Below, piece by piece: positions 1 to 64,000 of a DNA stretch of 64,000 nucleotides. The notes under the pieces were generated by a model. The model was not told where the DNA came from, ran no database searches, and was given only the letters and a program-made list of their open reading frames with translations. Made by a program: the position numbers and the translations under genes. This DNA comes from Baekduia alba (GTDB lineage: Bacteria; Actinomycetota; Thermoleophilia; Solirubrobacterales; Solirubrobacteraceae). Numbering within the stretch: the stretch's first letter is position 1; each line of letters opens with the position of its first letter. The stretch spans positions 3,162,001 through 3,226,000 of the forward strand of contig NZ_CP114013.1 in the NCBI RefSeq assembly GCF_028416635.1, written 5' to 3'.

Positions 1-92
1 GCGGCTTCCTCGGCTGCGGCACGCGACTCGTACGGGCGCTTCGGCTTCCCGTCGCGCTTGAAGTGCTCGCCAAGGATCCGTCGCCGAGTCAC
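1..92 (-). CDS. Small phage protein, partial (C-terminus off window)
   Basis: The frame starts at a GTG and reads VTRRRILGEHFKRDGKPKRP, then YESRAAAEEA, without a stop before the window edge. A basic start followed by KRPYxSRxxAEE resembles the opening of small actinophage proteins that end in a CPxCG zinc ribbon, but the Cys part is not visible here. A TGA four codons upstream in the same frame limits the start. An AGGAG lies about 20 bases upstream, too far for a normal ribosome binding site. The call as a gene is moderate and the function is unknown. Confidence 0.4.
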   Translation of the reverse strand, partial: MTRRRILGEHFKRDGKPKRPYESRAAAEEA

Positions 93-177
93 AGACCCAC
101 CCGATCACGGCCGAGCTCCTCCACCCCGACCACCACACGGCGACGCCTGCGCCACACCCACCACCTACGCCAGAAAC

Positions 178-387
178 TCACGCCGCACGCCCCGGAGCCG
201 GCAACCAGTTGCCCTTGCTCGGCTTCACCACGTAGCCCTTCGCAAGCAAGTACGCGAGCTGACGATCAGCACGGTGACCGGCCTGCTGCGTCACGATGCC
301 TGTCGTGACCGGATCGCCCAGCCGACACTGGCGCTCCACGATGCGCAGCACCCGCGCTTCGTCGTCGGTCAGCGGAGGCCAAGTCAT
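178..387 (-). CDS. Small winged-helix-like phage protein
   Basis: A 69-residue protein whose ATG overlaps the stop of the gene before it (ATGA), so it is probably translationally coupled. The sequence (LTDDEARVLRIVERQ, then QLAYLLAKGYVVKPSKGNW) has the helix pattern and short basic wing of small winged-helix DNA-binding proteins. It may be a phage transcription factor, but no family was identified. It is the last complete gene of the leftward operon before the edge. Confidence 0.6.
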   Translation of the reverse strand: MTWPPLTDDEARVLRIVERQCRLGDPVTTGIVTQQAGHRADRQLAYLLAKGYVVKPSKGNWLPAPGRAA

Positions 388-950
388 AGCGTCGGGTCGT
401 GCTCGTCGCGGGCGTCGCCGCGCGTGTCGTACGGGATGCCGCCCTCAACCCCGAACCCGTTGTAGATCTCGTCGTCGCTCGGGCCGTCCTCCTCACGGCG
501 CTGCTCCTCCTGGAACTCGGCGACCAGGAACCCCCACGCCGACGCGAGCGCCCGCTCAGGCTCCCCCGCCTCCAACCCACGAACCAACACGGCCACGTCA
601 TGCCCCGTCTCCGCAAGCGCGGCGAACACACGGGCCAGAAGCCGTCTCCGCGGCGTCCCAGCACGCGGCACCTCCACCTTCGCCAACCGGCAATGCCGAC
701 CCAACCACTGCGCGAAGTCCTCAGGCTCCTCGAACACGGGTGCCGCTTTCTCCCCCTCATTTGAGGTCGAAGAACCGGAACCGGCCAGTTCACGGCGCGG
801 CGTCGGATCCCCGCCCACCACGAAGTAGCTATCCGGCCGCACCTCGAAATTCCGGTACCGGCAGATCTTCCCCGCGCGCTTGGCCTCGACCGTCGACATG
901 CAGCACATCGACGTGCACGAGCACAGACGCGCAGGATCCACGCTGCTCAT
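384..950 (-). CDS. Phage protein of unknown function
   Basis: A 188-residue protein. The start is set at the ATG that overlaps the upstream stop (ATGA); an earlier Met in the same frame would overlap that gene by over 250 bases. The N-terminus is Cys-rich (RLCSCTSMCCMS), the middle has an ordinary globular mix (FAQWLGRHCRLAKVEV), and the C-terminus is very acidic (FQEEQRREEDGPSDDEI). I do not recognise a family. It lies between another unknown gene and the winged-helix-like protein. Confidence 0.6.
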   Translation of the reverse strand: MSSVDPARLCSCTSMCCMSTVEAKRAGKICRYRNFEVRPDSYFVVGGDPTPRRELAGSGSSTSNEGEKAAPVFEEPEDFAQWLGRHCRLAKVEVPRAGTPRRRLLARVFAALAETGHDVAVLVRGLEAGEPERALASAWGFLVAEFQEEQRREEDGPSDDEIYNGFGVEGGIPYDTRGDARDEHDPTL

Positions 951-1450
951 GGGCGCAGCTGGCGTCGAAGGCGAGCGACGAAGCGTTCCGGCCAACGCAG
1001 CCACGCCGGCACCGTGCGGGTCGACGGCGTGTACGGGAACGTCACGCGCCGAGCCGAGTCCCATCCGGTGAAGCCGCCGCCGTTGCGCTCGCGGTAGACG
1101 ACCGCCTCGATGTCGTACGCCACGCCGTCCTCGCGGAACACGTGACTGCACCGCAGGTTCTGCTCGAGGCCCCGTTCCATGCCCGCGCTCGGGCCGTCGA
1201 CGACCGTCACCCACTCGGAGTCGTCGCCCGTCAGCGGCGTGATGGGCTCGAAGCTCAGGAGCCGCTGGAGCATCCCGATCGCGTAGCCCGCGCTGCCGCC
1301 GGAGTGGCCCTCCTCAGCGAACAGCGCGACGATCGAGAGCAGGTGCTCGTTGATCGCCGCCTGCATCTCATCGCGGCCACCTTCATCGGCGTCCGCCCCA
1401 GCCTGAATCACGTCCAGCTCTCGACGTGCATGGTCAACCAGATTGCTCAT
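947..1450 (-). CDS. Phage protein of unknown function, first gene of a leftward operon
   Basis: A 167-residue protein starting MSNLVDHARRELDVIQAGAD, with GAGGAG about eight bases before the ATG. The N-terminal 60 residues look helical (INEHLLSIVALFAEEGHS); the C-terminal half is strand-rich (EWVTVVDGPS, DIEAVVYRERNGGGFTGWD) and may bind a ligand or protein. No family was recognised. It is the first gene after the non-coding stretch at 1,451-1,940, so its promoter should lie there. Confidence 0.6.
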   Translation of the reverse strand: MSNLVDHARRELDVIQAGADADEGGRDEMQAAINEHLLSIVALFAEEGHSGGSAGYAIGMLQRLLSFEPITPLTGDDSEWVTVVDGPSAGMERGLEQNLRCSHVFREDGVAYDIEAVVYRERNGGGFTGWDSARRVTFPYTPSTRTVPAWLRWPERFVARLRRQLRP

Positions 1451-1940
1451 TCGAAATCTCCTCGTTACTCGCGCTCGCGCGCATCCACAGACGTTGGTAC
1501 TTCCCTCACCAAGAAGCGCTGGTGTTGTCGCAGCACTTGGAGAACTCCGTCCCTGTCTAACTTCAGGGAGAAGCCCCACCGTGAAAGCTGCAATCTCTCC
1601 GAGCGATCCCATGTCCACCGCTTATGCGCGGGTTCCCAGCCCCGGGGCTGGTCCTTGCCGGACGGGTTCCGGCCCTAATCGCTCTGCCAATGTCGAACAC
1701 GCCGTTCGTGTCCCAAGGAGAGGCAGCATCACCGATGAACTTCGCGTCGCGGCGTCGACGGGCTGTAGGTAGCCGGCCGTGCATGAGAGCTTCCGCTTAC
1801 GCGGCGCCGTGCTGCGACCGTGCACTCAACGATGGGGATCCATCGGAGGCGGCAGTCACAATGACCTTTCCCTTGCTCACGACTCGGGACAGTAGGGCGT
1901 CCAGAGGACGTAAAAGCGTCTCAAGATCGTCCTACACGCA
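1451..1940. other. Non-coding stretch with hairpins inside the phage
   Basis: About 490 bases without a convincing gene, unusual in this tightly packed phage. It holds a perfect 16-bp palindrome at 1636-1651 (CCAGCCCCGGGGCTGG), a second hairpin at 1657-1673 (GCCGGA/TCCGGC, 5-base loop) and a short inverted repeat at 1494-1512 (TTGGT/ACCAA) close to the start at 1450. It probably contains the promoter of the 1450-leftward operon. A small RNA or a replication element is possible. A 73-codon open frame at 1563-1784 (minus) lacks gene-like composition and was not called. Confidence 0.5.
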
Positions 1941-1967
1941 GAAGGGCCGCCCACAAGGCGGCCCTTC
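1941..1967 (-). terminator. Strong hairpin terminator after the HNH gene
   Basis: A perfect 11-bp stem, GAAGGGCCGCC and GGCGGCCCTTC, with a 5-base loop (CACAA), begins 30 bases past the stop of the HNH gene at 1998. No U-run follows on the minus strand, as is common for high-GC terminators. It ends the long leftward early operon and separates it from the operon starting at 1450. Confidence 0.75.
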
Positions 1968-1997
1968 GGCGTTCCAGGAGACGGCTAGCGCCCGCGT

Positions 1998-2507
1998 TCA
2001 GCCCAACGTGAGCTGCTCGGGACCCGAAGCCCCACCACGCCGCCGACCCACCGCACGAGCCCGCGCTTCCGCAACGGTCTTCGTGTCGTGGCACGACACG
2101 CACAGCACCTGGAAGTTCTCGACCACGTGCGCGCCGCCGTCGACCAGGGGCACGACGTGATCGGCCGCCCACGCGCGGAGCGTCTGGTCAGGCCCGTCGT
2201 CCTCCCACTGCACAACGACCTCGCCGCAGGTCGCGCACCACAGCCTGCCGTCGCCGAACTCCCGCGCGAGCATCCGCAGCGCGTCGCGCGCACTCCAGAC
2301 GCGCGACCGGTTGAAGGAGCGGTAGCAGCGCGGCGAGCCCTCGGCCTCGTGCTCATCGCCGTAGTGGATCGTCCGCTGCCGGCGCCGGTAGTCCTTCGGG
2401 TCGCGCAGCTCGATCGCCTCGCCACACCACCGGCAGTGGCCCTCAGACCACCCGCCGTCGAACGGTGCCTCCCACAGCACCAGCAGCGACCCGCGAACGC
2501 TGCTCAC
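1998..2507 (-). CDS. HNH endonuclease
   Basis: A 169-residue protein with a clear HNH domain in the C-terminal half: DHVVPLVDGGAHVVENFQ followed by LCVSCHDTK gives the His, Asn and His of the fold. CRWCG near residue 25 and CATCG before the domain can hold zinc. The start is the GTG overlapping the previous stop (GTGA). It may act as a nicking or homing nuclease, or in DNA packaging or recombination. It is the last gene of its operon and is followed by a strong hairpin. Confidence 0.8.
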   Translation of the reverse strand: MSSVRGSLLVLWEAPFDGGWSEGHCRWCGEAIELRDPKDYRRRQRTIHYGDEHEAEGSPRCYRSFNRSRVWSARDALRMLAREFGDGRLWCATCGEVVVQWEDDGPDQTLRAWAADHVVPLVDGGAHVVENFQVLCVSCHDTKTVAEARARAVGRRRGGASGPEQLTLG

Positions 2508-3151
2508 GCGAGCCGACCCTGACCCTTCGCCGGCGCCGGCTTCTTCCACGCGTCCGCGTCGGGAGCGTCCTTCAGACGCCCGACCACCTCCCCGGGCTTG
2601 TACACCCGGCTTTCGTCCACCTCCGCCGTCCGGATCAACACCGGCCGCGCGCGCCCATCACGCAAACACGACCCCGGCGGGTTGAACATGAACTCGGGCT
2701 CCGCGTGCTTCTTCGGGGCACGAAGCGCGTGCGCCAACCGCTTGTTCCCGCGCACCACCCACTCGTAGTTCATCGGCACGGACAGCGCCCACAACGCGAC
2801 GCGCCGAGTCGAGTCGCCCTCCTCCAACACGATCGTCGGCCGCGGCCTGAACCGCTCCAAGCGCTCGAGCTGCTTCCCGCCCTCCGTCCGAACCCAGAAC
2901 ACCGAGCTGAGCCCGGCCGTGCCGTGCGACTGCGAAGGCCGCGGCACCGCCGACACCTCGATCTCCAACGGCGGCACCATCCCCCGGCCCAACCAGTCGA
3001 TCAGCTCGACGTACCGCCGCAGGTCCCCGACATGAACCCAGTGGCGCTGCACGCCCTCCACGGCGTGATGCCACGTCACGAGGTGATAGCCCCGCGTCGC
3101 CGCGGTGATGAACCACAACAACCCGAGGTCGTCGTCCCACCGGCTGCTCAT
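2504..3151 (-). CDS. Primase/polymerase-like protein (AEP-like, divergent)
   Basis: A 215-residue protein starting MSSRWDDDLGLLWFITAATR. The start is the ATG overlapping the upstream stop (ATGA). The stretch VALWALSVP, then RLAHALRAPKKHAEPEF and PPGSCLR, resembles the closing part of the bifunctional primase/polymerase N-terminal domain, in which an L-ALG--(K/R)---DP segment precedes a PGT--(R/N) loop. The catalytic acidic residues expected near the N-terminus are not obvious, so it may be degenerate. The basic C-terminus (AWKKPAPAKGQGR) suggests nucleic-acid binding. Function is inferred only. Confidence 0.5.
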   Translation of the reverse strand: MSSRWDDDLGLLWFITAATRGYHLVTWHHAVEGVQRHWVHVGDLRRYVELIDWLGRGMVPPLEIEVSAVPRPSQSHGTAGLSSVFWVRTEGGKQLERLERFRPRPTIVLEEGDSTRRVALWALSVPMNYEWVVRGNKRLAHALRAPKKHAEPEFMFNPPGSCLRDGRARPVLIRTAEVDESRVYKPGEVVGRLKDAPDADAWKKPAPAKGQGRLA

Positions 3152-3462
3152 AGCTCCCCCGCGGGCTGCACCGGATCCAGCACCGCACCCTCCACGGGAC
3201 GCCGGCGCTGCACCTCCGCCCCGTGCAGCGCTTCCATCGCACGATGCATGAACACCCACTGCGTCCCCGCGCTCTGGTCCTCCCACCGCGGCAACACGAC
3301 GTCGACCCCGACCCGGTCCTGCATCCGCGGGTCGAGCTTCCGGAACTCCGTGAACCGGAACAGCTCCGCGGCCGCGGCGAGCGCGTCCTCAGGACGAAAG
3401 ATCCGCTCCCCGTCCGAGAGCGCGCGCTCGTCTACTTCCTTCACGAACATGACCGCGATCAC
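3148..3462 (-). CDS. Phage protein of unknown function
   Basis: A 104-residue protein starting at a GTG (MIAVMFVKEVDERALSDGER) that overlaps the stop of the 29-residue gene upstream (GTGA). Its own stop overlaps the next ATG. It is mixed alpha/beta with no Cys and has a WVFMHRAMEAL helix. It sits directly before the primase-like gene, so it may work with it. No family was recognised. Confidence 0.65.
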   Translation of the reverse strand: MIAVMFVKEVDERALSDGERIFRPEDALAAAAELFRFTEFRKLDPRMQDRVGVDVVLPRWEDQSAGTQWVFMHRAMEALHGAEVQRRRPVEGAVLDPVQPAGEL

Positions 3463-3548
3463 GCCCGTGCCCCCAGGCCAGCGACGACCTCACGCAACTG
3501 CTCGATCGCCGGGGCCAGCACGGCGTCCATGCCGTCCAAGATCAACAC
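3459..3548 (-). CDS. 29-residue phage microprotein
   Basis: A tiny frame fills the gap between two genes and is joined to both by overlaps: its GTG lies in GTGTTGA, which carries the stop of the upstream zinc protein, and its TGA lies in the GTGA that starts the next gene. It reads VLILDGMDAVLAPAIEQLRE, then VVAGLGARA, a hydrophobic-to-amphipathic helix. The coupling at both ends is the main support. An alternative is that it only relays ribosomes to the next gene. Confidence 0.5.
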   Translation of the reverse strand: MLILDGMDAVLAPAIEQLREVVAGLGARA

Positions 3549-3862
3549 CGCGCGGGAGACGCCTGCGAGGCCCGCTCAGCCGCACGGCGAGCGTCGTACT
3601 GGCTCCGTGCCTTCCACGCCCGAGTCGAGTGCGAGCGACCCGCGTACAACGTGTCCCGCCGAGTCATGTTCACCAACTCGGCCCCGCACCCACACAGACA
3701 GATGACGACGTGCATCGTCCGCCCCGAGCCCGCGCCGACCTTGAACCGCACCGGGCCACACCACGAGCACAGCGACTCCACCGGGCACAAGGCCGGGAAC
3801 CGCTCCTCGTGCCCGCAGCGCACGCACCGGCGCAGCTGCCACTTCGGATCGAACCGCTTCAC
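3542..3862 (-). CDS. Small zinc-ribbon protein
   Basis: A 106-residue protein with paired Cys motifs: CVRCG near residue 13, then CPVESLCSWCG, then CLCGCG near residue 56. They can build one or two zinc ribbons. A basic C-terminal helix follows (YDARRAAERAS). The GTG start overlaps the previous stop (GTGA) and has GGAGG upstream. One of several small Cys-rich proteins in this operon; binding to DNA, RNA or a host protein is likely, but its role is unknown. Confidence 0.7.
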   Translation of the reverse strand: MKRFDPKWQLRRCVRCGHEERFPALCPVESLCSWCGPVRFKVGAGSGRTMHVVICLCGCGAELVNMTRRDTLYAGRSHSTRAWKARSQYDARRAAERASQASPARC

Positions 3863-4026
3863 GACCGATCCTCCAGGTCGCGATAGGGCTCGTCATCCCA
3901 CGGGTAGGGCATGTTCTCCTCGCGCGCCTCAGCCTCGTCACCACGGCAGACCGGGCAGAGCCCTTGATAGTTCGGGAGGCCGCAGCCCCGGCACGCAGGA
4001 CCGTCCATCACGCGGTTGTCGGCCAT
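3859..4026 (-). CDS. 55-residue zinc-ribbon protein
   Basis: A small protein with one rubredoxin-like knuckle pair: CRGCGLPNYQGLCPVCRG (residues 12-29). An acidic tail follows (EAEAREENMPYPWDDEP). The start ATG shares bases with the upstream stop (TGATG). Longer starts would overlap the neighbour heavily and read as low-complexity sequence. Its function is unknown. Confidence 0.65.
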   Translation of the reverse strand: MADNRVMDGPACRGCGLPNYQGLCPVCRGDEAEAREENMPYPWDDEPYRDLEDRS

Positions 4027-4439
4027 CACGTCCCCCACTCCGCGGGGAACGGACCGGACACCGCCGCAAGACGCGGCTGATCGATGTCGAGCGGGTGAGC
4101 GTCGGCTGCAGCGCGCGTTGCCTCCACGAGCGGTCGGACGTCCTCCTCCCGGAACACCCGCACCTTCACGGGGCGATCCGGGCACCAGTCCTCGTCCTTG
4201 AGCTGGTCCGGCGGGATCGTCGGGTCCCACTTCTCCTTCGAGACATGCTGCCACGGGTTGTTCGTCAGCCCACAAGTCGGGCAGATCCACATCTCCAGCA
4301 CGACGGGCGTTGCCGGAGCGGACGCGCCGAAGGCGGTGCAGCCGCAGACGCGGTTGAACTCGCAGTCGCCCGTGCCGCCGTGGCTGTGCCAGTGCGCCGT
4401 GTGCCCGCAACGGCACATCGGAGACGCCTCGCCGCTCAC
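4026..4439 (-). CDS. Cys/His-rich phage protein
   Basis: A 137-residue protein starting at the GTG that overlaps the previous stop (GTGA). The N-terminal 40 residues hold CRCGHTAHWHSHGG and CEFNRVCGC, a His- and Cys-rich site; CPTCG follows near residue 53. The rest is polar (WDPTIPPDQLKDEDWCP) with a helical C-terminus. CRCGHxxxxH resembles small phage zinc proteins annotated only as hypothetical. Confidence 0.65.
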   Translation of the reverse strand: MSGEASPMCRCGHTAHWHSHGGTGDCEFNRVCGCTAFGASAPATPVVLEMWICPTCGLTNNPWQHVSKEKWDPTIPPDQLKDEDWCPDRPVKVRVFREEDVRPLVEATRAAADAHPLDIDQPRLAAVSGPFPAEWGT

Positions 4440-4666
4440 GCCACGGCCTCCGACTGCCAGGCGTGCATCGCAGCCTCGTCCGCGTCCACCTGAGGAAGCT
4501 CGAACGGCGCCTGCTGAGCCGCGTCGAACTCCTCCCGGGTCATGGACGGCACACCGAGCTTCTCGATCAACGGCCGTGCCATCGGCGGATGCCACGGCCC
4601 TCGTCGTGCACACACGACCACGCACTTGCACTGACCGCAACGCGGCCGTTCCTGTTGAGCGTTCAT
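4436..4666 (-). CDS. Small Cys-rich phage protein
   Basis: A 76-residue protein starting MNAQQERPRCGQCKCVVVCA, preceded by GGGAGG at good spacing, which picks this ATG over one 14 codons earlier. The Cys cluster CGQCKC...C is at the N-terminus; the rest is mostly polar. It heads a run of overlapping zinc-protein genes to the left. Confidence 0.6.
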   Translation of the reverse strand: MNAQQERPRCGQCKCVVVCARRGPWHPPMARPLIEKLGVPSMTREEFDAAQQAPFELPQVDADEAAMHAWQSEAVA

Positions 4667-4739
4667 CTGGGACCTCCCCATGCGCTCGGGTTTGCGTTCC
4701 ACACGCACCCGCCGCCCCGAGAAGGGACGACGGCCGCGT

Positions 4740-4985
4740 CTAGACCGCGTTCGCCGTGAGCGCGTCCGCGAGCTGCGCCAGCAGGATCAGCCCAGCCTCA
4801 CGGTCCAGCACCAGCTGAACCGTGGCCCCCGAACCATCCGACTCGAAGGCGTTGATCTGCACCGCCGCGATCTGACCCTCGTCGCGCACGGCCTCAACGA
4901 ACGAGCGCCGGCCGTCCTCGTCCCCGTCCGGGAGCCCCGGCTGGTACAGCCGAGCGTCGACCCGCGTGTCCGTGAGCAGGCTCAT
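4740..4985 (-). CDS. Phage protein of unknown function
   Basis: An 81-residue protein starting MSLLTDTRVDARLYQPGLPD at the ATG that overlaps the upstream stop (ATGA). It has a strand-rich middle (AAVQINAFESDGSGATVQLV) and a C-terminal helix (LILLAQLADALTANAV). No Cys. No family was recognised. A 73-base gap follows, so it may end a transcription unit or sub-operon. Confidence 0.6.
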   Translation of the reverse strand: MSLLTDTRVDARLYQPGLPDGDEDGRRSFVEAVRDEGQIAAVQINAFESDGSGATVQLVLDREAGLILLAQLADALTANAV

Positions 4986-5329
4986 GCGAGCGCCACGCCC
5001 GTGATCTTCAGACCGCGCTCGTCGCGGCAACCCACGACATCCCCGGTCTTCGAATCACGCTCGTCCGTCAGCCCCACCTTGTGGCAGACGACCTCGACCC
5101 GCAGCACGTACGACGTGCCCTTCTGGAACCCGTCCTCCGGCGGCTCGATCTCGACCGCGCCCCCGTAGATCCGGACCTTGTGCGTCGTCGGCGACTGGCC
5201 GCCGATCCGAAGAACGAACTGGCCCTCCGCGTCCTCGAACAGCTCGCCCGCGACGTCCGGCTCCGGCGCCGTGCCGGCCTCCTCATGCGCCGCGTCAATC
5301 GCCTCGCGCGACAGCGTTCCCGTGCTCAT
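4982..5329 (-). CDS. Phage protein of unknown function, first gene of an early sub-operon
   Basis: A 115-residue protein starting MSTGTLSREAIDAAHEEAG with GGGAGG six bases before the ATG. The C-terminal two thirds are strand-rich (FVLRIGGQSPTTHKVRIYGG, VLRVEVVCHKVG), suggesting a small beta domain. It lies head-to-head with the plus-strand RusA-like gene at 5429, so the roughly 100-base gap should hold promoters for both directions; I could not fix them by sequence. Confidence 0.65.
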   Translation of the reverse strand: MSTGTLSREAIDAAHEEAGTAPEPDVAGELFEDAEGQFVLRIGGQSPTTHKVRIYGGAVEIEPPEDGFQKGTSYVLRVEVVCHKVGLTDERDSKTGDVVGCRDERGLKITGVALA

Positions 5330-5428
5330 CAACAACCTCCCGTGAGAGAAGAAAACTTCCTGACGGGAGACGAGTATGGGACGACCACAGGACGGAAAAA
5401 CATCCTGCACTCGCCCTACGCTCTACGA

Positions 5429-5944
5429 ATGGCAGACCACGAGCACGACGGCATGTACCGCATCGAGCACCGCCCCGACCACGCCTACACCTGCCCCGAA
5501 GGCATGAAGGGCTGCAAGGCCATCAACACGGCCGGGAACCCGTGCAACAAAGCGAAGATGCACCCCGACCACCACCTCCCCACCCTCAACCTCTTCGGGT
5601 CCGGGAACCGCTTCGCCTACCAGAACGCGAAGAAGCACTGGAGCGTCTGGCTCACCGCCGCGCTCATCCACGCACAGCTCCCCCGCGGCCTCGACTCCGT
5701 GCTTGTCGAAGGCCAGCTCTGCTTCCCCACCCACAACGCCCCCGACCAGGGCAACCACCGCTACTTCATCGAGAAGGCGCTCGGCGACGTCCTCGAGACG
5801 GGCGGCTGGCTCGCCAAGGACGACTGGGACCACTACGAGTTCGGCAACCTCGCCCGCGTCGTCCGCCCCGGCGAACGCTGGCTCTCGCTCGTCCTCATGC
5901 CCAACGCGCTGATCACCCCGGCACAGGGGCAGCTCGCGCTCTAA
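5429..5944 (+). CDS. RusA-like Holliday-junction resolvase with Cys/His N-terminus
   Basis: A 171-residue protein, one of only two plus-strand phage genes. The C-terminal half has the acidic pattern of RusA-type nucleases: PDQGNHRYFIEKALGDVL and then GWLAKDDWDHYEFG, giving D..N...K..D and a later DDWD, as in RusA where Asp residues and one Lys cut four-way junctions. The first 45 residues carry CPEGMKGCKAINTAGNPC and HPDHH, a possible zinc site not usual for RusA. ATG at 5429 is the first good start; no clear ribosome binding site is seen. It would pair with the Rad52-like and nuclease genes in recombination. Confidence 0.65.
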   Translation: MADHEHDGMYRIEHRPDHAYTCPEGMKGCKAINTAGNPCNKAKMHPDHHLPTLNLFGSGNRFAYQNAKKHWSVWLTAALIHAQLPRGLDSVLVEGQLCFPTHNAPDQGNHRYFIEKALGDVLETGGWLAKDDWDHYEFGNLARVVRPGERWLSLVLMPNALITPAQGQLAL

Positions 5945-5967
5945 CCGAGCGCGAGCCGTCTCCCCGT

Positions 5968-6846
5968 TCAGCCGGAGAACACCGGCAACATCGGCATCGC
6001 CCGCGAACGCATCGCCCCGATCACCTCACCCTGCGGCAACCCGTTCGTGTAGTTCGTCGTCACCGCGAGGTTCGCGTGTCCAAGCTGACGCTGCACGATC
6101 ACGATGTTCTTGTTCTCCAAGATCAACTCACACGTCATCGTGTGCCGAAGCTGATGAGGCCGGAACCGCTTCCGGATCCCCGCCGCGGCCTGCAAGTCCG
6201 CGAACTTCTCCCGGACCTGCGACGCACCCCACGCATCCACGCCGGCCGTGCGGCCCTCGACGACGCAGAAGTAGGGGCCCGGCGGCAGCTCGGCACGAAG
6301 CCGGTTCCACGGCTCCAGCAACGGCCACAGCCACGCGTCAACGCCGATCTCGCGCTGCTTGCCGCCCTTGCCGCGCCGCACGAACACCTTGCTGGCGTCC
6401 GCGCTCAGGTCGCCCTCATGCAGACCGAGCCCCTCGCTGATCCGAACCCCGGACCGCCACAGGACCAGGACGAGCGCACGGAGCCGCTCCGCGTAGACCT
6501 CGTTCTTGCAGACCGCGCCGACGTGGTTGAGCAGCTCGACGATCTCCGCGACCGTGAACGGGTTGGGCGGATACTTCCGGCCACGGCTCGGCGCCGGCCG
6601 CCCAGCCATGTACCCCGGGATCGTCGCCGGCGACCGCTTCCGCCCGAGCTTGTCGAACAGCACCGCGTCCGGGTCGAACCCCGCACGCCGCTGCGCCGTG
6701 TCCCGAGCCCGCGCCTCGAGCTCCCGCTCGAAGTCGTCGGCCGCCTCGCGCAGCAGCACGATCGCACGCCGCAACCCGTCCGTGGTCGCGTTCTTCGCAG
6801 GAACGAGGCCGAGCGCCTCGCGAACCCCGCGCCGCCCGCCGAACAC
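5968..6846 (-). CDS. int: Tyrosine-type phage integrase; N-terminus shifted out of frame
   Basis: From the GTG at 6846 the frame gives 292 residues with the full catalytic set: Arg135 in GVRISEGLGL, Lys in the GKGGKQRE turn, His231/Arg234 in HQLRHT, His257 in LGHAN and Tyr266 in NYTNGL. The frame stays open upstream (QQAPPPEDGAPRAF) but has no normal start there. A well-placed ATG at 6949, with GGAG upstream, opens MSIVDSTPAASLTLVAGTTT in another frame, and the two meet at a run of ten G (6872-6881). Losing one base would join them into a protein of about 326 residues. This is either a sequencing error or a real slippage switch. It catalyses site-specific integration and excision. Confidence 0.85.
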   Translation of the reverse strand: MFGGRRGVREALGLVPAKNATTDGLRRAIVLLREAADDFERELEARARDTAQRRAGFDPDAVLFDKLGRKRSPATIPGYMAGRPAPSRGRKYPPNPFTVAEIVELLNHVGAVCKNEVYAERLRALVLVLWRSGVRISEGLGLHEGDLSADASKVFVRRGKGGKQREIGVDAWLWPLLEPWNRLRAELPPGPYFCVVEGRTAGVDAWGASQVREKFADLQAAAGIRKRFRPHQLRHTMTCELILENKNIVIVQRQLGHANLAVTTNYTNGLPQGEVIGAMRSRAMPMLPVFSG

Positions 6847-6871
6847 GAACGCACGCGGCGCCCCATCCTCC

Positions 6872-6881
6872 GGGGGGGGGG
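6872..6881. repeat. Run of ten G breaking the integrase frame
   Basis: Ten G on the plus strand (ten C in the gene) sit between the likely start of the integrase (ATG at 6949) and its main frame. Nine bases would put both in one frame. Homopolymers of this length slip during replication and are also a common sequencing error. Confidence 0.85.
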
Positions 6882-6972
6882 CTTGTTGATGTCGTCGTGC
6901 CAGCGACCAGCGTCAGGCTGGCCGCCGGCGTAGAGTCGACGATGCTCATGGAGATACTCCTCCGTGGGTCAT

Positions 6973-7003
6973 GGCCCCGGGGCGTTACAGCGCCCGCGGG
7001 GCC
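6973..7003 (-). terminator. Hairpin between a zinc-protein gene and integrase
   Basis: GGCCCC and GGGGCC arms enclose inner GGGC/GCCC arms around TTACA. It lies just past the stop of the 7016-7573 gene and about 25 bases before the integrase start, so it may end the long operon and isolate int expression. Confidence 0.6.
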
Positions 7004-7015
7004 GATCTCGTAGGT

Positions 7016-7573
7016 CTAGTTCGGCGCGTCCTGGTCGTCAGGAGGATCGACGCTCGACTCGACCCACAGGTCCGTCTCGGGGTCCCACACGCGCCCGGTC
7101 GGGGTGACCGTCTCCAGCTCGACGTTGATCGTCTCGGCGTGCACGCGCCACGTAGACGCGATGCCGCGTTCCTCGGCGAGGATGCAGAAGCACGTGGGGC
7201 AGATCAGCTCGTCGAACTCCCACGGGCCGTCGATCGATCCGCCGCGCATGACGGCGTTCCAGAGCGGCGACGGCGCGAACCACGACACGTTCGGCCCGCC
7301 GCAGCGCCGACAAGTCGTCTCGGGATGCTCAGCCATCGGCTGAGTACCCCGGCCGTGGACCTCGTCAAGAAGAGCAGCGGCATGGTCGCCGAACACGACC
7401 GGCTTCCCTTCCGCGTCGGCGAACCGGATGATGGTGGCGAGGACCATCTCTGCCCGTGCCCGGTACACGCTCTCCGCACGCTCGACGTCTGCGGTCGGGA
7501 CCGAGTCGCCTCCGTCGAGCGTGTGAAGTGTGGCCGCGACCAGTTCCACCAGTGCGTGCGGGTGCTTAGCCAC
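7016..7573 (-). CDS. Zinc-ribbon phage protein
   Basis: A 185-residue protein starting VAKHPHALVELVAATLHTLD at a GTG with AGGAGG upstream and an 8-base overlap with the gene before it. Residues 1-75 are helical (RARAEMVLATIIRFADAEGK). The second half has CRRCGGPNVSWFAPSPLWN and LICPTCF, a split zinc ribbon of a form common in hypothetical phage and actinobacterial proteins (WFAPxxLWN between Cys pairs). The C-terminus is acidic. Its function is unknown. It is the last gene of the operon, followed by a hairpin. Confidence 0.7.
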   Translation of the reverse strand: MAKHPHALVELVAATLHTLDGGDSVPTADVERAESVYRARAEMVLATIIRFADAEGKPVVFGDHAAALLDEVHGRGTQPMAEHPETTCRRCGGPNVSWFAPSPLWNAVMRGGSIDGPWEFDELICPTCFCILAEERGIASTWRVHAETINVELETVTPTGRVWDPETDLWVESSVDPPDDQDAPN

Positions 7574-7796
7574 GGTCGGCCTCCTGGTTGTGCGACGGGT
7601 TCTTGTGGTCCGGCGACGGCGCGGGTTGGTCGTCAAGAGCAGGAGCTGGCTCTGAGCGCGTGACGGAGGCGTAGTCGCCCCCGTCAACGTCCCAGCCGCA
7701 CTTCTCGCAGACGCCGTCCTCATCGAGCATCGCCGCGCCGTGGACCCGGTGGCGGCCGCAGTTCGGGCACGAGCCGGGACGGTAGATCTCAGGCAC
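7566..7796 (-). CDS. Small zinc-ribbon protein
   Basis: A 76-residue protein starting at a GTG inside the end of the previous gene (GTGCCTGA). It has CPNCGRHRVHG near residue 9 and CEKCG near residue 29, a short zinc ribbon, then a disordered polar tail (ALDDQPAPSPDHKNPSHNQE). Its function is unknown. Confidence 0.6.
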   Translation of the reverse strand: MPEIYRPGSCPNCGRHRVHGAAMLDEDGVCEKCGWDVDGGDYASVTRSEPAPALDDQPAPSPDHKNPSHNQEADRG

Positions 7797-7989
7797 CCGA
7801 CGACTCCCAGTCCTTGGGCCACACACCGTGCTTGGCGTGGAAGTCGCGGACCCATTGAGGCGCGGGGGCGTCGCGGATCGCTGGGCAGCAGTCCTCGGAG
7901 GGCTGGCCGGCTTGGACCCGCGCACCACACGTCGAGCAGGTCGTCATGCGGTTGGGCCAGACCTCGACGCCTTCGATTTGCTCGCTCAT
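7789..7989 (-). CDS. Small Cys-rich phage protein
   Basis: A 66-residue protein starting MSEQIEGVEVWPNRMTTCST at the ATG overlapping the upstream stop (ATGA). It carries CSTCG and a later CC (EDCCPAIRDAP), then an aromatic-rich C-terminus (WVRDFHAKHGVWPKDWES). It is probably a zinc-bound mini-domain of unknown role. Confidence 0.55.
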   Translation of the reverse strand: MSEQIEGVEVWPNRMTTCSTCGARVQAGQPSEDCCPAIRDAPAPQWVRDFHAKHGVWPKDWESSGA

Positions 7990-8264
7990 GAGGGCGATTC
8001 TCCCAGCGTCCCCGGGTCGCGGACATCGCCAAGGACGAGGTCCGGGTCGAGCCACACGGGGCCGTCCTGGTCCCCGTCGACCTGGATGCCGACCCGGTGG
8101 TCGGCGGCGCGGAAGCCGATCACGGACGCCGCCGTCCCGTTGACGGTCACGCGCTGGCCGGGGGTGAAGCCCGCGCCCGCCTCGCCGAGCGCGTCACGGG
8201 CGGCCGAGGCGCTCCGCAAGGCGTCCTGAAGCTCGCCGATGAGGTCGAACTTGCCCTCGGTCAT
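7986..8264 (-). CDS. Phage protein of unknown function with SH3-like strand pattern
   Basis: A 92-residue protein: an N-terminal helix (LIGELQDALRSASAARDAL) and then a small-barrel pattern (GQRVTVNGTAASVIGFRAAD, RVGIQVDGDQDGPVWLDPD) like SH3/KOW-type domains. It overlaps both neighbours by four bases. No family was recognised. Confidence 0.6.
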   Translation of the reverse strand: MTEGKFDLIGELQDALRSASAARDALGEAGAGFTPGQRVTVNGTAASVIGFRAADHRVGIQVDGDQDGPVWLDPDLVLGDVRDPGTLGESPS

Positions 8265-8731
8265 CGCTTGCCCTCCGGCGGGTGGGCCTCCTTCGCTCCG
8301 TAGGTTCGATCAAGCAGCCACGTAAGCCCGAGCTCCGCGGCGAAGTCCTCGACCGCCGCCGGGAGCACGGCTCGCGGAATGTGGAGTCGACCGTGCTCCA
8401 CCTGGTCGTGATGGAACCGTGCGAGCGGCACACCATCGCGCGGATCCCACACGATCTCGTCCAGCGTGACCGTGTCCCACCCCAGCACGGACTCCCAGCC
8501 CCGCGGAGACGCCTCCCACGGCAGCACAGGCTCTCCGCCAGCCCCGACACGGGAACGCCCACCGAACGGGAACTCGCGCTTCAGAACCTGCTTCGGCAGA
8601 ACGTGATGAGCATCGAGCAACCCCATGGACAAGTGCTTGCACTTCCCCTTGTCCCCGGGCCACACCTCGCAACCCCAGCACCGCGCACGTCCGTTCGCGG
8701 TGACCGCACGCCAGAACTCGACGCCGGTCAC
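8261..8731 (-). CDS. HNH-like nuclease
   Basis: A 156-residue protein starting at the GTG overlapping the previous stop (GTGA). CWGCEVWPGDKGKC is followed by LDAHHVLPKQVLKREF, the His-rich first strand of an HNH fold, and later by WDPRDGVPLARFHHDQVEH, which matches the N...L...CH..H part of the motif with His in place of Cys. It is the second HNH-type gene in the phage. Its role may be recombination, packaging or attack on host DNA. Confidence 0.65.
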   Translation of the reverse strand: MTGVEFWRAVTANGRARCWGCEVWPGDKGKCKHLSMGLLDAHHVLPKQVLKREFPFGGRSRVGAGGEPVLPWEASPRGWESVLGWDTVTLDEIVWDPRDGVPLARFHHDQVEHGRLHIPRAVLPAAVEDFAAELGLTWLLDRTYGAKEAHPPEGKR

Positions 8732-8967
8732 GCCGCCACCCGGCCACGCAGCTCCAGCAACGCCCGGTCCAACGGCCGACGCTCCGCACCCACCGGCCGA
8801 AACGGCACAACCGTCGGCGCCGGCTTGTTCACCATCACCGCGCACACGTGCTCCCACTCCGCGGCCGCGTGCCGAACCCGATGCGCCAACCGCACCTCCC
8901 CGTGCCCCAACAGCACACGGCACAACGCGTCGATCTCCGACAAGTACAAGTTCCTCGACTCGCTCAC
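8728..8967 (-). CDS. Small phage protein of unknown function
   Basis: A 79-residue helical, basic protein (LYLSEIDALCRVLLGHGEVR, LAHRVRHAAAEWEHVCAVMV). Two GTG codons lie in tandem; the second, five bases after AGGAGG, is the better start. It lies between the PD-(D/E)XK nuclease and the HNH-like gene. Confidence 0.55.
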   Translation of the reverse strand: MSESRNLYLSEIDALCRVLLGHGEVRLAHRVRHAAAEWEHVCAVMVNKPAPTVVPFRPVGAERRPLDRALLELRGRVAA

Positions 8968-8976
8968 CACGACCTC

Positions 8977-10500
8977 CTAGAACGGCGGCAGCGCGCCGAA
9001 TCGCTCATCCAGCGACAGATCCCGACCGTCTTCCTTGGCCTGGTCCTTCCGGATCTGATCGCCCCACTTGACTGCGTACGCCCGAGACATGCGCTCGTCC
9101 GCATCACCATCCATTTCCGCCGCCAGCTCCTCGGCCGACAACACGCGCTTCCGAAACGAGTTCGTCGACCCCGTCTTCACCCAGTAGTCGAAGTCGAACT
9201 CCTCCCCCAACTCCGCCGCCCGCGCGACCGCGGTCTTCAGCCCCTCCCAGTCCGCCTTGCCCTGCGACTTCCGCACACTCCGCGACTGCGACGACTTGAA
9301 CTCCTTCACCTTGTCCGCCCCGTACCGCACACGGCCCCCGTGCTCCCCAGCCCAACGCTTCACCTCGTCGTTCACCTTCGCCACCCGGTCCCCCATCACG
9401 TCCGCCCACGACGCCGCCTCCGACGCCTTCTCCTCCGAATCGATCGCCCCATGCCACGACCGCAGATGCGCCGGCAACGGACACTCCGAGCGAGCAGGAC
9501 ACTCGTTGCAATGCCCCCCGTCCACAGCAGGGAAGAGACCCGTCTCCCGCGCACCGTCAAGCTGCGCGATCAACCGCTCGAGGTCCCGGCGGAAGTCCTG
9601 AAGCTGCGTCCGCGTCAACCAGTTCTCCCGCTGCTGCAAACGCAGCGTCCCGTCCGCCTGCGTCTCCAGGAACCGCGGGTAGAGCTCCCGCGTCCGGATC
9701 CGCTGCAAGCCGCCGCCGATCGCCGGCAACCGCACCTCGACCGAGCCACGCTCCCCGCAGGTCGAGCACGGCACCTCCGCGCTCTGGTTCTCCGGACCGA
9801 CCTGGACCACGTGCCTCTTCCCCGAGCACGCATCGCACGCCACGCGCTCGACCGGTTGCCCGAACGCCAACAGCAGCGCGTACAACCAGCCCTGGAACCC
9901 CTTCTCGTAGTCGTCCTGCTCGGGCCGATTCCACGACGTCTTGTAGTCGTCGACACCGCCCGTGATCCCGTCGATCGTGCAGAGGTCCACGATCCCGGAG
10001 ATCTCGTGCCCGGCCACGTCGAGGATGAACTTCCGCTCGACGCCGGCGATCGTCACCGGGTCGACCTTGACCCCGATCGCCCAGTGGTAGGCCATGATCC
10101 GCACGGCCTCCATCTCGGCGTGCGGCACGACCAGCTCCGGATGCTCGCGAGCGACCTCATCGACGATCGTTGCGGTCATCGACGCGATCTGCCGCGCCGC
10201 CGTCTCCGGGTCCTCCTCGATCAGCAGCCCGTGCTGGTCCTGCGTGAACTCGGGCTCGAGGTAGGACTCGGCGTCGGCGACGATCAGGTCCTCGGTCATC
10301 CGCTTGTACACGAGGTGCGCGAGCGAGCCACGGTCGAGCTGATGCCCCGGCGTCCCGCCGCTGTACTTCACGTACAAGTACGCCGAGCGAAGGCACGTGT
10401 CGGCCTTCTTCAACAACGTCTGGCTGTACCGATCCGACCACCCGACGATCGCGGGGACGGGCGGCAAGGTCTTCAGGTTCAAGCGCTCGAGGTCACTCAT
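8977..10500 (-). CDS. PD-(D/E)XK (RecB/Cas4-like) nuclease
   Basis: A 507-residue protein starting MSDLERLNLKTLPPVPAIVG. The nuclease core is GIVDLCTIDG followed by GGVDDYKTSW (the D...DxK pair), then the helix GFQGWLYALLLA typical of the family. A zinc finger is inserted (CDACSGKRHVV, then CSTCGERG), and HCNECPARSECPLP near residue 335 resembles the Cys cluster of AddB/Cas4-type nucleases. The last 150 residues form an extra domain. With the Rad52-like protein it would resect ends for single-strand annealing. The start ATG lies in ATGAGTGA with the previous gene. Confidence 0.85.
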   Translation of the reverse strand: MSDLERLNLKTLPPVPAIVGWSDRYSQTLLKKADTCLRSAYLYVKYSGGTPGHQLDRGSLAHLVYKRMTEDLIVADAESYLEPEFTQDQHGLLIEEDPETAARQIASMTATIVDEVAREHPELVVPHAEMEAVRIMAYHWAIGVKVDPVTIAGVERKFILDVAGHEISGIVDLCTIDGITGGVDDYKTSWNRPEQDDYEKGFQGWLYALLLAFGQPVERVACDACSGKRHVVQVGPENQSAEVPCSTCGERGSVEVRLPAIGGGLQRIRTRELYPRFLETQADGTLRLQQRENWLTRTQLQDFRRDLERLIAQLDGARETGLFPAVDGGHCNECPARSECPLPAHLRSWHGAIDSEEKASEAASWADVMGDRVAKVNDEVKRWAGEHGGRVRYGADKVKEFKSSQSRSVRKSQGKADWEGLKTAVARAAELGEEFDFDYWVKTGSTNSFRKRVLSAEELAAEMDGDADERMSRAYAVKWGDQIRKDQAKEDGRDLSLDERFGALPPF

Positions 10501-10657
10501 CGCGCACCCGACCGCAGATCGACCAGCACACCAGCCGAAGCCATAGCAGCCGGGCGCGGCCAGCGTCACGCTCGTCGGGGCGTGCGGCGTCGACGACCGC
10601 CGCGACCATCAGCCCCACGAACACGGACGTGATCGCCGCGTAGGTCAGCAGCGTCAC
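10493..10657 (-). CDS. 54-residue membrane protein
   Basis: It starts at a GTG overlapping the upstream stop (GTGA) and reads VTLLTYAAITSVFVGLMVAA, a single membrane segment, then a basic tail (WLRLVCWSICGRVRDE). Its end overlaps the nuclease start by eight bases. It could be an immunity, exclusion or host-takeover protein. No family was recognised. Confidence 0.55.
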   Translation of the reverse strand: MTLLTYAAITSVFVGLMVAAVVDAARPDERDAGRARLLWLRLVCWSICGRVRDE

Positions 10658-10953
10658 GGGCCCACCACCCGATCCTGCTCGACCCGGGCGCGCTCGTGCA
10701 GCACACCCATCGCCATCACCTGCACCAACGCATCCGCCATCACCTGACACCGCGGATCCCCGGACAGCAGCGCCGTCACGTCGATCGCGTGCGCCATCTG
10801 ATGCATCCGCTCACGGGCAGCGTCGACGTCCAGGTCCAGCCCGGACAGCACGAGCAGGCTCAGCTCCGGCGGCGGCGTCTTGTCCGGTCCCGCGGCCGAG
10901 TCCATCCGTGCGTAGAACTGCTCCATCGCCGTGTCCAACAGCGAGCTGCTCAC
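10654..10953 (-). CDS. Phage protein of unknown function, helical
   Basis: A 99-residue protein starting VSSSLLDTAMEQFYARMDSA at a GTG that overlaps the previous stop (GTGA). It is mostly helical, with Met-rich helices (HQMAHAIDVTALL, VMADALVQVMAMGVLHER). No Cys and no known motif. Confidence 0.6.
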   Translation of the reverse strand: MSSSLLDTAMEQFYARMDSAAGPDKTPPPELSLLVLSGLDLDVDAARERMHQMAHAIDVTALLSGDPRCQVMADALVQVMAMGVLHERARVEQDRVVGP

Positions 10954-11072
10954 CGTGTCCTCCGTCGTTCGTTCAGGTCGCGCCGCACCCGCGGCGCCCG
11001 TCGCTCCCATCGCACGGCGGTCGCGGCGATCAACGCCGCGTACACGCCGAGCACCAACAGCAGCCCCGTCAT
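10950..11072 (-). CDS. 40-residue membrane protein
   Basis: It starts MTGLLLVLGVYAALIAATAV, one membrane segment, and ends in a strongly basic tail (RVRRDLNERRRTR). The ATG shares bases with the upstream stop (TGATG) and its own stop overlaps the next GTG. It is the second tiny membrane protein in the recombination operon. Confidence 0.55.
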   Translation of the reverse strand: MTGLLLVLGVYAALIAATAVRWERRAPRVRRDLNERRRTR

Positions 11073-11182
11073 CACACGACCCGTGTCGTGCCGGCGACGG
11101 TCTGCCCGGCCCACTGGTGCATCGGGCAGTCGAGCTTGTGCCACGCGTGCGGAACGCCCGTGTCCATCTGCGCAGCGGTCAT
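11072..11182 (-). CDS. 36-residue phage microprotein
   Basis: The frame starts at an ATG overlapping the previous stop (ATGA) and ends in TGATG with the next gene. It reads MTAAQMDTGVPHAWHKLDCP, then MHQWAGQTVAGTTRVV. Its W, H and C content and exact joining to both neighbours support translation. Its function is unknown. Confidence 0.5.
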   Translation of the reverse strand: MTAAQMDTGVPHAWHKLDCPMHQWAGQTVAGTTRVV

Positions 11183-11766
11183 GCCACACCCGGCCAGTCG
11201 ACACGCTCGCCACGGGCTGCCGCCAGCAGTGCTTGTTCAAGCTCTTGGAGTTCCTGAAGAACTTGCTCCTGCGCGTCGCGCCTTCTCAGCAGGGTCCGTC
11301 GCGCGCAGATGTGGCCCGCAAGTCGCTGAAGCTGAGTGGCGGGCACGAGCGCGTGCGTGCGCTCCACGCCCGCCGCGATCGCACGAACATGGAAGGGCAG
11401 GAGCTTTGGCATCCCCTGGCGAGCCGATTCGTCGACCGTCTCGACCGCGAGGCGCAGCGCCTCCCGCGCCTCGTCACGCTCCGCGCGCAGCAGGGACGGC
11501 TCGACGCCCGCCATGACCTCGCAGGCGCGGCCAACGGCGGGCGCAAGCGCCGCGGGGAAGGCGCCATGGCGCACCAGGTCGTCGGAGGCCGCGATGACCG
11601 CCTCAAGCGCCTCTCCACGCTCGGCGGCCACGCTCTCGTAGTCGTAGCCCGCGGGCTCGGCCTCCAGCTTGTCGGCCAGGACGCGAGCCTCACGGTCGTC
11701 ATAGCGCTCCGGGAAGCGCAGCATCTCCGCAGCCCGCGCGCGTTCGTCTGGGGTGAGCGGACTCAT
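11179..11766 (-). CDS. Phage protein of unknown function, helical
   Basis: A 195-residue protein starting MSPLTPDERARAAEMLRFPE at an ATG overlapping the upstream stop. It is rich in Ala, Glu and Arg with long helices, including a C-terminal coiled-coil stretch (DAQEQVLQELQELEQALLAA). It lies two genes downstream of the Rad52-like gene and may assist recombination; no family was recognised. Confidence 0.6.
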   Translation of the reverse strand: MSPLTPDERARAAEMLRFPERYDDREARVLADKLEAEPAGYDYESVAAERGEALEAVIAASDDLVRHGAFPAALAPAVGRACEVMAGVEPSLLRAERDEAREALRLAVETVDESARQGMPKLLPFHVRAIAAGVERTHALVPATQLQRLAGHICARRTLLRRRDAQEQVLQELQELEQALLAAARGERVDWPGVA

Positions 11767-11927
11767 GCCGCCGCCTTCCGCACCGCGGCCAACACCTTGC
11801 GCCACTCATCCCGCCTCGCGTTGCGCCGCTGATCCGCGGTGAACGGATGGTCCGGCTGCCGGTGATCGCGCCGCTCCGCGTGCGCGCACCGCTGCGCCGC
11901 CTTGCGCTCCCGGTCCCGGCGCGTCAT
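11763..11927 (-). CDS. 54-residue basic phage protein
   Basis: It lies between the Rad52-like gene and the 195-residue gene with ATGA overlaps at both ends. The product is very basic (MTRRDRERKAAQRCAHAERR) and then TADQRRNARRDEWRKVLAAV. It probably binds nucleic acid or the annealing protein. No family was recognised. Confidence 0.55.
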   Translation of the reverse strand: MTRRDRERKAAQRCAHAERRDHRQPDHPFTADQRRNARRDEWRKVLAAVRKAAA

Positions 11928-12808
11928 GCCGCCACCTTCACGCGCGCGTCCGCGATCAGGTCCTGCAACCGCACCAACAACTCCCGCAACCCCTCATGCG
12001 ACCCCTGCGCCGCCTTCAACTCCGCCTGGAACGCCCCGGCCAACATCACCTTCCGGTCCACACCACGCAGCTCCTGATACGCCGCCTCGATCTGCGCACG
12101 GAGATCCGTCGCCATCGCGTCGTCCAACGCGTCAGGCGCAGCCGTAGCCGTCTCCGTGTCGTCCTCCGACTCCGTCTCAGCCGGCGCCTCCGCCGGCATG
12201 TCGCTGATCCAGTCGACATCACCGTGATCCAACGGCGGACCGAAGTGCGGCTTCCCCGTGTGCTCCAACCACTCCACGTAGCCGGCCTTCAAGCTCGCAT
12301 GCCCCGAAGGCGTCAACGCCAGCGACGCCTTCTCCCCGCCACCGACCTTCTTCAACGCACCGCCCGCCGCCTCCAGCGTCCAAGCAGTCTGCGGCAACGC
12401 GTACACCGACACACCCACCCCGAACTGGACCGCCGCACGCTTCAGCGCATCCGAGATCAAGTCCTTCGACAACCCCTTCGACGACTGACCCACATCGATC
12501 CGCGACGTCCCGAAGACCGTCAGCTCGCACATCATCAGGTCCGGCTTCGACGTCGGCGAGTACTTCGCCGTCCAGAACGCCGCAGCCACCGCGTTCAACC
12601 GCTCGATCACGAGCCGCGCATCGATGTACGCGACGATCACCGCGCCCTTCTTCTCAGGGCCCTTCGGCCACGTCGACTGCACCTTCCACCGCACGGCCTC
12701 CGCCGAGAACGGCCGCCGCAGATGCGGCAGCGCCTGCTCAAGGTCATCGATCGGCAACGACTGTGCGAGGAGCCGCGCGTGCAGCTCGTCCTTCTTCTGC
12801 TCGTCCAT
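11924..12808 (-). CDS. Rad52/Rad22-like single-strand annealing protein
   Basis: A 294-residue protein starting MDEQKKDELHARLLAQSLPI with GGGAGG before the ATG. Residues 35-140 match the Rad52-like annealing core: AYIDARLVIERLNAV, then the hallmark SDALKRAAVQFGVGVSVYAL (residues 119-138). The rest is an acidic linker (ETESEDDTETAT) and a helical C-terminus. Such proteins anneal complementary single strands in phage recombination and repair. It is the first gene of the early operon; the promoter should lie in 12,809-13,003. Confidence 0.85.
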   Translation of the reverse strand: MDEQKKDELHARLLAQSLPIDDLEQALPHLRRPFSAEAVRWKVQSTWPKGPEKKGAVIVAYIDARLVIERLNAVAAAFWTAKYSPTSKPDLMMCELTVFGTSRIDVGQSSKGLSKDLISDALKRAAVQFGVGVSVYALPQTAWTLEAAGGALKKVGGGEKASLALTPSGHASLKAGYVEWLEHTGKPHFGPPLDHGDVDWISDMPAEAPAETESEDDTETATAAPDALDDAMATDLRAQIEAAYQELRGVDRKVMLAGAFQAELKAAQGSHEGLRELLVRLQDLIADARVKVAA

Positions 12809-12857
12809 GTCCACCTCCCCAGGTGGGTCATGTCCCACGGTGTCGCACCAGGGCGTC

Positions 12858-12927
12858 CGTAGGACTTCTACGTCCTATGTTCGCCCCACTCTAACCACAC
12901 CACGGACGGAACAGGAAAAATTCCGTC
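12858..12927. promoter_or_regulatory. Early-operon control region with two inverted repeats
   Basis: Between the amidase and the Rad52-like gene lie two repeats: TAGGAC-TTCTAC-GTCCTA at 12860-12877 (extended by a CG/TG pair) and GACGGAA-CAGGAAAAA-TTCCGTC at 12905-12927. They are likely repressor or activator sites for the early promoter. The second lacks a U-run in either direction, so it is a weak terminator candidate. The exact -10 could not be fixed. Confidence 0.5.
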
Positions 12928-13003
12928 TACACCGTCCACGCAGCGACACCACGCGACGCGAGCCCCGACGCAAATAGCGACGCCGGGACCCGCGAAGCGA
13001 CTC

Positions 13004-13963
13004 CTACGCCTTGCAGCGCGCCGGCGTCGGCTTGTGCGCGGCGCGGTAGCGCTTCTCGCACAACCGGCGGGCGTCGACCACCAGCGCCCGCACCGCACCA
13101 CGCGGGACCTGGCCAGGCCGGGAACCACCACGCCACGGAGCCGTATCCACGTGACCGCCACCACACGGACCCAGCTCGCTGTGATCGCTGATCCCCGCCC
13201 GCAACGGCGTGCAGCTCCGGGTGCGCGCGGAACGCAACGGGATGTCCCACCGCTTCGACGCGTCATTGAGGATCCCGAGCAACAGCTTCCGGCCGGGACC
13301 ATCGATCAGATTGCGATCGGACGGAGTCGCCGTGTTGATGATCTCGAAGCTGATCGACCACGGGTTGGCCGCCGCCTGTGTCCACGGCTTGTCGCTCTCC
13401 CGCACCAGATAGAGACAGTGGGCCTCACGGTCGAGCGTGTACGTCGAGCTCGCCTGCGAACGCGGCTGGTTGAACTGGACGCCGATCGCGTTGACATCAG
13501 CCCAGCCGGGCACGTTGCGGCTGACGGTCTCGTGCAGCTCGAGCAGACGCGGCGCGACGCCACGGCGCGAGCTGTAGTTCACCACGAACCGCGACAGACA
13601 ACCCCGCTGCGAAGGCGCAGCATCGGCACCGACCAATGGCAGCTGATCGTCGTGCGCGGCCTGATCCTGCGCAGCCACGTTGCCAGCAGTCGGGTTCTCG
13701 GCGCGAAGATCCTCGCCGACCTCACCCGTCTTGGCCTGCGCCACGACGACCGCCGGTGCAGTCACCGTCGTGTCGGGCAGCCGGTCTGCGTCACCCGAGT
13801 CGACAGCCGCCGTCAGCGGCCCCGGTAGATGACTCGGGATCGTGACCGTGTGCGCCGGCCGCGGGCCCGGACCGTCCGTGTCGATCACCAGGACCGTGCC
13901 GCCGAGCACCGCGAGCAAGGCCACGACAACGGCCACCAGCTTCTTCATCAAGGGCGTGTTCAT
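13004..13963 (-). CDS. N-acetylmuramoyl-L-alanine amidase (membrane-anchored endolysin)
   Basis: A 319-residue protein. The N-terminus MNTPLMKKLVAVVVALLAVL is a signal anchor, then about 90 residues of linker, then an Amidase_2/PGRP-like domain. Candidate zinc ligands are His144 (LELHETVS) and His261/His271 (SDHSELGPCGGGHVDTAP). It would cut the lactyl-peptide amide bond in peptidoglycan. A signal-anchored lysin can leave the cytoplasm before holin action. The start ATG follows the holin-like gene by 37 bases with no strong ribosome binding site. It is the last gene of the late operon. Confidence 0.8.
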   Translation of the reverse strand: MNTPLMKKLVAVVVALLAVLGGTVLVIDTDGPGPRPAHTVTIPSHLPGPLTAAVDSGDADRLPDTTVTAPAVVVAQAKTGEVGEDLRAENPTAGNVAAQDQAAHDDQLPLVGADAAPSQRGCLSRFVVNYSSRRGVAPRLLELHETVSRNVPGWADVNAIGVQFNQPRSQASSTYTLDREAHCLYLVRESDKPWTQAAANPWSISFEIINTATPSDRNLIDGPGRKLLLGILNDASKRWDIPLRSARTRSCTPLRAGISDHSELGPCGGGHVDTAPWRGGSRPGQVPRGAVRALVVDARRLCEKRYRAAHKPTPARCKA

Positions 13964-14000
13964 GCGGGCGACCGTAGGACGATCACCGGACACAAACGCC

Positions 14001-14414
14001 CTACTCGCGCCACCCCGTCCGGATCCCCGGATCGGTCGCACGCGCCGACCGCGGACGCTGCGTCGCCTCCAACGCCCCCCGCACCGCCGCACGCTCCGAC
14101 GTCGCGAACACGTCCAACGTCGCCTCTATCGCCACGAACCGCAACTGCCCCGCGTCCAACCGATCGTTCACCCGCACCATCTGCGCCTCCTGCCGCTCCA
14201 TCCGCTCAGGCAGATCAGACGTCACCGCGAGGTGAATCTCACGCGCCCGCGCCGCACCACCACGCACCGTCCCGCCGATGAACCGCAACGCCCCAAGCGC
14301 CGCCGCCGCCAACACCAAGTCCTGCATCAACGCCGGCAACGACGCAAACGCAGCGATCACCGCCGCGAGCCCGACCCACGCGAGCCCCATCGCCTTCCCT
14401 TCAAGGAGCCCCAT
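14001..14414 (-). CDS. Holin-like membrane protein
   Basis: A 137-residue protein with two close membrane segments in the first 50 residues (LAWVGLAAVIAAFASLPALM, then DLVLAAAALGALRFIGGTV) and a charged helical C-terminus (LPERMERQEAQMVRVNDRLD). Its place between two lysin genes supports a holin role. The first ATG overlaps the upstream stop (TGATG); an ATG eight codons later has GAAGGGAAG before it, so a dual start is possible, as in some holin/antiholin genes. Confidence 0.65.
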   Translation of the reverse strand: MGLLEGKAMGLAWVGLAAVIAAFASLPALMQDLVLAAAALGALRFIGGTVRGGAARAREIHLAVTSDLPERMERQEAQMVRVNDRLDAGQLRFVAIEATLDVFATSERAAVRGALEATQRPRSARATDPGIRTGWRE

Positions 14415-15691
14415 CAGCGACCGGGGTTGAGCCCGGTGTGCACGTGGTTGTAGTGGTTACCGCCCACCAGCGACCGCCAGATGATCTGCACACGGCCCTT
14501 CGGCGTCTCGATGTTCCACAAGCCACCCTTCCGCGCCTGCGCATACGCATCCGCGAACGACACCTTCTTGCCCGCCTCCCCGTACGCCACCTGCAACGCG
14601 TGCGCCGCGATCAAGTCACCCTTCTTCCCCGCCGCGCCGTCCTGCCGCGCATCACCGCCCACCCCGAGATCCGCCGCGTTCCCGTCCCAATGGTCCGACA
14701 CGTTCCCCGACGTCGTCATCCGGTTGTGGTTCGTGCCAGTCGTGACCTCGACCGTCCTCCCACTCCGCGACGACAGCTCGTGCAAGAAGCTCAAGATCGG
14801 CTTCTGCAGCCCATGCCCCGCACGCTCCGCCGCCTCCCCGACCACGACCTTCCCACCCGACCGAGCAGTACTCGCACTCGGAGACGCCTGCGAGCCCGTC
14901 TCGGCCGTCGTGCCAGTCGAATCCGGGGCAGACGTCGTCTGAGACGTCTGCGTCGTCAGAGCCGGCTCCATCGCCGCGACCCCCCGCAACAACGACGACA
15001 AGTCCGCGCCCTGCGACCCACCACCACCCGAGCCCTGCGCCTGCTGATACCCCTGCGGCAACGCCGGCGCCGCACTGAACGACGGGGCCGCCACCCCCGC
15101 CGACGCCGGACCTTCGGGCTTACTCGCCGCCTGCGACTGCGCGAGCAGCCCCGCAAGATCCGGAACGTCCGACGTGGCGACCGACGACACCGGCGCAGCC
15201 TCCGGATATGCCGCCTCAGTCGTCGCCTGCCTGGACGACGGCGCGCCCTTCAGCGATCCGACCTTCTGACCCAAGATGTAGCCCGCGTACGTCGGGTCGC
15301 CCGGGTTGTAGCCCTCAAGGCCCGTCGACCCGTTGATCTTCCCGCGCAGATGCAGCTCCGTCGCATGCACGGCCTGGTCGATCGACGCCCACGGATCAAG
15401 CCCGAACTTCCGGATCGCCTCCTGCCGCGACCCGGGCATGAACTGCCCCCACGCCTTCGCACCAGCACCCGACACCTTGCCGCCCGCTGCGTCCGGGTCG
15501 CTCAGCGCCGAGCTCTCCCCCTGCAACAGCTTCGCCAGAAGGCCCTCCCCGGAAAGATGCCCACCGGTGACCGGGTTCGTGTACTGCGCCGCAATCGCAT
15601 CGACGGACGGTCCGTACTTGTGGATCGCCGCGAGAAGTTGAGAGCGGGCGTTGGCCACGCGCAGAGCGTAGGGCGACAGCAGGACGCGCAC
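14414..15691 (-). CDS. Two-domain lysin: SLT transglycosylase plus M15-like peptidase
   Basis: A 425-residue protein. The N-terminal domain has the lytic transglycosylase core with catalytic Glu59 in LLQGESSALSDP and AWGQFMPGSRQEAIRKFGLD. A Ser/Ala/Gln-rich linker spans about residues 150-290. The C-terminal domain has SDHWDGNAADLG and HYNHVHTGLN (His416/His418), the Asp/His zinc site of M15-like or related peptidases. It may be a virion-borne lysin for entry, an endolysin, or both. GTG start with AGGG upstream. It lies between the structural genes and the holin-like gene. Confidence 0.75.
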   Translation of the reverse strand: MRVLLSPYALRVANARSQLLAAIHKYGPSVDAIAAQYTNPVTGGHLSGEGLLAKLLQGESSALSDPDAAGGKVSGAGAKAWGQFMPGSRQEAIRKFGLDPWASIDQAVHATELHLRGKINGSTGLEGYNPGDPTYAGYILGQKVGSLKGAPSSRQATTEAAYPEAAPVSSVATSDVPDLAGLLAQSQAASKPEGPASAGVAAPSFSAAPALPQGYQQAQGSGGGGSQGADLSSLLRGVAAMEPALTTQTSQTTSAPDSTGTTAETGSQASPSASTARSGGKVVVGEAAERAGHGLQKPILSFLHELSSRSGRTVEVTTGTNHNRMTTSGNVSDHWDGNAADLGVGGDARQDGAAGKKGDLIAAHALQVAYGEAGKKVSFADAYAQARKGGLWNIETPKGRVQIIWRSLVGGNHYNHVHTGLNPGR

Positions 15692-15734
15692 GAGTCCCTA
15701 GCTTCTCCGCGTATCGCGCTGCACTGTTCAGCGG

Positions 15735-15959
15735 GTGAAGCTCGTGAAGCCTGCCGTTGCGACCATCATCGGCCTCACCATCGCCGGCGCGCTCCTGTGG
15801 AGCGCTGGCGAGAAGCACGTAGAGAACTGCCACCGCTTCTACAACAAGGCCCACTGCAACTTGCTGCCCTGGAGCGGCACGATCACGCCGGCACCGCCGC
15901 TCACCCAAGAGCAGCAACAGTCGCTGCTGCGCGCACGGCGGGCTGCCGGACAGCCCTAG
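15735..15959 (+). CDS. Small single-span membrane protein on the opposite strand
   Basis: A 74-residue protein starting at GTG (VKLVKPAVATIIGLTIAGAL), one membrane segment with a basic N-terminus, then a Cys-containing outer part (HVENCHRFYNKAHCNLLPW) and a Gln-rich tail. Codon use is GC-rich at third positions, as in real genes here. It is one of two plus-strand phage genes and its stop overlaps that of the 1,216-residue gene. Lysogeny-time expression, for example superinfection exclusion, is a reasonable guess but unproven. Confidence 0.55.
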   Translation: MKLVKPAVATIIGLTIAGALLWSAGEKHVENCHRFYNKAHCNLLPWSGTITPAPPLTQEQQQSLLRARRAAGQP

Positions 15960-18900
15960 CCTGCTGCCGCGAGCCGCGCCTCGCGCAACAGCATGTCCCG
16001 CTCACGGTCGCTGACCTTCGGCTGTGCCTGGTGCGCCTCCTGCAACAGCATCTCCGTCTCGCGATCCACGGGCTTCGGCGGCCCCTGCTGCGCCCGCTGC
16101 AACTTCTCCACCTGGAAGTCCAACGCCTTGATCCGCTGCCGGATCACGAAGTACTCGTGCGTCGGATGATCACCGTTCACACCCTGCTGATTCAACGCGC
16201 CCGCGCGCCGGTTGAGCAGCGCCAGCTCCTTGTAGGCATTCGTGACCTCGGTCGACGCCGCGGCGTTCTCGTCCAACGGATCCAACCGCACACCCGACAG
16301 CCCGGCGACCAACTTCGCCGTCTCGCCCTGGCCGCGACGGTTCGTGCCCGGTGACGCCAACTGCTGCACCAGGCTGGCCGGACCCGGAATCGCCTTTGCG
16401 ACGTAGTCGGCCTTCCCGCGCCACCCCCACGTCTTCTTCCCCGTGCGCTTGTCCACGTAGTCCGGCGTGATCCCCAACCCGGCCCAGTACTTCTTCGGCA
16501 CGTGCTGCACCCACGACGGAGCCGCCACCAACGGCCGACGCTCGTCCTCAATCGGCCGACGGAAGAACGCCGACTCGTTCGCCCACATCTCCGCCGGGTC
16601 CTTCACGATCGGGTTCAACAGCCCCGCCGTGAACTGGCCCAGCTCGTCCAAGTAGTCGGACAGGTTCGTGCTCGTCGGCACCTCGTTCAGCAGCGTCAGC
16701 GGCAGCTGGGCGGACACGGCGACGATTCGCCCGCCGATCTTGATCACGAACGGCGCCTGCCGCTGCTGGTACAGCTGCATCCGCGACCGCTGCTCGTCCT
16801 CCGACAGCCCCGTGCTCTTGCCGACCTCCTCCCGGGCCTTCTCGATCGTCGCGTACTTCCCCGGGTTCGTGATCAGCTTCTTCGCGTGCAGCGGCAGCGC
16901 CCGCGCGCTGAACGTGTAGAACGGCAACGCACGCCGCAGATACCGCCGCTCCGTCTCCGTCAGGTCCCCGTAGTCGATGTGGATCGACGCCGCGAGATCC
17001 GCCGCCTCCGCCTCCGGCAGCCCCTTGTCCAAGCCGTGCTTGTAGGTCGCGATCCGGAACAGATCCTCACGGTTCTGCATCCACCGCTTCACACGGTCCC
17101 CGGTACCGCGCTTCACCTTGCTCGGCGCACCGACCTTCCCCTTCGTCAGATCCTCGAGCTCACGACCGACGTAGCCCGACCGGATCACGCCGTGCTTCTT
17201 CGCCCCCGCCAGGAAGTCGTCCAACGGCATCCGCTGCCCAGCGACCTTGATCGTGCTCGCGCTCTTCTTCGGCGTCACGCGAACCTTGCCGGCCTCACGC
17301 TCCTGCTCGGAGACGCGTCGCAGCGCCTTAGACGCCTGCCCAGTGTTCCGGACAAGCGAACCACCCGGCTGCCCCAAGAACCCCATCTGCGCGTCACCGA
17401 TCGCGTTGCGCACATGGAACCCCGGCGTCGCAGTCGCGACCCGCTTGAACCCACCCGTCGCCTTGTCCACCAACTGCCCCGACTTGTGCTTCGCCCGCGC
17501 CGGCTGCGTCGACGCCAACGTGTCCTCCACGACCCCACGATCCAACACCACGTACTGACCCTGCGGCGCACCCGCGTCGCCCGGCTTGTGCCCCAGCACC
17601 CGCTGCAACTCAGACTCGTCGACCTCCCGCAACCCGAACCGGCCACGGCCCGCGCCCGACCGCAGCACAACCTCGCCACCGGCCTTCGAATCCGCGAGAT
17701 GCGTCGAGGTCTTCGACCCCGGCTCGAACCCCAGCCGGTACACGGCCTCCCCGTCCTTCAGATGCAACGTCCCCTGCCCCGGCTTCACGGCCCGCCCCGT
17801 CTTCGCCATCGCCTTCAGGAAGTCAGACTTCGCCGCAGTCCGCGCCGTCTCCGTGAGGTAGTTCAACGCCACCAACGGCACGTTCGTGCTGAACGGCTCC
17901 TTCCCCTCAGCCACCCGCTCCGGGTTGATCTCATGGATCCCGCGACGATCGCTACGCGTCGCCGCAGACCCCGGCCGCGTCACCGTCCGACCACCCGCAC
18001 CACGGCGCGCCTGCACACCCTCCACGGCCTGATCGCTGATCCCAAGACCCTGCTCGAGCACGTCCTGCCGCGCATGCGGGAAGTAGTCGCGGATCGTGCC
18101 CTCGCCCAGCCCCGCGTGTTTACGCACCGTCTTCGCATGCCGGAACCGCGACCGCAGCACCACCGCGGCGCTGTGCAGCTCCGCCGGCAACTTCGACACG
18201 GTCCGCGTCTCGATCGCGCGGATCACCTTCTCGTAGTTGGCCGCCCCGATGTCCTTGTGCAACGCCCGCGCGAACGCCTGGTTCTCGCGGTCGGCATGGT
18301 TCGTCGCCGCACGCGCCTGCCGGGCAGCACGACGCGCACCCTCGAACGCCTGGCTGTCCACCCCGGCCGGCGCGATCGTCGGCCGCACCTCACGCACCAG
18401 CTCCCGCGCACCCCCAGCCGCCTGCTGCCCCCGCGCCGCCACCCGACCAGCACCAGGTGCACGACCCGCAGCCCCGGCGACCTTGCCCGCGCCGCGTCCA
18501 ACCGCCGCCGACCCACGCCGCACCCCCGGAACCTCACGACCACCGAACCGGACCGTCGCGCCACTGCCCTTCGGCGCCGCGACCGTCGCACGCTTCGCCG
18601 CACGCTCCGTCACCTGCCGCACCGCCTGCTCACGCGCCCGCCGCGCAGCCTCCCGACCAGCCGACGCCGCCTCATCCGCCGACTTGCCCGCCTTCTTCGC
18701 CGCGCGCACAGCCTCGCGCGCCGCGGTCTTCGCCGCCTCCTCGCCAAACCCCGCAGCCGCTGCACGCTTCGCCGTGTCCGCAGCCGCCTTCTCCGCAGCA
18801 TGGCTCGCAACCCCACCGGCACCGAACGTCACATAGGTCGTCGGATCCGCCGCAACATCGAGCGCGAACCCGCCGACACCCTGCACCGCCTTCGGCGCCC

Positions 18901-19606
18901 CCGCATGCTTCAACACGTCCGAGAACAACGCGCGGTCCTTGCCCTCGATCCCGCGCGTCGCCGCATGATGCGCCGCCCCCGCACCCTTGCCCTCCACCAA
19001 CGCATCCGCCGCCCCAGCGATCGCATGCCCCGGCCGCGCCGTGAAGTCCAACACCTTCAACACCCCGGCACCAACCGGACCCGCGCTCCCATACGCGTCG
19101 CCCGTCCCCAACCCACCACTGAACACCTTGATCCGACCAGCCCGAACCAAGTTCTTCACCAACGGATGATCCGGCGTGTAACCGCCCTCCGGACCGTGAC
19201 CCTCGAACCGCTGGTTCTTGACCACGTGCTCGGCGATCTTGTCCATCGCCGAGCTGACGATCTTCTGCCGATCCTTCTCCGACAGCCGATCCGAATCGCC
19301 CTTCGTGTCCTTGACCTCGGAGTAGCGGCGCCGCGCCGTCCCGATCGCCCGATCCGACGCCGGACGCCCCCGCGCCACATCAGCCGCACCCTTCGTGTCA
19401 CGAACCTCGCTCTGCCGCCGCTGCGCCGGCGTCTTCGCCGGCGCACGAGCCGGAGCGATCCGCGGCGCCCGCGGCGTCGTATCCGCAAACACCCCCACCG
19501 GCCCCGGCGCACGAACACCCACCGGCCCCCTCGGAGACGCCTTCCGCGGCTTCTGACGCCGCTTCGCAGGTGACCCCGAGCCACCACCCGTCTCGATCTC
19601 CTTCAC
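15956..19606 (-). CDS. Very large virion protein, probable ejection protein
   Basis: A 1,216-residue protein with a basic, Pro-rich start (SPAKRRQKPRKASPRGP), Ala/Arg/Lys-rich helical stretches between about residues 270 and 420 and a globular second half. LPFYTFSARALPLHAKKLIT near residue 905 resembles segments in large internal proteins of short-tailed phages. No lytic or tape-measure motif is visible. Its place after the tail-type genes and before the lysins fits an ejected internal protein. GTG start right after the upstream stop. Confidence 0.6.
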   Translation of the reverse strand: MKEIETGGGSGSPAKRRQKPRKASPRGPVGVRAPGPVGVFADTTPRAPRIAPARAPAKTPAQRRQSEVRDTKGAADVARGRPASDRAIGTARRRYSEVKDTKGDSDRLSEKDRQKIVSSAMDKIAEHVVKNQRFEGHGPEGGYTPDHPLVKNLVRAGRIKVFSGGLGTGDAYGSAGPVGAGVLKVLDFTARPGHAIAGAADALVEGKGAGAAHHAATRGIEGKDRALFSDVLKHAGAPKAVQGVGGFALDVAADPTTYVTFGAGGVASHAAEKAAADTAKRAAAAGFGEEAAKTAAREAVRAAKKAGKSADEAASAGREAARRAREQAVRQVTERAAKRATVAAPKGSGATVRFGGREVPGVRRGSAAVGRGAGKVAGAAGRAPGAGRVAARGQQAAGGARELVREVRPTIAPAGVDSQAFEGARRAARQARAATNHADRENQAFARALHKDIGAANYEKVIRAIETRTVSKLPAELHSAAVVLRSRFRHAKTVRKHAGLGEGTIRDYFPHARQDVLEQGLGISDQAVEGVQARRGAGGRTVTRPGSAATRSDRRGIHEINPERVAEGKEPFSTNVPLVALNYLTETARTAAKSDFLKAMAKTGRAVKPGQGTLHLKDGEAVYRLGFEPGSKTSTHLADSKAGGEVVLRSGAGRGRFGLREVDESELQRVLGHKPGDAGAPQGQYVVLDRGVVEDTLASTQPARAKHKSGQLVDKATGGFKRVATATPGFHVRNAIGDAQMGFLGQPGGSLVRNTGQASKALRRVSEQEREAGKVRVTPKKSASTIKVAGQRMPLDDFLAGAKKHGVIRSGYVGRELEDLTKGKVGAPSKVKRGTGDRVKRWMQNREDLFRIATYKHGLDKGLPEAEAADLAASIHIDYGDLTETERRYLRRALPFYTFSARALPLHAKKLITNPGKYATIEKAREEVGKSTGLSEDEQRSRMQLYQQRQAPFVIKIGGRIVAVSAQLPLTLLNEVPTSTNLSDYLDELGQFTAGLLNPIVKDPAEMWANESAFFRRPIEDERRPLVAAPSWVQHVPKKYWAGLGITPDYVDKRTGKKTWGWRGKADYVAKAIPGPASLVQQLASPGTNRRGQGETAKLVAGLSGVRLDPLDENAAASTEVTNAYKELALLNRRAGALNQQGVNGDHPTHEYFVIRQRIKALDFQVEKLQRAQQGPPKPVDRETEMLLQEAHQAQPKVSDRERDMLLREARLAAAG

Positions 19607-19609
19607 GGC

Positions 19610-20722
19610 CTAGCCGATCGACACAGGCCCAAGCGGACCCATCGGCAAACCACCCGTGCTCGACGAACCCGGCGTCACCGTCGTCGTCGCGCTCTTCGGC
19701 GGCTGCGTCGGCAACCCGAGATCGCTGATCTTGTACCGACGCTTGTGCAGGAGCGCGACGTTCCGCGCCGACACGTGCTGATCCCACACAAGGTCGAGCG
19801 CCACCGACGCGTACAGCTGCGGCACCTTCGCGACACCGGGCACCGTCGAGATAGCACCCGTGTTCGGATCCTGCACGCTCTGCGTCGGCCGCCCACCGAC
19901 CAACAGCTTCGCGATCTCCGACCGCGACCGCCCCGCCGCCTTCAGCTTCGCCGCCGCAGCCTGCGCCGCCGCGATCGAGTCCGACGCCTTCCCCGCAGCC
20001 TGCGGCGTCTGCCACTTCACCTTCGTCTTGTCCTTCACCTTCGGGTCGGACTTCCCGCCGGGGATGATCGTGCCGTCCGGGTTCACCCCGGCCGCCGCCA
20101 ATGTCGTCGCGTTCTGGTTCGCCGCGTTCGTGCTCGAGGTCCGCCGATCCGCCCGCGCCTGCGCCGTGTCATGCGCCGTCTTCGCATCATCACCCAAGAG
20201 CTCCGCCAGCCGCGACGACGCGAACGCACCCGACTGCCCCGTCAACGACTGCGCCTGATCCGAGATCTGCCCCGCCTGCCCCGCATACCGATCACCGATC
20301 GCACGCGCACCCGCCACAGCACCAGCCCGCGCATCCAACCCACGCTGCGTCAACTCATCACTCGACGCCTTCGTCGTCTCCGCCGCACGCACCTGCGCGT
20401 TCGCCATGTCCCGCGCCGACGCCTCCTTGAACGGATCCCCCGACCCCGCCCACGCCGCAGTGTCCTGCCCAAGCGTCCCCTTCGCCGCCAGCAACTGCGA
20501 CAGGTAGTCCTGGTTCGCCTGCTTGACCTCCGGCTGCGCGATCCGCGCTGCGTTGCTCAACGCCTGCGCCGTCGACGCGTTCACCGACAACGCCTGATTA
20601 CGATCCCCCTGCGCGTTCGACAGCAACGATGCGAGCGCGTCCAACTGCGGCCCATAGCGAAGCTCCGTCTCCGAGTCGATCTGCGACTGGTACTTGCTCG
20701 ACTTCTTCGTCTTCGTCGCCAT
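19610..20722 (-). CDS. Probable internal virion protein, Ala/Gln-rich
   Basis: A 370-residue protein starting MATKTKKSSKYQSQIDSETE with AGGAGA upstream. Residues 30-220 are low-complexity helical sequence rich in Ala, Gln, Ser and Asp (AQVRAAETTKASSDELTQRG), like coiled-coil ejection proteins. The C-terminus is Pro/Ser/Gly-rich. The function is inferred from position between tail-type genes and the giant protein. Confidence 0.6.
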   Translation of the reverse strand: MATKTKKSSKYQSQIDSETELRYGPQLDALASLLSNAQGDRNQALSVNASTAQALSNAARIAQPEVKQANQDYLSQLLAAKGTLGQDTAAWAGSGDPFKEASARDMANAQVRAAETTKASSDELTQRGLDARAGAVAGARAIGDRYAGQAGQISDQAQSLTGQSGAFASSRLAELLGDDAKTAHDTAQARADRRTSSTNAANQNATTLAAAGVNPDGTIIPGGKSDPKVKDKTKVKWQTPQAAGKASDSIAAAQAAAAKLKAAGRSRSEIAKLLVGGRPTQSVQDPNTGAISTVPGVAKVPQLYASVALDLVWDQHVSARNVALLHKRRYKISDLGLPTQPPKSATTTVTPGSSSTGGLPMGPLGPVSIG

Positions 20723-20731
20723 CGAGTTCTC

Positions 20732-21538
20732 CTAGTAGTACTGCGCCGGCACGTACGAGGTCGCGCCCGTGATCGACGTCCCCGGCTTCCGCTTCGTCGT
20801 CGACAAGTAGTCCTCGAGCGTCGGCAGCTTCGTCCCCGGCGCCACCCACCCCTGCTGCCCAGCCTGGTACTGCTTCTGCGCCCCGAGATCCTGCCCGAAG
20901 AACGTGTTCTCGTTCGTCGCGCGCTGCCCCGTGTCCGCCCGGTCCACGACCCCGTAGCCGTACAGCCGATCCGCGTCGTCAAGCTGCTGCTGCGACGACG
21001 TCTTCACACGACCCGTCTGCGTCGAGTAGTCCTCCCCGAACCGCGTGTGCTGCGTGTCCAACCCCGACTGGTCATGCGCCTGGTTCGTGTCACGTGCAGC
21101 CTTCGCCGCCGCGAACGTCCCGCCCTCCCCTACACCGGCCTGCAACGCGTTCCCGGCCTGCGACGACGCCAGCCGCTTGAACGACGTACTGAGGTCGTTC
21201 GTCGCCGTCGAATAGTCCTCGCCCTCCCGGTTCTTCCCCGTCAGGAGATCCGCCAGCGACCAGTCACGCCCTTGGGTGATCTGCCCCTTATCGATCCGCA
21301 GCTGATCGTCCGCTCGCGTCCCGGCCTTCCCGAGATCTTGCAGCAGCTGGTCCAACCCGCGACCGCTGGCCCGGCCCTGCGCATCAAGCGCCGGGTCGTA
21401 GTACCCGGCCGGCGGCGTAACGGTCGTCGGCGTCGCCGTGAACGTCGGCGGCTTCGTGGTCGCAGGACTCACGTTCGTCGCCAACGAAGTCCCCATGCCA
21501 CCAGCCCAAGCCGTCTTGTTCTTCGTCGCGGTAGCCAC
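20732..21538 (-). CDS. Probable virion protein of unknown function
   Basis: A 268-residue protein from a GTG (VATATKNKTAWAGGMGTSLA). The Thr/Pro-rich N-terminus (PPTFTATPTTVTPPAGYYDP) is followed by polar helical sequence with repeated FGEDYST / EGEDYST elements. Its end (SYVPAQYY) is rich in Tyr. It starts 16 bases after a copy of the 25-bp repeat. A structural role is inferred from position. Confidence 0.55.
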   Translation of the reverse strand: MATATKNKTAWAGGMGTSLATNVSPATTKPPTFTATPTTVTPPAGYYDPALDAQGRASGRGLDQLLQDLGKAGTRADDQLRIDKGQITQGRDWSLADLLTGKNREGEDYSTATNDLSTSFKRLASSQAGNALQAGVGEGGTFAAAKAARDTNQAHDQSGLDTQHTRFGEDYSTQTGRVKTSSQQQLDDADRLYGYGVVDRADTGQRATNENTFFGQDLGAQKQYQAGQQGWVAPGTKLPTLEDYLSTTKRKPGTSITGATSYVPAQYY

Positions 21539-21553
21539 GGCCCGAAGGATGCC

Positions 21554-21578
21554 GTGACCTGCGGACGGGGCAGGTTAC
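21554..21578. repeat. 25-bp quasi-palindrome, copy A
   Basis: Plus strand GTGACCTG ... CAGGTTAC with a 9-base centre. The TAA stop of the gene at 21575-22054 lies inside it. Same length and arms as copies B (29982) and C (35329). Confidence 0.65.
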
Positions 21579-22054
21579 GACGGATCCGCGATCGGCCGCG
21601 CCGCGAGCGTCCGCTTACCGCGGAACCGGCCGGTGCTGCCCGACACCCGGTACTTGACCTGCAACGTGTCTCCCGCGACCAGCTTGAACACCCGCTGGCA
21701 ACTTCCCGGCACCAACTGCCCGCTGCCATTGCTGATCCGGTCATCGTCGGCCGCATTGTTCGTCGTCCCGTGCTGGAACGAGATGTAGGCGTCAGTGCCC
21801 GCCCCGCCATCGTTGCGAAAGGACTCAATCGAGAACTCGACCAGCCACCACCCCGACGTCGGCACGACGATCGTCGGCCCTGCCGTCGCCAGGTTCGTGT
21901 AGCTCGTCGAGATCGTCGTCTCATCCGTGGCGCCGACGCCAACCTCATCCCAGATCCGGCCGTTCTGAAGCTGCGCGATCAGCTGGCTAACCGGGCCCAA
22001 CCGCTCATCCAAACGTCGATCGAACTCGGCCGGATTGATCCCCGGCGCGGTCAC
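21575..22054 (-). CDS. Jelly-roll-like tail or decoration protein
   Basis: A 159-residue protein starting at the GTG overlapping the upstream stop (GTGA): VTAPGINPAEFDRRLDERLG, a short coiled N-terminus, then a strand-rich domain (GPTIVVPTSGWWLVEFSIES, TDAYISFQHGTTNN, VFKLVAGDTLQVKYRVSG) with the spacing of C1q/TNF-type jelly rolls found in phage adhesins. A trimeric receptor-binding or tail-tip role is possible. The fold is inferred by eye. Confidence 0.6.
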   Translation of the reverse strand: MTAPGINPAEFDRRLDERLGPVSQLIAQLQNGRIWDEVGVGATDETTISTSYTNLATAGPTIVVPTSGWWLVEFSIESFRNDGGAGTDAYISFQHGTTNNAADDDRISNGSGQLVPGSCQRVFKLVAGDTLQVKYRVSGSTGRFRGKRTLAARPIADPS

Positions 22055-23796
22055 CGCGACAGGCCCCGCTGCCGAAACGACGCCACAAACCCACGGATCC
22101 GCAACCCCGAACACGACCCACCCGTCGCAAACGTGAACGACACCCGCCGCGACGACACCCGCACCGCAATCGCCCGCGGCGACTGCGACTGGTAGTTACC
22201 CGCCGGCGCCGTCGCCAGCGCCGAGTACAGCGGATCCGCCCCCGGCGTCGCACGCTGCATCCGCGACACACCAACCGCCACCGACCCGCCCGACGACTCG
22301 TACTCCAACATCAACCGCTGCACCAACGCCGCAGTGCGCCCACCCGCCGGCTGAAACTCCCGCGTCTCGAGGAAGATCCCGTACCCGGCACCGTTGGCAT
22401 CAACAGCCGTAGCTGTCGCCGGCAACGCCGGCCCGATGAACGCCCCCGTCAAGTCGAGGAGATACCCATTCGTGTTCGTCCCCGCCACGAGCTTCGCCGA
22501 GCCCGTCGGATCCTGAACCACGAACGACGCCCCGCCACCAGCCTCACCATCGACCCAACGCGTCCACGGCGACGAATCGCCAGCAGGCGTCTTCACCGTC
22601 CGATCCAACCGACCCACGAGCACCTGCCCACCCGCCGGCACCAACACGTGATCACGGAACGTCGCGATCTGCCCCACCGCGCTCCCAGCCTTCATGAAGC
22701 TCTGCCACAACGGCGTGATCGACCGCGACACCAACCGCAAGCCGCCGATCGAATCAAGCAGATACACCCCGTCGACAGCAGCAACCACCATCTGGTCCCG
22801 CCACGCCGTCATCCCGCCCTGCGAACGCAGAATCACGTCCCCCGACACGCGCTCCACACGATGCTGCGCGTTCCCGAACGGGTCCACGATCTCCAGCGCC
22901 ACATTCGACACCAGCGAGATACCCGCCTTCGTGAACACAAAGACCCGATCGCGAAGCGTCGCCAACCCCACGATGTCAGCCGAGAACTCATGGAAGTCCG
23001 TCGCGTCCTGCTCGAACAGCCGCGACTCGCCCGTGTCCGGATCCACCGTCTTCGACATCATCAACTTCTTGCCCATCGCCCACAGCACCCGGCCACCGCA
23101 CACGGTCACCGCCGTGAACGGACTCGCGCCGATCCCCGTCAACGGATAGCCGAGCATCGGCCCCGCCGCATACGAGTTCCCCGCAGTCGTCAACCCACGC
23201 CACGGCGACACCAACGTCAGCGACGTGTTCGAGTTCACCGTCTGCACGACACCGACGAACTTGTTCCCCGTCTCAAACGAGAAGACCAGCGACCCCGGCT
23301 CCAGCGTGCTCGCCCACAGCGTGCCCGTCCCCGTCACCGCCGCCGACCCCTTCGTGAAGGCCGCAGTCCCCGCCGACGTGCCCGTGGTCTTCAACCCACC
23401 CGCGTAGAGCTGAATCGCCCCAAGCGGACCCGGCACGAACATGTACTCGCCCTGCTGCGGCGCAAGCCCACCACCGAACCCGAGCAGCACACTCACACCG
23501 AGCTCCCGCCACGCCGTGTCCCCCGGCCCCATCACGCCGACGCTGCCCGATCCCGCACCGATCGTGCGACGGCCGACCGCGAACACGCCCTCCCACAACG
23601 CGAGCACGTTCCCGCTCGTCAACTGGTTCGACGTCAGATGCGCAGTCGGCCCGCGCATGTACACGTTCCCGTCATCATCGAGCAACGCAGACCGCGCGTC
23701 GTACAGCCCGTTCTCCGGGATCAGATGCCGCGCCACGGACCGGACCATCCCCGCAGCGAAGCTCGACTGCCCGAAGACGCCCTCACCGCTCGTCAT
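22051..23796 (-). CDS. Beta-propeller-like tail (nozzle/stabilisation) protein
   Basis: A 581-residue protein starting MTSGEGVFGQSSFAAGMVRS, whose ATG shares bases with the adaptor's stop (TGATG). It has repeated blade-like strands (CGGRVLWAMGKKLMMSKTVD, LRDRVFVFTKAGISLVSNVA, WRDQMVVAAVDGVYLLDSIG). Podovirus tail nozzle and stabilisation proteins follow the adaptor gene and have propeller folds, so position and pattern agree. No enzyme motif. Confidence 0.65.
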   Translation of the reverse strand: MTSGEGVFGQSSFAAGMVRSVARHLIPENGLYDARSALLDDDGNVYMRGPTAHLTSNQLTSGNVLALWEGVFAVGRRTIGAGSGSVGVMGPGDTAWRELGVSVLLGFGGGLAPQQGEYMFVPGPLGAIQLYAGGLKTTGTSAGTAAFTKGSAAVTGTGTLWASTLEPGSLVFSFETGNKFVGVVQTVNSNTSLTLVSPWRGLTTAGNSYAAGPMLGYPLTGIGASPFTAVTVCGGRVLWAMGKKLMMSKTVDPDTGESRLFEQDATDFHEFSADIVGLATLRDRVFVFTKAGISLVSNVALEIVDPFGNAQHRVERVSGDVILRSQGGMTAWRDQMVVAAVDGVYLLDSIGGLRLVSRSITPLWQSFMKAGSAVGQIATFRDHVLVPAGGQVLVGRLDRTVKTPAGDSSPWTRWVDGEAGGGASFVVQDPTGSAKLVAGTNTNGYLLDLTGAFIGPALPATATAVDANGAGYGIFLETREFQPAGGRTAALVQRLMLEYESSGGSVAVGVSRMQRATPGADPLYSALATAPAGNYQSQSPRAIAVRVSSRRVSFTFATGGSCSGLRIRGFVASFRQRGLSR

Positions 23797-24452
23797 CAGA
23801 AATCGATGCCCTGCACGCGGATCCGCGTCGACCCTGAACCGGCCCGCGAGTTCCGACGCCGCACGAGGATGTCCTTGATCTCCTGCTTGCGAGCATCCAA
23901 CGGCTGAGCGAGATCCGGCCGCTTCTCGATCCGCAGCAACGCCAACGCGATCGCCGCATCGATCAACCGGCCGTGCACATCAGCCGGGACCGCCGGCGTC
24001 ACACCGTTGACCAGGTCGGCCGGCACCAGCGCGACCATCGCCGTGATCAGCGCACCGCTCGTCGTCGGCGCCGGGAACAACTGGATCTGCTTCGTGCTGT
24101 CCGCCTTCGCGGTCTGCGCGAACACGCCACCGCTGCCCCTCAGGCCAAGGTCGCCACGTTGAAGCGCCCAGAGATCCTCGAGCCCGACCGGCTGCCAGTC
24201 CCCCGGGTTGCCGCTGGAGTCCGCCAACGCCAGCCCGAGCACGTCCACCACCGTGTCGGGCAGGTCATAGGCCGCCGTGCCCGCCACGGTCACCGCAAGC
24301 GTCTCCACGGCCATCATCCACTTCGACTCGGCGACGACCTCCTTGTACACCTCGTTCACCCAGCCCTGCACAGTCGCCGTCGAGACATCATCAGACGCGG
24401 TGTCGAACCCGCCCTGGGTCACGACCGCGTTGACGATGTCCTCGAACAGCAC
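23796..24452 (-). CDS. Head-tail adaptor protein
   Basis: A 218-residue protein starting VLFEDIVNAVVTQGGFD at a GTG with TAGGAG upstream. The helix WVNEVYKEVVAESKWMMAVE followed by TVAGTAAYDLPDTVVDVLGL matches the phage adaptor family seen in short-tailed phages, which seals the portal and joins it to the tail. It lies just before the nozzle-like gene. Confidence 0.7.
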   Translation of the reverse strand: MLFEDIVNAVVTQGGFDTASDDVSTATVQGWVNEVYKEVVAESKWMMAVETLAVTVAGTAAYDLPDTVVDVLGLALADSSGNPGDWQPVGLEDLWALQRGDLGLRGSGGVFAQTAKADSTKQIQLFPAPTTSGALITAMVALVPADLVNGVTPAVPADVHGRLIDAAIALALLRIEKRPDLAQPLDARKQEIKDILVRRRNSRAGSGSTRIRVQGIDF

Positions 24453-24461
24453 CGCCCGCTC

Positions 24462-25097
24462 CTACTCCGCGGGCGCGTCCGGCGCGGTCGCCAGCTCGAG
24501 CGCCGCGCTCAGCTGCTCGTCGGTCGTCTCGGCCGTGACCTCGAGCCCGAGGCTCAGCGCCAACGCGACCATCTCGGCACGCTCCGGCCGCTGCACGTCC
24601 GTGTCGACACCGGCGTCCCGGAGCGCGCCAAGCGCCGACACGACCGAGTCCACGAGCACCTTGCGATTGTGGGTGCCCTGCTCCTCGGCGAGCGCCTCCT
24701 GCAACGCCACCACGTCGCGCGCGACCAGCGCCCGGTTCACCCCAGCGAGGAAGTCCTTCTCGGTCGGCAGCGCACGGTCAGGCTCGTGGCCCTCACGCAC
24801 GAACGTCGTGTTCAGGTTGACGTGCGAGTCCAGCCACGCGATCGCGTCCTGCATCTCCCCACCGGGCCCGTCCGGGATCATGTCCTGCCCGGTGTGCACG
24901 ACGAGCGTCCCCGTCGGCGCAAAGCTGTACTTCACCGACTTCTGCGTAGCGACGATCTGCCGAAGCGAGTTGATCTCCTCGTCCTTCGGCTGACGGCACA
25001 AGATCAGGTTGGTGCTCTTGGAGATGTAGACCGCGGCGGTCTCATCATCACCGAACCGTTCGATGATCTCGGCCGTGGTCATCTCAGCGGTGCTCAT
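24462..25097 (-). CDS. Head-region protein of unknown function
   Basis: A 211-residue protein starting MSTAEMTTAEIIERFGDDET with GGGAGG upstream. The first 110 residues are mixed alpha/beta (AAVYISKSTNLILCRQPKD); the rest is helical (VVALQEALAEEQGTHNRKVL) with an acidic Ala-rich end. Between the capsid and adaptor genes it could be a completion or minor head protein. No family was recognised. Confidence 0.6.
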   Translation of the reverse strand: MSTAEMTTAEIIERFGDDETAAVYISKSTNLILCRQPKDEEINSLRQIVATQKSVKYSFAPTGTLVVHTGQDMIPDGPGGEMQDAIAWLDSHVNLNTTFVREGHEPDRALPTEKDFLAGVNRALVARDVVALQEALAEEQGTHNRKVLVDSVVSALGALRDAGVDTDVQRPERAEMVALALSLGLEVTAETTDEQLSAALELATAPDAPAE

Positions 25098-25170
25098 CGT
25101 GCATGCCTCCCTTGAAGTACGTGCGGGCGCCGCCGACCTCCCGGCCAGCGACGCCCTGCTGGTTGTAGAT

Positions 25171-26328
25171 CTAGCCCGTGACGTTCTGGATCTGGCCGTG
25201 CGCCGGATCCTGACCGCACTCCAGCCCCTGCTCCGTGAGGTACTGGGACTTCTTGCCGTCGACGTCGGGCGCGCCGATGTCGTCCTCGATGTGCGTGTCC
25301 GACGACCCCTCCTCGTTGGAGAGGTAGCGCTTCTTCACGAGCGACAGGTCCAGCACCGCCCCGAAGCCGCCGTACTTGGCGCCCTCGAACAGGTTGTGCG
25401 TCAGGACGTTCAGCGTCCCGTGCGGCGACCGGTACTTCATGACGTTCAGGCCGAACGTCTGGTCGTTGTCCGACTGGACCACCTCGAGCTTGCCGCGCGG
25501 GAAGCCGTTCAGCACATCGACCAGCAGCCGCGACGCGAACAGCGTCTTCGTCGACTGGTTGCCGTAGCGGAACAGCGGCGAGAAGAACGAGAAGAACTCG
25601 GCCTCGGTCAACGTGCCACCGGCATCGAAGACGTTGGTCGAGATCAGGTTCAGGACACCCGCGGTCGTCCGGCGCGGCTGCGAGCCCGAGAGATCCTCGG
25701 ACGCCTTGCCGTGCCAGAAGATGTACTCCCAGTCCTTCGCGTGCTCGATGCCCGCGATCGCCGAGGAGCGCGCCCAGTCCGTCGGCTTCGTCATCGTCTT
25801 CGACTGCCGCAGCGTGCGGGTCGACTCGAACGACGTCTTGTGGATCTGGGTGTAGTTCGTGATCTTCGTCGGGTTCGTCGAACGCGCCGGACGCGACGAG
25901 TCACCTTCCGGCTGCGCCCCACCGATCAGCAGCAGCTCCTCGTTGTCGACGATCGCCTGAGCGCCGCCGCCGACACCACGCACGACCGTCAGCGTGTTCG
26001 TCGCGACGCCCGTCACGCGCATGATCTCGCCCGTGCGCGTGACCTTGATCAGGTCGTGCTGAGCGAACTTCGTGCCGTCGTCGACCACGATCGACGTCGC
26101 GGAGTTGTTGTAGCCCGCGCCGTTGTTGATCGCGTCGAAACGCGCCTTCGGCTTGTTCTCCTGCCAGGAGAACTCGGGGTTGACGGTGACCTCGCTGTTG
26201 AGCATCCCCGTCAGAACCGTCAGCGGATAGCTGTTCGGCTCGAGCTCGAGGATCTCCTTCGCCATGTCGATCTGACGAAGCGACTGGCTGATGTTCCCTG
26301 TTCCGCGGGAGCCGGTGACGTCGGCCAT
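25171..26328 (-). CDS. Major capsid protein (SU10-type HK97 fold)
   Basis: A 385-residue protein starting MADVTGSRGTGNISQSLRQI. GYNNSATSIVVDDGTKFAQH, then LIKVTRTGEIMRVTGV and LTVVRGVGG, form the inserted strand domain typical of the SU10 major capsid family. NYTQIHKTSFESTRTLRQSK and EHAKDWEYIFWHGK follow in the expected order. Length fits the family. It comes after the scaffold gene, as usual. Confidence 0.85.
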   Translation of the reverse strand: MADVTGSRGTGNISQSLRQIDMAKEILELEPNSYPLTVLTGMLNSEVTVNPEFSWQENKPKARFDAINNGAGYNNSATSIVVDDGTKFAQHDLIKVTRTGEIMRVTGVATNTLTVVRGVGGGAQAIVDNEELLLIGGAQPEGDSSRPARSTNPTKITNYTQIHKTSFESTRTLRQSKTMTKPTDWARSSAIAGIEHAKDWEYIFWHGKASEDLSGSQPRRTTAGVLNLISTNVFDAGGTLTEAEFFSFFSPLFRYGNQSTKTLFASRLLVDVLNGFPRGKLEVVQSDNDQTFGLNVMKYRSPHGTLNVLTHNLFEGAKYGGFGAVLDLSLVKKRYLSNEEGSSDTHIEDDIGAPDVDGKKSQYLTEQGLECGQDPAHGQIQNVTG

Positions 26329-26390
26329 GGGCCTGTGCCTTTCCTAAGAGGGACGAATGGTGTTGTCGTCCGCACCGATCGATCCCGGGG

Positions 26391-27083
26391 CTACGTGCCC
26401 CAGAACGAGTTGCCGCCCCTCGCGGCCAAGATGTCCTGTGCGGTCCCGCCCGTCGCGCCCACGCCGCCGCGCGGACTCGCGCCGCCGCCGGGCTCCAGGG
26501 AGGGGTGCTGCAACTCATCCACCGGCACCTCGCCGGCAGCGATCTGGTCGTAGCGCATGGCCTTGTAGACCGCGCGCACGACATCCGGGTGCCGGCCGAC
26601 GCTGGGGTCAAGCCCCGCCGCCTGCGCCAGACCCACTGCCCCGTCGATCACGGCCTTCGCGACCTCGGGCTTCTTCAACTCCGGCAGCTCCGCCTGGAGC
26701 ATGTCGGCGTTCGTCTTGGCCGTCAGCGCGCCGAGCTGCTGCATCACCGGATCCAGCGCCTGCTGGACCTGGGTGCTCACGTTGCCCTGCATGGCCTCCA
26801 CAAGCTTGGCCGCAGCGTCCGCATCGAACTGCGGCGCCTGCGCCTGCTGCTGCTCCTGACCGCCAGCGCCGTAGAACTCGGCGAGCGCTGCGAGCGTCGC
26901 GTCGTCCTCCTCGCCCTCACCATCGGGCGCGGCGAACTGCTGGATCAGCTGCTCCATCTGACCGAGCCGGCCGCCGACCGCCTCGATCTGCTGCAACACG
27001 GGGCTGAAGTCGACCGCGGGCGCCTGGCCCTCGGCGGCCTCCGCCGCCCCATCGCCTGCCGGTGCTGCGACCGATGCCTCCAT
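26391..27083 (-). CDS. Capsid scaffold protein
   Basis: A 230-residue acidic, helical protein directly before the capsid gene: PVLQQIEAVGGRLGQMEQLI and KLVEAMQGNVSTQVQQALD are coiled-coil like, Gln/Glu/Ala-rich with a DEL...PSLEPGGG end. These are the usual features of scaffold proteins, which lack sequence conservation. The ATG shares bases with the upstream stop (TGATG). Confidence 0.7.
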   Translation of the reverse strand: MEASVAAPAGDGAAEAAEGQAPAVDFSPVLQQIEAVGGRLGQMEQLIQQFAAPDGEGEEDDATLAALAEFYGAGGQEQQQAQAPQFDADAAAKLVEAMQGNVSTQVQQALDPVMQQLGALTAKTNADMLQAELPELKKPEVAKAVIDGAVGLAQAAGLDPSVGRHPDVVRAVYKAMRYDQIAAGEVPVDELQHPSLEPGGGASPRGGVGATGGTAQDILAARGGNSFWGT

Positions 27084-27445
27084 CAGGACTGCTCCTCCCC
27101 GGCGCCACGCGCCTGGTCTTCGAGCTCGGCCTGCTTCTCGCGGGCGAGCTGCTTGATCGCGTCACCTGCGTAGAGCACCTGATCGATTCCGGAGAGCATC
27201 GACGTCTGCGCCACATAGCCGTGCTGCTCGAGCACGGCACCGTGGATCAGGGACGTCACGAGCCGCTGCTTGCGCGCCTCCATGAGCTGCTGAAGGACCT
27301 CCCACCCGGGGTGATCCTGGAGTTCGCCGACCAGCTTGGCGGCGGTGAACAGCTCGTCGGAAGACAGGCCCCGCAGCGACGCGCTGAGCGCGCCGCGGAC
27401 GGCTCGAGTCCGCACTTCGTAATCTGCGATCTGCGCAGGTTCCAT
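27083..27445 (-). CDS. Phage head-region protein of unknown function
   Basis: A 120-residue, mostly helical protein (MEPAQIADYEVRTRAVRGAL, ELQDHPGWEVLQQLMEARKQ, DAIKQLAREKQAELEDQARG). The pattern HPGWEVLxxLMxxRKQ resembles small helical phage proteins found between portal and scaffold. Its ATG lies just past the stop of the 40-residue frame, with no ribosome binding site of its own, suggesting coupling. Confidence 0.65.
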   Translation of the reverse strand: MEPAQIADYEVRTRAVRGALSASLRGLSSDELFTAAKLVGELQDHPGWEVLQQLMEARKQRLVTSLIHGAVLEQHGYVAQTSMLSGIDQVLYAGDAIKQLAREKQAELEDQARGAGEEQS

Positions 27446-27447
27446 TT

Positions 27448-27570
27448 CTAGCGCCGCAGCGTAGAGCGGCCTGCGGACGCGAGAAGTTCTGCCAGCGTCG
27501 GGGCTGCGGCGAGGGTACGGCGCTGCACGTCCATCGGGTTCGGCAGGAACGTCGGCGCCCCACGGAGCAT
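27448..27570 (-). CDS. 40-residue microprotein (doubtful)
   Basis: The frame reads MLRGAPTFLPNPMDVQRRTL and then AAAPTLAELLASAGRSTLRR, with strongly GC-biased third positions. Its stop is two bases before the ATG of the next gene, which lacks a ribosome binding site, so it may deliver ribosomes to it. It has no clear ribosome binding site itself. An internal ATG at residue 13 is another start. Confidence 0.4.
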   Translation of the reverse strand: MLRGAPTFLPNPMDVQRRTLAAAPTLAELLASAGRSTLRR

Positions 27571-27641
27571 CGCTGCGAGAGCGAGGCTTGGCTGACGTCC
27601 TGTGTCGCGGCGATGTGGCTGCGTGTGCCGCGTCGGCTGCA

Positions 27642-29117
27642 CTAGCTCAGCGCGCCCATCTGCGTGAGGTTGGCCAACCCCATCTGACCGAAGTCGATGT
27701 TCGCCGCACCCGAACCCGACGACAGGATCGCCACGACCGACACGTAGTTGATCCCCGCAGCAACCTGCGACGGCGGCTGCGAGTACAAGCCCGGGGTCGC
27801 CACGTCACCACGCCAGGACTTGATACCACCGAGGTACTGTGCGACGGCCGCGGCCGGGTCATCTCCAATGGCCGCGTAGCCGACGAGCTGCAAGGTTGCC
27901 CACGCACCGTTCGCTTCGAGGCTCGCCGTCTTGAACCGGAAACTGAACTCGAGGAAGTCGCCCGGCGTGACCGCGATCTTCGGCGTCAGCGCACGACGCA
28001 TGACACCCGAGCCCGACGTACGCGCCAAGCGCGCCCACAGCCCGAGACCGTCGCTTCCCGTCGTCGCAGGATCGTACGTCGTGAACGTGCCTGTACCCGT
28101 CTCGGTAGCCGCCGCCCAGCCCGTCGGATCGGTTCCCGCCGCCCCCGTGAGCGTGAGGTTGAGCGGGTTCGGGATCAGGTTCAGATCGCCCGTGTTGGGC
28201 TGGCCGATCGCGTGCAGCGGCTTCTGAGGCACCAAGTAGGACTTGAGCTTGTTGTAGAACTCGGCTCCCATCGTCCGCGCGCCGAGCCCGGGGCCCGGAT
28301 GGGAGGCGTCGAGCATCATGCCGGCCTTCTGACCGCCCGTCGTCGGATCGGTCGTGACGTCCTCGAAATCGGGCAACGGCCAGTTGTTGGACAGCGCGTA
28401 CTTTCGGATCCACGCGTTGATCTGCGCGGCCGCGGTGCGCTGAGCAGCCGTCGCAGTCGGGTAGACAGGCTGCGCCGGCAACGTGCAAAGGATCGGGATC
28501 TTGCCGGCCGCGGCGATCGTGTCGAAGATCGTCTTCAGGTTGGCGATCGTCGTCGCGAACGGCACGCTGAGGACGATGTCGTTGCGACCAGCCAGCACCG
28601 CGACGAGCTTGGCCGACTGCGCCGCCGCAGCGGTGTGATGGCCGTTGGCGATGATCGTTGCCGTCGTCGCCCCGCCCGTGGCGGCCTGACCCGCGTAGAG
28701 GAGCTGCCCCTCCGACAGCATCATCGCCCACGCGTACCAAGCGCGACCCTGCAACAGCGGCGCGTAGCTCGTCCCCGTGCCATCGGAGAGGCTGTCCGCC
28801 AGACCCTTCTGGATCTGGCTGTCACCGACGAAGAAGACCCGTGACCCGACAGCAGCGTTCACCGGCGCCCGCGGCGCCCGGAACTGCACGAACCGATCCT
28901 GCCCCGAGACCTGCGCGTACGCCACGTACTTCGCGCCATCGGCCAACCCGGAGAAGGACAGAGACCCGTCCGCCCCCACCAACCCCGTGGAGACGGCTAC
29001 CGGCCCGCTCGGCGCCCCGGAAGGCGGGTCCGGCATAGCCGGCAAGTCAGAGCGCAGATACGCGCTCACAGACGTACCGGCCGGGAACCGATCGTTCTTC
29101 AGCGTGACCGACGCCAT
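27642..29117 (-). CDS. Virion-module protein with SGNH/GDSL hydrolase domain
   Basis: A 491-residue protein. Residues 1-80 form a strand-rich module (LKNDRFPAGTSVSAYLRSD, GADGSLSFSGLADGAKYVAY) shared with the products at 29121 and 34435. Residues 90-300 are an SGNH hydrolase: Ser100 in FFVGDSQ, Asn179 in AGRNDI, Asp270/His273 in LDASHPG. The C-terminal 180 residues are strand-rich and could bind carbohydrate. It may deacetylate or de-esterify capsule or cell-wall sugar from the virion surface. It starts three bases after the upstream stop. Confidence 0.75.
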   Translation of the reverse strand: MASVTLKNDRFPAGTSVSAYLRSDLPAMPDPPSGAPSGPVAVSTGLVGADGSLSFSGLADGAKYVAYAQVSGQDRFVQFRAPRAPVNAAVGSRVFFVGDSQIQKGLADSLSDGTGTSYAPLLQGRAWYAWAMMLSEGQLLYAGQAATGGATTATIIANGHHTAAAAQSAKLVAVLAGRNDIVLSVPFATTIANLKTIFDTIAAAGKIPILCTLPAQPVYPTATAAQRTAAAQINAWIRKYALSNNWPLPDFEDVTTDPTTGGQKAGMMLDASHPGPGLGARTMGAEFYNKLKSYLVPQKPLHAIGQPNTGDLNLIPNPLNLTLTGAAGTDPTGWAAATETGTGTFTTYDPATTGSDGLGLWARLARTSGSGVMRRALTPKIAVTPGDFLEFSFRFKTASLEANGAWATLQLVGYAAIGDDPAAAVAQYLGGIKSWRGDVATPGLYSQPPSQVAAGINYVSVVAILSSGSGAANIDFGQMGLANLTQMGALS

Positions 29118-29120
29118 GAC

Positions 29121-29942
29121 CTACCGGACGAACGCGTAGGGAACGCCACCCGTGGCCGTCACCGCGCCCGCGGCCGAACCAACCGCAACCGGCGCCGTCA
29201 GCCCCGTCGACGACGTGCCCGACAGCTTCGCCGTCCCTCCCAGCCCGGCGATCACCGCGTTCGCCAACGGCGCCCCGCCGAGGTTCGGCGGCGTCGTCGC
29301 GGCCACCAGGCACCCGAGATACACGGGCGTGTCATCGAGCAGCTGAAGCGGCGCCGACAGCAGCAGCTCCTTCAGCGTGTTCGCCGCCCACGCCGTCGCA
29401 CCGTCGTCCACCGTCACCGCGAGCACAGCCAGATCGGCCTGCCGGACGATCGCGAACCACTGGTTCGTCAGCGTCGCACCGGCCGTCGAGCCCGACACGA
29501 ACCCAACGCGCGTGACCTGCGCACCCGCGGGCAGCACGACGCCCCCGGCGAGATGCAGCGTCCCGGACGTCAGCGCCTGCGCCGTGGCCGACGTCGCGTC
29601 CGAGCGCGGGATCGTGTCGTCCACCGCGGCACCGGGCAGCCACAGGCGCCGCTTCAGCTCGGGCAGCGACGGCTGCTCGCGCGACTCGCGGCCCTTCTCC
29701 GGGATCCGCGCGTTGTCGGTCCGGAAGTCCACGTAGACGACCACGCTGTTCACCGTGGCGTACGCCGTGTACGCGGTGCCGTCGGGCAACCCGACGAACG
29801 TCAGCGTCCCGTCCGCAGCAACGCTCGCGGTCTGCACGGCCGAGCCCTGCGGCGCGACCCCCGGGTTCTTCTGCGCGACGGGGTAGATCCCGACCGACGT
29901 CCCCACAGGGAACCGGTCAGAGCGAAGGACGTGCGAGGCCAT
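29121..29942 (-). CDS. Virion-module protein, probable decoration or fibre protein
   Basis: A 273-residue protein starting MASHVLRSDRFPVGTSVGIY with GGAG upstream. Residues 1-80 match the module of the SGNH protein (DGTLTFVGLPDGTAYTAYAT). The C-terminal part is strand-rich, Ala/Thr/Gly-rich and Cys-poor (VTRVGFVSGSTAGATLTNQW, LQLLDDTPVYLGCLVAATTP), like fibre or decoration domains. No enzyme motif. Confidence 0.65.
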   Translation of the reverse strand: MASHVLRSDRFPVGTSVGIYPVAQKNPGVAPQGSAVQTASVAADGTLTFVGLPDGTAYTAYATVNSVVVYVDFRTDNARIPEKGRESREQPSLPELKRRLWLPGAAVDDTIPRSDATSATAQALTSGTLHLAGGVVLPAGAQVTRVGFVSGSTAGATLTNQWFAIVRQADLAVLAVTVDDGATAWAANTLKELLLSAPLQLLDDTPVYLGCLVAATTPPNLGGAPLANAVIAGLGGTAKLSGTSSTGLTAPVAVGSAAGAVTATGGVPYAFVR

Positions 29943-29981
29943 GCTGTTCTCCAAGGAGGCGGGGCTAGATCCGCCGCGAGT

Positions 29982-30006
29982 GTGACCTGCCGTGCGGACA
30001 GGTTAC
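29982..30006. repeat. 25-bp quasi-palindrome, copy B
   Basis: Plus strand GTGACCTG-CCGTGCGGA-CAGGTTAC. It contains the TAA stop of the portal gene and lies 40 bases before the start at 29942. The left flank CCGCGAGT is also present at copy C. Confidence 0.7.
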
Positions 30007-31910
30007 GCAGCCTGAGGCTGCTGATCCGGCGCCGGCGCCTGGCCATCCACGGGCTTCTCCGGCGGACCACCACCACCCTGCTGCGCCTGCTCGCGCGCGT
30101 TCAGCGCCGCATGCAACGCGTTCTCCAGCATGGCCTGCGCGCCCGCCGGGTCCATCCCCACCGTGCTCACCATCTCCTGCTTGAGGATGTCGAGCGTCTC
30201 CGGCGGCACCGTCTGCTCCGGCGCGAACAACCGCTCCGGCGACGGCACCCCAAGCTTCTTCATCACCAACAGCCCGACCTGCCGCGGATCGAGCCCGGGG
30301 ATCTGCTGCGCGATCGTCGCGATCATCTGCGCGTCCTGCCGATCCTGCGGCACGTTGTCCGGCGCCGTCGACCCACCCTCCGGCTCCACCGAGAACTCCC
30401 CAGCCAGCTCCGCCGGCCCGATCGTCCGCCACGCCCACCGACGCTCAGGCTCCTGCGGCGTCGGCATCGCCGGGATCGGCACATCCCGATTCGTCGCCCA
30501 CCGCTGCTGATTCAGCGCCAACCACTGCGACGCCTGCGGCTTGATCAGCTCAAGCTCCATCCGCCGCGTGTACGCCTGGATCCGCACCCCGGCCGCCGCC
30601 TGCACGAGCTGCACGCCGGTCGCGGTCATCGCCGCGCCACCGTCGTTGCCGGCCACCGTGTCATCGACACCCGTGGTGCGCTCGATGTCCGCCCGCAGCG
30701 CCGCTTCCTCCTGGTACCCCGAGTTCGGAATGTCGCCGACCTGCAACGGCACGAGCAGGTCCCGCGGATCCCCGTTGACCGGCACCAGACGCCCGGGCCC
30801 GATCTTGATCTGCGCCGGGTCGACCACGCCGTCGTTGTAGGCGTAGGTCTGGTGCAGCTTCAGCATCGCGTTCCAGCGACGATCCGTGCGGAGCATGTCG
30901 AGCTCGCGCTGCAAGTCCTCGATCGGATCGATGACCGACACGCCGACGAACTGGTGCTCGATCTCGATCGGCCGGTATGCCTGGAACGGCAGCTCGCAGT
31001 GCCAGTACGGGTTCTTGATGATCGCGACGACCCACTTCCGGTCGATGACCGTCACGACCTCCTGCCGCGTGAGGTCGTGGATCTCCCACACCTCGTGGAT
31101 GTCGGCGCCCTTGCTCAGCCCTCCCGTGCCGAGCCCTTGCGCGAACCGGCGCCCCGCCCACGCCTTGCGGTGCTGCTCGGCGCCGCCACCACTCTCGAGG
31201 TCGTCGGCCTCCAGCGGGTAGAGACCCCATCCGTCCTTGCCCGCCGCGACACGCTCGAGGATGTACGAGCAGTCGCGCCACGACCGGTGAAGCACCCTTC
31301 GGCAACTCTGGATCGAATCGCCGAAGGGGTCCCAGTAGAAGTCACGGATGTCGACGTCGCCGCAGTCCGGGTCGTCCCAGCCCTTGCGCGTCACCGGCGT
31401 CCGCACCCACTGCCCGCCCTGGCCCATCGCCAGCGCGAACGTCTCGGTGCTATCGAAGCGCCACCACGTCTTCTGGATCCCGATGCCGTGCTTCAGGCCG
31501 CTGAGGTTCGTGGTCTGAAGCTTCAACTCGTAGTCGGCACGGTGCTGCTGGGCGTTGCAGACCGTCGTGACGTTGTCGACGTTGTCCGCGGCGATCTTGT
31601 CCCGCGGCGTGAACAGCATCTTCGGCCGGTTGCTCAGCGTCCGCGGCCCGATCGTGTGGATCGTCGAGAACACGTACGGGATGTGCAGCTCAGCGCCGAA
31701 CTCCTTCCGGCCATCGCCGAGCACGTTGCGACGATCGTTGACCGAGGCGTCCGAGTAGGACTCCACGAACCGCTTGTGCCCGAAGTAGAGGACGTCCTGG
31801 TGATCCCAACGCGCCTCGTAGAGCTTGTGCTCCGGCTCGGCGACATCGTTGAACCACTTCACCTCGGCCTCGAGCCGCGACTGGTGCTCGGGGGTCATCT
31901 CGACGGGCAT
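30003..31910 (-). CDS. Portal protein
   Basis: A 635-residue protein starting MPVEMTPEHQSRLEAEVKWF with AGGAGAAG upstream. DVDIRDFYWDPFGDSIQSCR, HEVWEIHDLTRQEVVTVIDR and IDPIEDLQRELDMLRTDRRW are typical of P22/SU10-type portals: a wing with strands, then the long stem helix. A Gln/Pro-rich tail follows. The portal is the dodecameric DNA gate of the head. Two short genes separate it from the terminase. Confidence 0.85.
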   Translation of the reverse strand: MPVEMTPEHQSRLEAEVKWFNDVAEPEHKLYEARWDHQDVLYFGHKRFVESYSDASVNDRRNVLGDGRKEFGAELHIPYVFSTIHTIGPRTLSNRPKMLFTPRDKIAADNVDNVTTVCNAQQHRADYELKLQTTNLSGLKHGIGIQKTWWRFDSTETFALAMGQGGQWVRTPVTRKGWDDPDCGDVDIRDFYWDPFGDSIQSCRRVLHRSWRDCSYILERVAAGKDGWGLYPLEADDLESGGGAEQHRKAWAGRRFAQGLGTGGLSKGADIHEVWEIHDLTRQEVVTVIDRKWVVAIIKNPYWHCELPFQAYRPIEIEHQFVGVSVIDPIEDLQRELDMLRTDRRWNAMLKLHQTYAYNDGVVDPAQIKIGPGRLVPVNGDPRDLLVPLQVGDIPNSGYQEEAALRADIERTTGVDDTVAGNDGGAAMTATGVQLVQAAAGVRIQAYTRRMELELIKPQASQWLALNQQRWATNRDVPIPAMPTPQEPERRWAWRTIGPAELAGEFSVEPEGGSTAPDNVPQDRQDAQMIATIAQQIPGLDPRQVGLLVMKKLGVPSPERLFAPEQTVPPETLDILKQEMVSTVGMDPAGAQAMLENALHAALNAREQAQQGGGGPPEKPVDGQAPAPDQQPQAA

Positions 31911-31919
31911 GCGCTTCTC

Positions 31920-32222
31920 CTACTCGGCCGCCGCAGGTGCGGCCGGCTCCTCGTCAGCGGCGACGGAAGGCGTCTCCGGCTCGGCCTCTGCGGGTCGCGC
32001 AGCCGGCATGAACACCTGCTTGAAGTGCCACCCCACCGTCTCGAACACGGTCACCTCGCCGCGCAGAACCGGGCGGCGCAGCGGCGTGACGACGAACCCG
32101 CCGCCGATGCGATGGCCGATGTTCTCCAGCCCAGCGAGTTCCTCGGCGATCGCCCGGCGGAACTCGTCCTCGGTCCCGTACTCGTCGAGCATGACGATCC
32201 ACTCTCGGTCTCCACGTGCCAT
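31920..32222 (-). CDS. Phage protein of unknown function
   Basis: A 100-residue protein starting MARGDREWIVMLDEYGTEDE with GGGAGG upstream. It has a strand-rich middle (GHRIGGGFVVTPLRRPVLRG, EVTVFETVGWHFKQVFMPA) and an acidic Ala/Glu/Pro tail. It lies between terminase and portal. No family was recognised. Confidence 0.6.
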   Translation of the reverse strand: MARGDREWIVMLDEYGTEDEFRRAIAEELAGLENIGHRIGGGFVVTPLRRPVLRGEVTVFETVGWHFKQVFMPAARPAEAEPETPSVAADEEPAAPAAAE

Positions 32223-32238
32223 GTCCTGCGGCCTCCCT

Positions 32239-32508
32239 CTAGATCTTCAAGCGGCGATGCAAGATCGCTGCGCTGTTGGCTCGGATGTAGGCGCCCAACT
32301 CGACGTCACCGGACACGAACGGGTCGAAGAGGTGCGGCGCACGAACGCGGAAGCTCTGCTGGCGCAGGTGCTCGTCGTGCTCCTCCGAGCACCGCGCGAC
32401 GTGCTCCTCGAACGGCCGGCCCATCTTGCTCGCGCCGAACCCGGCGCCGCAGACGTAGCACCACACCTTCGGCTGCTCGTGGACGTTCGAGACGATCTCC
32501 AGCGGCAT
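32239..32508 (-). CDS. Small zinc-finger protein near terminase
   Basis: An 89-residue protein starting MPLEIVSNVHEQPKVWCYVC with GGAGG upstream. CYVCGAGFGASKMG then EEHVARCSEEHDEH gives a C-x2-C...H-x3-C (or His) zinc site. The C-terminus is helical. A small packaging or DNA-binding protein is possible; it is too short for a typical small terminase and no helix-turn-helix is clear. Confidence 0.65.
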   Translation of the reverse strand: MPLEIVSNVHEQPKVWCYVCGAGFGASKMGRPFEEHVARCSEEHDEHLRQQSFRVRAPHLFDPFVSGDVELGAYIRANSAAILHRRLKI

Positions 32509-32511
32509 GGC

Positions 32512-34416
32512 TCAGCCTCCAAGGGGTCGGGTCAGGGACGAGTGCTCGTCGCCGCCGGGCTTCGGCACCGGACGCACAGCGATCTCGCCGCGCAACTGCT
32601 TGGCCTGCATCCACGCCATCAGGCGATCGGAGAACGCCTCAGCATCAGGGCCGTGCGAGCCGTCGGGCAGCTTCACGTAGGTCGTGAACTCCAGCGCGAG
32701 CGCACGAGACCGGATCCCGTGCGAGCCCTCGCGCAGCTCCTCGCGCGCGGTGTCCTCCATCAACGGCTTCGTGCGCCGATCCGTCGACCAGCCGAGCCGG
32801 TCCGACGTCTTCTCCTTCGTGCCGTCCAGCGACTTGCGCGTGAAGACGCGCCGGTAGCCGAAGTCCTTCCACAGCTTCCGCAGCGGCGCGAGACCCCAGC
32901 CGCCGGTGGCCTCAATCGAGATCCACGCCTCGTTGAACCACAGCCCGGCGAGAAGCGCCTGACGCGCGATCTCGTCGGGATCCTCACGGGACGCGTACTC
33001 GGCGACCTGCTCGCCGGTGCGATGGTCAATGACCTCGATCGCATGGAACGCCTGATCGCCAGCGGTGTTCTCGTCGCCGCCCGCGGGGTCGACCGTGACG
33101 ATGTACTGGCCATCTGGCTCTGCGGCGAGATCGCGCGCCGCAGCGACGTCGGCCTCCGTGAGTCCGCCAAGCCCGGCGGTGAACCGCTTCTGGACGTCGT
33201 CGGCGCCGCGCCACGGCATGCTCCACACCGTCCAGAACGGGTGCGTCGCATCGAACCCCGTCGCCGCCTGCGGCGTCCAGATCGTGCCCGTGGGAACCTC
33301 GATCGTGCCGTACGTCAGCGCACGCGTCTTGACACCCGACGGCAGCAACACGCCCCGCTGCGGACCACCGAGCCCGACCCGAGCCGGCGGCAGCTTCTCG
33401 ATCGCCTCCGCACGGTCGATCGCCTTCGAGATGAACTCGATGGAGAACACGTGCTTGCCCGAGCCGATGAACGCCTCCTCGGGGCTGCTCGGGAACTCCT
33501 GCTTGAAGAACTCCAACTTGCCGTCGCACTTGTCCACGATCGCGTTGCGGCGCCACCAGAGCTGCTCCGGCGTGCAGCCGAACACATCCACCAAGCGAGG
33601 CTCGTCTGCGCCCCACGGGCCCGACCCGATGGTCTTGATGAACGCCTCGCGCGCCCCGGGGCTCGGGAACGCGCGGGTGCAGTCCTCATCCTCCGTCCAG
33701 CCGATGAACACGGGGGCGAACCCACCTTCGCCGCGCATCGCGCGATCCCAACGGGACTTGAAGAAGTTCGCCCCCTTCGCGGTGGATTCCAAGATGATGT
33801 AGGTGTCGGGCTCGTCGGCCACGGCACTCATCAGCGAGAGCGCCTTCTCCGGGTGCTTCCACGACGCGACCTCGGTGCACAGCAGATCGGTGATCGTCTT
33901 CCCGCGTCCCGCGTCGACTTCGCCTGCGGTGTCGATCGCGATGTGAGAGTCCAAGCCGGCGTCTCCCGTTGCGTGTGCCACCCCGGCTCGGTTGCCGAAC
34001 TTGAGGTACTTCTCCTTGGCAGCGTTCCGCCGACCTGCCAGGGGAGGCTTGACCGCAGGGTCCGGTGGCAAGTTCGTGTACATGCGATTCGCGATGTCGA
34101 AGATCTCGGCCGCGGTGTCAACGTCGTGAGCAACGATCAGCCCGCGACGATTCGCCTTCTGCGTCGTGTTCTGCTCCACAACACCCGCTGAGGACGTCGA
34201 CAGCCCGGTGCGGCGGCACTTCAACACGATGATCCGCACCGGGAGCCCAGCAGCCTTCTGCTTCGCGATGGCCGCGTAGAACTTGAGCTGCCCACGACGA
34301 GGAACGAGGGGAACGAGCTGGGCGCGCTTGTTCACGATCTTCAAGCACTTCTCCGCGTAGTACGCGTGGTCGTGCTTGAAGGCCTGAAGGACCTGCTCTC
34401 TCGTCTCGTACGCCAC
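32512..34416 (-). CDS. terL: Large terminase subunit
   Basis: A 634-residue protein. The ATPase part has a deviant Walker A, VLKCRRTGLSTSS (about residues 64-76). The nuclease part has VTVDPAGGDENTAGD (first Asp) and a late DRLMAWM, with an IEATGG segment between, as in RNase H-like packaging nucleases. It cuts and pumps DNA into the head through the portal. GTG start. A small subunit was not recognised nearby. Confidence 0.9.
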   Translation of the reverse strand: MAYETREQVLQAFKHDHAYYAEKCLKIVNKRAQLVPLVPRRGQLKFYAAIAKQKAAGLPVRIIVLKCRRTGLSTSSAGVVEQNTTQKANRRGLIVAHDVDTAAEIFDIANRMYTNLPPDPAVKPPLAGRRNAAKEKYLKFGNRAGVAHATGDAGLDSHIAIDTAGEVDAGRGKTITDLLCTEVASWKHPEKALSLMSAVADEPDTYIILESTAKGANFFKSRWDRAMRGEGGFAPVFIGWTEDEDCTRAFPSPGAREAFIKTIGSGPWGADEPRLVDVFGCTPEQLWWRRNAIVDKCDGKLEFFKQEFPSSPEEAFIGSGKHVFSIEFISKAIDRAEAIEKLPPARVGLGGPQRGVLLPSGVKTRALTYGTIEVPTGTIWTPQAATGFDATHPFWTVWSMPWRGADDVQKRFTAGLGGLTEADVAAARDLAAEPDGQYIVTVDPAGGDENTAGDQAFHAIEVIDHRTGEQVAEYASREDPDEIARQALLAGLWFNEAWISIEATGGWGLAPLRKLWKDFGYRRVFTRKSLDGTKEKTSDRLGWSTDRRTKPLMEDTAREELREGSHGIRSRALALEFTTYVKLPDGSHGPDAEAFSDRLMAWMQAKQLRGEIAVRPVPKPGGDEHSSLTRPLGG

Positions 34417-34434
34417 CCCGCCGCCCCGGACGCT

Positions 34435-35289
34435 CTAGCTCTTCTTCGGAGACGGCTTGCGCGCCGTCGCACGGCCGCCGGCCGGCTTAGTCTGGGCCTT
34501 CTTCGCGACCGGCTTCTTCGCCGTCGACGACGCCTTGCGCTTGGCGGGCCTCTTGGCCGGCGTCCGCTTCTTCGGCGTCGCCTTCTGCGCGGCAACTCGC
34601 TCGTTCGTGTCGCCCTCGACCGTGGCGCTCTCCGGCTGCCCGGGCTGCTGCGGCAGCACCGTGGCAGTTCCCAACGGCGTGCACGACGCCTGGAACACGT
34701 CGGCCGACACCTGGTCCTGACGCAGCTGGCCATCCGGAACCTCGAGGTCGACCGGGTGCGCCTCGCCCGTCACGGTGTGCGAGCGCAGCACCGTGCCGGG
34801 CTCAACGTCCTCGATCCGCGGGTAGGGCGCCGGGTTCGGGTCGCGGTCCTCGTCGGGCGTCGGCAGCCCGACCTTGGAGTTCGCGAACGGCTGGCCGCCG
34901 ATGCCGACCACGCGCGTCGACGTCGTGGAGCGCGCACCGGTCGTCGTCGAGGCGGCGACAGCGGATGACGGCGGACGCGTCTGCGCGAGCCGGTCGCGGA
35001 TCTCGTCGCCGCCGAGCCGCGGCCGATCGCCATCCCGCGCCTTGGCGGTGACCTGGACGCCACGCCAGACGTCGTCCTCGTCGGCACCCGCGATCCAGAA
35101 GCGGTCGCCCGGCGACGCGTCGACGTCGTCGAAGTCGACGGTCCCGATCTCGTCGACCGTGGCAGTCGCGATCGGCGACCCGACGTGGGCGCGATCGAAC
35201 ATCACCCCGATGCGCGGGTAGAGATCGACCTCCGTGCCCGGGGTGAAGCGGCCGGTGAGCCGGACACCGACCTTCGTCTTCGTCGCCAT
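34435..35289 (-). CDS. Virion-module protein with histone H1-like basic tail
   Basis: A 284-residue protein starting MATKTKVGVRLTGRFTPGTE with GAGGAGG upstream. The first 85 residues look like the virion module (RFTPGTEVDLYPR, then DRFWIAGADEDDVWRGVQV). The middle is polar, and the last 55 residues are a Lys/Ala/Pro tail (TPKKRTPAKRPAKRKASSTA) like bacterial H1-type DNA-binding tails. It is the first gene of the late region. It may bind packaged DNA or bridge DNA and shell. No established family was recognised. Confidence 0.65.
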   Translation of the reverse strand: MATKTKVGVRLTGRFTPGTEVDLYPRIGVMFDRAHVGSPIATATVDEIGTVDFDDVDASPGDRFWIAGADEDDVWRGVQVTAKARDGDRPRLGGDEIRDRLAQTRPPSSAVAASTTTGARSTTSTRVVGIGGQPFANSKVGLPTPDEDRDPNPAPYPRIEDVEPGTVLRSHTVTGEAHPVDLEVPDGQLRQDQVSADVFQASCTPLGTATVLPQQPGQPESATVEGDTNERVAAQKATPKKRTPAKRPAKRKASSTAKKPVAKKAQTKPAGGRATARKPSPKKS

Positions 35290-35328
35290 GGTGTGCCTCC
35301 TCGCGGTGCGTTGCAGAACGCCGCGAGT

Positions 35329-35353
35329 GTGACCTACGCCGGGGACAGGTTAC
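35329..35353. repeat. 25-bp quasi-palindrome, copy C
   Basis: Plus strand GTGACCTA-CGCCGGGGA-CAGGTTAC, with the same left flank CCGCGAGT as copy B. It lies 40 bases before the start of the first late gene; no upstream coding frame ends in it. The minus-strand TAACCT in it fits a TAnnnT -10 box. Confidence 0.65.
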
Positions 35354-35364
35354 GAATGTCCAGA

Positions 35365-35413
35365 CGAGCCCCGGCCCGCCCGGGTGGCAGACCTGAGGCG
35401 AGACCGGGGCTCG
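35365..35413. repeat. 10-bp inverted repeat with 29-base loop
   Basis: CGAGCCCCGG at 35365-35374 and CCGGGGCTCG at 35404-35413 are perfect complements. It lies in the non-coding end of the phage next to repeat copy C. It could be a terminator shielding the late operon or a protein-binding site. Confidence 0.55.
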
Positions 35414-35483
35414 AATGCGGCTCGGGGAGGTAAGGGAGCCGGCCTGGACAGAGCGCATCGTGAACGACGCCCCCGACAGCAGA

Positions 35484-35521
35484 CTGTCACGACGGTCACG
35501 ACTGTGACCGGTTCGTGACAG
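35484..35521. promoter_or_regulatory. Nested palindrome at the phage right end
   Basis: Outer arms CTGTCACGA and TCGTGACAG enclose inner arms GGTCAC and GTGACC around GACT. TCACGAC-like half sites recur within it. It could be a recombination arm site, a repressor operator or a terminator. It lies about 150 bases from the host junction. Confidence 0.5.
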
Positions 35522-35571
35522 CGGCGTCCCTCCACCGCCGCTCAACCCTTGTCGCTACAGGTCTCGCGAAG

Positions 35572-36345
35572 TCACACCAACGCACCGAACGAGAGGCGAT
35601 TCGTGGCGCCATGACGGGCGATGTCGCCCCCTGAGGCACCCACGTAATAAGTGGACTGGATCACCGTGTACCTCACGCCGGGGACGGTGTCGCCGCCCGC
35701 GTTGAGCGCGGTGATGAACGACGAGCCCCTGACCTGGTCGCCGCATGCGGGGCACGCCGCGCCGACGAGGTCCAGGGCGCCGGGGAAGTACCCGGCGAGC
35801 GTCGCCAGCCCGCTGAGCGTCGTGCCGTGGTTGGACGGCGCCAGGCCGATCAAGGCGTTCACCTTGCTCGCCCCACCGAGGTTCTTGAGGTAGTAGCGCG
35901 GCATCATCCCGCCCTGCGACCAGCCGACGACGTCGACCTTCGCCGCGCCCGTCTGCGCGAGAACCTGGTCGACCTCGGTCTTCAGCTCTCCGGCCGACGC
36001 CGCGATCGGGCCGGTGGCGCCGATCTGGCCCAGGAACAGCCCGCCGTAGTTGAAGGTGTAGACGCAATAGCCGTTGTTCTTCAACAACGGTGAGATCGCG
36101 TTCCAGCTCGTGATCTGGTTCGCGAAGGTCCCGTTGACCAGGACGACCGGGCGCGGGTGCGCGGCGGACGGATGGCAGTTGGGGTCGTCGGCCCCGAGCG
36201 GCGACCCACCGGGCTGCAGCGCCGACGCGGCGATCGCCGTCGGGAAGTTGTAGATGACCGGCAGCGCCGCTCCGGCACTGGCCGCGGACACGGCCAGCAA
36301 CGACGTCGTGGCCGCCAGGGCGGCCGCCCAACGCGTGATGCGCAT
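35572..36345 (-). pseudogene. Secreted lipase, 3' end replaced at phage junction
   Basis: A 257-residue frame with a signal peptide (MRITRWAAALAATTSLLAVS) and a lipase class 2 body: VVLVNGTFANQITSWNAISP, the nucleophile Ser in VVGWSQGG, and APSNHGTTLSG. After VRYTVIQST the family normally continues with a D-E-V-V segment, the C-terminal Asp/His of the triad and about 60 more residues; here 22 unrelated residues and a stop follow. The enzyme is therefore probably dead. AGGAGG precedes the ATG. Confidence 0.7.
35640..35660. other. Probable phage-host junction (attR region)
   Basis: The lipase frame reads normally to VIQST and then turns into unrelated sequence (YYVGASGGDIARHG). At the switch lies the AT-rich quasi-palindrome CCACGTAATAAGTGG, a plausible core for integrase. 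The partner site should lie left of the window. Confidence 0.45.
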
Positions 36346-36472
36346 TGTGCTCTCTCCTCCTCCTAGGATGACTCGCCGCCGACCCTCTCAGAAGTCCACA
36401 CCAAAAGGCAACGGAGATGGGCCAGCTGGCAGGCCTCCAAGTACCCGGACGGCGGAGCCTGAACCCCTGGCG

Positions 36473-37372
36473 CTAGGCGGTGACCACGACCCGGACGGTC
36501 ATCCCGAACGGGTCGGTCACCGCGAAGCCACCGGCGACGTCCTCGGACGCCAGGCGGGCGGCGCGCACGCGCTCGCGCACCGCGGCGACCTCGTCGACCG
36601 TCGCGAGCACGATCGTCCAGTGGCGCAGGCCGACGACGCCGGCCGCCGGCGCCGGGCCGATGTGCTCGCCGCGCCAGGTGTTGAAGCCGAGGTGGTGGTG
36701 GTAGCCGCCGGCGGCGACGAACGCGGCCGAGGGCATCAGCGCCCACACGTCGAAGCCGATGACGTCGCGGTAGAACGCCAGGCCCCGCGGGACGTCGGCG
36801 ACGTGCAGGTGCACGTGGCCCATCCGCAGGCCGGGCCGCACCTGCGGGCTGGGCTCCTCGCCCGCGACCGACGCCAGCAGCGCGTCGAAGTCCAGCGGCC
36901 GCGGCCCGCCGCCGGAGAACTCCTCCTCGGGCGAGGGCCACTGGTCGCGCGGGCGGTCGGCGGCCAGCTCGATGCCATTGCCGTCCGGGTCGGCGAGGTA
37001 GAGGGCCTCGTGCGTGCCGTGGTCCGACGCGCCCTGGATCGGCGTGCGCGTCGCGGCCAGGCGCAGCGCGGCGCGGGCGAGCTCCTCGCGCGTCGGGAAG
37101 AGCAGGGCGTAGTGGTACAGGCCGGAGTGCCGGCGCGGCCGCTGGGCGGTGCTGTCCTCGTGGAGGACGAGGACGTCCTCGGTGCCGTCGCCCAGCGCGG
37201 CGACATCCACGTCATGGCGGTGCACGCGCAGGCCGAGCGCGCTCTGGTACCAGGCCACGGAGCGGTCGAGGTCGGTCACCGTGAGGCTGACGGGCCCCAA
37301 GCGCAGCGTGACGGGGAGCGTGGAGACGCCCTCGGCGGCGGGTCCGGTGGTAACGGTGGCGAACGGGTTCAT
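36473..37372 (-). CDS. Two-domain VOC protein (catechol 2,3-dioxygenase-like)
   Basis: A 299-residue protein starting MNPFATVTTGPAAEGVSTLP. The first VOC domain begins LGPVSLTVTDLDRSVAWYQS and has GNGIEL near residue 140; the second begins MGHVHLHVADVPRGLAFYRD and has HHHLGFNTW. His and Glu residues at these places can bind the metal of extradiol dioxygenases of the CatE/YfiE type. It lies after benE and the AraC gene in one operon, so a role in aromatic ring opening is likely; the substrate is not known. Confidence 0.75.
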   Translation of the reverse strand: MNPFATVTTGPAAEGVSTLPVTLRLGPVSLTVTDLDRSVAWYQSALGLRVHRHDVDVAALGDGTEDVLVLHEDSTAQRPRRHSGLYHYALLFPTREELARAALRLAATRTPIQGASDHGTHEALYLADPDGNGIELAADRPRDQWPSPEEEFSGGGPRPLDFDALLASVAGEEPSPQVRPGLRMGHVHLHVADVPRGLAFYRDVIGFDVWALMPSAAFVAAGGYHHHLGFNTWRGEHIGPAPAAGVVGLRHWTIVLATVDEVAAVRERVRAARLASEDVAGGFAVTDPFGMTVRVVVTA

Positions 37373-37395
37373 GGCACCGTCCAGTGTCGCCGCGA

Positions 37396-38286
37396 TCAGG
37401 GGCCTGCGGTATGGGCGAAGCCCGCCGATCCATGGACTTCTGCGCGATAGACCTGCGGCGCGCGGCCGGCGAAGCGCTTGAACGCGCGCGAGAAGTACAG
37501 CGGGTCGCCGTAGCCGACGCGGAAGGCGATCTCCCCCACCGTCAGGTCGGTGAAGCGCAGCAGGCGCATCGCCTCGACCATCGCGCGCTCGACGATCAGC
37601 TCCTTGGTCGAGCGTCCGGTGAGGGCGCTCAGCGCGCGTGACAGCGCAGCGGCCGGGACCCCGAGCGCGTCGGCGTAGTGGGCGACCTCGTGGTGGCGGG
37701 CGAAGTCCCGCTCCAGCGTCGTGGCGAAGCGGCGGTGCAGCGCGACGTCGGCGTCGTCGACCGCCGGCCGCTCGGTGCGCGACGCGTCGTGCCAGCGCTC
37801 GAGCCACAGCAGGACGGTCGAGGTGAGGTGGCGCACGAGGTCGGCGGCGTAGGGGTCGGGCGGCCGCGTCGTCTCGGCGTGCAGCGCGGCGAGCACGGAC
37901 GCGAAGCGCCCGCGCTCGGTCGGCGGCACGGCGATCGTCCGCCCGCCGCGGCCGCCCAGCAGCCAGCCGGCGGCGATCCGCCCGGTCCCGCCCGCGAGCG
38001 CCGCGTCGGTGATGCGCAGCAACGCGCCGCCCACGCCGGCCGCGTGCCGGAACTGGTGGACCTGGCCGCGCGCGACCACCGTCACCGTCCCGGGGACGAT
38101 CGGCAGCGGCTCGCCGTCGACGAGCTGCTCGCCCGCGCCCTCGCGGAGCCACAGCAGCTCGTGGTAGTCGTGGCGGTGTGGCGCGCGGATCGGCCCTTCG
38201 CCGACGCGGAAGTCCTCCAACATGCGCACCTCGACCGCGGTGTCGGCGGCGAGGCGGTCGACCGTGAGGCGGCCGTCGACGGTCAC
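37396..38286 (-). CDS. AraC-family regulator with cupin domain
   Basis: A 296-residue protein. The N-terminal cupin has RAPHRHDYHELLWLREGAGE and VTVVARGQVHQF; the C-terminal double helix-turn-helix has LGVPAAALSRALSALTGRST and VGYGDPLYFSRAFKRFAGRA. The GTG start overlaps the benE stop (GTGA), so it is made with the transporter. It likely senses an aromatic acid and controls this operon. Confidence 0.85.
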   Translation of the reverse strand: MTVDGRLTVDRLAADTAVEVRMLEDFRVGEGPIRAPHRHDYHELLWLREGAGEQLVDGEPLPIVPGTVTVVARGQVHQFRHAAGVGGALLRITDAALAGGTGRIAAGWLLGGRGGRTIAVPPTERGRFASVLAALHAETTRPPDPYAADLVRHLTSTVLLWLERWHDASRTERPAVDDADVALHRRFATTLERDFARHHEVAHYADALGVPAAALSRALSALTGRSTKELIVERAMVEAMRLLRFTDLTVGEIAFRVGYGDPLYFSRAFKRFAGRAPQVYRAEVHGSAGFAHTAGP

Positions 38287-39473
38287 GCCACCAGCGTACG
38301 GGCCCGCTGCGCGCCCAACAGCGCCATCCCGGCGACGAGCCCCCAGAACGGCGCGCTGATGCCGAACGCGCTGATGCCCGACGCCGAGACGACGAACGTG
38401 GCGACCGCGGCCTCGCGGAGGTCGTCGTCGGCCATCGCGGCGCGCAGCGCGGCGCCGAGCGTGCCGAGCAGCGCCAGCCCGGCCACGGCCTCGATCAGGA
38501 CGACCGGCGAGGCGGCGAGCAGGACGGTCGCGAGCCCGGCCAGCGGGCCGAGGACCACGTAGACGAGGCCGCTGGTCGAGCCGGCGATCCAGCGCCGCTT
38601 CGGGTCAGGGCCGGCGTCGGGCCCGGCCGCCATCGCGGCCGTGATCGCGGCGAGGTTGATCGCGTGGGCGCCGAACGGCGCGCCGACGATCGACGCCGTG
38701 CCGGTCGTGGTCAGCGCCGGGCGCACCGGCGTCGCGTAGCCGTGGGCGGCCAGCACGCTGATGCCCGCGACGTTCTGGGTGACCATGGTCACGACGAACA
38801 GCGGCAGCCCGACGCCGATCAGCGTGCCGAGGTTCAGGTGCGGCATGGTGAACGTCAGCTGCGGGAGCAGGTGCGCGGCGTGCGCGCCGGGCGCGGGGTC
38901 GACGGCGACCGTGATGGCCGCGGCGGCCAGCGCGCCCGGGACGGCCCAGCGGCGCGCGACGATCCACAGCACCAGCCACGTGGCGATCACGGGCGCCGCG
39001 TGGCCGGGCACCTGCACCATCGCCTGCGCGGGCGCGACGCAGACCTGGAGCAGGACGCCGGCGAGCAGGCCGCTGGCCAGCGGGCCCGGGATCGCGACGA
39101 TCGCGCGCGTCAGGCGCTCCGACAGCCCGGTGACCACGACCAGGACGCCGGCCAGCAGGAACGCGCCGATCGCGGCCGGGTACCCGCCGTCGACGTGACC
39201 GGCGGTGATCAGCAGCGCGGCGCCCGGCGTCGACCACGCGACGCTCAGCGGCATCTTGTAGCGGTAGGACAGCCCGGCGCCGGTGAGGCCCATGCCGAGC
39301 GACAGCACCAACAAGCCCGACGAGGCCTGCGCGTCGGACGCCCCGACCGCGTGCAGGCCCGCGAGCACGATCGCGAACGAGCCGGCGAAGCCGACGAGCG
39401 CCGCGACGAGGCCGGCGATCGCGGGCTGCGCCCAGCCGCCGCGGGCGGGCGCGGCGACGGTCGTCTCGCTCAT
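38283..39473 (-). CDS. benE: Benzoate/H+ symporter family transporter
   Basis: A 396-residue membrane protein, the usual length for BenE, starting MSETTVAAPARGGWAQPAIA. It has about 12 membrane segments and the family segments LPLFVVTMVTQNVAGISVLA, GAPFGAHAINLAAITAAMAA and AGSTSGLVYVVLGPLAGLA. It would import benzoate or a similar acid. The ATG overlaps the XRE-cupin stop (ATGA). Confidence 0.9.
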   Translation of the reverse strand: MSETTVAAPARGGWAQPAIAGLVAALVGFAGSFAIVLAGLHAVGASDAQASSGLLVLSLGMGLTGAGLSYRYKMPLSVAWSTPGAALLITAGHVDGGYPAAIGAFLLAGVLVVVTGLSERLTRAIVAIPGPLASGLLAGVLLQVCVAPAQAMVQVPGHAAPVIATWLVLWIVARRWAVPGALAAAAITVAVDPAPGAHAAHLLPQLTFTMPHLNLGTLIGVGLPLFVVTMVTQNVAGISVLAAHGYATPVRPALTTTGTASIVGAPFGAHAINLAAITAAMAAGPDAGPDPKRRWIAGSTSGLVYVVLGPLAGLATVLLAASPVVLIEAVAGLALLGTLGAALRAAMADDDLREAAVATFVVSASGISAFGISAPFWGLVAGMALLGAQRARTLVA

Positions 39474-40081
39474 GCCTTCGCCCCCGACCCGGACCCGGCC
39501 GTCGCCGGGTAGATCATCCAGACGAGCGCCCGCGTGTCGCGCAGCGCGACGTAGTGATGGGCGACGTCGGCGGTGAACCACGCCGCGTCGCCGGGTCCGA
39601 TCTCGATCTCCTGCTCGTAGGGCCCCACGCGCACGCGGCCCTTGACGCAGACGATCAGCTCCTCGGTCCCGGCCAGGTGCGTGTCGGTCCGCTGGTCGGT
39701 GCCGCGCGGCAGCTCGATGTCGTACATCTCGCTGCGGTGCTCGTGGCCGGCGACGTGCAGGAGCCACGCGTCCATGCCGCCCTCGGAGGGGATCGGCTCA
39801 CCCGAGCGGGCCGGGATCGCCCGCGCGCGCGGGCCGGTGGGCGGGCTGATCAGCGAGCCGAGCGGGACGTCGAGCGCGCGCGAGACCCGCCACAGCGTCT
39901 CGATCGACGGGTTGCCCTCGCCGCGCTCGATGCGCGCGAGGATCGTCTTGGAGAGGCCCGCGGCGCGGCCGAGGTCGCCCAGCGACCAGCGCTGCGTCAG
40001 GCGCAGCTCGCGGACGGCGCCGCCGATGCGGCCGGCCAGGGCGTCGAGGTCGTCGTCGGGCGGGGCGGCGGTGGCATCCAT
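39470..40081 (-). CDS. XRE-type regulator with cupin domain
   Basis: A 203-residue protein. Residues 15-75 form an HTH (SLGDLGRAAGLSKTILARIE, RGEGNPSIETLWRVSRALD); residues 110-195 a cupin (HRSEMYDIELPRGTDQRTDT, GPGDAAWFTADVAHHYVAL). This pair is common in regulators of small-molecule uptake. It is the first gene of the benE operon; a palindrome lies directly before its start. Confidence 0.9.
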   Translation of the reverse strand: MDATAAPPDDDLDALAGRIGGAVRELRLTQRWSLGDLGRAAGLSKTILARIERGEGNPSIETLWRVSRALDVPLGSLISPPTGPRARAIPARSGEPIPSEGGMDAWLLHVAGHEHRSEMYDIELPRGTDQRTDTHLAGTEELIVCVKGRVRVGPYEQEIEIGPGDAAWFTADVAHHYVALRDTRALVWMIYPATAGSGSGAKA

Positions 40082-40082
40082 G

Positions 40083-40098
40083 GTTGTCGATCGGCAAC
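40083..40098 (-). promoter_or_regulatory. Operator-like palindrome before the XRE-cupin gene
   Basis: GTTGTCGATCGGCAAC (plus strand) is palindromic at 14 of 16 bases and lies between the ATG and a TAnnnT box (TAGAGT, minus strand) directly upstream. It is probably the autoregulatory site of the XRE-cupin protein. Confidence 0.55.
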
Positions 40099-40099
40099 T

Positions 40100-40396
40100 C
40101 TAGTGCACACCTCGCGCTTCGGCCAGGTCACCGGCGGATCCGCCCGCCGGGTCGCCGCGCGGATCGTCGCGGCGACCAGCTCCGGTCGTCGAGCATGGGA
40201 CGTGGCCGAGGCCGTCGACCGTGGTGTGACGTGCTCGATCCGGGCGGGCGCGCCGGATCGCCGGGCGCCCGCCGCTGTGGCCCAGCGCGGTCGGCGTGAC
40301 GACGGCGACGTCCAGCTCCAGCAGCGGCCGGACGCGGTGTGCCAGGCGCGCGCTCATCGTGACGCCGTGCAACACGACGAGGGGCTCGCGCGGCAT
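40100..40396 (-). pseudogene. Alpha/beta-hydrolase remnant
   Basis: The first 50 residues (MPREPLVVLHGVTMSARLAH, then VVTPTALGHSGGRPAIRR) match the start of alpha/beta hydrolases with an LHGVTMS oxyanion segment. After residue 50 the similarity stops and the frame runs into low-complexity sequence and a stop; no GxSxG is present. About 200 residues are missing. It is probably a decayed gene between the divergent aromatic operons. Confidence 0.5.
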
Positions 40397-40436
40397 GGCG
40401 CGCGAATCTCCCGGCGCCCTGCGATGCTGCGGGCCG

Positions 40437-42056
40437 ATGACCACCGTGCGCGAGGCGGCGTTCGCGTTCTTCCGCGAGCGCGGGATGACGACCATCTTCG
40501 GCAACCCCGGCTCGACCGAGCTGCCGATGCTCGCGGACTTCCCGCCGGACTTCACGTACGTCTTGGGGTTGCAGGAGGCGGTCGTCGTCGGGATGGCCGA
40601 CGGCTACGCGCAGGCCTCCGGGCGCGTCGCGCACGTCAACCTGCACACCGCCCCCGGCGTCGGGAACGCGATGGGCGCGCTCTTCAACGCGCAGGCCAAC
40701 AAGGCGCCGCTGCTCGTCACGGCCGGCCAGCAGGTCCGGCCGTACCTGACGATGCAGGCCAACCTGACCAACGTCCGCGCGGTCGAGGTGCCCCAGCCGT
40801 ACGTGAAGTGGTCGTTCGAGCCGCCGCGGGCGGTCGACGTGCCGGCGGCGCTGGCGCGGGCGACGCACATCGCCTCGCTGCCGCCGGCGGGGCCGGCGTT
40901 CGTGTCGCTGCCGATGGACGACTGGGGCGCGGAGGTCGACGACGGCGCGACGCGGCTGGCGCTGGGGCGCGCCGTCTGCGGCCGCGCCGTGGCCGACCCT
41001 GCCGCCGTCGCCGCCCTCGCCGCCCGCCTGGCCGCCGCCTCGGCGCCGGTCGTGGTCGCGGGGCCGGGGATCGACGCGGCCGGCGGGTGGGACCAGGCGG
41101 TGGCGTTGGCCGAGCGCCTGTCGCTGCCGGTCTGGGCGTCGCCCGCGCCCGGCGGCGGGCGGCTCGGCTTCCCCGAGGGGCACGCGCTGTTCCGCGGCGT
41201 GCTGCCGCCGGCGATCGGGCCGGCCGGGCAGGTGCTCGGCGAGTACGACCTGGTGCTGGTCGTCGGGTCCTCGGTCTTCCCGTACTACCCGCACATCCCG
41301 GGCCCGGCCCTCGGCGACGGGACCGAGTTGGTGGCGTTGACCAACGACCCCGACGAGGCGGCGCGCGCGCCGATGGGCGACGCGATCGTGGCCGACATCG
41401 CGCTGACGCTGGACGCGCTGCTGGCGGCGGTGGACGGCGTGTCGGTCACGCGCATCCCGCCACCGCCGCTCGACCCTCCGCCGCCGGCCGGCGACGCCGA
41501 CCCGGCCACCGGGCTGATGGACGCCGGCGACGTGCACGGCGTCCTGGCCGCGGTGCTGCCCGACGACGCGATCGTCGTCCTGGAGTCGCCGTCGAGCACG
41601 CTGGCGCTGCGCAACCGCCTGCGGCTGTCGCGGCCGGGGTCGTACTACTTCGGCGCGGCGGGCGGGCTCGGCTTCGGGCTCGCGGCGGCGCTCGGGGTGC
41701 AGCTCGCGGCGCCGTCCCGACCGGTCGTGTGCGTCCTGGGCGAGGGCTCGGCGCAGTACGCGATCACCGGGTTCTGGACGGCCAAGGCCTACGGGTTGCC
41801 GGTGACGTTCCTCGTCCTGCGCAACGGCGAGTACTCCATCTTGAAGTGGTTCTCGGGGCTCGAAGGGCTGTCGGGGGCGCCGGGGCTGGACCTGCCGGCG
41901 CTGGACGTCGCGGCGACGGCGGCCAGCTACGGGGTGCCGGGCGTGAAGGTGTCGGGGCGCGACGAGCTGCGGGCGGCGCTGGAAGCCGCGCTGGCCGACG
42001 AGGACGGGCCGCGGCTCGTCGAGGTCGGCGTCCGGCCGGGAATGGCGTTGGTGTAG
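40437..42056 (+). CDS. mdlC: Benzoylformate decarboxylase (ThDP enzyme)
   Basis: A 539-residue protein. GNPGSTELPML holds the cofactor-activating Glu and the Ser of the MdlC active site; NLHTAPGVGNAMG holds the active-site His. The C-terminal ThDP motif is GEGSAQYAITGFWTAKAYG then VLRNGEYSILKWF, close to MdlC though with Glu for Asp in the first GDG. It turns benzoylformate into benzaldehyde and CO2. The ATG follows GATGCT by eight bases, so the mRNA may be leaderless. Its location beside benE suggests mandelate/benzoate use. Confidence 0.85.
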   Translation: MTTVREAAFAFFRERGMTTIFGNPGSTELPMLADFPPDFTYVLGLQEAVVVGMADGYAQASGRVAHVNLHTAPGVGNAMGALFNAQANKAPLLVTAGQQVRPYLTMQANLTNVRAVEVPQPYVKWSFEPPRAVDVPAALARATHIASLPPAGPAFVSLPMDDWGAEVDDGATRLALGRAVCGRAVADPAAVAALAARLAAASAPVVVAGPGIDAAGGWDQAVALAERLSLPVWASPAPGGGRLGFPEGHALFRGVLPPAIGPAGQVLGEYDLVLVVGSSVFPYYPHIPGPALGDGTELVALTNDPDEAARAPMGDAIVADIALTLDALLAAVDGVSVTRIPPPPLDPPPPAGDADPATGLMDAGDVHGVLAAVLPDDAIVVLESPSSTLALRNRLRLSRPGSYYFGAAGGLGFGLAAALGVQLAAPSRPVVCVLGEGSAQYAITGFWTAKAYGLPVTFLVLRNGEYSILKWFSGLEGLSGAPGLDLPALDVAATAASYGVPGVKVSGRDELRAALEAALADEDGPRLVEVGVRPGMALV

Positions 42057-42059
42057 GTG

Positions 42060-43094
42060 ATGGGCGCGTCGTGGCGGCTCTGGCCCGGTCGGGTCGAGGC
42101 GTGGGCCGGCGGCCGGCTGGCGCGGCTGCTGCTGGCGCTGCCCGACGCGGCGCTGCGGCGGCTGGCCGGCACGCCGCCGCCCGCGGCGGCCGGGCTGCAC
42201 CCGCAGGCGTGGCTGATCGCGCGGCTCGTGGCGATCGGACCAGATCGGATGAGCGACGAGGCGCCGGTGGTCGAGCAGCGGCGGCGGCTGGCGCTGCAGG
42301 CGCGGGCGCTCGGGGTCCGGACGGCGGGGCTGTCGGTCAGCGACCACGTCGCCGACGGCGTGCCCACCCGGCTCTACGTGCCCGAGACCGCCGGGGAGGA
42401 CACCCCGTTGTTGGTGTACTACCACGGCGGCGGCTGGGTCCAGGGGTCGGTCGCGACCCACGACGCGAGCTGCCGGCTGCTGGCCGCGCTGAGCGGCGTG
42501 CGCGTGTTGTCGGTGGACTACCGGCTGGCGCCCGAGCATCCGTACCCGGCGGCCGTCGAGGACGCGATCACGGCATACCGGTGGGCGGCGCAGCGGTACG
42601 GCGGACGGTTGGCGGTCGGCGGCGACAGCGCGGGCGGGAACCTCGCGGCGGTCGTCGCGCTGACCGCCCGCGACGACGACGAGCTGCCCGACGCCGCGTT
42701 CCAGTTGTTGTTGTACCCGGTCACCGACGTGGCGGCGAAGTCGGCGTCCTACGCCACGTACGCGCGCGGGTTCGTGCTGACCGAGCCCGGGATGGACTGG
42801 TTCACGGGCAAGTACCTGCCGGAGGTGGCGCGCCGCTACGAGTGGCGGGCGTCGCCGCTGCGGGCGCCGGACCTCACCGGGCTGCCGCCCGCCTACGTGG
42901 CGACCTGCCTGCCCGACGTCCTGCGCGACGAGGGCGAGGCCTACGCCGCACGGCTGCGCGCGGCGGGCGTGCCGGTCGCGACGCAGCGCCACGCGCAGGT
43001 CCACGGCTTCTTCAACATGAGCGGGGCCCGGAGCAGCCGCGCGGCCATTGGTCAGATCGCCGGCGCGCTCCGCCAGGGCCTCGCGTCGACCTGA
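42060..43094 (+). CDS. HSL-family alpha/beta-hydrolase (esterase)
   Basis: A 344-residue protein with HGGGW (oxyanion hole, residues 121-125), GDSAGGNLAA (nucleophile Ser), and a C-terminal QVHGFFNM (His). LSVDYRLAPEHPYPAAVEDA is typical of the hormone-sensitive lipase family. It starts at the ATG three bases after the mdlC stop (a GTG directly after the stop is an alternative), so it is in one operon with mdlC and may cleave an aromatic ester. Confidence 0.85.
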   Translation: MGASWRLWPGRVEAWAGGRLARLLLALPDAALRRLAGTPPPAAAGLHPQAWLIARLVAIGPDRMSDEAPVVEQRRRLALQARALGVRTAGLSVSDHVADGVPTRLYVPETAGEDTPLLVYYHGGGWVQGSVATHDASCRLLAALSGVRVLSVDYRLAPEHPYPAAVEDAITAYRWAAQRYGGRLAVGGDSAGGNLAAVVALTARDDDELPDAAFQLLLYPVTDVAAKSASYATYARGFVLTEPGMDWFTGKYLPEVARRYEWRASPLRAPDLTGLPPAYVATCLPDVLRDEGEAYAARLRAAGVPVATQRHAQVHGFFNMSGARSSRAAIGQIAGALRQGLAST

Positions 43095-43132
43095 GCCGGC
43101 GTCGCCACCGACAGGTACCCTGTAGACGAGAG

Positions 43133-43564
43133 ATGCCCGCCCGCCCGCCCGCACGCCCGAAGACCGTTGGTCCCGACCACGTGCCGTGCATGGAGCTCAC
43201 CGAAGGCGAGGCCCGCTACCTGCTCGCCCTCCGCGACCTCAACTCCGCGGGCGTGCCGCCCTCCCAGGCCGCGGTCGCCCGCAAGGTCGGCGTCTCACAC
43301 CCGACGGCGCTGGAGATGATCCGCCGCCTCCGCGCGCTGGACCTCGTCGCACCCGACGCCCTCACGCTGACGGCCAACGGCACCTCCGCCGCCCTGGTCC
43401 TGACCTCCCGCCGCCACGCCGCCCGCGTCCTCGCCCAGGAAGTCCTCGGCCTCGACGACGAGCAGGCCAACGCCGAAGCCGAAGCCTTGGCCACCAGCCT
43501 CTCCCCCGTCCTCGCCCGCCGCCTCGTCGCCTGGCGCACGCGCCGCGACAACGGCGAGGCCTAG
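43133..43564 (+). CDS. DtxR/MntR-type metal-dependent regulator (short)
   Basis: A 143-residue protein. A winged helix (PSQAAVARKVGVSHPTALEM, IRRLRALDLVAPDALTLT) is followed by the dimer domain (RHAARVLAQEVLGLDDEQAN, SPVLARRLVAWRTR) of the DtxR family. It lacks the C-terminal SH3-like domain, like MntR. ATG at 43133 follows TACCCT by 11 bases; ATG at 43190 (MELTEGEARYLLAL) is another possible start. It lies before the metal transporter genes. Confidence 0.75.
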   Translation: MPARPPARPKTVGPDHVPCMELTEGEARYLLALRDLNSAGVPPSQAAVARKVGVSHPTALEMIRRLRALDLVAPDALTLTANGTSAALVLTSRRHAARVLAQEVLGLDDEQANAEAEALATSLSPVLARRLVAWRTRRDNGEA

Positions 43565-43571
43565 CACCCCA

Positions 43572-43627
43572 CGCCGGCGGAGCCGGCGACCCTCGCACCA
43601 CCAGGGTGGACCACGCGCCGGTGCGAG
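43572..43627 (+). terminator. Hairpins after the DtxR-like gene
   Basis: CGCCGGC-GGA-GCCGGCG (43572-43588) lies eight bases past the stop and is followed by a wider repeat CTCGCACC/GGTGCGAG (43592-43627). The rest of the gap to 43,775 is GC-rich with no gene seen. Confidence 0.6.
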
Positions 43628-43775
43628 AGCGGTGGCGGCGACCCGAGGCCGACTGCGGCCAAGGGCGGTGGCGGCGCCGGCGGGTGCGAAGGCGCGTCTG
43701 CCGGGCGTGGCGGAGCGCAGCGGCGGCAGCAGCACCGGGCGGCCGAGCGTCGGTGGCCCGCTCGCCGGGGAAGAT

Positions 43776-43797
43776 GAGATCGGTTCTCGCTTATACT
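43776..43797 (+). promoter_or_regulatory. Metal-regulated promoter of the ABC operon
   Basis: A 13-bp palindrome GAGATCGGTTCTC (43776-43788) lies just before a strong -10 box TATACT (43792-43797). The first gene starts with GTG at 43807, nine bases on, so the transcript is probably leaderless. The palindrome resembles GGGAATGGTTCCC at the Fur gene (46653-46665). Confidence 0.65.
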
Positions 43798-43806
43798 GGC
43801 CGCCCA

Positions 43807-44646
43807 GTGCCCGCCCCATTCGACCTGCCGTTCGTCCAGCGCGCCGTCGTGGAGATCGTTCTCCTCGCGGTCGGTTCGGGGATCCTCGGCACGTGGATCG
43901 TGTTGCGGGGGCTGAGCTTCTACGCGCATGCGGTCGGCACGGCCGCGTTCCCGGGGCTGGTGCTCGCCGATGGGCTCGGCTTCTCGCCGCTGCTCGGCGC
44001 GCTGGCCACGGCGGGCATCGTCGCGATCGGCGTCACCGCGCTCGCCAATCGCGGCCGGGCGGAGTACGACACCGCGACCGCGCTGGTCCTGGTCGGCGCG
44101 CTCGCGGCCGGCGTCATCCTGGCGTCCGACGTCTTCCACTCCCAAGGCAGCGTCGAGCGCCTGCTCTTCGGGAGCCTGCTGCTGATCGACTCCACCGACC
44201 AGATCGTCGCCGCCGTGGTCGGCGTCGCGGCCCTGGCGATCGGCGCGGTGCTCGGCCGGCGGTGGCTGGCCCACGGCTTCGACCGCGAGAGCGCGAAGGC
44301 GCTCGGCGCGCGCTCGCCGCTGCCGGACCTCCTGCTCCTCGCCCTCGTCGCGGCCTCGGCCGTCGCGGCGCTCGACGCCATCGGCGCGCTGCTCGCCACG
44401 GCGCTCCTCGTCGTCCCGGCCGCCACGACCCGCCTGCTCGTCGACCGCCTCCGCACCTGGCAGCTGACGACCGTCGCGCTGGTGGTCGCCGAGGGCGTCT
44501 TCGGCCTCTACCTGTCCGTCGAGACCAACGCGCCCCCAGGCGCGACGATCGCGGTCGTCGGCGGCGTCGTGTTCGCGATCACCGCTCTCGGGCGCGCAGC
44601 CGTCACCGCGCGCACCGCGCGCACCACCGCCGAAGCGACCGCGTGA
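43807..44646 (+). CDS. Znu/Mnt-type ABC transporter permease 1
   Basis: A 279-residue membrane protein starting at GTG (VPAPFDLPFVQRAVVEIVLL) with about eight segments. GTWIVLRGLSFYAHAVGTAA and FPGLVLADGLG are the ABC-3 family signature found in zinc and manganese importers (ZnuB, MntB). It pairs with the second permease at 45374. No substrate-binding protein gene lies nearby. Confidence 0.85.
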   Translation: MPAPFDLPFVQRAVVEIVLLAVGSGILGTWIVLRGLSFYAHAVGTAAFPGLVLADGLGFSPLLGALATAGIVAIGVTALANRGRAEYDTATALVLVGALAAGVILASDVFHSQGSVERLLFGSLLLIDSTDQIVAAVVGVAALAIGAVLGRRWLAHGFDRESAKALGARSPLPDLLLLALVAASAVAALDAIGALLATALLVVPAATTRLLVDRLRTWQLTTVALVVAEGVFGLYLSVETNAPPGATIAVVGGVVFAITALGRAAVTARTARTTAEATA

Positions 44647-45377
44647 TCCTCAGCGCCGATCACCTCGCCGCCGGCTACGGCGGCCCGCCCGTCCTGCAGG
44701 ACGTCACCTTCACCGCCCAGGCCGGCCAGCGCATCGCCGTCCTCGGGCCCAACGGCGGCGGCAAGACCACGCTCTTCCGCACCCTCCTCGGCGAGCTGCG
44801 CCCCAGCGCCGGCAGCCTCGTCCGCCCGCCGCGCGTCGGCGTGGTCCCCCAGACCGAGCGCTCACGCCTGGACTTCCCCGTGTCCGCCCTCGACGTCGCG
44901 CTGATGGGCACGCTCTCGACCCTCCCGTGGTGGAAGCGCCCGACCAAGGCCGACCGCCGCCGCGCGCGCCAGGCCCTCGCGGACGTCGGCCTCGCCGACC
45001 GCGCCGACCGCACCTTCGGCGACCTCAGCGGCGGTCAGCGCCAGCGCGTCCTCGTCGCCCGCGCGCTCGTCCAGGACGCCCCGGTCCTCCTGCTCGACGA
45101 GCCCTACGTCGGCCTCGACACGCCCAGCGTCGCCCTCCTGGACGACCTCCTCGACCGACTCGTACAACAAGGTCGCGCGCTCCTGATCGCCACCCACGAC
45201 GTGGACCAGGCCCGCCGCTGGGAGCGCGTCCTCTGCCTCAACCGCCGCCAGATCGCGTTCGGCGAGCCGGCCGAGACGCTGACCCGCGAGACCCTCGAGC
45301 TGACCTACGGCGCCGAGATCGTCGACCTCCCCGGCGAGCGCTGCGTGCTGCCCGCCCACCACCACGACCACGCGTGA
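44643..45377 (+). CDS. Znu/Mnt-type ABC transporter ATPase
   Basis: A 244-residue protein from the GTG overlapping the upstream stop (GTGA). Walker A GPNGGGKTT, Q-loop VVPQTERSRLDFP, signature LSGGQRQRVLVARAL and Walker B VLLLDEP are all present. PQTERSRLDFPVSALDVALM is typical of the metal family. The C-terminus ends PAHHHDHA, a His cluster that could sense metal. Confidence 0.9.
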   Translation: MILSADHLAAGYGGPPVLQDVTFTAQAGQRIAVLGPNGGGKTTLFRTLLGELRPSAGSLVRPPRVGVVPQTERSRLDFPVSALDVALMGTLSTLPWWKRPTKADRRRARQALADVGLADRADRTFGDLSGGQRQRVLVARALVQDAPVLLLDEPYVGLDTPSVALLDDLLDRLVQQGRALLIATHDVDQARRWERVLCLNRRQIAFGEPAETLTRETLELTYGAEIVDLPGERCVLPAHHHDHA

Positions 45378-46234
45378 TCGCGACCATCTGGCACAGCCTG
45401 GTCGAGCCCTGGCAGCAGGGCATCGACCGCCGCGCGCTGATCGAGGTCCTGCTGCTCGGCCTCACCGGCGGCGCGCTCGGGTGCTGGATCATCTTCTACA
45501 ACCTGTCGTACTCCACCGAGTCGCTCGCGCACGCGCTCCTGCCCGGCCTCGTGCTCGCCGCGCTGACCGGCATCCCGCTGATCCTCGGCGGCGCCGCCGG
45601 CCTCGTCGTCGCCGCGCTGGCGATCGCGGCCGCCGCCCGGACCCCCGCGGTCGGCCGGGACACCGCGGTCGCAGTCGTGGTCACCGCGCTGCTCGGGCTC
45701 GGCGCGCTGCTCGCGCTCTCCCCCGACACGCCCGCCGGCCTCGGCGAGCTGCTCTTCGGCGACGTCCTCGGCGTGTCCGACACCGACCTCGCGCTCGCCG
45801 CGGCGCTCGCGGCCGCCGTGCTGATCGCCCTCGGCGCGCTCCACGGCCGCCTCCTGCTCGTCGGCTTCGACCGCCTCAACGCCCGCGCGCTCGGGGTCAA
45901 CCCCACCACCATCGACGTCGCCCTGCTGCTGCTCGTCGCCGCCGCGCTGCTCGTGGCCGTCCAGGGCCTCGGCAACCTGCTCGTGGTCGCGGTCCTCGTC
46001 GGCCCCGCCGCCTGCGCCCGCGCGGTCACGCACCGCATGTCCACCATGATGGTGGTGGCGGCGGCGACCGCCGTCGTCGCCGGCTTCGGCGGCCTCTACC
46101 TGTCCTACTACGCGCGCACCGCGGCCGGCGCGTCGATCGCGGCCGTCATCTGCGGCGTCTACGCCCTGGCGCTGCTCACGCGGAGCATTCCGCGCACGAG
46201 CCATGGAGCACCACGTCGTGCTCCGCAACCGTGA
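45374..46234 (+). CDS. Znu/Mnt-type ABC transporter permease 2
   Basis: A 286-residue protein from the GTG overlapping the ATPase stop (GTGA). GALGCWIIFYNLSYSTESLA and HALLPGLVLA are the ABC-3 signature. It probably forms a heterodimer with permease 1; many metal importers use a homodimer, so two different permeases are notable. Its 3' end overlaps the convergent Fur gene by 59 bases. Confidence 0.85.
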   Translation: MIATIWHSLVEPWQQGIDRRALIEVLLLGLTGGALGCWIIFYNLSYSTESLAHALLPGLVLAALTGIPLILGGAAGLVVAALAIAAAARTPAVGRDTAVAVVVTALLGLGALLALSPDTPAGLGELLFGDVLGVSDTDLALAAALAAAVLIALGALHGRLLLVGFDRLNARALGVNPTTIDVALLLLVAAALLVAVQGLGNLLVVAVLVGPAACARAVTHRMSTMMVVAAATAVVAGFGGLYLSYYARTAAGASIAAVICGVYALALLTRSIPRTSHGAPRRAPQP

Positions 46235-46661
46235 ACGTGACCTTCCGCGCCAGCCGCTGGATCGAGTCCTCCAGCTCGGGATCCTCGAACGGGATCACGA
46301 TGCCGCACGCGTCGCACACCATGTGATGGTGATGGCCTTCTGACCGGTGCGCCTCGAAGCGCGCCAGCCCCTGGCCGACCTCGACGCGGGTGATGAGCTT
46401 CAGCGCCTCGAGCTCTTCGAGGATGCGGTAGATCGACGCCCGCGCGACCGGCCGCGCCCCGTCGCCGGCGGTGCCCAGCGTCTCCTCGATCTCGGCCGCC
46501 GACAGCGCGCAGCGCTGGTCGTCGAGCAGCGCGATCAGCGACGCCCGCGCGCCGCCACGCCGGTAGCCGGCCTCGGCCAGCGCGTCGGTGGCGCGCTCCG
46601 CCCAGCACGCGCCGTCGGCGCACCCATGATGGTGATCGTGTTGGCTGCCGATGGGAACCAT
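46176..46661 (-). CDS. Fur-family regulator (probably Zur)
   Basis: A 161-residue protein with a His-rich start (MVPIGSQHDHHHGCADGAC), a winged helix (LSAAEIEETLGTAG, VARASIYRILEELEALKLIT) and the Fur metal sites HHHHMVCDACG and HGSCAEC (two Cys pairs for structural zinc). The ATG lies inside the palindrome GGGAATGGTTCCC and eight bases after TACCCT, so it is probably leaderless and self-regulated. With the neighbouring Znu-type operon, zinc control is the best guess. Confidence 0.85.
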   Translation of the reverse strand: MVPIGSQHDHHHGCADGACWAERATDALAEAGYRRGGARASLIALLDDQRCALSAAEIEETLGTAGDGARPVARASIYRILEELEALKLITRVEVGQGLARFEAHRSEGHHHHMVCDACGIVIPFEDPELEDSIQRLARKVTFTVAEHDVVLHGSCAECSA

Positions 46662-46690
46662 TCCCGTAAAGGGTATCGCCGCGCTAGCAT
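46653..46690. promoter_or_regulatory. Divergent Fur-controlled promoters
   Basis: The perfect palindrome GGGAACCATTCCC (46653-46665) covers the Fur start codon. On the minus strand TACCCT (46675-46670) is the -10 of fur. On the plus strand TAGCAT (46685-46690) lies seven bases before the ATG at 46698, with the palindrome edge at its -35. One dimer could control both genes. Confidence 0.6.
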
Positions 46691-46697
46691 CGCGGCC

Positions 46698-46868
46698 ATG
46701 TGCGCAGGGTGTGCGATGACCGCCATGGCGGGCGCGAGCGGCGTCCGCTCGTGGCTGCAGACCCGCGGCTGGAGCTGGCTGACGCCGGACCGCCTGCGGC
46801 GCACGACCGTCGCGGTCTTCGCGATCGCGACGGTCGTCTCCACGGTGGGGCTGGCCGGCTCGGGCTGA
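46698..46868 (+). CDS. 56-residue Cys-containing membrane protein
   Basis: It starts MCAGCAMTAMAGASGVRSWL, with a CxxC at the N-terminus, then one membrane segment (TTVAVFAIATVVSTVGLAGS). It is divergent from fur and shares its operator, so it is probably metal-regulated. The -10 TAGCAT is seven bases before the ATG (leaderless). A metal chaperone or sensor role is only a guess. Confidence 0.6.
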   Translation: MCAGCAMTAMAGASGVRSWLQTRGWSWLTPDRLRRTTVAVFAIATVVSTVGLAGSG

Positions 46869-46881
46869 GCCGGCGCCCGGC

Positions 46882-48831
46882 CTACGTCGAGAGCTGGGAC
46901 GCGACCTTCGACAGCGGCTCGGCCAGCGCGTCGACCAGCTGGCTCAGGCGCTTGCGCTCGGCCGGCGTGACCTTCTCGTAGGTCGGGTAGCTGTCGCCCT
47001 CCTTGAGCTGGGCCAGCCGCGCGTTGACGGCGTCGAAGCGCGCAGCGATCGTCGTCGCCAGCTCCGGGTCGCTCTTGCGCAGCGCCGGCGCGAGCAGCCC
47101 GAACGCGGTCTCCGAGCCCTCGACGTTGGCCTGGAAGTCGGAGAGGTCGGTGTGCGAATACCGATCCTCCTCACCCGTGATCTTGGAGGCCGAGACCTCG
47201 TCGAGCAGGCCGTTGGCGCCGTTGGCCAGCTCCTCGGGCTGGTAGGTCAGCCCGGTGGTCTTGGTCTGGAGCTGCTTGACGTCGGCCAGCAGCTTGTCGG
47301 CGATCGGGGTCAGGCCCTTCGTGGAGCTCTTGACCCACAGCCCCTGCTCGATCTTGTGGAAGCCCGTCCACGGCGTGCCCTTCGCGACGTCGTTGACGCG
47401 CGCGTCGATCTCGGGGTCCAGCGTGCCGAAGGACTCGGCGACCGGCTCGATCGTCTCGTACGGCGCACGGGCGGCGGCGAACTGGGCCTTGGCCTCCTCG
47501 ACGTCGCCGGCCTTGACGGCTTCGACGAACTTCTGGGTGCGCTGCACCAGGATCTTGGACTGGTTGGTGACGTAGGACGCGTAGGACGCGGTCGCGGACT
47601 TCAGCAGCGGGTCGCCCGCGCCGGTGTCGGCCACGGCCTTGCCGCCGACCGTCAGCGCGCCGGTCGCCGCGGTCTTCCCGCCCGGGCACGACATGGAGTA
47701 CTCGCCCGGCTTCAGGTTGACCGTGAACGACCCGGACAGGCCGGCGACCAGGTTCTCCTTCTCGCCCAGGATGCGCGAGCCGCTGAGCACCTCGAACTCG
47801 CTGACGCGCCCGGTCCCGCCGTTGGTGACCTTGAACTCGGTCGGCCCCGCGTTGAGCTTCATCGTCGCGGGCTCGCAGCCGGCGTCGGTCAGCTTGACCG
47901 CGACCTGCTTGGTGCCGGGCGCGCTGCTGGAGTCGTCCGACGACCCGCAGGCGGCGAGGAAAAGGGCGGCGGCGGTGACGACGACCGTCGCGACGGCGGT
48001 GCTCTTCATGCGGTGCTCCTTGGCGGGCTTCTTGCGCGCCGGAATCAAGATGTACGTGATGGCAGGGATGGCGTACGCGAGGTAGCCGATGACCTCGATG
48101 GTGGTCGGCTGCGGCTGCAGGCCGAGCATGCCCGTGAGCAATGCGGCGGTCCACGTGCCGGGGACGACGAGCCACGTCAGGTCGACGGCCTGGTCCTGGC
48201 CGAAGTTGATCCAGCCGGCCTCGTGGGCCGTGTGCAGCGTGCTGGCGACCAGGCCGGCCGCGACGAGCGCGAGCACGAGGCCGGTCAGCCGGAAGAAGCG
48301 GGCGTAGTTGAGCTTGACGCCGCCGCGGTAGATCGCGAAGCCGATGACGACCGCGGTGAGGATGCCGAGGATCGCGCCGATGCCGGCGGTGCCCGCGTTG
48401 TCGCTGTTCTGAAAGACGGCGACGAGGAAGACCGCGGTCTCCAGGCCCTCGCGGAAGACCGCGAAGAACGCCATGCCGATGAGCGCGCCGACCGAGCCCT
48501 GCTTGAGCGCGGACGCCGTGTTGGCGCGCAGCTCGGCGCTGAGCCCCGCCGCGTTGCGGCGCATCCACACCAACATGAACGTGACGATGCCCACGGCGAC
48601 CGCGCCGACGACCGTCTCCAGGCCCTCCTGCTGCTTCTGCGGGAGCTCCTGGTTGACGACCTCGAGCAGGATCCCGACCGCGAGGCAGATCGTGGCGGCG
48701 GCCACGACGCCGGCCCAGACCCAGCGCAGCGCGTCGGTCCGGCCCTCCTGGCGGAGGAACGTGGCGATGATCGAGACGATGAGCGCGGCCTCTACGCCTT
48801 CGCGCAGGCCGATCACGAACGTCGGAAGCAT
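46882..48831 (-). CDS. efeUO: EfeU-EfeO iron importer in a single open frame
   Basis: A 649-residue frame. Residues 1-270 are EfeU/FTR1: seven segments and two iron motifs, REGVE (10-14) and REGLE (127-131). At residue 275 begins MKSTAVATVVVTAAALFLAA then Cys295, a complete lipoprotein signal, followed by a cupredoxin-like part and the EfeO M75 domain with FHKIEQGLW. There is no stop between them; the internal ATG (48009) has AAGGAG at good spacing. Either a true fusion or two proteins from nested starts. EfeB was not found nearby. An iron-box-like palindrome overlaps the -10. Confidence 0.85.
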   Translation of the reverse strand: MLPTFVIGLREGVEAALIVSIIATFLRQEGRTDALRWVWAGVVAAATICLAVGILLEVVNQELPQKQQEGLETVVGAVAVGIVTFMLVWMRRNAAGLSAELRANTASALKQGSVGALIGMAFFAVFREGLETAVFLVAVFQNSDNAGTAGIGAILGILTAVVIGFAIYRGGVKLNYARFFRLTGLVLALVAAGLVASTLHTAHEAGWINFGQDQAVDLTWLVVPGTWTAALLTGMLGLQPQPTTIEVIGYLAYAIPAITYILIPARKKPAKEHRMKSTAVATVVVTAAALFLAACGSSDDSSSAPGTKQVAVKLTDAGCEPATMKLNAGPTEFKVTNGGTGRVSEFEVLSGSRILGEKENLVAGLSGSFTVNLKPGEYSMSCPGGKTAATGALTVGGKAVADTGAGDPLLKSATASYASYVTNQSKILVQRTQKFVEAVKAGDVEEAKAQFAAARAPYETIEPVAESFGTLDPEIDARVNDVAKGTPWTGFHKIEQGLWVKSSTKGLTPIADKLLADVKQLQTKTTGLTYQPEELANGANGLLDEVSASKITGEEDRYSHTDLSDFQANVEGSETAFGLLAPALRKSDPELATTIAARFDAVNARLAQLKEGDSYPTYEKVTPAERKRLSQLVDALAEPLSKVASQLST

Positions 48832-48839
48832 GCGCGCAT

Positions 48840-48876
48840 CTTAGGCGTCCCTAAGCGAAGATGTCGGGTTCCCTAA
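48840..48876 (-). promoter_or_regulatory. Iron-box-like sites at the efeUO promoter
   Basis: The palindrome CTTAGGGACGCCTAAG (48855-48840 on the minus strand) runs into TAAGAT, a TAnnnT -10 only six bases before the ATG. A second TTAGGGA lies 22 bases upstream (48876). TTAGG/CCTAA half sites are those of DtxR/IdeR boxes, though the spacing differs from the 19-bp consensus. Confidence 0.55.
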
Positions 48877-48928
48877 TTCGGGTGCCCGAAACCTGGCGCT
48901 TTCGCGCGCCGGGTACGGTCGCCTGATC

Positions 48929-49537
48929 ATGGCGAAGATCCACCGGCACGAGCTCGGCCTGACCTGGGTGATGGACGACGCGATGGAGCGCGGCTCCCAC
49001 GCGCTGGTCGCCGACGACGGGCGCGTCTGGCTCGTCGACCCCGTGCGCGAGGACGAGGCGCTGGCGGCGGCCGCGGCGCTGGGCGCGACCGCCGGGGTGC
49101 TCCAGCTCCTGGACCGCCACAACCGCGACTGCGCGGCCCTCGCCGGCGAGCTCGGGGTGCGCCACTACACGGTCCCGGACGTGCTGACCGGCGGGGACGG
49201 CTTCCCGTTCGAGGTCCGGCGCGTGGTCTGGAACCCGCTGTGGAAGGAGGCCGCGCTGTGGTGGCCGCAGCGGCGCGCGCTGGTCGTCGCCGAGGCGCTG
49301 GGGACCAACGCGGCGTTCGCGGTCGGCGACGGGCCGGTCGGCATCCACCCGCTGCGGCGGCTGCTGCCGCCGGGCATGGTGAAGGGGCTGGGCGCCGAGC
49401 ACCTGCTCGTCGGGCACGGCGCCCCGCTGCACGGCCCGGACGTCGGGGCGAGCGTCGATCGGGCGATCGCCCGGTCGCGCCACGACATCCCGAAGCTGGT
49501 GACCAAGATCCCGACGCTGATCCGCGCGGCGCGCTGA
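48929..49537 (+). CDS. Metallo-beta-lactamase-fold protein, metal site degenerate
   Basis: A 202-residue protein starting MAKIHRHELGLTWVMDDAME. The fold is suggested by SHALVADDGRVWLVDPV, LDRHNRDCAALAGELG (in place of THxHxDH) and HLLVGHGAPLHG near the end. Since most metal ligands are missing, it may not be a hydrolase. TACGGT lies nine bases before the ATG (leaderless). It is divergent from efeUO. Confidence 0.7.
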   Translation: MAKIHRHELGLTWVMDDAMERGSHALVADDGRVWLVDPVREDEALAAAAALGATAGVLQLLDRHNRDCAALAGELGVRHYTVPDVLTGGDGFPFEVRRVVWNPLWKEAALWWPQRRALVVAEALGTNAAFAVGDGPVGIHPLRRLLPPGMVKGLGAEHLLVGHGAPLHGPDVGASVDRAIARSRHDIPKLVTKIPTLIRAAR

Positions 49538-49548
49538 CGTCTTCCAAC

Positions 49549-49572
49549 GAGACAGTCGCCGTCGACTGTCTC
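49549..49572 (+). promoter_or_regulatory. 24-bp TetR-type operator
   Basis: GAGACAGTCG-CCGT-CGACTGTCTC is a perfect 10-bp-arm palindrome, with TATGCT (49583-49588) as a -10 just downstream. It precedes the SDR gene and its TetR partner, so it is probably bound by that TetR. Confidence 0.7.
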
Positions 49573-49620
49573 AATCGTGGCGTATGCTCGGCGCTGCCCG
49601 CCCCGAGCCCGAGGAGCCCC

Positions 49621-50399
<779 letters not shown>

Positions 50400-50403
<4 letters not shown>

Positions 50404-50963
50404 GCCGCACCGCCGCGGCGACGCGCGAGGACGTGGTCCTGGCCGCCGCGCGGCGGTTCGGGCGCGGCGAGCGCATCGACGTCGCGGCCGTCGTCGCGGA
50501 CACCGGCGTGGCGCGCGCGACCGCGCACCGTTGGTTCGGCACGCGCGAGGGGCTGATCGGCGAGGCGATCGTGCGCGCGTCCGAGCCGGTGTTCGCCGAG
50601 GCGCGCGAGCGGGCCGCGACCGACGGGCTCGTCGCCGCCTTCGACGGCGTGGTGCGCCGGCTGGCCGCCGAGGAGGGGCTGCGCCGCTTCCTGGAGACCG
50701 AGCGCGAGGCGGCGCTGCGGATCCTGACCTCCAGCGGCGGGATCGTGCAGCCGGCGTGGGTCGCCCGGACCCAGGCGCTGCTCGAGGACGAGGCGGCGGC
50801 GGGGCGCTTCCACCCCAGCGTCGACCCGCCGACGTTGTCCTACGCCATCGTCCGGCTCGTCGAGGCGTTCCTGTACAACGACGCCGCGGCCGGCCTGCGC
50901 GGCGACGCCGACCGCCTCCGGGTCGTGCTGGCCGCGCTGCTCGGCCCGCCCTCGACGTCCTAG
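50400..50963 (+). CDS. TetR-family regulator
   Basis: A 187-residue protein from the GTG overlapping the SDR stop (GTGA). The N-terminal HTH is IDVAAVVADTGVARATAHRW FGTRE-like (residues 25-49), and the rest is the helical ligand domain. It is made with the SDR and likely represses the operon through the 24-bp palindrome. Its TAG is at the arm of a large hairpin. Confidence 0.85.
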
Positions 50964-51029
50964 CGTCCTGATTCGTTGATTCGGCCGCAGCGTACGGGGA
51001 CTGCCGTCGAATCAATGAATCAGGGCGCT
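50962..51029. terminator. Bidirectional terminator with 22-base arms
   Basis: Arms 50962-50983 and 51008-51029 pair with two mismatches across a 24-base loop; the core is CCTGATTCGTTGATTCG against CGAATCAATGAATCAGG. The two convergent genes stop inside the outer ends. The arms are AT-rich compared with the surroundings. Confidence 0.75.
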
Positions 51030-51768
51030 AGAGGGTCGGGACCCAGCCCGCCGGGAACGCGCCCGCCGGGACGAGGCCCGGACGGTCGTCGAACCACTTG
51101 CGCGCGACCTGCCCGGCGGGCCGCGACTCGATCAGCCGGCGCACGTCGCCGACCGTCAGCAGGACGCTGAGCGTCGCGCCGATCTGGAGGTCCGCCGCGT
51201 TGGGCGCGTCCCCCGCGACGATGCCGTCCGACACATAGGCATCAACCTGGTCGAGCTTGGCCGGGAGGCCGGCGAGGTCCTCGGCGAGGCGCACGGCGGT
51301 GATGTTGTGGTACTTCCACGAGCCGCGGACGTAGCGCATGGCGAAGTCCGTGCCGGGCGGGTCGAGCGGGTCGCCGCCCGCGAAGGTGCCCATCGCCTCG
51401 GGGCGGAAGTGGAGCGCGCCCCAAGGCAGCCGGCGGCCGAGGTCCTGCAGCTCGTCGTCGCCCCACCGCGCCGCGGCGCGGATCGCCTCGGCCCGCTCGG
51501 CCGGGTACAGCGACGGCTCGGGCGCGAGCTGCTCCAGGCGCTCGAGGATCGCGTTGGAGCCGTGGACCGGCTCGTCGTCGACGAGCATCCCGGGCACCGT
51601 GCGGCGCCCGGCGCCGTAGAGCTCCTCCATCTGGTCGGGATGCGGCCCGGCCTGCAGCTCGACCTTCTCGTAGTCCAACCCCTTCAGCTTGAGCGCGGCC
51701 TCGACCGCCACGCACGGGTGCGACGGTGGCAGGACGTGGAAGACGAGACGCGGCTGCGTGACGGACAT
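51028..51768 (-). CDS. Glutathione S-transferase-like protein
   Basis: A 246-residue protein starting MSVTQPRLVFHVLPPSHPCV. The thioredoxin-like N-terminal domain (HPCVAVEAALKLKGLDYEKV, RRTVPGMLVDDEPVHGSNAI) has the cis-Pro and the SNAI end of GST folds; the rest is helical. The CxxC of glutaredoxins is absent. The substrate is unknown; it may detoxify electrophiles with a thiol of this host. Confidence 0.75.
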   Translation of the reverse strand: MSVTQPRLVFHVLPPSHPCVAVEAALKLKGLDYEKVELQAGPHPDQMEELYGAGRRTVPGMLVDDEPVHGSNAILERLEQLAPEPSLYPAERAEAIRAAARWGDDELQDLGRRLPWGALHFRPEAMGTFAGGDPLDPPGTDFAMRYVRGSWKYHNITAVRLAEDLAGLPAKLDQVDAYVSDGIVAGDAPNAADLQIGATLSVLLTVGDVRRLIESRPAGQVARKWFDDRPGLVPAGAFPAGWVPTL

Positions 51769-51793
51769 CGGCGCATCCTACGGACGGGAACCG

Positions 51794-52150
51794 TCAGAGC
51801 AGCGCCATGTCGGGGTCGTGCAGCAGGAAGCCGGCGGCGTCCAGGATCCCGCGGTCGTCGAGCCGCGTGAGGCGATCGGTCGGCTCGCGGTCGCCGCAGT
51901 CCCAGGCCGCCACGCTGGCGGTGTCGGCCAGCGGCTGCAGGCCGGCCTCGGCGGGCGCGTCGAGCGCCTGGCGGAACCACGCCAGGTCGTCGGAGATCCG
52001 GCGCGGTCGCTCGGCGGTCGTCGCCTCCGCGTCCGCGTCCCAGGGATCCTCGCCGCTGCGGCGCTCGGGCACGCCGGGCGGGCGCGTCAGCGCGACGCCG
52101 AGGGCGCCCATCCAGTCGGGGCGTGGTCGGACCAGCTCAAGAATCGCCAT
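51794..52150 (-). CDS. Protein of unknown function
   Basis: A 118-residue acidic protein starting MAILELVRPRPDWMGALGVA. It has no membrane segment and no recognised motif; the composition (ERPRRISDDLAWFRQALDAP, VAAWDCGDREPTDRLTRLDD) is globular. An upstream TTG in frame is less likely than this ATG. It lies 25 bases after the GST-like gene start region. Confidence 0.55.
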   Translation of the reverse strand: MAILELVRPRPDWMGALGVALTRPPGVPERRSGEDPWDADAEATTAERPRRISDDLAWFRQALDAPAEAGLQPLADTASVAAWDCGDREPTDRLTRLDDRGILDAAGFLLHDPDMALL

Positions 52151-52215
52151 GGGTGAGTGCTGCCCGTTACGACGCAATTCTGAGCGTCACGCGGCGCGCA
52201 GGGGCGAGCGCTGGC

Positions 52216-52746
52216 TCAAGCGACAGCGTCGAACGGTGGGTCGCCGAGGATCTCGACGCCGTTGAGGAACGCGGTCTGCTGGAGCGCGATCGCGGCGGCC
52301 GGGTGCGGCTCGGCGGTGGGCGGCGGCGGCAGCTCGCGCTGCGGCGCGGGGACGGAGAGCGCGCGGAAGTAGCGCTCCTGGCCGGCGGGGATGCCGAAGA
52401 TGATGAGCTTGGTGGCCTCGATGGCCAGCAGCGCGTGCGGGAGCTCGCGCGGGATGAAGACGACACCGCCGGCGCCGACGGTCTGCTCGGCGCCGTCGAG
52501 GTGGACGGTGAGCGCGCCGGAGAGGACGTACAGCGTCTCGTCGTCGTAGGGCTGGCGGTGCAGCGGGGTCATCGCCCCGGCGGGCATCGCGACTTCGACG
52601 AGCGAGACGCGGTCGCCGGTCTGCGCGCCGGTGAGGCGCAGGTCGACGAGGCGGTCGCGGTACCAGCGCAGCTCGCCGTCGCCGGGGAGCGCGACGGTGG
52701 GCTCGGCCACGGAGGGCGCGGGCGAGGTCGGGGAGGGAGCGGGCAT
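52216..52746 (-). CDS. Cupin-domain protein
   Basis: A 176-residue protein. The single cupin has MPAGAMTPLHRQPYDDETLY then GALTVHLDGA and VVFIPRELPHALLA, giving His, Glu and His metal ligands. Such cupins include quercetinase-like and binding proteins; the substrate is not evident. ATG start at 52746 with a Pro/Ser-rich leader (MPAPSPTSPAPSVAEP). Confidence 0.75.
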   Translation of the reverse strand: MPAPSPTSPAPSVAEPTVALPGDGELRWYRDRLVDLRLTGAQTGDRVSLVEVAMPAGAMTPLHRQPYDDETLYVLSGALTVHLDGAEQTVGAGGVVFIPRELPHALLAIEATKLIIFGIPAGQERYFRALSVPAPQRELPPPPTAEPHPAAAIALQQTAFLNGVEILGDPPFDAVA

Positions 52747-52857
52747 GACGGCAAGCGTGCCGATCGGCGCTTGCCGGACGCTTGCCGCGCCCCCTCACGG
52801 CCGGCGCCGTCGCTTGCCGCGCGCCGGCCAGCCCGCGCGAAAGCCCTGGAAATCTGA

Positions 52858-55800
52858 CTAAACGGCCATGCCGGCGAGCACGCGTCGCTGGAGGCCCGTC
52901 GTGTCGGCGTCGGGCTCCAGGCCGGCGCCTTCGACGAGCAGCCGGCGGCACTCGAGGTACTGGCGCAGCGCGAGCGAGCGCCGGCCGGTCCGGGCGTGCG
53001 CGCAGATCAGCATGCGGTGCGCGCCCTCGTCGAGCGGGTCGAGCGCGACGAGCCGGCGGGCGACGGCGGCGACCGCGAGCTCGTCGCCGGCGGCGCGGTG
53101 CTCGTCGGCGAGGGCGACGAGCACGCGGTGCAGCAGCGCGGTCAGCTCCTCGCGCCAGGCCGCGGCCCAGTCGGCGTACTCCTCCTCGGGCAGCGGCATC
53201 CCGGTCCACAGCCCGACCGCGGCCTCCAGCGCGCCGCGGCGCGCCGGGCCGATCGTCGCCAGCGCGTCGGTCGCCACCGCCGCGAAGCGCTCGGCGTCGA
53301 CGAGGTCGCGCTCGTCGAGCTCCAGCACGTAGGCGCGGTCGCCGGACCGGATCGCGGACGCCGCGACGCCCGGCGGGTCGACGACCTGCCGCGCGCGCGA
53401 CACCGCGACCTGCAACGCGCTGCGCGCCTTGTCGGCGGGTCGGTCGGGCCACAGCGCCTCGAGGATCCGCTCCTCCGGGACCGGCGCGCCGCGGTGGACG
53501 AGCAGGAAGCGCACGAGCCGGACGACGGTCGGGCGGCCCCAGGTGCGCTCGTCGACCTCCCAGGCGCCGCGGCGCAGCCCGAAGCCGCCGAGCAGCGTGA
53601 ACGTGCGCGCCGGCGGGCGGCGCCGGACGCCGGCGATCGCGGCGGTCGCGGCGGCGGCGACGGCCGGGTCGGCGTCGGCAGCCAGCGCCCTGGCGACCGC
53701 GGGCGCGTCGGGGTGGCCGGACCCGGCGATCGCGGGCGCGGCCGCGATCCGGACCGTCGCGGTCGGGTGCTCGGCGAGCGCCAGCAGCTCCGGGCCGTCG
53801 CCGAACGCGCGCTCGACGTAGCCGACGATCGGGCCGGCGGGCAGCTCGTCGGCGGCGAGCAGCTCCCACAGCAGCGCCCGCAGCCGCGGCCACTCGGCAC
53901 GCACCAGATGCTCGGCGGCGGGACCCTCGACCAGGCCGAACGCGCCGCCGACGTCGGCGTGGGCGCCGGCGACGTCACCCTCCTGCTCGCGGATCCACGC
54001 GCGCTGGACCAGCAGGCGCGCCACGTGGTAGGTCGCGGCGCCGCGCCCGAGGGTCGACGCGATGCGCGCCAGCCCCTCCTCGATGACGGCCAGCGCGCGC
54101 TCGCGGTCGCCGATCTCGGCCAGCGCCGGCGCGAGCGAGCAGATCAGGAAGTCGCCGAACATGACCGGCATCCGCGGCGTGAGCGAGATCGCGAACTCGG
54201 CGGCGCCGCGCGCGGTCTCGACGTCGCCGCGGGCGGCGGCGGTCATCGCGACGGTCGCCGGCACCCACGCCATCGCCCACGTGTCCGGCGGCGCCGCCCC
54301 CGAGCCGGCGACCAGCGCGACGATCTCGTCGGCCTCGCGGTGGCGGCCGCCGAGCGCCAGCGTCCAGCTGCGCAGCACCGGCCCGAGCGTGCCGATGAAC
54401 GGATGCGTGCCGGAGCGCCGGACCTCGGCGGTCAGGCGCTCGTTGAAGTCCAGCGTCTCCTCGACGCGCCCGACGTCCACGTGGGCGAACGCGGAGATCG
54501 CCAGGACGTAGAGGACCTGCTCCGGGCGGTCCATCACGTGCTCGACGCTCTGGAACTGCTGCAGCACCTCGTCGTGGCGGCCCTGCGGGAACCACAGGTA
54601 GGCGTCGGCGATCCGGGCGACCTGCGCGCCGGCCTCGCTGCCGGGCAGCGCGAGGATCGCCGCGCGCAGCACCTCGGACGCGGCCGCCTCGCCGCGCGCG
54701 GCGTGCAGGATCGCGGTCCACGCGGCGGCGAGCAGGCCCACCGGCCGGTCGCCGAGCACCGTCGTGTCCTCGTAGCGCGCGCCGACGCGCTCGACCTCGT
54801 CGAGGCGCCCGGACCAGTACGCGGCCTCCAGCAGCGCGGCGCTCGCGACGTCGGCGGCGTCCGGCAGCCCGGCGGCGATCAGGCCCTCGGCGGCCGCGAA
54901 GAGCACGTCGACCGCGTCGCCGAGGCGGCCTTCGGCGGTGAGCAGCAGGCCGTCGAGCATGCGCGCGCCCGGCGTCGCGCGCATGTCGGGCTCCAGCCGC
55001 GCGAGCCACGCGCGCAGCAGGTCGGGCGAGGCGCGCACCAGCGTCGGCGCGTCGGCGAGCATGAGCGCCAGCGCCGCGCCGCCGCGGCCCGCGTCGAGGT
55101 AGGCCTCGACCGCCTCGGCCGCGCGACCCTCGATCGCCAGCTGCGCGGCCGCGCGCTCCAGGAGCGCGGCGCGCTCGACGTCCGAGCGCTCGGTGCGCCA
55201 GCGGCTGAGCAGCGCCTCGCGCACGAGGGGATGCCAGGCGGTCGCGCGCGGCGTCCCGGCGACGGGGCGCATCGAGAGGCCCAGCCGCGCCGCGGCGTCC
55301 AGCGCTGCCTGCGAGACGTCCAGCGCGCCGAGGATCCCCGGGCACAGCTCGTCGACGACCGACGAGTCCAGGAGCGTGCGCCGCGTCGGCGCGTCGAGCG
55401 CGTCCAGGATCTCCTCGACGAGGAACTGCTCGATCGACGCGCTGTCCTGGCGATCGGCGCCGAGCGCCACGCCGAGCGGCCAGCCGAGCGTGCGCTGCAT
55501 CGTCGCCTCGACCTCGGCGTCGCTCGGCGGCCGGCCCATCCGGGCCTCCATCACCGCGGCGCACTCGTCGGAGGCGAAGACGAGGTCGGCTTCCCCCAGC
55601 TCGGTCGCCCGCCCGGCGGCGGTGAGCTTGGCGAGCTTCAGCGGCGGCCGGCGGCGGGACGCGACGACGAGCCGCAGCGGCCCGCCGGCGCCTTCGAGCA
55701 GCGCGCCGAGCACGGCCATCGCGCCCGGCGCGTCGGCCAGCCGCTCGACGTCGTCCAGGACCAGGACGAGCGGCTCGACGAGCAGGCGTCCGAGGTCGTC

Positions 55801-56130
55801 GACGAGCGCGCTGGCGGCGATCGACGGGTTCACGACCTCCCCCGCCTCGCCGAGCTCGTCGAGCAGGACGTCGGCCGCGCCCGGCACGACCCGGCGCACG
55901 CCCTCCAGGATCGAGACGATCAGGCGCCCACCGTCGGCGTGGTGGTCGCGGCACGGATGCCAGACGACCAGTCCGCCGCGCGCCTCGACCGCCTGCTGCA
56001 CGGCGAGCGTCTTGCCGTAGCCGGCCGGCGCGACGACGACGAGGCAGCCGTCGTCGAGGGCCCGCCCCATCCTGGCGGCCACCTGCGGTCGCGGGAGCTG
56101 CCCCGCTGCGAGCTTCGTCCCTGGGCCCAC
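52858..56130 (-). CDS. Large MalT/LAL-like ATPase with C-terminal SARP (BTAD) domain
   Basis: About 1,090 residues. The N-terminal ATPase has a P-loop VVAPAGYGKTLAV and Walker B LVLVLDDVERL. A long TPR-like middle follows. Residues 820-880 resemble HEAT repeats (AVARALAADADPAVAAAATA). The C-terminus has a winged helix (RLVRFLLVHRGAPVPEERIL, ALWPDRPADKARSALQVAVS) and the BTAD repeat domain. Classical SARPs carry these at the N-terminus, so the order is reversed. GTG at 56130 is used; a TTG at 56169 would overlap the EVE gene. It likely senses ATP and a ligand to control transcription. Confidence 0.75.
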   Translation of the reverse strand: MGPGTKLAAGQLPRPQVAARMGRALDDGCLVVVAPAGYGKTLAVQQAVEARGGLVVWHPCRDHHADGGRLIVSILEGVRRVVPGAADVLLDELGEAGEVVNPSIAASALVDDLGRLLVEPLVLVLDDVERLADAPGAMAVLGALLEGAGGPLRLVVASRRRPPLKLAKLTAAGRATELGEADLVFASDECAAVMEARMGRPPSDAEVEATMQRTLGWPLGVALGADRQDSASIEQFLVEEILDALDAPTRRTLLDSSVVDELCPGILGALDVSQAALDAAARLGLSMRPVAGTPRATAWHPLVREALLSRWRTERSDVERAALLERAAAQLAIEGRAAEAVEAYLDAGRGGAALALMLADAPTLVRASPDLLRAWLARLEPDMRATPGARMLDGLLLTAEGRLGDAVDVLFAAAEGLIAAGLPDAADVASAALLEAAYWSGRLDEVERVGARYEDTTVLGDRPVGLLAAAWTAILHAARGEAAASEVLRAAILALPGSEAGAQVARIADAYLWFPQGRHDEVLQQFQSVEHVMDRPEQVLYVLAISAFAHVDVGRVEETLDFNERLTAEVRRSGTHPFIGTLGPVLRSWTLALGGRHREADEIVALVAGSGAAPPDTWAMAWVPATVAMTAAARGDVETARGAAEFAISLTPRMPVMFGDFLICSLAPALAEIGDRERALAVIEEGLARIASTLGRGAATYHVARLLVQRAWIREQEGDVAGAHADVGGAFGLVEGPAAEHLVRAEWPRLRALLWELLAADELPAGPIVGYVERAFGDGPELLALAEHPTATVRIAAAPAIAGSGHPDAPAVARALAADADPAVAAAATAAIAGVRRRPPARTFTLLGGFGLRRGAWEVDERTWGRPTVVRLVRFLLVHRGAPVPEERILEALWPDRPADKARSALQVAVSRARQVVDPPGVAASAIRSGDRAYVLELDERDLVDAERFAAVATDALATIGPARRGALEAAVGLWTGMPLPEEEYADWAAAWREELTALLHRVLVALADEHRAAGDELAVAAVARRLVALDPLDEGAHRMLICAHARTGRRSLALRQYLECRRLLVEGAGLEPDADTTGLQRRVLAGMAV

Positions 56131-56143
56131 GAGGGCCGCCAGC

Positions 56144-56563
56144 CTAGTCGACGCGGACGATCGAGCCAATGGCCTCGGCGGCCAGGGCGTACTGCCGTGG
56201 CGTCAGGCGGATGTGGGACTGCTGGCTCATCGATCGCGGCGCGACGCCGACGGCCTCGACCGGCGGCGCGTTCTCCAGGTGCGGGACGACCAGCAGCGCC
56301 TCCAGCGCGACCTCGAAGGGCCAGCGCTCGTGCCCCGACGGCCGCGGCTCGCTCGTCACCTCGACGATCCCGAACACGCGCTTCCAGACCGAGGCGTACA
56401 ACACGAGCCGGTCGCCCGGGACGATGCGCGGCCGCCGCGGGAAGCCGGTCCGCGTCAGCCGCGTGTGCCAGCGCTCGTCGGCCAGCCACGCCTCGGGCAG
56501 CGGGCCGCGGGCGTGGCCGACGGCCTTGAGCCAATAAGAGCGTCCCGGATCGTCGTGCGCCAC
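56144..56563 (-). CDS. EVE/PUA-like domain protein
   Basis: A 139-residue protein starting VAHDDPGRSYWLKAVGHARG at a GTG. PRIVPGDRLVLYASVWKRVF and GIVEVTSEPRPSGHERWPFE fit the EVE (PUA-like) fold, which binds modified bases in DNA or RNA. It lies 13 bases before the SARP gene and may be cotranscribed with it. Confidence 0.65.
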   Translation of the reverse strand: MAHDDPGRSYWLKAVGHARGPLPEAWLADERWHTRLTRTGFPRRPRIVPGDRLVLYASVWKRVFGIVEVTSEPRPSGHERWPFEVALEALLVVPHLENAPPVEAVGVAPRSMSQQSHIRLTPRQYALAAEAIGSIVRVD

Positions 56564-56574
56564 GCGCCCGCAGG

Positions 56575-58587
56575 CTACGCGGCCCGCGGCAGCGCGTCGG
56601 TCGTCATCAGCTCGGCCAGCGCGGCGCGGAAGGCCGCGACCACGACCGGGTCGAACTGCGCGCCGGCGCAGCGCTCCAGCTCGGCCAGCGCGACGGCGCG
56701 CGGCACCGCCGCGCGGTAGGGCCGGTCGGCGACCATCGCGTCGAAGGAGTCGCAGACCGCGACGATGCGCGCGCCGAGCGGGATCGCCTGGCCGGCCAGC
56801 CCGTCGGGGTAGCCGCCGCCGTCGTGGCGCTCGTGCGACGCGCGGACCAGCGTGGCGACCTCGCGCAGCGCGGGCGCGGCGGCGACGATGCGCTCGCCGA
56901 TGACGGTGTGGCGCCGCATGAAGACCCACTCCTCGTCGTCCAGCGGGCCGGGCTTGTCGAGGATCGCGTCGGGGATCGCGACCTTGCCGACGTCGTGCAG
57001 GTCGGCGGCGTGCCGCACCTGCTCGACCTCCGACGCCGACAACCCCAACTTGACCGCGACCGCGACCGCCAGGTCGGCGACCGTCGACAGGTGCTCGCCG
57101 AGGTCCGGGTTGCGCTCGGCCAAGGCCCTCAACAGCACGTCGCGCGACTGCGAGCCGGCCGACGGGCGGCCGCCGTGCTTCTGGGCGTACATCCGCTGGT
57201 CGGCCAGGCGCAGCGCCTCGGCCGGGTCGTCGACCTCGACGGGCGCGATCACGAAGCCGTGCGACGAGCCGATGTCGAAGCCCTCGCCGCGCTCGCGCAG
57301 CGCCGTCGCGGCGTGCGCGGCGACCAGCCGCGCGCGGGCCAGCCGCGGGCGCAGCAGCGCGCAGAACTCGTCGCCGCCCATCCGGTAGGCCTCGCCGTGG
57401 CCGGCGACGCGGCGCGCGAGGTTGCCGCCGAGGCGCACGAGCAGGTCGTCGCCGGCCGGATGGCCGTAGCAGTCGTTGTAGTGCTTGAAGCCGTCGAGGT
57501 CGAAGAGCACCAGGACGACGGGGTCGTCCTCGGTCGCGCGGGCCAGCATCCGCTCCAGGTCCTGCGTCAGCGCGCGGCGGTTGCCCAGGCCGGTCAGCGC
57601 GTCGGTCAAGGCCTCGCGGCGGGTCGCGGCCAACATGGAGGCGTTCTCGCGGAAGGCGATGAACAACCGGACGCCGACGGCGAACAGCGCGAGCCCGGCC
57701 AGCACGACCGCGACCGGCGTCACGGTGCCCAGGCCGGCGTAGACCAGGACGCCGAGCGCCATCGCGCCGAAGACGAGCGGCAGGATCGTCCCGCGCCGCC
57801 CGGCGCGGCCCGCGACCGCCACGGCGGCACGCGCCGGCACCGCCGCCGCGCACGCCAGCGCCAGGAACGCGAAGTCCCAGCCGGCGTCCCACGGGTCCGG
57901 GAAGCCGCCGCCGCCCTGGGCGACGGCGATCAGGTAGTGCGAGTCGGCCGCCCAGAACGACACGATGCCGACGCCGGCCAGCACCCACGTCCAGTCCAGG
58001 CGCCAGCCGCGCACGGCCATCGCGCCGACGACCAGCCCGAGCAGGATCAGGTCGCTGAGCGGGTAGGCGGCGTTGGTCGCCACCGACTTCCAGTCGCCGC
58101 CGATCAGGTCGACGATGCCCGGGACCACCAGCGCGGCGGCGACCGCCGCCGTGGCCAGCGACGCGGTGACGCCGTCGACCCACAGCCGCTTCGGCGCGCC
58201 CTGCATGCGCGCCCCGAGCACGCGCGCCAGGCCGGCGAAGGCCAGCAGCGGGAACGCGAGGTAGCCGAAGTCAGCGGCCGACGGGACCGGGATGTCGTCC
58301 TTGTCGGACAGCACGGCCGTCCAGTAGACGTCGCCCGCGGCCCAGCAGATGATGCCGACCGCGACCAGCAGCCACGCGACGCGGTCAGGACCGCTCTGGC
58401 GCCATGCGGCGAGCGCGCAGAGCAGGCCGGCGCCGAAGTCCACGACGAGGTGGCTCGGACGGCCGAAGAGGATGCCGGTCAGCGGGAAGACGCCGGTGAG
58501 CTCGTTGAGCTCGAACACCGCCAGCCAGCAACACAACGCGATCAGCGCGAAGGTGCGTGCGGCAGGGAGTGGAAGACGATCCTCCAC
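56575..58587 (-). CDS. Membrane GGDEF + HD-GYP signalling protein
   Basis: A 670-residue protein from a GTG at 58587 (VEDRLPLPAARTFALIALCC). About nine membrane segments span residues 10-320. The GGDEF domain has an intact motif (YRMGGDEFCALL) but no RxxD inhibitory site. The HD-GYP domain has HDVGKVAIPDAILDKPG and SHERHDGGGYPDGLAG. So it may both make and break c-di-GMP. Its GTG lies 21 bases from an IS481 copy that separates it from pepP. Confidence 0.85.
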   Translation of the reverse strand: MEDRLPLPAARTFALIALCCWLAVFELNELTGVFPLTGILFGRPSHLVVDFGAGLLCALAAWRQSGPDRVAWLLVAVGIICWAAGDVYWTAVLSDKDDIPVPSAADFGYLAFPLLAFAGLARVLGARMQGAPKRLWVDGVTASLATAAVAAALVVPGIVDLIGGDWKSVATNAAYPLSDLILLGLVVGAMAVRGWRLDWTWVLAGVGIVSFWAADSHYLIAVAQGGGGFPDPWDAGWDFAFLALACAAAVPARAAVAVAGRAGRRGTILPLVFGAMALGVLVYAGLGTVTPVAVVLAGLALFAVGVRLFIAFRENASMLAATRREALTDALTGLGNRRALTQDLERMLARATEDDPVVLVLFDLDGFKHYNDCYGHPAGDDLLVRLGGNLARRVAGHGEAYRMGGDEFCALLRPRLARARLVAAHAATALRERGEGFDIGSSHGFVIAPVEVDDPAEALRLADQRMYAQKHGGRPSAGSQSRDVLLRALAERNPDLGEHLSTVADLAVAVAVKLGLSASEVEQVRHAADLHDVGKVAIPDAILDKPGPLDDEEWVFMRRHTVIGERIVAAAPALREVATLVRASHERHDGGGYPDGLAGQAIPLGARIVAVCDSFDAMVADRPYRAAVPRAVALAELERCAGAQFDPVVVAAFRAALAELMTTDALPRAA

Positions 58588-58603
58588 ACCCTTGTTCTCG
58601 GCC

Positions 58604-59648
58604 GCTAGCTGTAGTTCCTGAGGACGTTGTTCATCCGGGTCTCCTTGGAGGCTGGTGGTTGTCGAGGCCCCAGTCCCAAGGAGACACCGGATGAAGTTGC
58701 ACGCTAACGCCAGGCTCAGTCCGAACGGCCGTCGGTTGCTCATCGACCGTCTGGAGACCGATGGTTGGGATATTCGTGATGCCGCAGAGGCGGCCGGAAT
58801 CAGCGTTCGGACTGCTCGCAAATGGCTGGCGCGGTGGCGAGCCGAGGGCGAGGTCGGGCTGGTCGATCGGTCCTCGGCACCCAAGATGGTGGCCAACAAG
58901 ACCGACGAGACACGGATCGCGTGCATCGCGGCGCTGCGCCGGTTGCGGATGACCGGGCCCGAGATCGCCGAGACCCTCGGGATGGCGCTCTCGACCGTCT
59001 CGGGGATCCTGAAGTCCATCGACATGGGCAAGCTCGGCCGGCTGGGCTTAGAGCCCGCGCGGCGCTACGAACGGGCTCGACCGGGCGAGCTGATCCACAT
59101 TGACATCAAGAAGCTGGGACGGATCGTTCGCGCCGGGCACCGGATCACTGGGGTCGCGGGCAAGCGCCAGGCCGGCTATCACCGCAAGAAGTTCAGTGCC
59201 GGCTGGGAGTTCTGTCACGTCGCGATCGACGACGCCACCAGGCTGGCCTATGTCGAGGTCTTGGCCGACGAGAAGGCCGCGACCGCGGTCGGGTTCTTGC
59301 GCCGCGCCAAGGCGTTCTTTGAGAGCTACGGCATGACGGTCGAGTCGGTCATGACCGACAACGGCGGCGCCTACCGCTCCACCATCCACGCCCTGGCCTG
59401 CAAGGCACTCGGGCTAAAGCACCTCCGGACCAGGGCCTATCGGCCTCAGACCAACGGCAAAGCCGAGCGCTTCATCCGCACGATGCTCGGCGGCTGGGCC
59501 TACGGCGCGATCTACACCAACTCCTCAGACCGCGCCGCAGCCCTTGACGGCTGGCTGTTCACCTACAACCATCGCCGACGACACGCAGGCATCAACCGCC
59601 AGACACCTATCCAACGGCTGAACAACCTGCTCGGGACTTACAGCTAGC
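58604..59648 (+). mobile_element. IS481-family insertion sequence with GCTAGC target repeat
   Basis: The element spans 58610-59642 (1,033 bp). The 24-bp ends TGTAGTTCCTGAGGACGTTG... and TGTAAGTCCCGAGCAGGTTG... (inverted) match at 19 of 24 positions and both close with TTCA. The 6-bp direct repeats GCTAGC flank it (58604-58609, 59643-59648), agreeing with the known NCTAGN preference of IS481. One transposase gene fills it. The intact ends suggest recent or still active transposition. Confidence 0.9.
58691..59647 (+). CDS. IS481-family DDE transposase
   Basis: A 318-residue protein starting MKLHANARLSPNGRRLLIDR with AAGGAG before the ATG. The N-terminal HTH (IRDAAEAAGISVRTARKWLA) is followed by an rve domain with Asp138 (HIDIKK), Asp223 (MTDNGGAY) and Glu259 (NGKAERFIRT). 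The TAG stop (59645-59647) lies in the target duplication, outside the element itself, so each insertion relies on the target's CTAG to end translation. Confidence 0.95.
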   Translation: MKLHANARLSPNGRRLLIDRLETDGWDIRDAAEAAGISVRTARKWLARWRAEGEVGLVDRSSAPKMVANKTDETRIACIAALRRLRMTGPEIAETLGMALSTVSGILKSIDMGKLGRLGLEPARRYERARPGELIHIDIKKLGRIVRAGHRITGVAGKRQAGYHRKKFSAGWEFCHVAIDDATRLAYVEVLADEKAATAVGFLRRAKAFFESYGMTVESVMTDNGGAYRSTIHALACKALGLKHLRTRAYRPQTNGKAERFIRTMLGGWAYGAIYTNSSDRAAALDGWLFTYNHRRRHAGINRQTPIQRLNNLLGTYS

Positions 59649-60732
59649 CGATGATCTGGAGGTCCTTCGAGAGACCCGTCAGGACCTCCGGCTCGCCGTC
59701 GGTGACGATCGCCAGGTCCTCGATCCGCACGCCGACCGCGCCGGGCACGTACACGCCCGGCTCGACGGTGACGACCTGCCCGGGGGCGAGCGTCGAATCC
59801 GAGCGCTGCGAGAGCCGCGGGCCCTCGTGGACCTCGGCGCCGACGCCGTGGCCGAGGCCGTGGCCGAAGTGCTCGCCGTGGCCGGCGGCGGTGATGATGT
59901 CGCGCGCCACCGCGTCGACCTCGCGCCCGCCGGCGCCGGCCTTGACGGCCGCCAGCGACGCGAGCTGCGCCGCGAGGACCAGGTCGTAGATCTCGCGGTC
60001 GCGCGGGTCCAGCTCGCCCGTCGCGTAGGTGCGGGTGCAGTCGCTCGCGTAGCCGTCGAGCTGCGCGCCCCAGTCGATCGTGACGAGCGTGCCCTTCGGG
60101 ATCTCGACGGCGCGCGGCTCGGCGTGCGGCAGCGCGCTGTGCTGCCCGGAGGCGATGATCGGCGGGAACGACGCGGCCTCCGCCCCGGCCTTGCGCATCG
60201 TCATCTCGAGGTCGAGCGCGACGTCGCGCTCGGTCCGCCCCGCCAGGCCGCGGCCGAGCACCTCGGTCAGCGCCGCGTCGGCGAGCTGGGCGGCGGCGCG
60301 GATCTTGTCCAGCTCGCCCGCGTCCTTGATCGCGCGCAGGTCCTCGACGACGCCGGCGGCCGCGACGAGCTCGACGCCCTCGACGAGCTTGGACGTCAGC
60401 GAGGCGTGGTCCTTGACCGACATCGACGCGTCGTCGAAGCCGAGCCTGACGACCTTGCCGTCGGCCGGCCCGACGCGCGCCGCGGACGCCGCCAGGATCT
60501 CCGGCGCGATCTCCTTGGCCCAGCCGTCGTCGAGCTGCTCGGCCGACTGCGTCAGGTAGCGGAAGTCGGTGAGGAACAGCCGCTGCCCCGCCGGACCCAC
60601 GAGCGCGAGCCCGTTGGACCCGCTGAAGCCGGTCAGCCAGCGCACGTTGACGAGGTTGGTCACCAGCAGCCCGTCGAGCCCGCGGTCGGCGAGCTTGGCG
60701 GCGAGGCGGTCGGCACGGTCCATCGAAGTCAC
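59644..60732 (-). CDS. pepP: Xaa-Pro aminopeptidase (M24B)
   Basis: A 362-residue protein starting VTSMDRADRLAAKLADRGLD at the GTG overlapping the aroQ stop; an ATG three codons later is the alternative. The metal site residues are in TIDWGA (Asp), YASDCTRTY (Asp), GHGLGHGVG (His), VTVEPGVY (Glu) and RIEDLAI (Glu). It removes N-terminal residues before proline. It is fourth in the aro operon. Its TAG stop lies in the IS481 target site. Confidence 0.9.
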   Translation of the reverse strand: MTSMDRADRLAAKLADRGLDGLLVTNLVNVRWLTGFSGSNGLALVGPAGQRLFLTDFRYLTQSAEQLDDGWAKEIAPEILAASAARVGPADGKVVRLGFDDASMSVKDHASLTSKLVEGVELVAAAGVVEDLRAIKDAGELDKIRAAAQLADAALTEVLGRGLAGRTERDVALDLEMTMRKAGAEAASFPPIIASGQHSALPHAEPRAVEIPKGTLVTIDWGAQLDGYASDCTRTYATGELDPRDREIYDLVLAAQLASLAAVKAGAGGREVDAVARDIITAAGHGEHFGHGLGHGVGAEVHEGPRLSQRSDSTLAPGQVVTVEPGVYVPGAVGVRIEDLAIVTDGEPEVLTGLSKDLQIIG

Positions 60733-61175
60733 AGGTCCAGCTCCTCTTTGATGCGGGTCAAGGCGGTGCGGTAGCCCTCGACGCCGTGGCCCTTGACGGT
60801 CGCCACGCAGATGTCGCGGATCACGGACACGCGCCGGAACTCCTCCCGCGCGTCGACGTCGGACAGGTGCACCTCGATCGCGGGCAGCGCCGCGATCTCC
60901 AGCGCGTCGCGGATCGCCCACGCGTAGTGCGTCCACGCGCCGGGGTTGATGACGATCGCGTCGGCCAGGCCCTCCACGCGGTGCAGGTGCTCGACGAGCA
61001 TCCCCTCGTGGTTGGTCTGGAAGAACCGCGGCTCGAGGTCGAGCTCGTGGGCGTAGCCGGCGATCTGCTGCTCGAGCTGGTCGAAGGTCAGCGAGCCGTA
61101 GATCTCGGCGGGCCGACGGCCCAGCATGTCGAGGTTGACGCCGTGGACGATGTCGACGCGGTTGCGAGAGCTCAC
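60729..61175 (-). CDS. aroQ: 3-Dehydroquinate dehydratase, type II
   Basis: A 148-residue protein, the usual length, starting at GTG (VSSRNRVDIVHGVNLDMLGR). Type II signatures are HGVNLDMLGRRPAEIYG, QTNHEGMLVEHLH, INPGAWTHYAWAIRDAL and EVHLSDVDAREEFR. It converts 3-dehydroquinate to 3-dehydroshikimate. The start overlaps the aroKB stop (GTGA). Confidence 0.95.
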   Translation of the reverse strand: MSSRNRVDIVHGVNLDMLGRRPAEIYGSLTFDQLEQQIAGYAHELDLEPRFFQTNHEGMLVEHLHRVEGLADAIVINPGAWTHYAWAIRDALEIAALPAIEVHLSDVDAREEFRRVSVIRDICVATVKGHGVEGYRTALTRIKEELDL

Positions 61176-62731
61176 GGGACCGTCAACTCTCGCACGGCGA
61201 GCGCGACGTCGTCGTCGGCGACGTCCTGGCCGTGGACGACGTCGCCGGGCGCGCGGACGAGCACGAACGGGGTCCGCGCCGTCGCCGTGCGCTTCTTGTC
61301 CAGGCGCGTGCCGGCGACGATCGCGGCCGGATCGACATCATGGCCTTGCAGCGTCGTCGGCAGGCCGGCGGCGCCGAGCAGCTGCTCGACCTGGCCGCGC
61401 AGGTCCGACAGGCCCGACAGGCGCAGAGCCGCGAGCAGCCCGAGCCCGACCGCCTCGCCGTGGCGCAGCGTGCCGTAGCCGAGCGACGTCTCCAGCGCGT
61501 GGCCGACGGTGTGGCCGAGGTTCAGGACCTGGCGGCGTCCGCCGTCGCGCTCGTCGGCCGCGACGACGCCGAGCTTGGTGCGCGCGCACTCCAGGATGAC
61601 GTCGTCGTCGACCGGGCCGCCCGCGGCGATCCGCTCCCACAGCGGTCCGCCCGCGATCAGCGCGGTCTTGACGACCTCCGCGTAGCCGGCCGCGTGCTCC
61701 TCGGGCGGCAGCGTGGCCAAGGTGGTGGTGTCGACCAGGACGGCCGCCGGCTGGTGGTAGGCGCCGACGTAGTTCTTGGCCTCGGGCAGGTCGACGCCGG
61801 TCTTGCCGCCGTAGGCCGAGTCGACCTGGGAGACCACGGTCGTCGGCGCCTGCACGATCGGGATCCCGCGCTGGAACGTCGCGGCGCAGAACCCCGCGAG
61901 GTCCCCCACCACGCCGCCGCCGAGCGCGATCAGGTGATCGGCGCGGGTGACGCCCTGGGCGACCAGCGCCGTCCAGACGCGCTCGCAGGTCGCCAGCGTC
62001 TTGTGCTCTTCGCCCGGCGGGATCTCGACCATCCCGGACAGGCCGGCCGCGGCGAGGCCGTCGAGCTGGTGCTCGGCGACGGCGCTGTCGGTCAGGCAGA
62101 AGCCGCGCCCGCCCAGGCCCGGCAGGCCGGCGAGCCCGGCGCCGGCCAGCGCCAGAACGCCGCGGCCGACGAAGACGGGGTACTCGCCCGAGGCCGCGCT
62201 GGCCCAGATCAGCCGCGTGCCGTCCGGCGCGGCGGCCAGCGCGCGCAGCGCGGCGTCGGCGCGGACGATGACGCCGACGTCGGCCTGCGGCAGGTGCGCG
62301 TCGGCGAGCGAGGCGTACACCTCGCCACGCTCGGCGTGTAGCGCGGCGAACGCGGCGCGGTCGCGCGCCAGCGGCCGGTCGTGGCCCGCGGCGCGGGCCC
62401 AGGCGACGTCGAGCGGGACGTCGAGCAGGATCGTCGTGTGGCGGCTCAGCGCGGCCTGCACGCGGCCCGACAGCACCGCGCCGCCGCCGAGCGACACCAC
62501 CATGTCGGTGTCGCGCGGCGCGTCGAGCAGGTCGAGGACGACCTCCTCCTCGACCGCGCGGAACGCCGCCTCGCCGTCGCGCTCGAACACCGCGGCGATC
62601 GGCTCGCCGAAGCGGGCGACGAGCAGCTCGTCGGTGTCGACGTGGTCGACCCCGCGCGCACCGGCCAGCTCACGGGCGAGGGTGGTCTTCCCCGCGCCCA
62701 TGAAGCCGATGACGACGGTCAGCCGCGCCAC
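61172..62731 (-). CDS. aroKB: Shikimate kinase / 3-dehydroquinate synthase fusion
   Basis: A 519-residue protein. Residues 1-165 are shikimate kinase: Walker A GFMGAGKTT, VDTDELL, and VVSLGGGAVLS. Residues 175-519 are dehydroquinate synthase: PPGEEHKTL, ALGGGVVGDLAGFCAATF, STAYGGK-like VDSAYGGKTGVDL and the zinc segment NLGHTVGHALE. The two steps are not consecutive in the pathway (DHQS makes dehydroquinate, the kinase acts later), yet they share one polypeptide. The GTG start overlaps the aroC end by 13 bases. Confidence 0.9.
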   Translation of the reverse strand: MARLTVVIGFMGAGKTTLARELAGARGVDHVDTDELLVARFGEPIAAVFERDGEAAFRAVEEEVVLDLLDAPRDTDMVVSLGGGAVLSGRVQAALSRHTTILLDVPLDVAWARAAGHDRPLARDRAAFAALHAERGEVYASLADAHLPQADVGVIVRADAALRALAAAPDGTRLIWASAASGEYPVFVGRGVLALAGAGLAGLPGLGGRGFCLTDSAVAEHQLDGLAAAGLSGMVEIPPGEEHKTLATCERVWTALVAQGVTRADHLIALGGGVVGDLAGFCAATFQRGIPIVQAPTTVVSQVDSAYGGKTGVDLPEAKNYVGAYHQPAAVLVDTTTLATLPPEEHAAGYAEVVKTALIAGGPLWERIAAGGPVDDDVILECARTKLGVVAADERDGGRRQVLNLGHTVGHALETSLGYGTLRHGEAVGLGLLAALRLSGLSDLRGQVEQLLGAAGLPTTLQGHDVDPAAIVAGTRLDKKRTATARTPFVLVRAPGDVVHGQDVADDDVALAVRELTVP

Positions 62732-63885
62732 GCGATCCGTTCGGTGTACCGCTCGACGGCCTCGCGGACGTCGTCGATGTGGTCGCCGCCGAACTTGCGC
62801 CGGTAGGCGTCGGCCATCACGTAGGCCAGCATCGCCTCGCCGACGACGCCGGCCGCGGGCACGACGCAGGAGTCGGTGCGCTCGCGCAGCGCCTGCGCAG
62901 GCTCGTGGGAGGCGATGTCGACCGACCGCAGCGGCTTGGTCAGCGTCGGGATCGGCTTCATCGCGACGCGCGCGACCAGCGGCAGGCCGGTCGTCATGCC
63001 GCCCTCCAGGCCGCCGGCGTGGTTGGTCTCGCGGTAGTAGCCGCGCTGCTCGTCCCAGAAGATCTCGTCGTGCGACTTGGAGCCGGGCGCGCCCGGCAGG
63101 TCGAAGCCGTCGCCGAACGCGACGCCCTTGGCGGCCTGGATCGAGCACAGCGCACCGCCGACTCGCCCGTCCAGGCGCTCCTCCCAGGAGACGTGCGAGC
63201 CGAGGCCGGGCACGAGGCCGAAGGCGATGACCTCGAAGACGCCGCCGATCGACTCGTTGGCCTTGCGCTGGATGTTGATGTGCTCGACCATCGCCTTGGA
63301 CGCGACGGGGTCCAGGCAGCGGACCTTGTCCTCGTCGACGCCCGCGAAGTCCGCGACGGTCAGCGCGGTCTCGCGCCGCTCGGCGTGCACGTCGCCGATC
63401 TGGACGACGTGGCTGCGGACCTCGACGCCGACCGCGGCCAGGAAGGCCTTGCACAGCGCCCCGCCGGCGACGCGCGCCGCCGTCTCGCGGGCGCTGGCGC
63501 GCTCCAGCACGTTGCGGACGTCGGAGAAGCGGTACTTCTGGACGCCGACGAGGTCGGCGTGGCCGGGCCGCGGCAGATGGACCTCGGGCACGTCGGCCTC
63601 GACGGGCCACGGGTTCATCCGCTCCTCCCAGTTCGCGTAGTCGCGATTGGGGACCTGCAGCGCGATCGGGCCGCCGAGCGTGCGACCGTGCCGGACGCCC
63701 GCCGTGACGTTGGCATGGTCCTTCTCGATCTTCATGCGCCCGCCACGGCCATGGCCCAGCTGCCGCCGGGCCATGTCGCGATCGATCGACTCCTGCTCGA
63801 GGGCGAGCCCCGCGGGAAGCCCCTCGACGATGGTCGTGAGGCCCGGTCCGTGGGACTCCCCTGCCGTGATCAAGTTCAGCGCCAT
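62719..63885 (-). CDS. aroC: Chorismate synthase
   Basis: A 388-residue protein starting MALNLITAGESHGPGLTTIV. The signatures GESHGPGL, MARRQLGHGRGGRMKIEKD, RPGHADLVGVQKY and SARETAARVAGGAL are intact. It makes chorismate from EPSP with reduced FMN. It is the first complete gene of the aro operon in the window. Confidence 0.97.
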   Translation of the reverse strand: MALNLITAGESHGPGLTTIVEGLPAGLALEQESIDRDMARRQLGHGRGGRMKIEKDHANVTAGVRHGRTLGGPIALQVPNRDYANWEERMNPWPVEADVPEVHLPRPGHADLVGVQKYRFSDVRNVLERASARETAARVAGGALCKAFLAAVGVEVRSHVVQIGDVHAERRETALTVADFAGVDEDKVRCLDPVASKAMVEHINIQRKANESIGGVFEVIAFGLVPGLGSHVSWEERLDGRVGGALCSIQAAKGVAFGDGFDLPGAPGSKSHDEIFWDEQRGYYRETNHAGGLEGGMTTGLPLVARVAMKPIPTLTKPLRSVDIASHEPAQALRERTDSCVVPAAGVVGEAMLAYVMADAYRRKFGGDHIDDVREAVERYTERIAWRG

Positions 63886-63898
63886 GCGGCGCCGAAGT

Positions 63899-64000
63899 CT
63901 ATGAGCCCGGGACGGTGAGGACGGTCGAGGTGTTGCCCACGGCCTGGCCGGCGGCGCTCTGGGCGACCGTCGAGGGCACGTTGGCGACGTCGGGGCTGGT
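63899..64000 (-). CDS. Partial gene upstream of aroC (C-terminal 33 residues)
   Basis: The frame enters from the right edge and ends with TSPDVANVPSTVAQSAAGQA then VGNTSTVLTVPGS and a TAG, 14 bases before aroC starts. The Ser/Thr/Val-rich end looks like a linker or exported tail. It is too short to identify. Confidence 0.5.
   Translation of the reverse strand, partial: TSPDVANVPSTVAQSAAGQAVGNTSTVLTVPGS

What the first reader, a model, noticed from the sequence alone, without database searches (positions are those of the whole stretch)
46882..48831. EfeU and EfeO in one uninterrupted frame with an internal start
The permease runs straight into the EfeO lipoprotein signal with no stop, yet an AAGGAG and ATG sit at the join. 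Both a 649-residue fusion (with an internal signal) and a free EfeO could be made from one mRNA. In the fusion the binding domain would be tethered to the permease.
Basis: partly seen in the sequence, partly recalled or inferred. Interest (0 to 1): 0.6.

Follow-up and report, generated by a model that had tools for sequence, protein, structure and literature searches.

The report
Fused iron permease and binding protein
In this soil-type actinobacterium the iron channel EfeU and its iron-binding partner EfeO are encoded as one continuous protein, a fusion that arose several times in its family, and here the partner's old ribosome site, start codon and lipoprotein signal are still in place so that a free copy could also be made.

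Summary
The minus-strand ORF 48831..46882 encodes 649 aa with no stop: EfeU/FTR1 (1-264), a lipoprotein-type signal (275-295), then EfeO (cupredoxin plus imelysin M75). AAGGAG lies 6 nt before ATG 48009. About 2.4% of window ATGs have such a site.

The fusion is not a sequencing slip. Three species of the genus (83-84% identical to the window protein) share it with the ribosome site, ATG and lipobox. Within the family, 10 of 21 adjacent efeU-efeO pairs are fused. Outside it, 0 of 18 in sister families and 0 of 79 in named genomes are. The fused genes are not one clade (p-AU 1e-7; at least 5 changes). The joint decays stepwise: 3 keep the internal start and lipobox; 3 lack the start but keep the lipobox cysteine; 4 lack both. 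All keep a hydrophobic helix there, which would act as an eighth transmembrane segment placing EfeO outside.

So the tethered fusion is very probably a real product. A second, free EfeO from the internal start is plausible here but unproven; lipobox processing is a rival. EfeU-EfeO fusions were already noted in 2011 (PMC3143127). Interest is moderate.

The parts
46882..48831 (-). efeUO fused ORF, 649 aa (stop codon included)
48040..48831 (-). EfeU / FTR1 permease part (residues 1-264): seven hydrophobic helices, REGVE (10-14) and REGLE (127-131) motifs
   Evidence: PF03239 and NCBIfam NF041756; hydropathy; AF2 helices
48016..48021 (-). AAGGAG, ribosome-binding-like site inside the ORF
   Evidence: conserved in G010 and G009
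48007..48009 (-). internal ATG (codon 275), start of a possible free EfeO of 375 aa
47947..48009 (-). lipoprotein-type signal MKSTAVATVVVTAAALFLAAC (275-295); in the fusion the eighth transmembrane helix. Lipobox LAAC at 47958-47947, Cys295
   Evidence: sequence; hydropathy peak 278-296, mean 2.09; AF2 helix 278-294, low confidence
47644..47910 (-). EfeO cupredoxin domain (about residues 308-396)
   Evidence: PF13473, strands 308-396
46906..47595 (-). EfeO imelysin / M75 domain (residues 413-642) with GxHxxE motif (GFHKIE)
   Evidence: PF09375; EfeO/EfeM structures 7wgu, 7q1g match
48841..48854 (.). palindrome TTAGG-N4-CCTAA just before the EfeU start, probable iron-responsive operator
   Evidence: only match in window, 0.04 expected; conserved upstream of EfeU in many Thermoleophilia loci; 4 sites in the genome, 0 control

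Best explanation
A true gene fusion, caught at an early stage. One mRNA is translated from ATG 48831 into a 649-residue membrane protein. EfeU's seven helices end on the cytoplasmic side. EfeO's old signal sequence then crosses the membrane outward as an eighth helix, and a flexible Ser/Gly-rich linker holds the cupredoxin-imelysin domains of EfeO on the outer face next to the permease. This replaces docking of a separate binding protein by a tether, as in ABC importers with fused binding domains. Because efeO's own ribosome site, ATG and lipobox are still intact here, some free EfeO lipoprotein is probably also made from ATG 48009. In other genera the fusion has completed: the start is lost, then the lipobox. 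Shown: the continuous frame, its conservation in congeners, repeated origins, loss of start and lipobox elsewhere, and the retained hydrophobic segment. Inferred: that the fusion accumulates uncleaved, that the internal start is used, and that tethering helps iron transfer.
For: Continuous frame across the joint in four species of the genus, one of which carries a one-base frameshift further downstream. Ten fused pairs in the family with no stop between the domains. The fused genes are scattered on the EfeU+EfeO tree: 5 changes, with a single clade rejected at p-AU 1.2e-7. G028 (fused) and G026 (separate, with its own start and a stop between) are sister rows in the tree. All ten keep a 19-residue hydrophobic peak at the joint (mean 1.71-2.67). 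Seven have no internal start with a ribosome site upstream of the helix, and four have no lipobox Cys. In g1, AAGGAG-N6-ATG and LxAC are kept in G000, G010 and G009 while neighbouring linker residues vary. AF2: seven EfeU helices, helix 278-294, folded EfeO (mean pLDDT 86.8). Only one EfeUO locus was found in the genome. In Bacillus subtilis EfeU and EfeO are reported to form a minimal complex (Miethke et al. 2013 as cited in PMC9174327).
Against: No expression or protein data. Only three genomes share the internal start. The lipobox is retained in six of ten fusions, which could mean that cutting there still matters. Predicted accessibility of the internal start is average for the ORF (0.394 against a mean of 0.366). 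The AF2 joint has pLDDT under 50, so the eighth helix is not confidently placed.
Confidence: 0.6

Rival explanations
1. Fusion only: the internal AAGGAG/ATG is a relic and EfeO is made only as the tethered part of EfeUO.
For: Seven of ten fused relatives have no usable internal start, including G005 of the same genus, so a free EfeO is dispensable. AAGGAG is the default way to write Lys-Glu in this GC-rich DNA. Structure around the ATG is not unusually open.
Against: AAGGAG, its spacing of 6 and the ATG are unchanged in all three nearest species while the linker residues around them differ.
Confidence: 0.25
2. Polyprotein: the fusion is inserted, then Lgt and LspA treat helix 8 plus LAAC as a lipoprotein signal and cut before Cys295, leaving EfeU with an extra helix and a separate lipid-anchored EfeO.
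For: Lipobox Cys is kept in six of ten fusions, three of which lack any internal start (G005, G028, G117). LspA is encoded in the genome. From memory, not checked here: the cytochrome b/c1 polyprotein of Bradyrhizobium is cut at an internal signal.
Against: Four fusions lost the Cys (G051, G053, G021, G116) and so work without such a cut. I know of no LspA substrate with seven helices before its signal, though I did not search for one. Recent loss of the start would also leave the Cys in place for a while.
Confidence: 0.2
3. The fusion is only translational read-through of a recently lost stop: most functional EfeO is free lipoprotein from ATG 48009 and the fused form is a by-product.
For: Intact ribosome site, start and lipobox. 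Separate genes in all compared relatives outside the family.
Against: There is no stop anywhere between the domains in any of the fused genomes, and fixation in several lineages with later loss of start and Cys suggests that the fused form alone is enough there.
Confidence: 0.1

Closest known systems
EfeUOB / YwbLMN / FepCAB iron transporter
   Same: EfeU permease with REGxE motifs; EfeO with cupredoxin and M75 domains and a GxHxxE motif; an EfeB-type peroxidase is encoded in the genome.
   Different: EfeU and EfeO are one ORF; efeB lies more than 2 Mb away.
EfeU-EfeO fusions mentioned by Xu et al. 2011 (PMC3143127)
   Same: That paper states that a few EfeO-family members are fused to an N-terminal putative EfeU permease domain. 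This is the same architecture.
   Different: The passages read give no account of origins, of the joint, of an internal start or of lipobox loss.
ABC importers with fused substrate-binding domains (OpuA, GlnPQ; PMC11065425, PMC8025302)
   Same: Works alike: an extracytoplasmic binding domain covalently linked to the membrane domain instead of a free binding protein.
   Different: Unrelated protein families; EfeU is not an ABC transporter.
Cytochrome b/c1 polyprotein of Bradyrhizobium (from memory, not found in the library)
   Same: A polytopic membrane protein followed in frame by a signal sequence and an exported domain.
   Different: Cut by signal peptidase I as far as I recall; whether EfeUO is cut is unknown.

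Membership tests
EfeU (FTR1 family permease) | Profile match over the curated cut-off | tested here: met
   PF03239 205 bits against 25.3; NCBIfam NF041756 EfeU 303.8 against 255. TIGR00145 is below its own cut-off, 200.7 against 303.8.
EfeU (FTR1 family permease) | REGxE motifs in two helices, seven transmembrane helices | tested here: met
   REGVE 10-14, REGLE 127-131; seven hydropathy peaks before the joint and matching AF2 helices.
EfeO | Cupredoxin plus M75 domains with GxHxxE, profile over cut-off | tested here: met
   NF041757 EfeO 445.6 against 270; GFHKIE present; 7wgu EfeO found by sequence and fold.
EfeO | Exported as a separate periplasmic protein or lipoprotein | not testable with these tools
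   Signal and lipobox are present at the internal start, but the frame is continuous with EfeU; the product was not measured.
Bacterial lipoprotein | Signal with lipobox L-x-x-C, and LspA in the genome | tested here: met
   LAAC 292-295 by eye; PF01252 LspA 109 bits. Lipidation itself was not tested.
EfeUOB system | EfeB-type DyP peroxidase in the genome | tested here: met
   TIGR01412 488.6 bits against 428, at about 5.364 Mb, not in the operon.

The most novel reading that the evidence does not exclude
A two-output gene: one mRNA yields both a permanently tethered EfeUO transporter and a free EfeO lipoprotein by internal initiation, a regulated intermediate that selection maintains in this genus, while related genera independently completed the fusion by losing first the start and then the lipobox.
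Probability: 0.3. Interest if true: 0.6.

Novelty: new variant of a known kind. Interest (0 to 1): 0.42.

Why it matters
How EfeO hands iron to EfeU is not settled. Natural fusions that work without a free EfeO would imply that the two act as a stable 1:1 unit, and they would be good material for purifying and solving the complex; no EfeU structure was found in the PDB by sequence. The set of joints in one family is also a clear series of how two genes become one membrane protein, with a lipoprotein signal turned into a transmembrane helix.

Tried and rejected
Sequencing error at the joint: rejected, because three species from different assemblies share the frame. A single ancient fusion with later splits: rejected by the tree test, although gene transfer is not excluded. 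Unusually open mRNA at the internal start: not supported by accessibility (the 60-nt energy is milder than 91% of sites, weak). Fusions elsewhere in the phylum: none among the hits of a 396-genome sample. A paper on the Bradyrhizobium polyprotein was not found. Beyond locating its sites in the whole genome, the operator was not pursued.

Full report
Observation. The minus-strand ORF 48831..46882 was translated without a stop into 649 residues. Pfam and NCBIfam place EfeU/FTR1 at residues 1-264 and EfeO (cupredoxin plus imelysin M75) at about 290-646, each above the curated cut-off of its equivalog model. Both REGxE motifs of FTR1 proteins and the GxHxxE motif of EfeO are present. The join reads IPARKKPAKEHRMKSTAVATVVVTAAALFLAACGSS. 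AAGGAG stands 6 nt before ATG 48009, and from that ATG the sequence looks like a classical lipoprotein signal with lipobox LAAC. In the window 22 of 915 ATGs have a Shine-Dalgarno match of six or more, so the site is uncommon, though Lys-Glu gives AAGGAG almost by default in this base composition.

Relatives. The genome holds one such locus. Searches of 146 family and 232 order genomes and reading of the joints show ten in-frame fusions, all in the same family: G000, G010, G009 and G005 (genus g1), G028, G117, G116, G051, G053, G021. Eleven adjacent pairs in the family are separate: the EfeU frame ends at a stop before or just within the start of efeO, often in another frame. In sister families all 18 pairs are separate. 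Of the 80 loci returned from named genomes, one is fused and it is G009 again (Conexibacter sp. MAG); the other 79 are separate genes. A 396-genome sample of the phylum adds no fusion among its hits. The family is most likely Solirubrobacteraceae, an inference from record titles (Conexibacter, Patulibacter).

Repeated origin. A tree of EfeU plus EfeO, with the joint left out, needs five changes between fused and separate. Holding all fused rows as one clade is rejected at p-AU 1.2e-7. The sister of genus g1, G137, has efeU and efeO on different contigs, efeO with its own start. G028 (fused) and G026 (separate) are sister rows; comparing their joints suggests that a deletion removed the stop, the spacer and the start of efeO. 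Gene transfer may have moved some copies, so the number of events is approximate.

The joint as a series. (1) G000, G010, G009: AAGGAG-N6-ATG and lipobox. (2) G005, G028, G117: no start with a ribosome site, lipobox Cys kept. (3) G051, G053, G021, G116: no start and no Cys. In all ten a 19-residue hydrophobic peak remains (mean hydropathy 1.71-2.67). The yeast Ftr1 topology (outside N-terminus, cytoplasmic C-terminus) is taken from memory of Severance et al. 2004; with it, an eighth helix would put EfeO on the outside. The loss of Cys in four suggests that the segment serves there as a plain membrane anchor. AF2 gives seven EfeU helices, a low-confidence helix 278-294 and a well-folded EfeO, which matches E. 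coli EfeO 7wgu and P. syringae EfeM 7q1g.

Mechanism. The fused protein is very likely made and tethers EfeO to EfeU (my estimate 0.85). In the window genome the internal start is probably still used to some degree (about 0.55; inference). LspA is present, so cutting at the lipobox is a real alternative route to free EfeO. EfeB is encoded far away. A palindrome TTAGG-N4-CCTAA lies directly before the EfeU start, is conserved in front of efeU in many Thermoleophilia loci, and occurs four times in the genome with none in the control; it is the likely iron-responsive operator for the whole transcript.

Comparison. Xu et al. 2011 (PMC3143127) already state that a few EfeO proteins are fused to an N-terminal EfeU permease, so the architecture is known. 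I found no account of the repeated origins, the retained internal start or the loss of the lipobox in the papers searched, which cover open-licence papers only. In function it resembles ABC importers with fused binding domains (PMC8025302, PMC11065425), without being related to them.

Verdict. Real, ordinary in its parts, moderately interesting as an evolutionary series and as a test object for how EfeO and EfeU work together. The dual-product claim stays a hypothesis.

Noticed in passing
window 48841-48854: Palindrome TTAGG-N4-CCTAA before the EfeU start, conserved 14-132 bp upstream of efeU in many Thermoleophilia loci including distant EfeU paralogues, absent in Patulibacter; other Actinomycetota show TAAGG-N9-CCTAA, like DtxR/IdeR boxes. 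Four sites in the whole genome, one just before a ribosomal protein S4 gene (L152) and one beside an ORF that by eye resembles a siderophore-interacting protein C-terminus (L154).
   Followed up: partly
L151 1351-2571 (G000:C1 about 5.364 Mb): EfeB-type DyP peroxidase (TIGR01412) encoded over 2 Mb away from efeUO.
   Followed up: partly
L057 about 6882: The fused gene of G005 (same genus) carries a one-base frameshift in the M75 domain; real or a sequencing error, not decided.
   Followed up: partly
G053:C197:3-1994: One open frame of 668 codons holds three M75-like matches in tandem.
   Followed up: no
L041, L048, L049, L054: In several f2 genomes the EfeO match next to efeU covers only the cupredoxin part, suggesting that cupredoxin and M75 are split or M75 is lost.
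   Followed up: no
window 43632-46661: Zinc-uptake-like ABC genes (two permeases and an ATPase, by eye) and a Fur-family regulator (46176-46661, minus; PF01475) lie directly downstream of efeUO.
   Followed up: no
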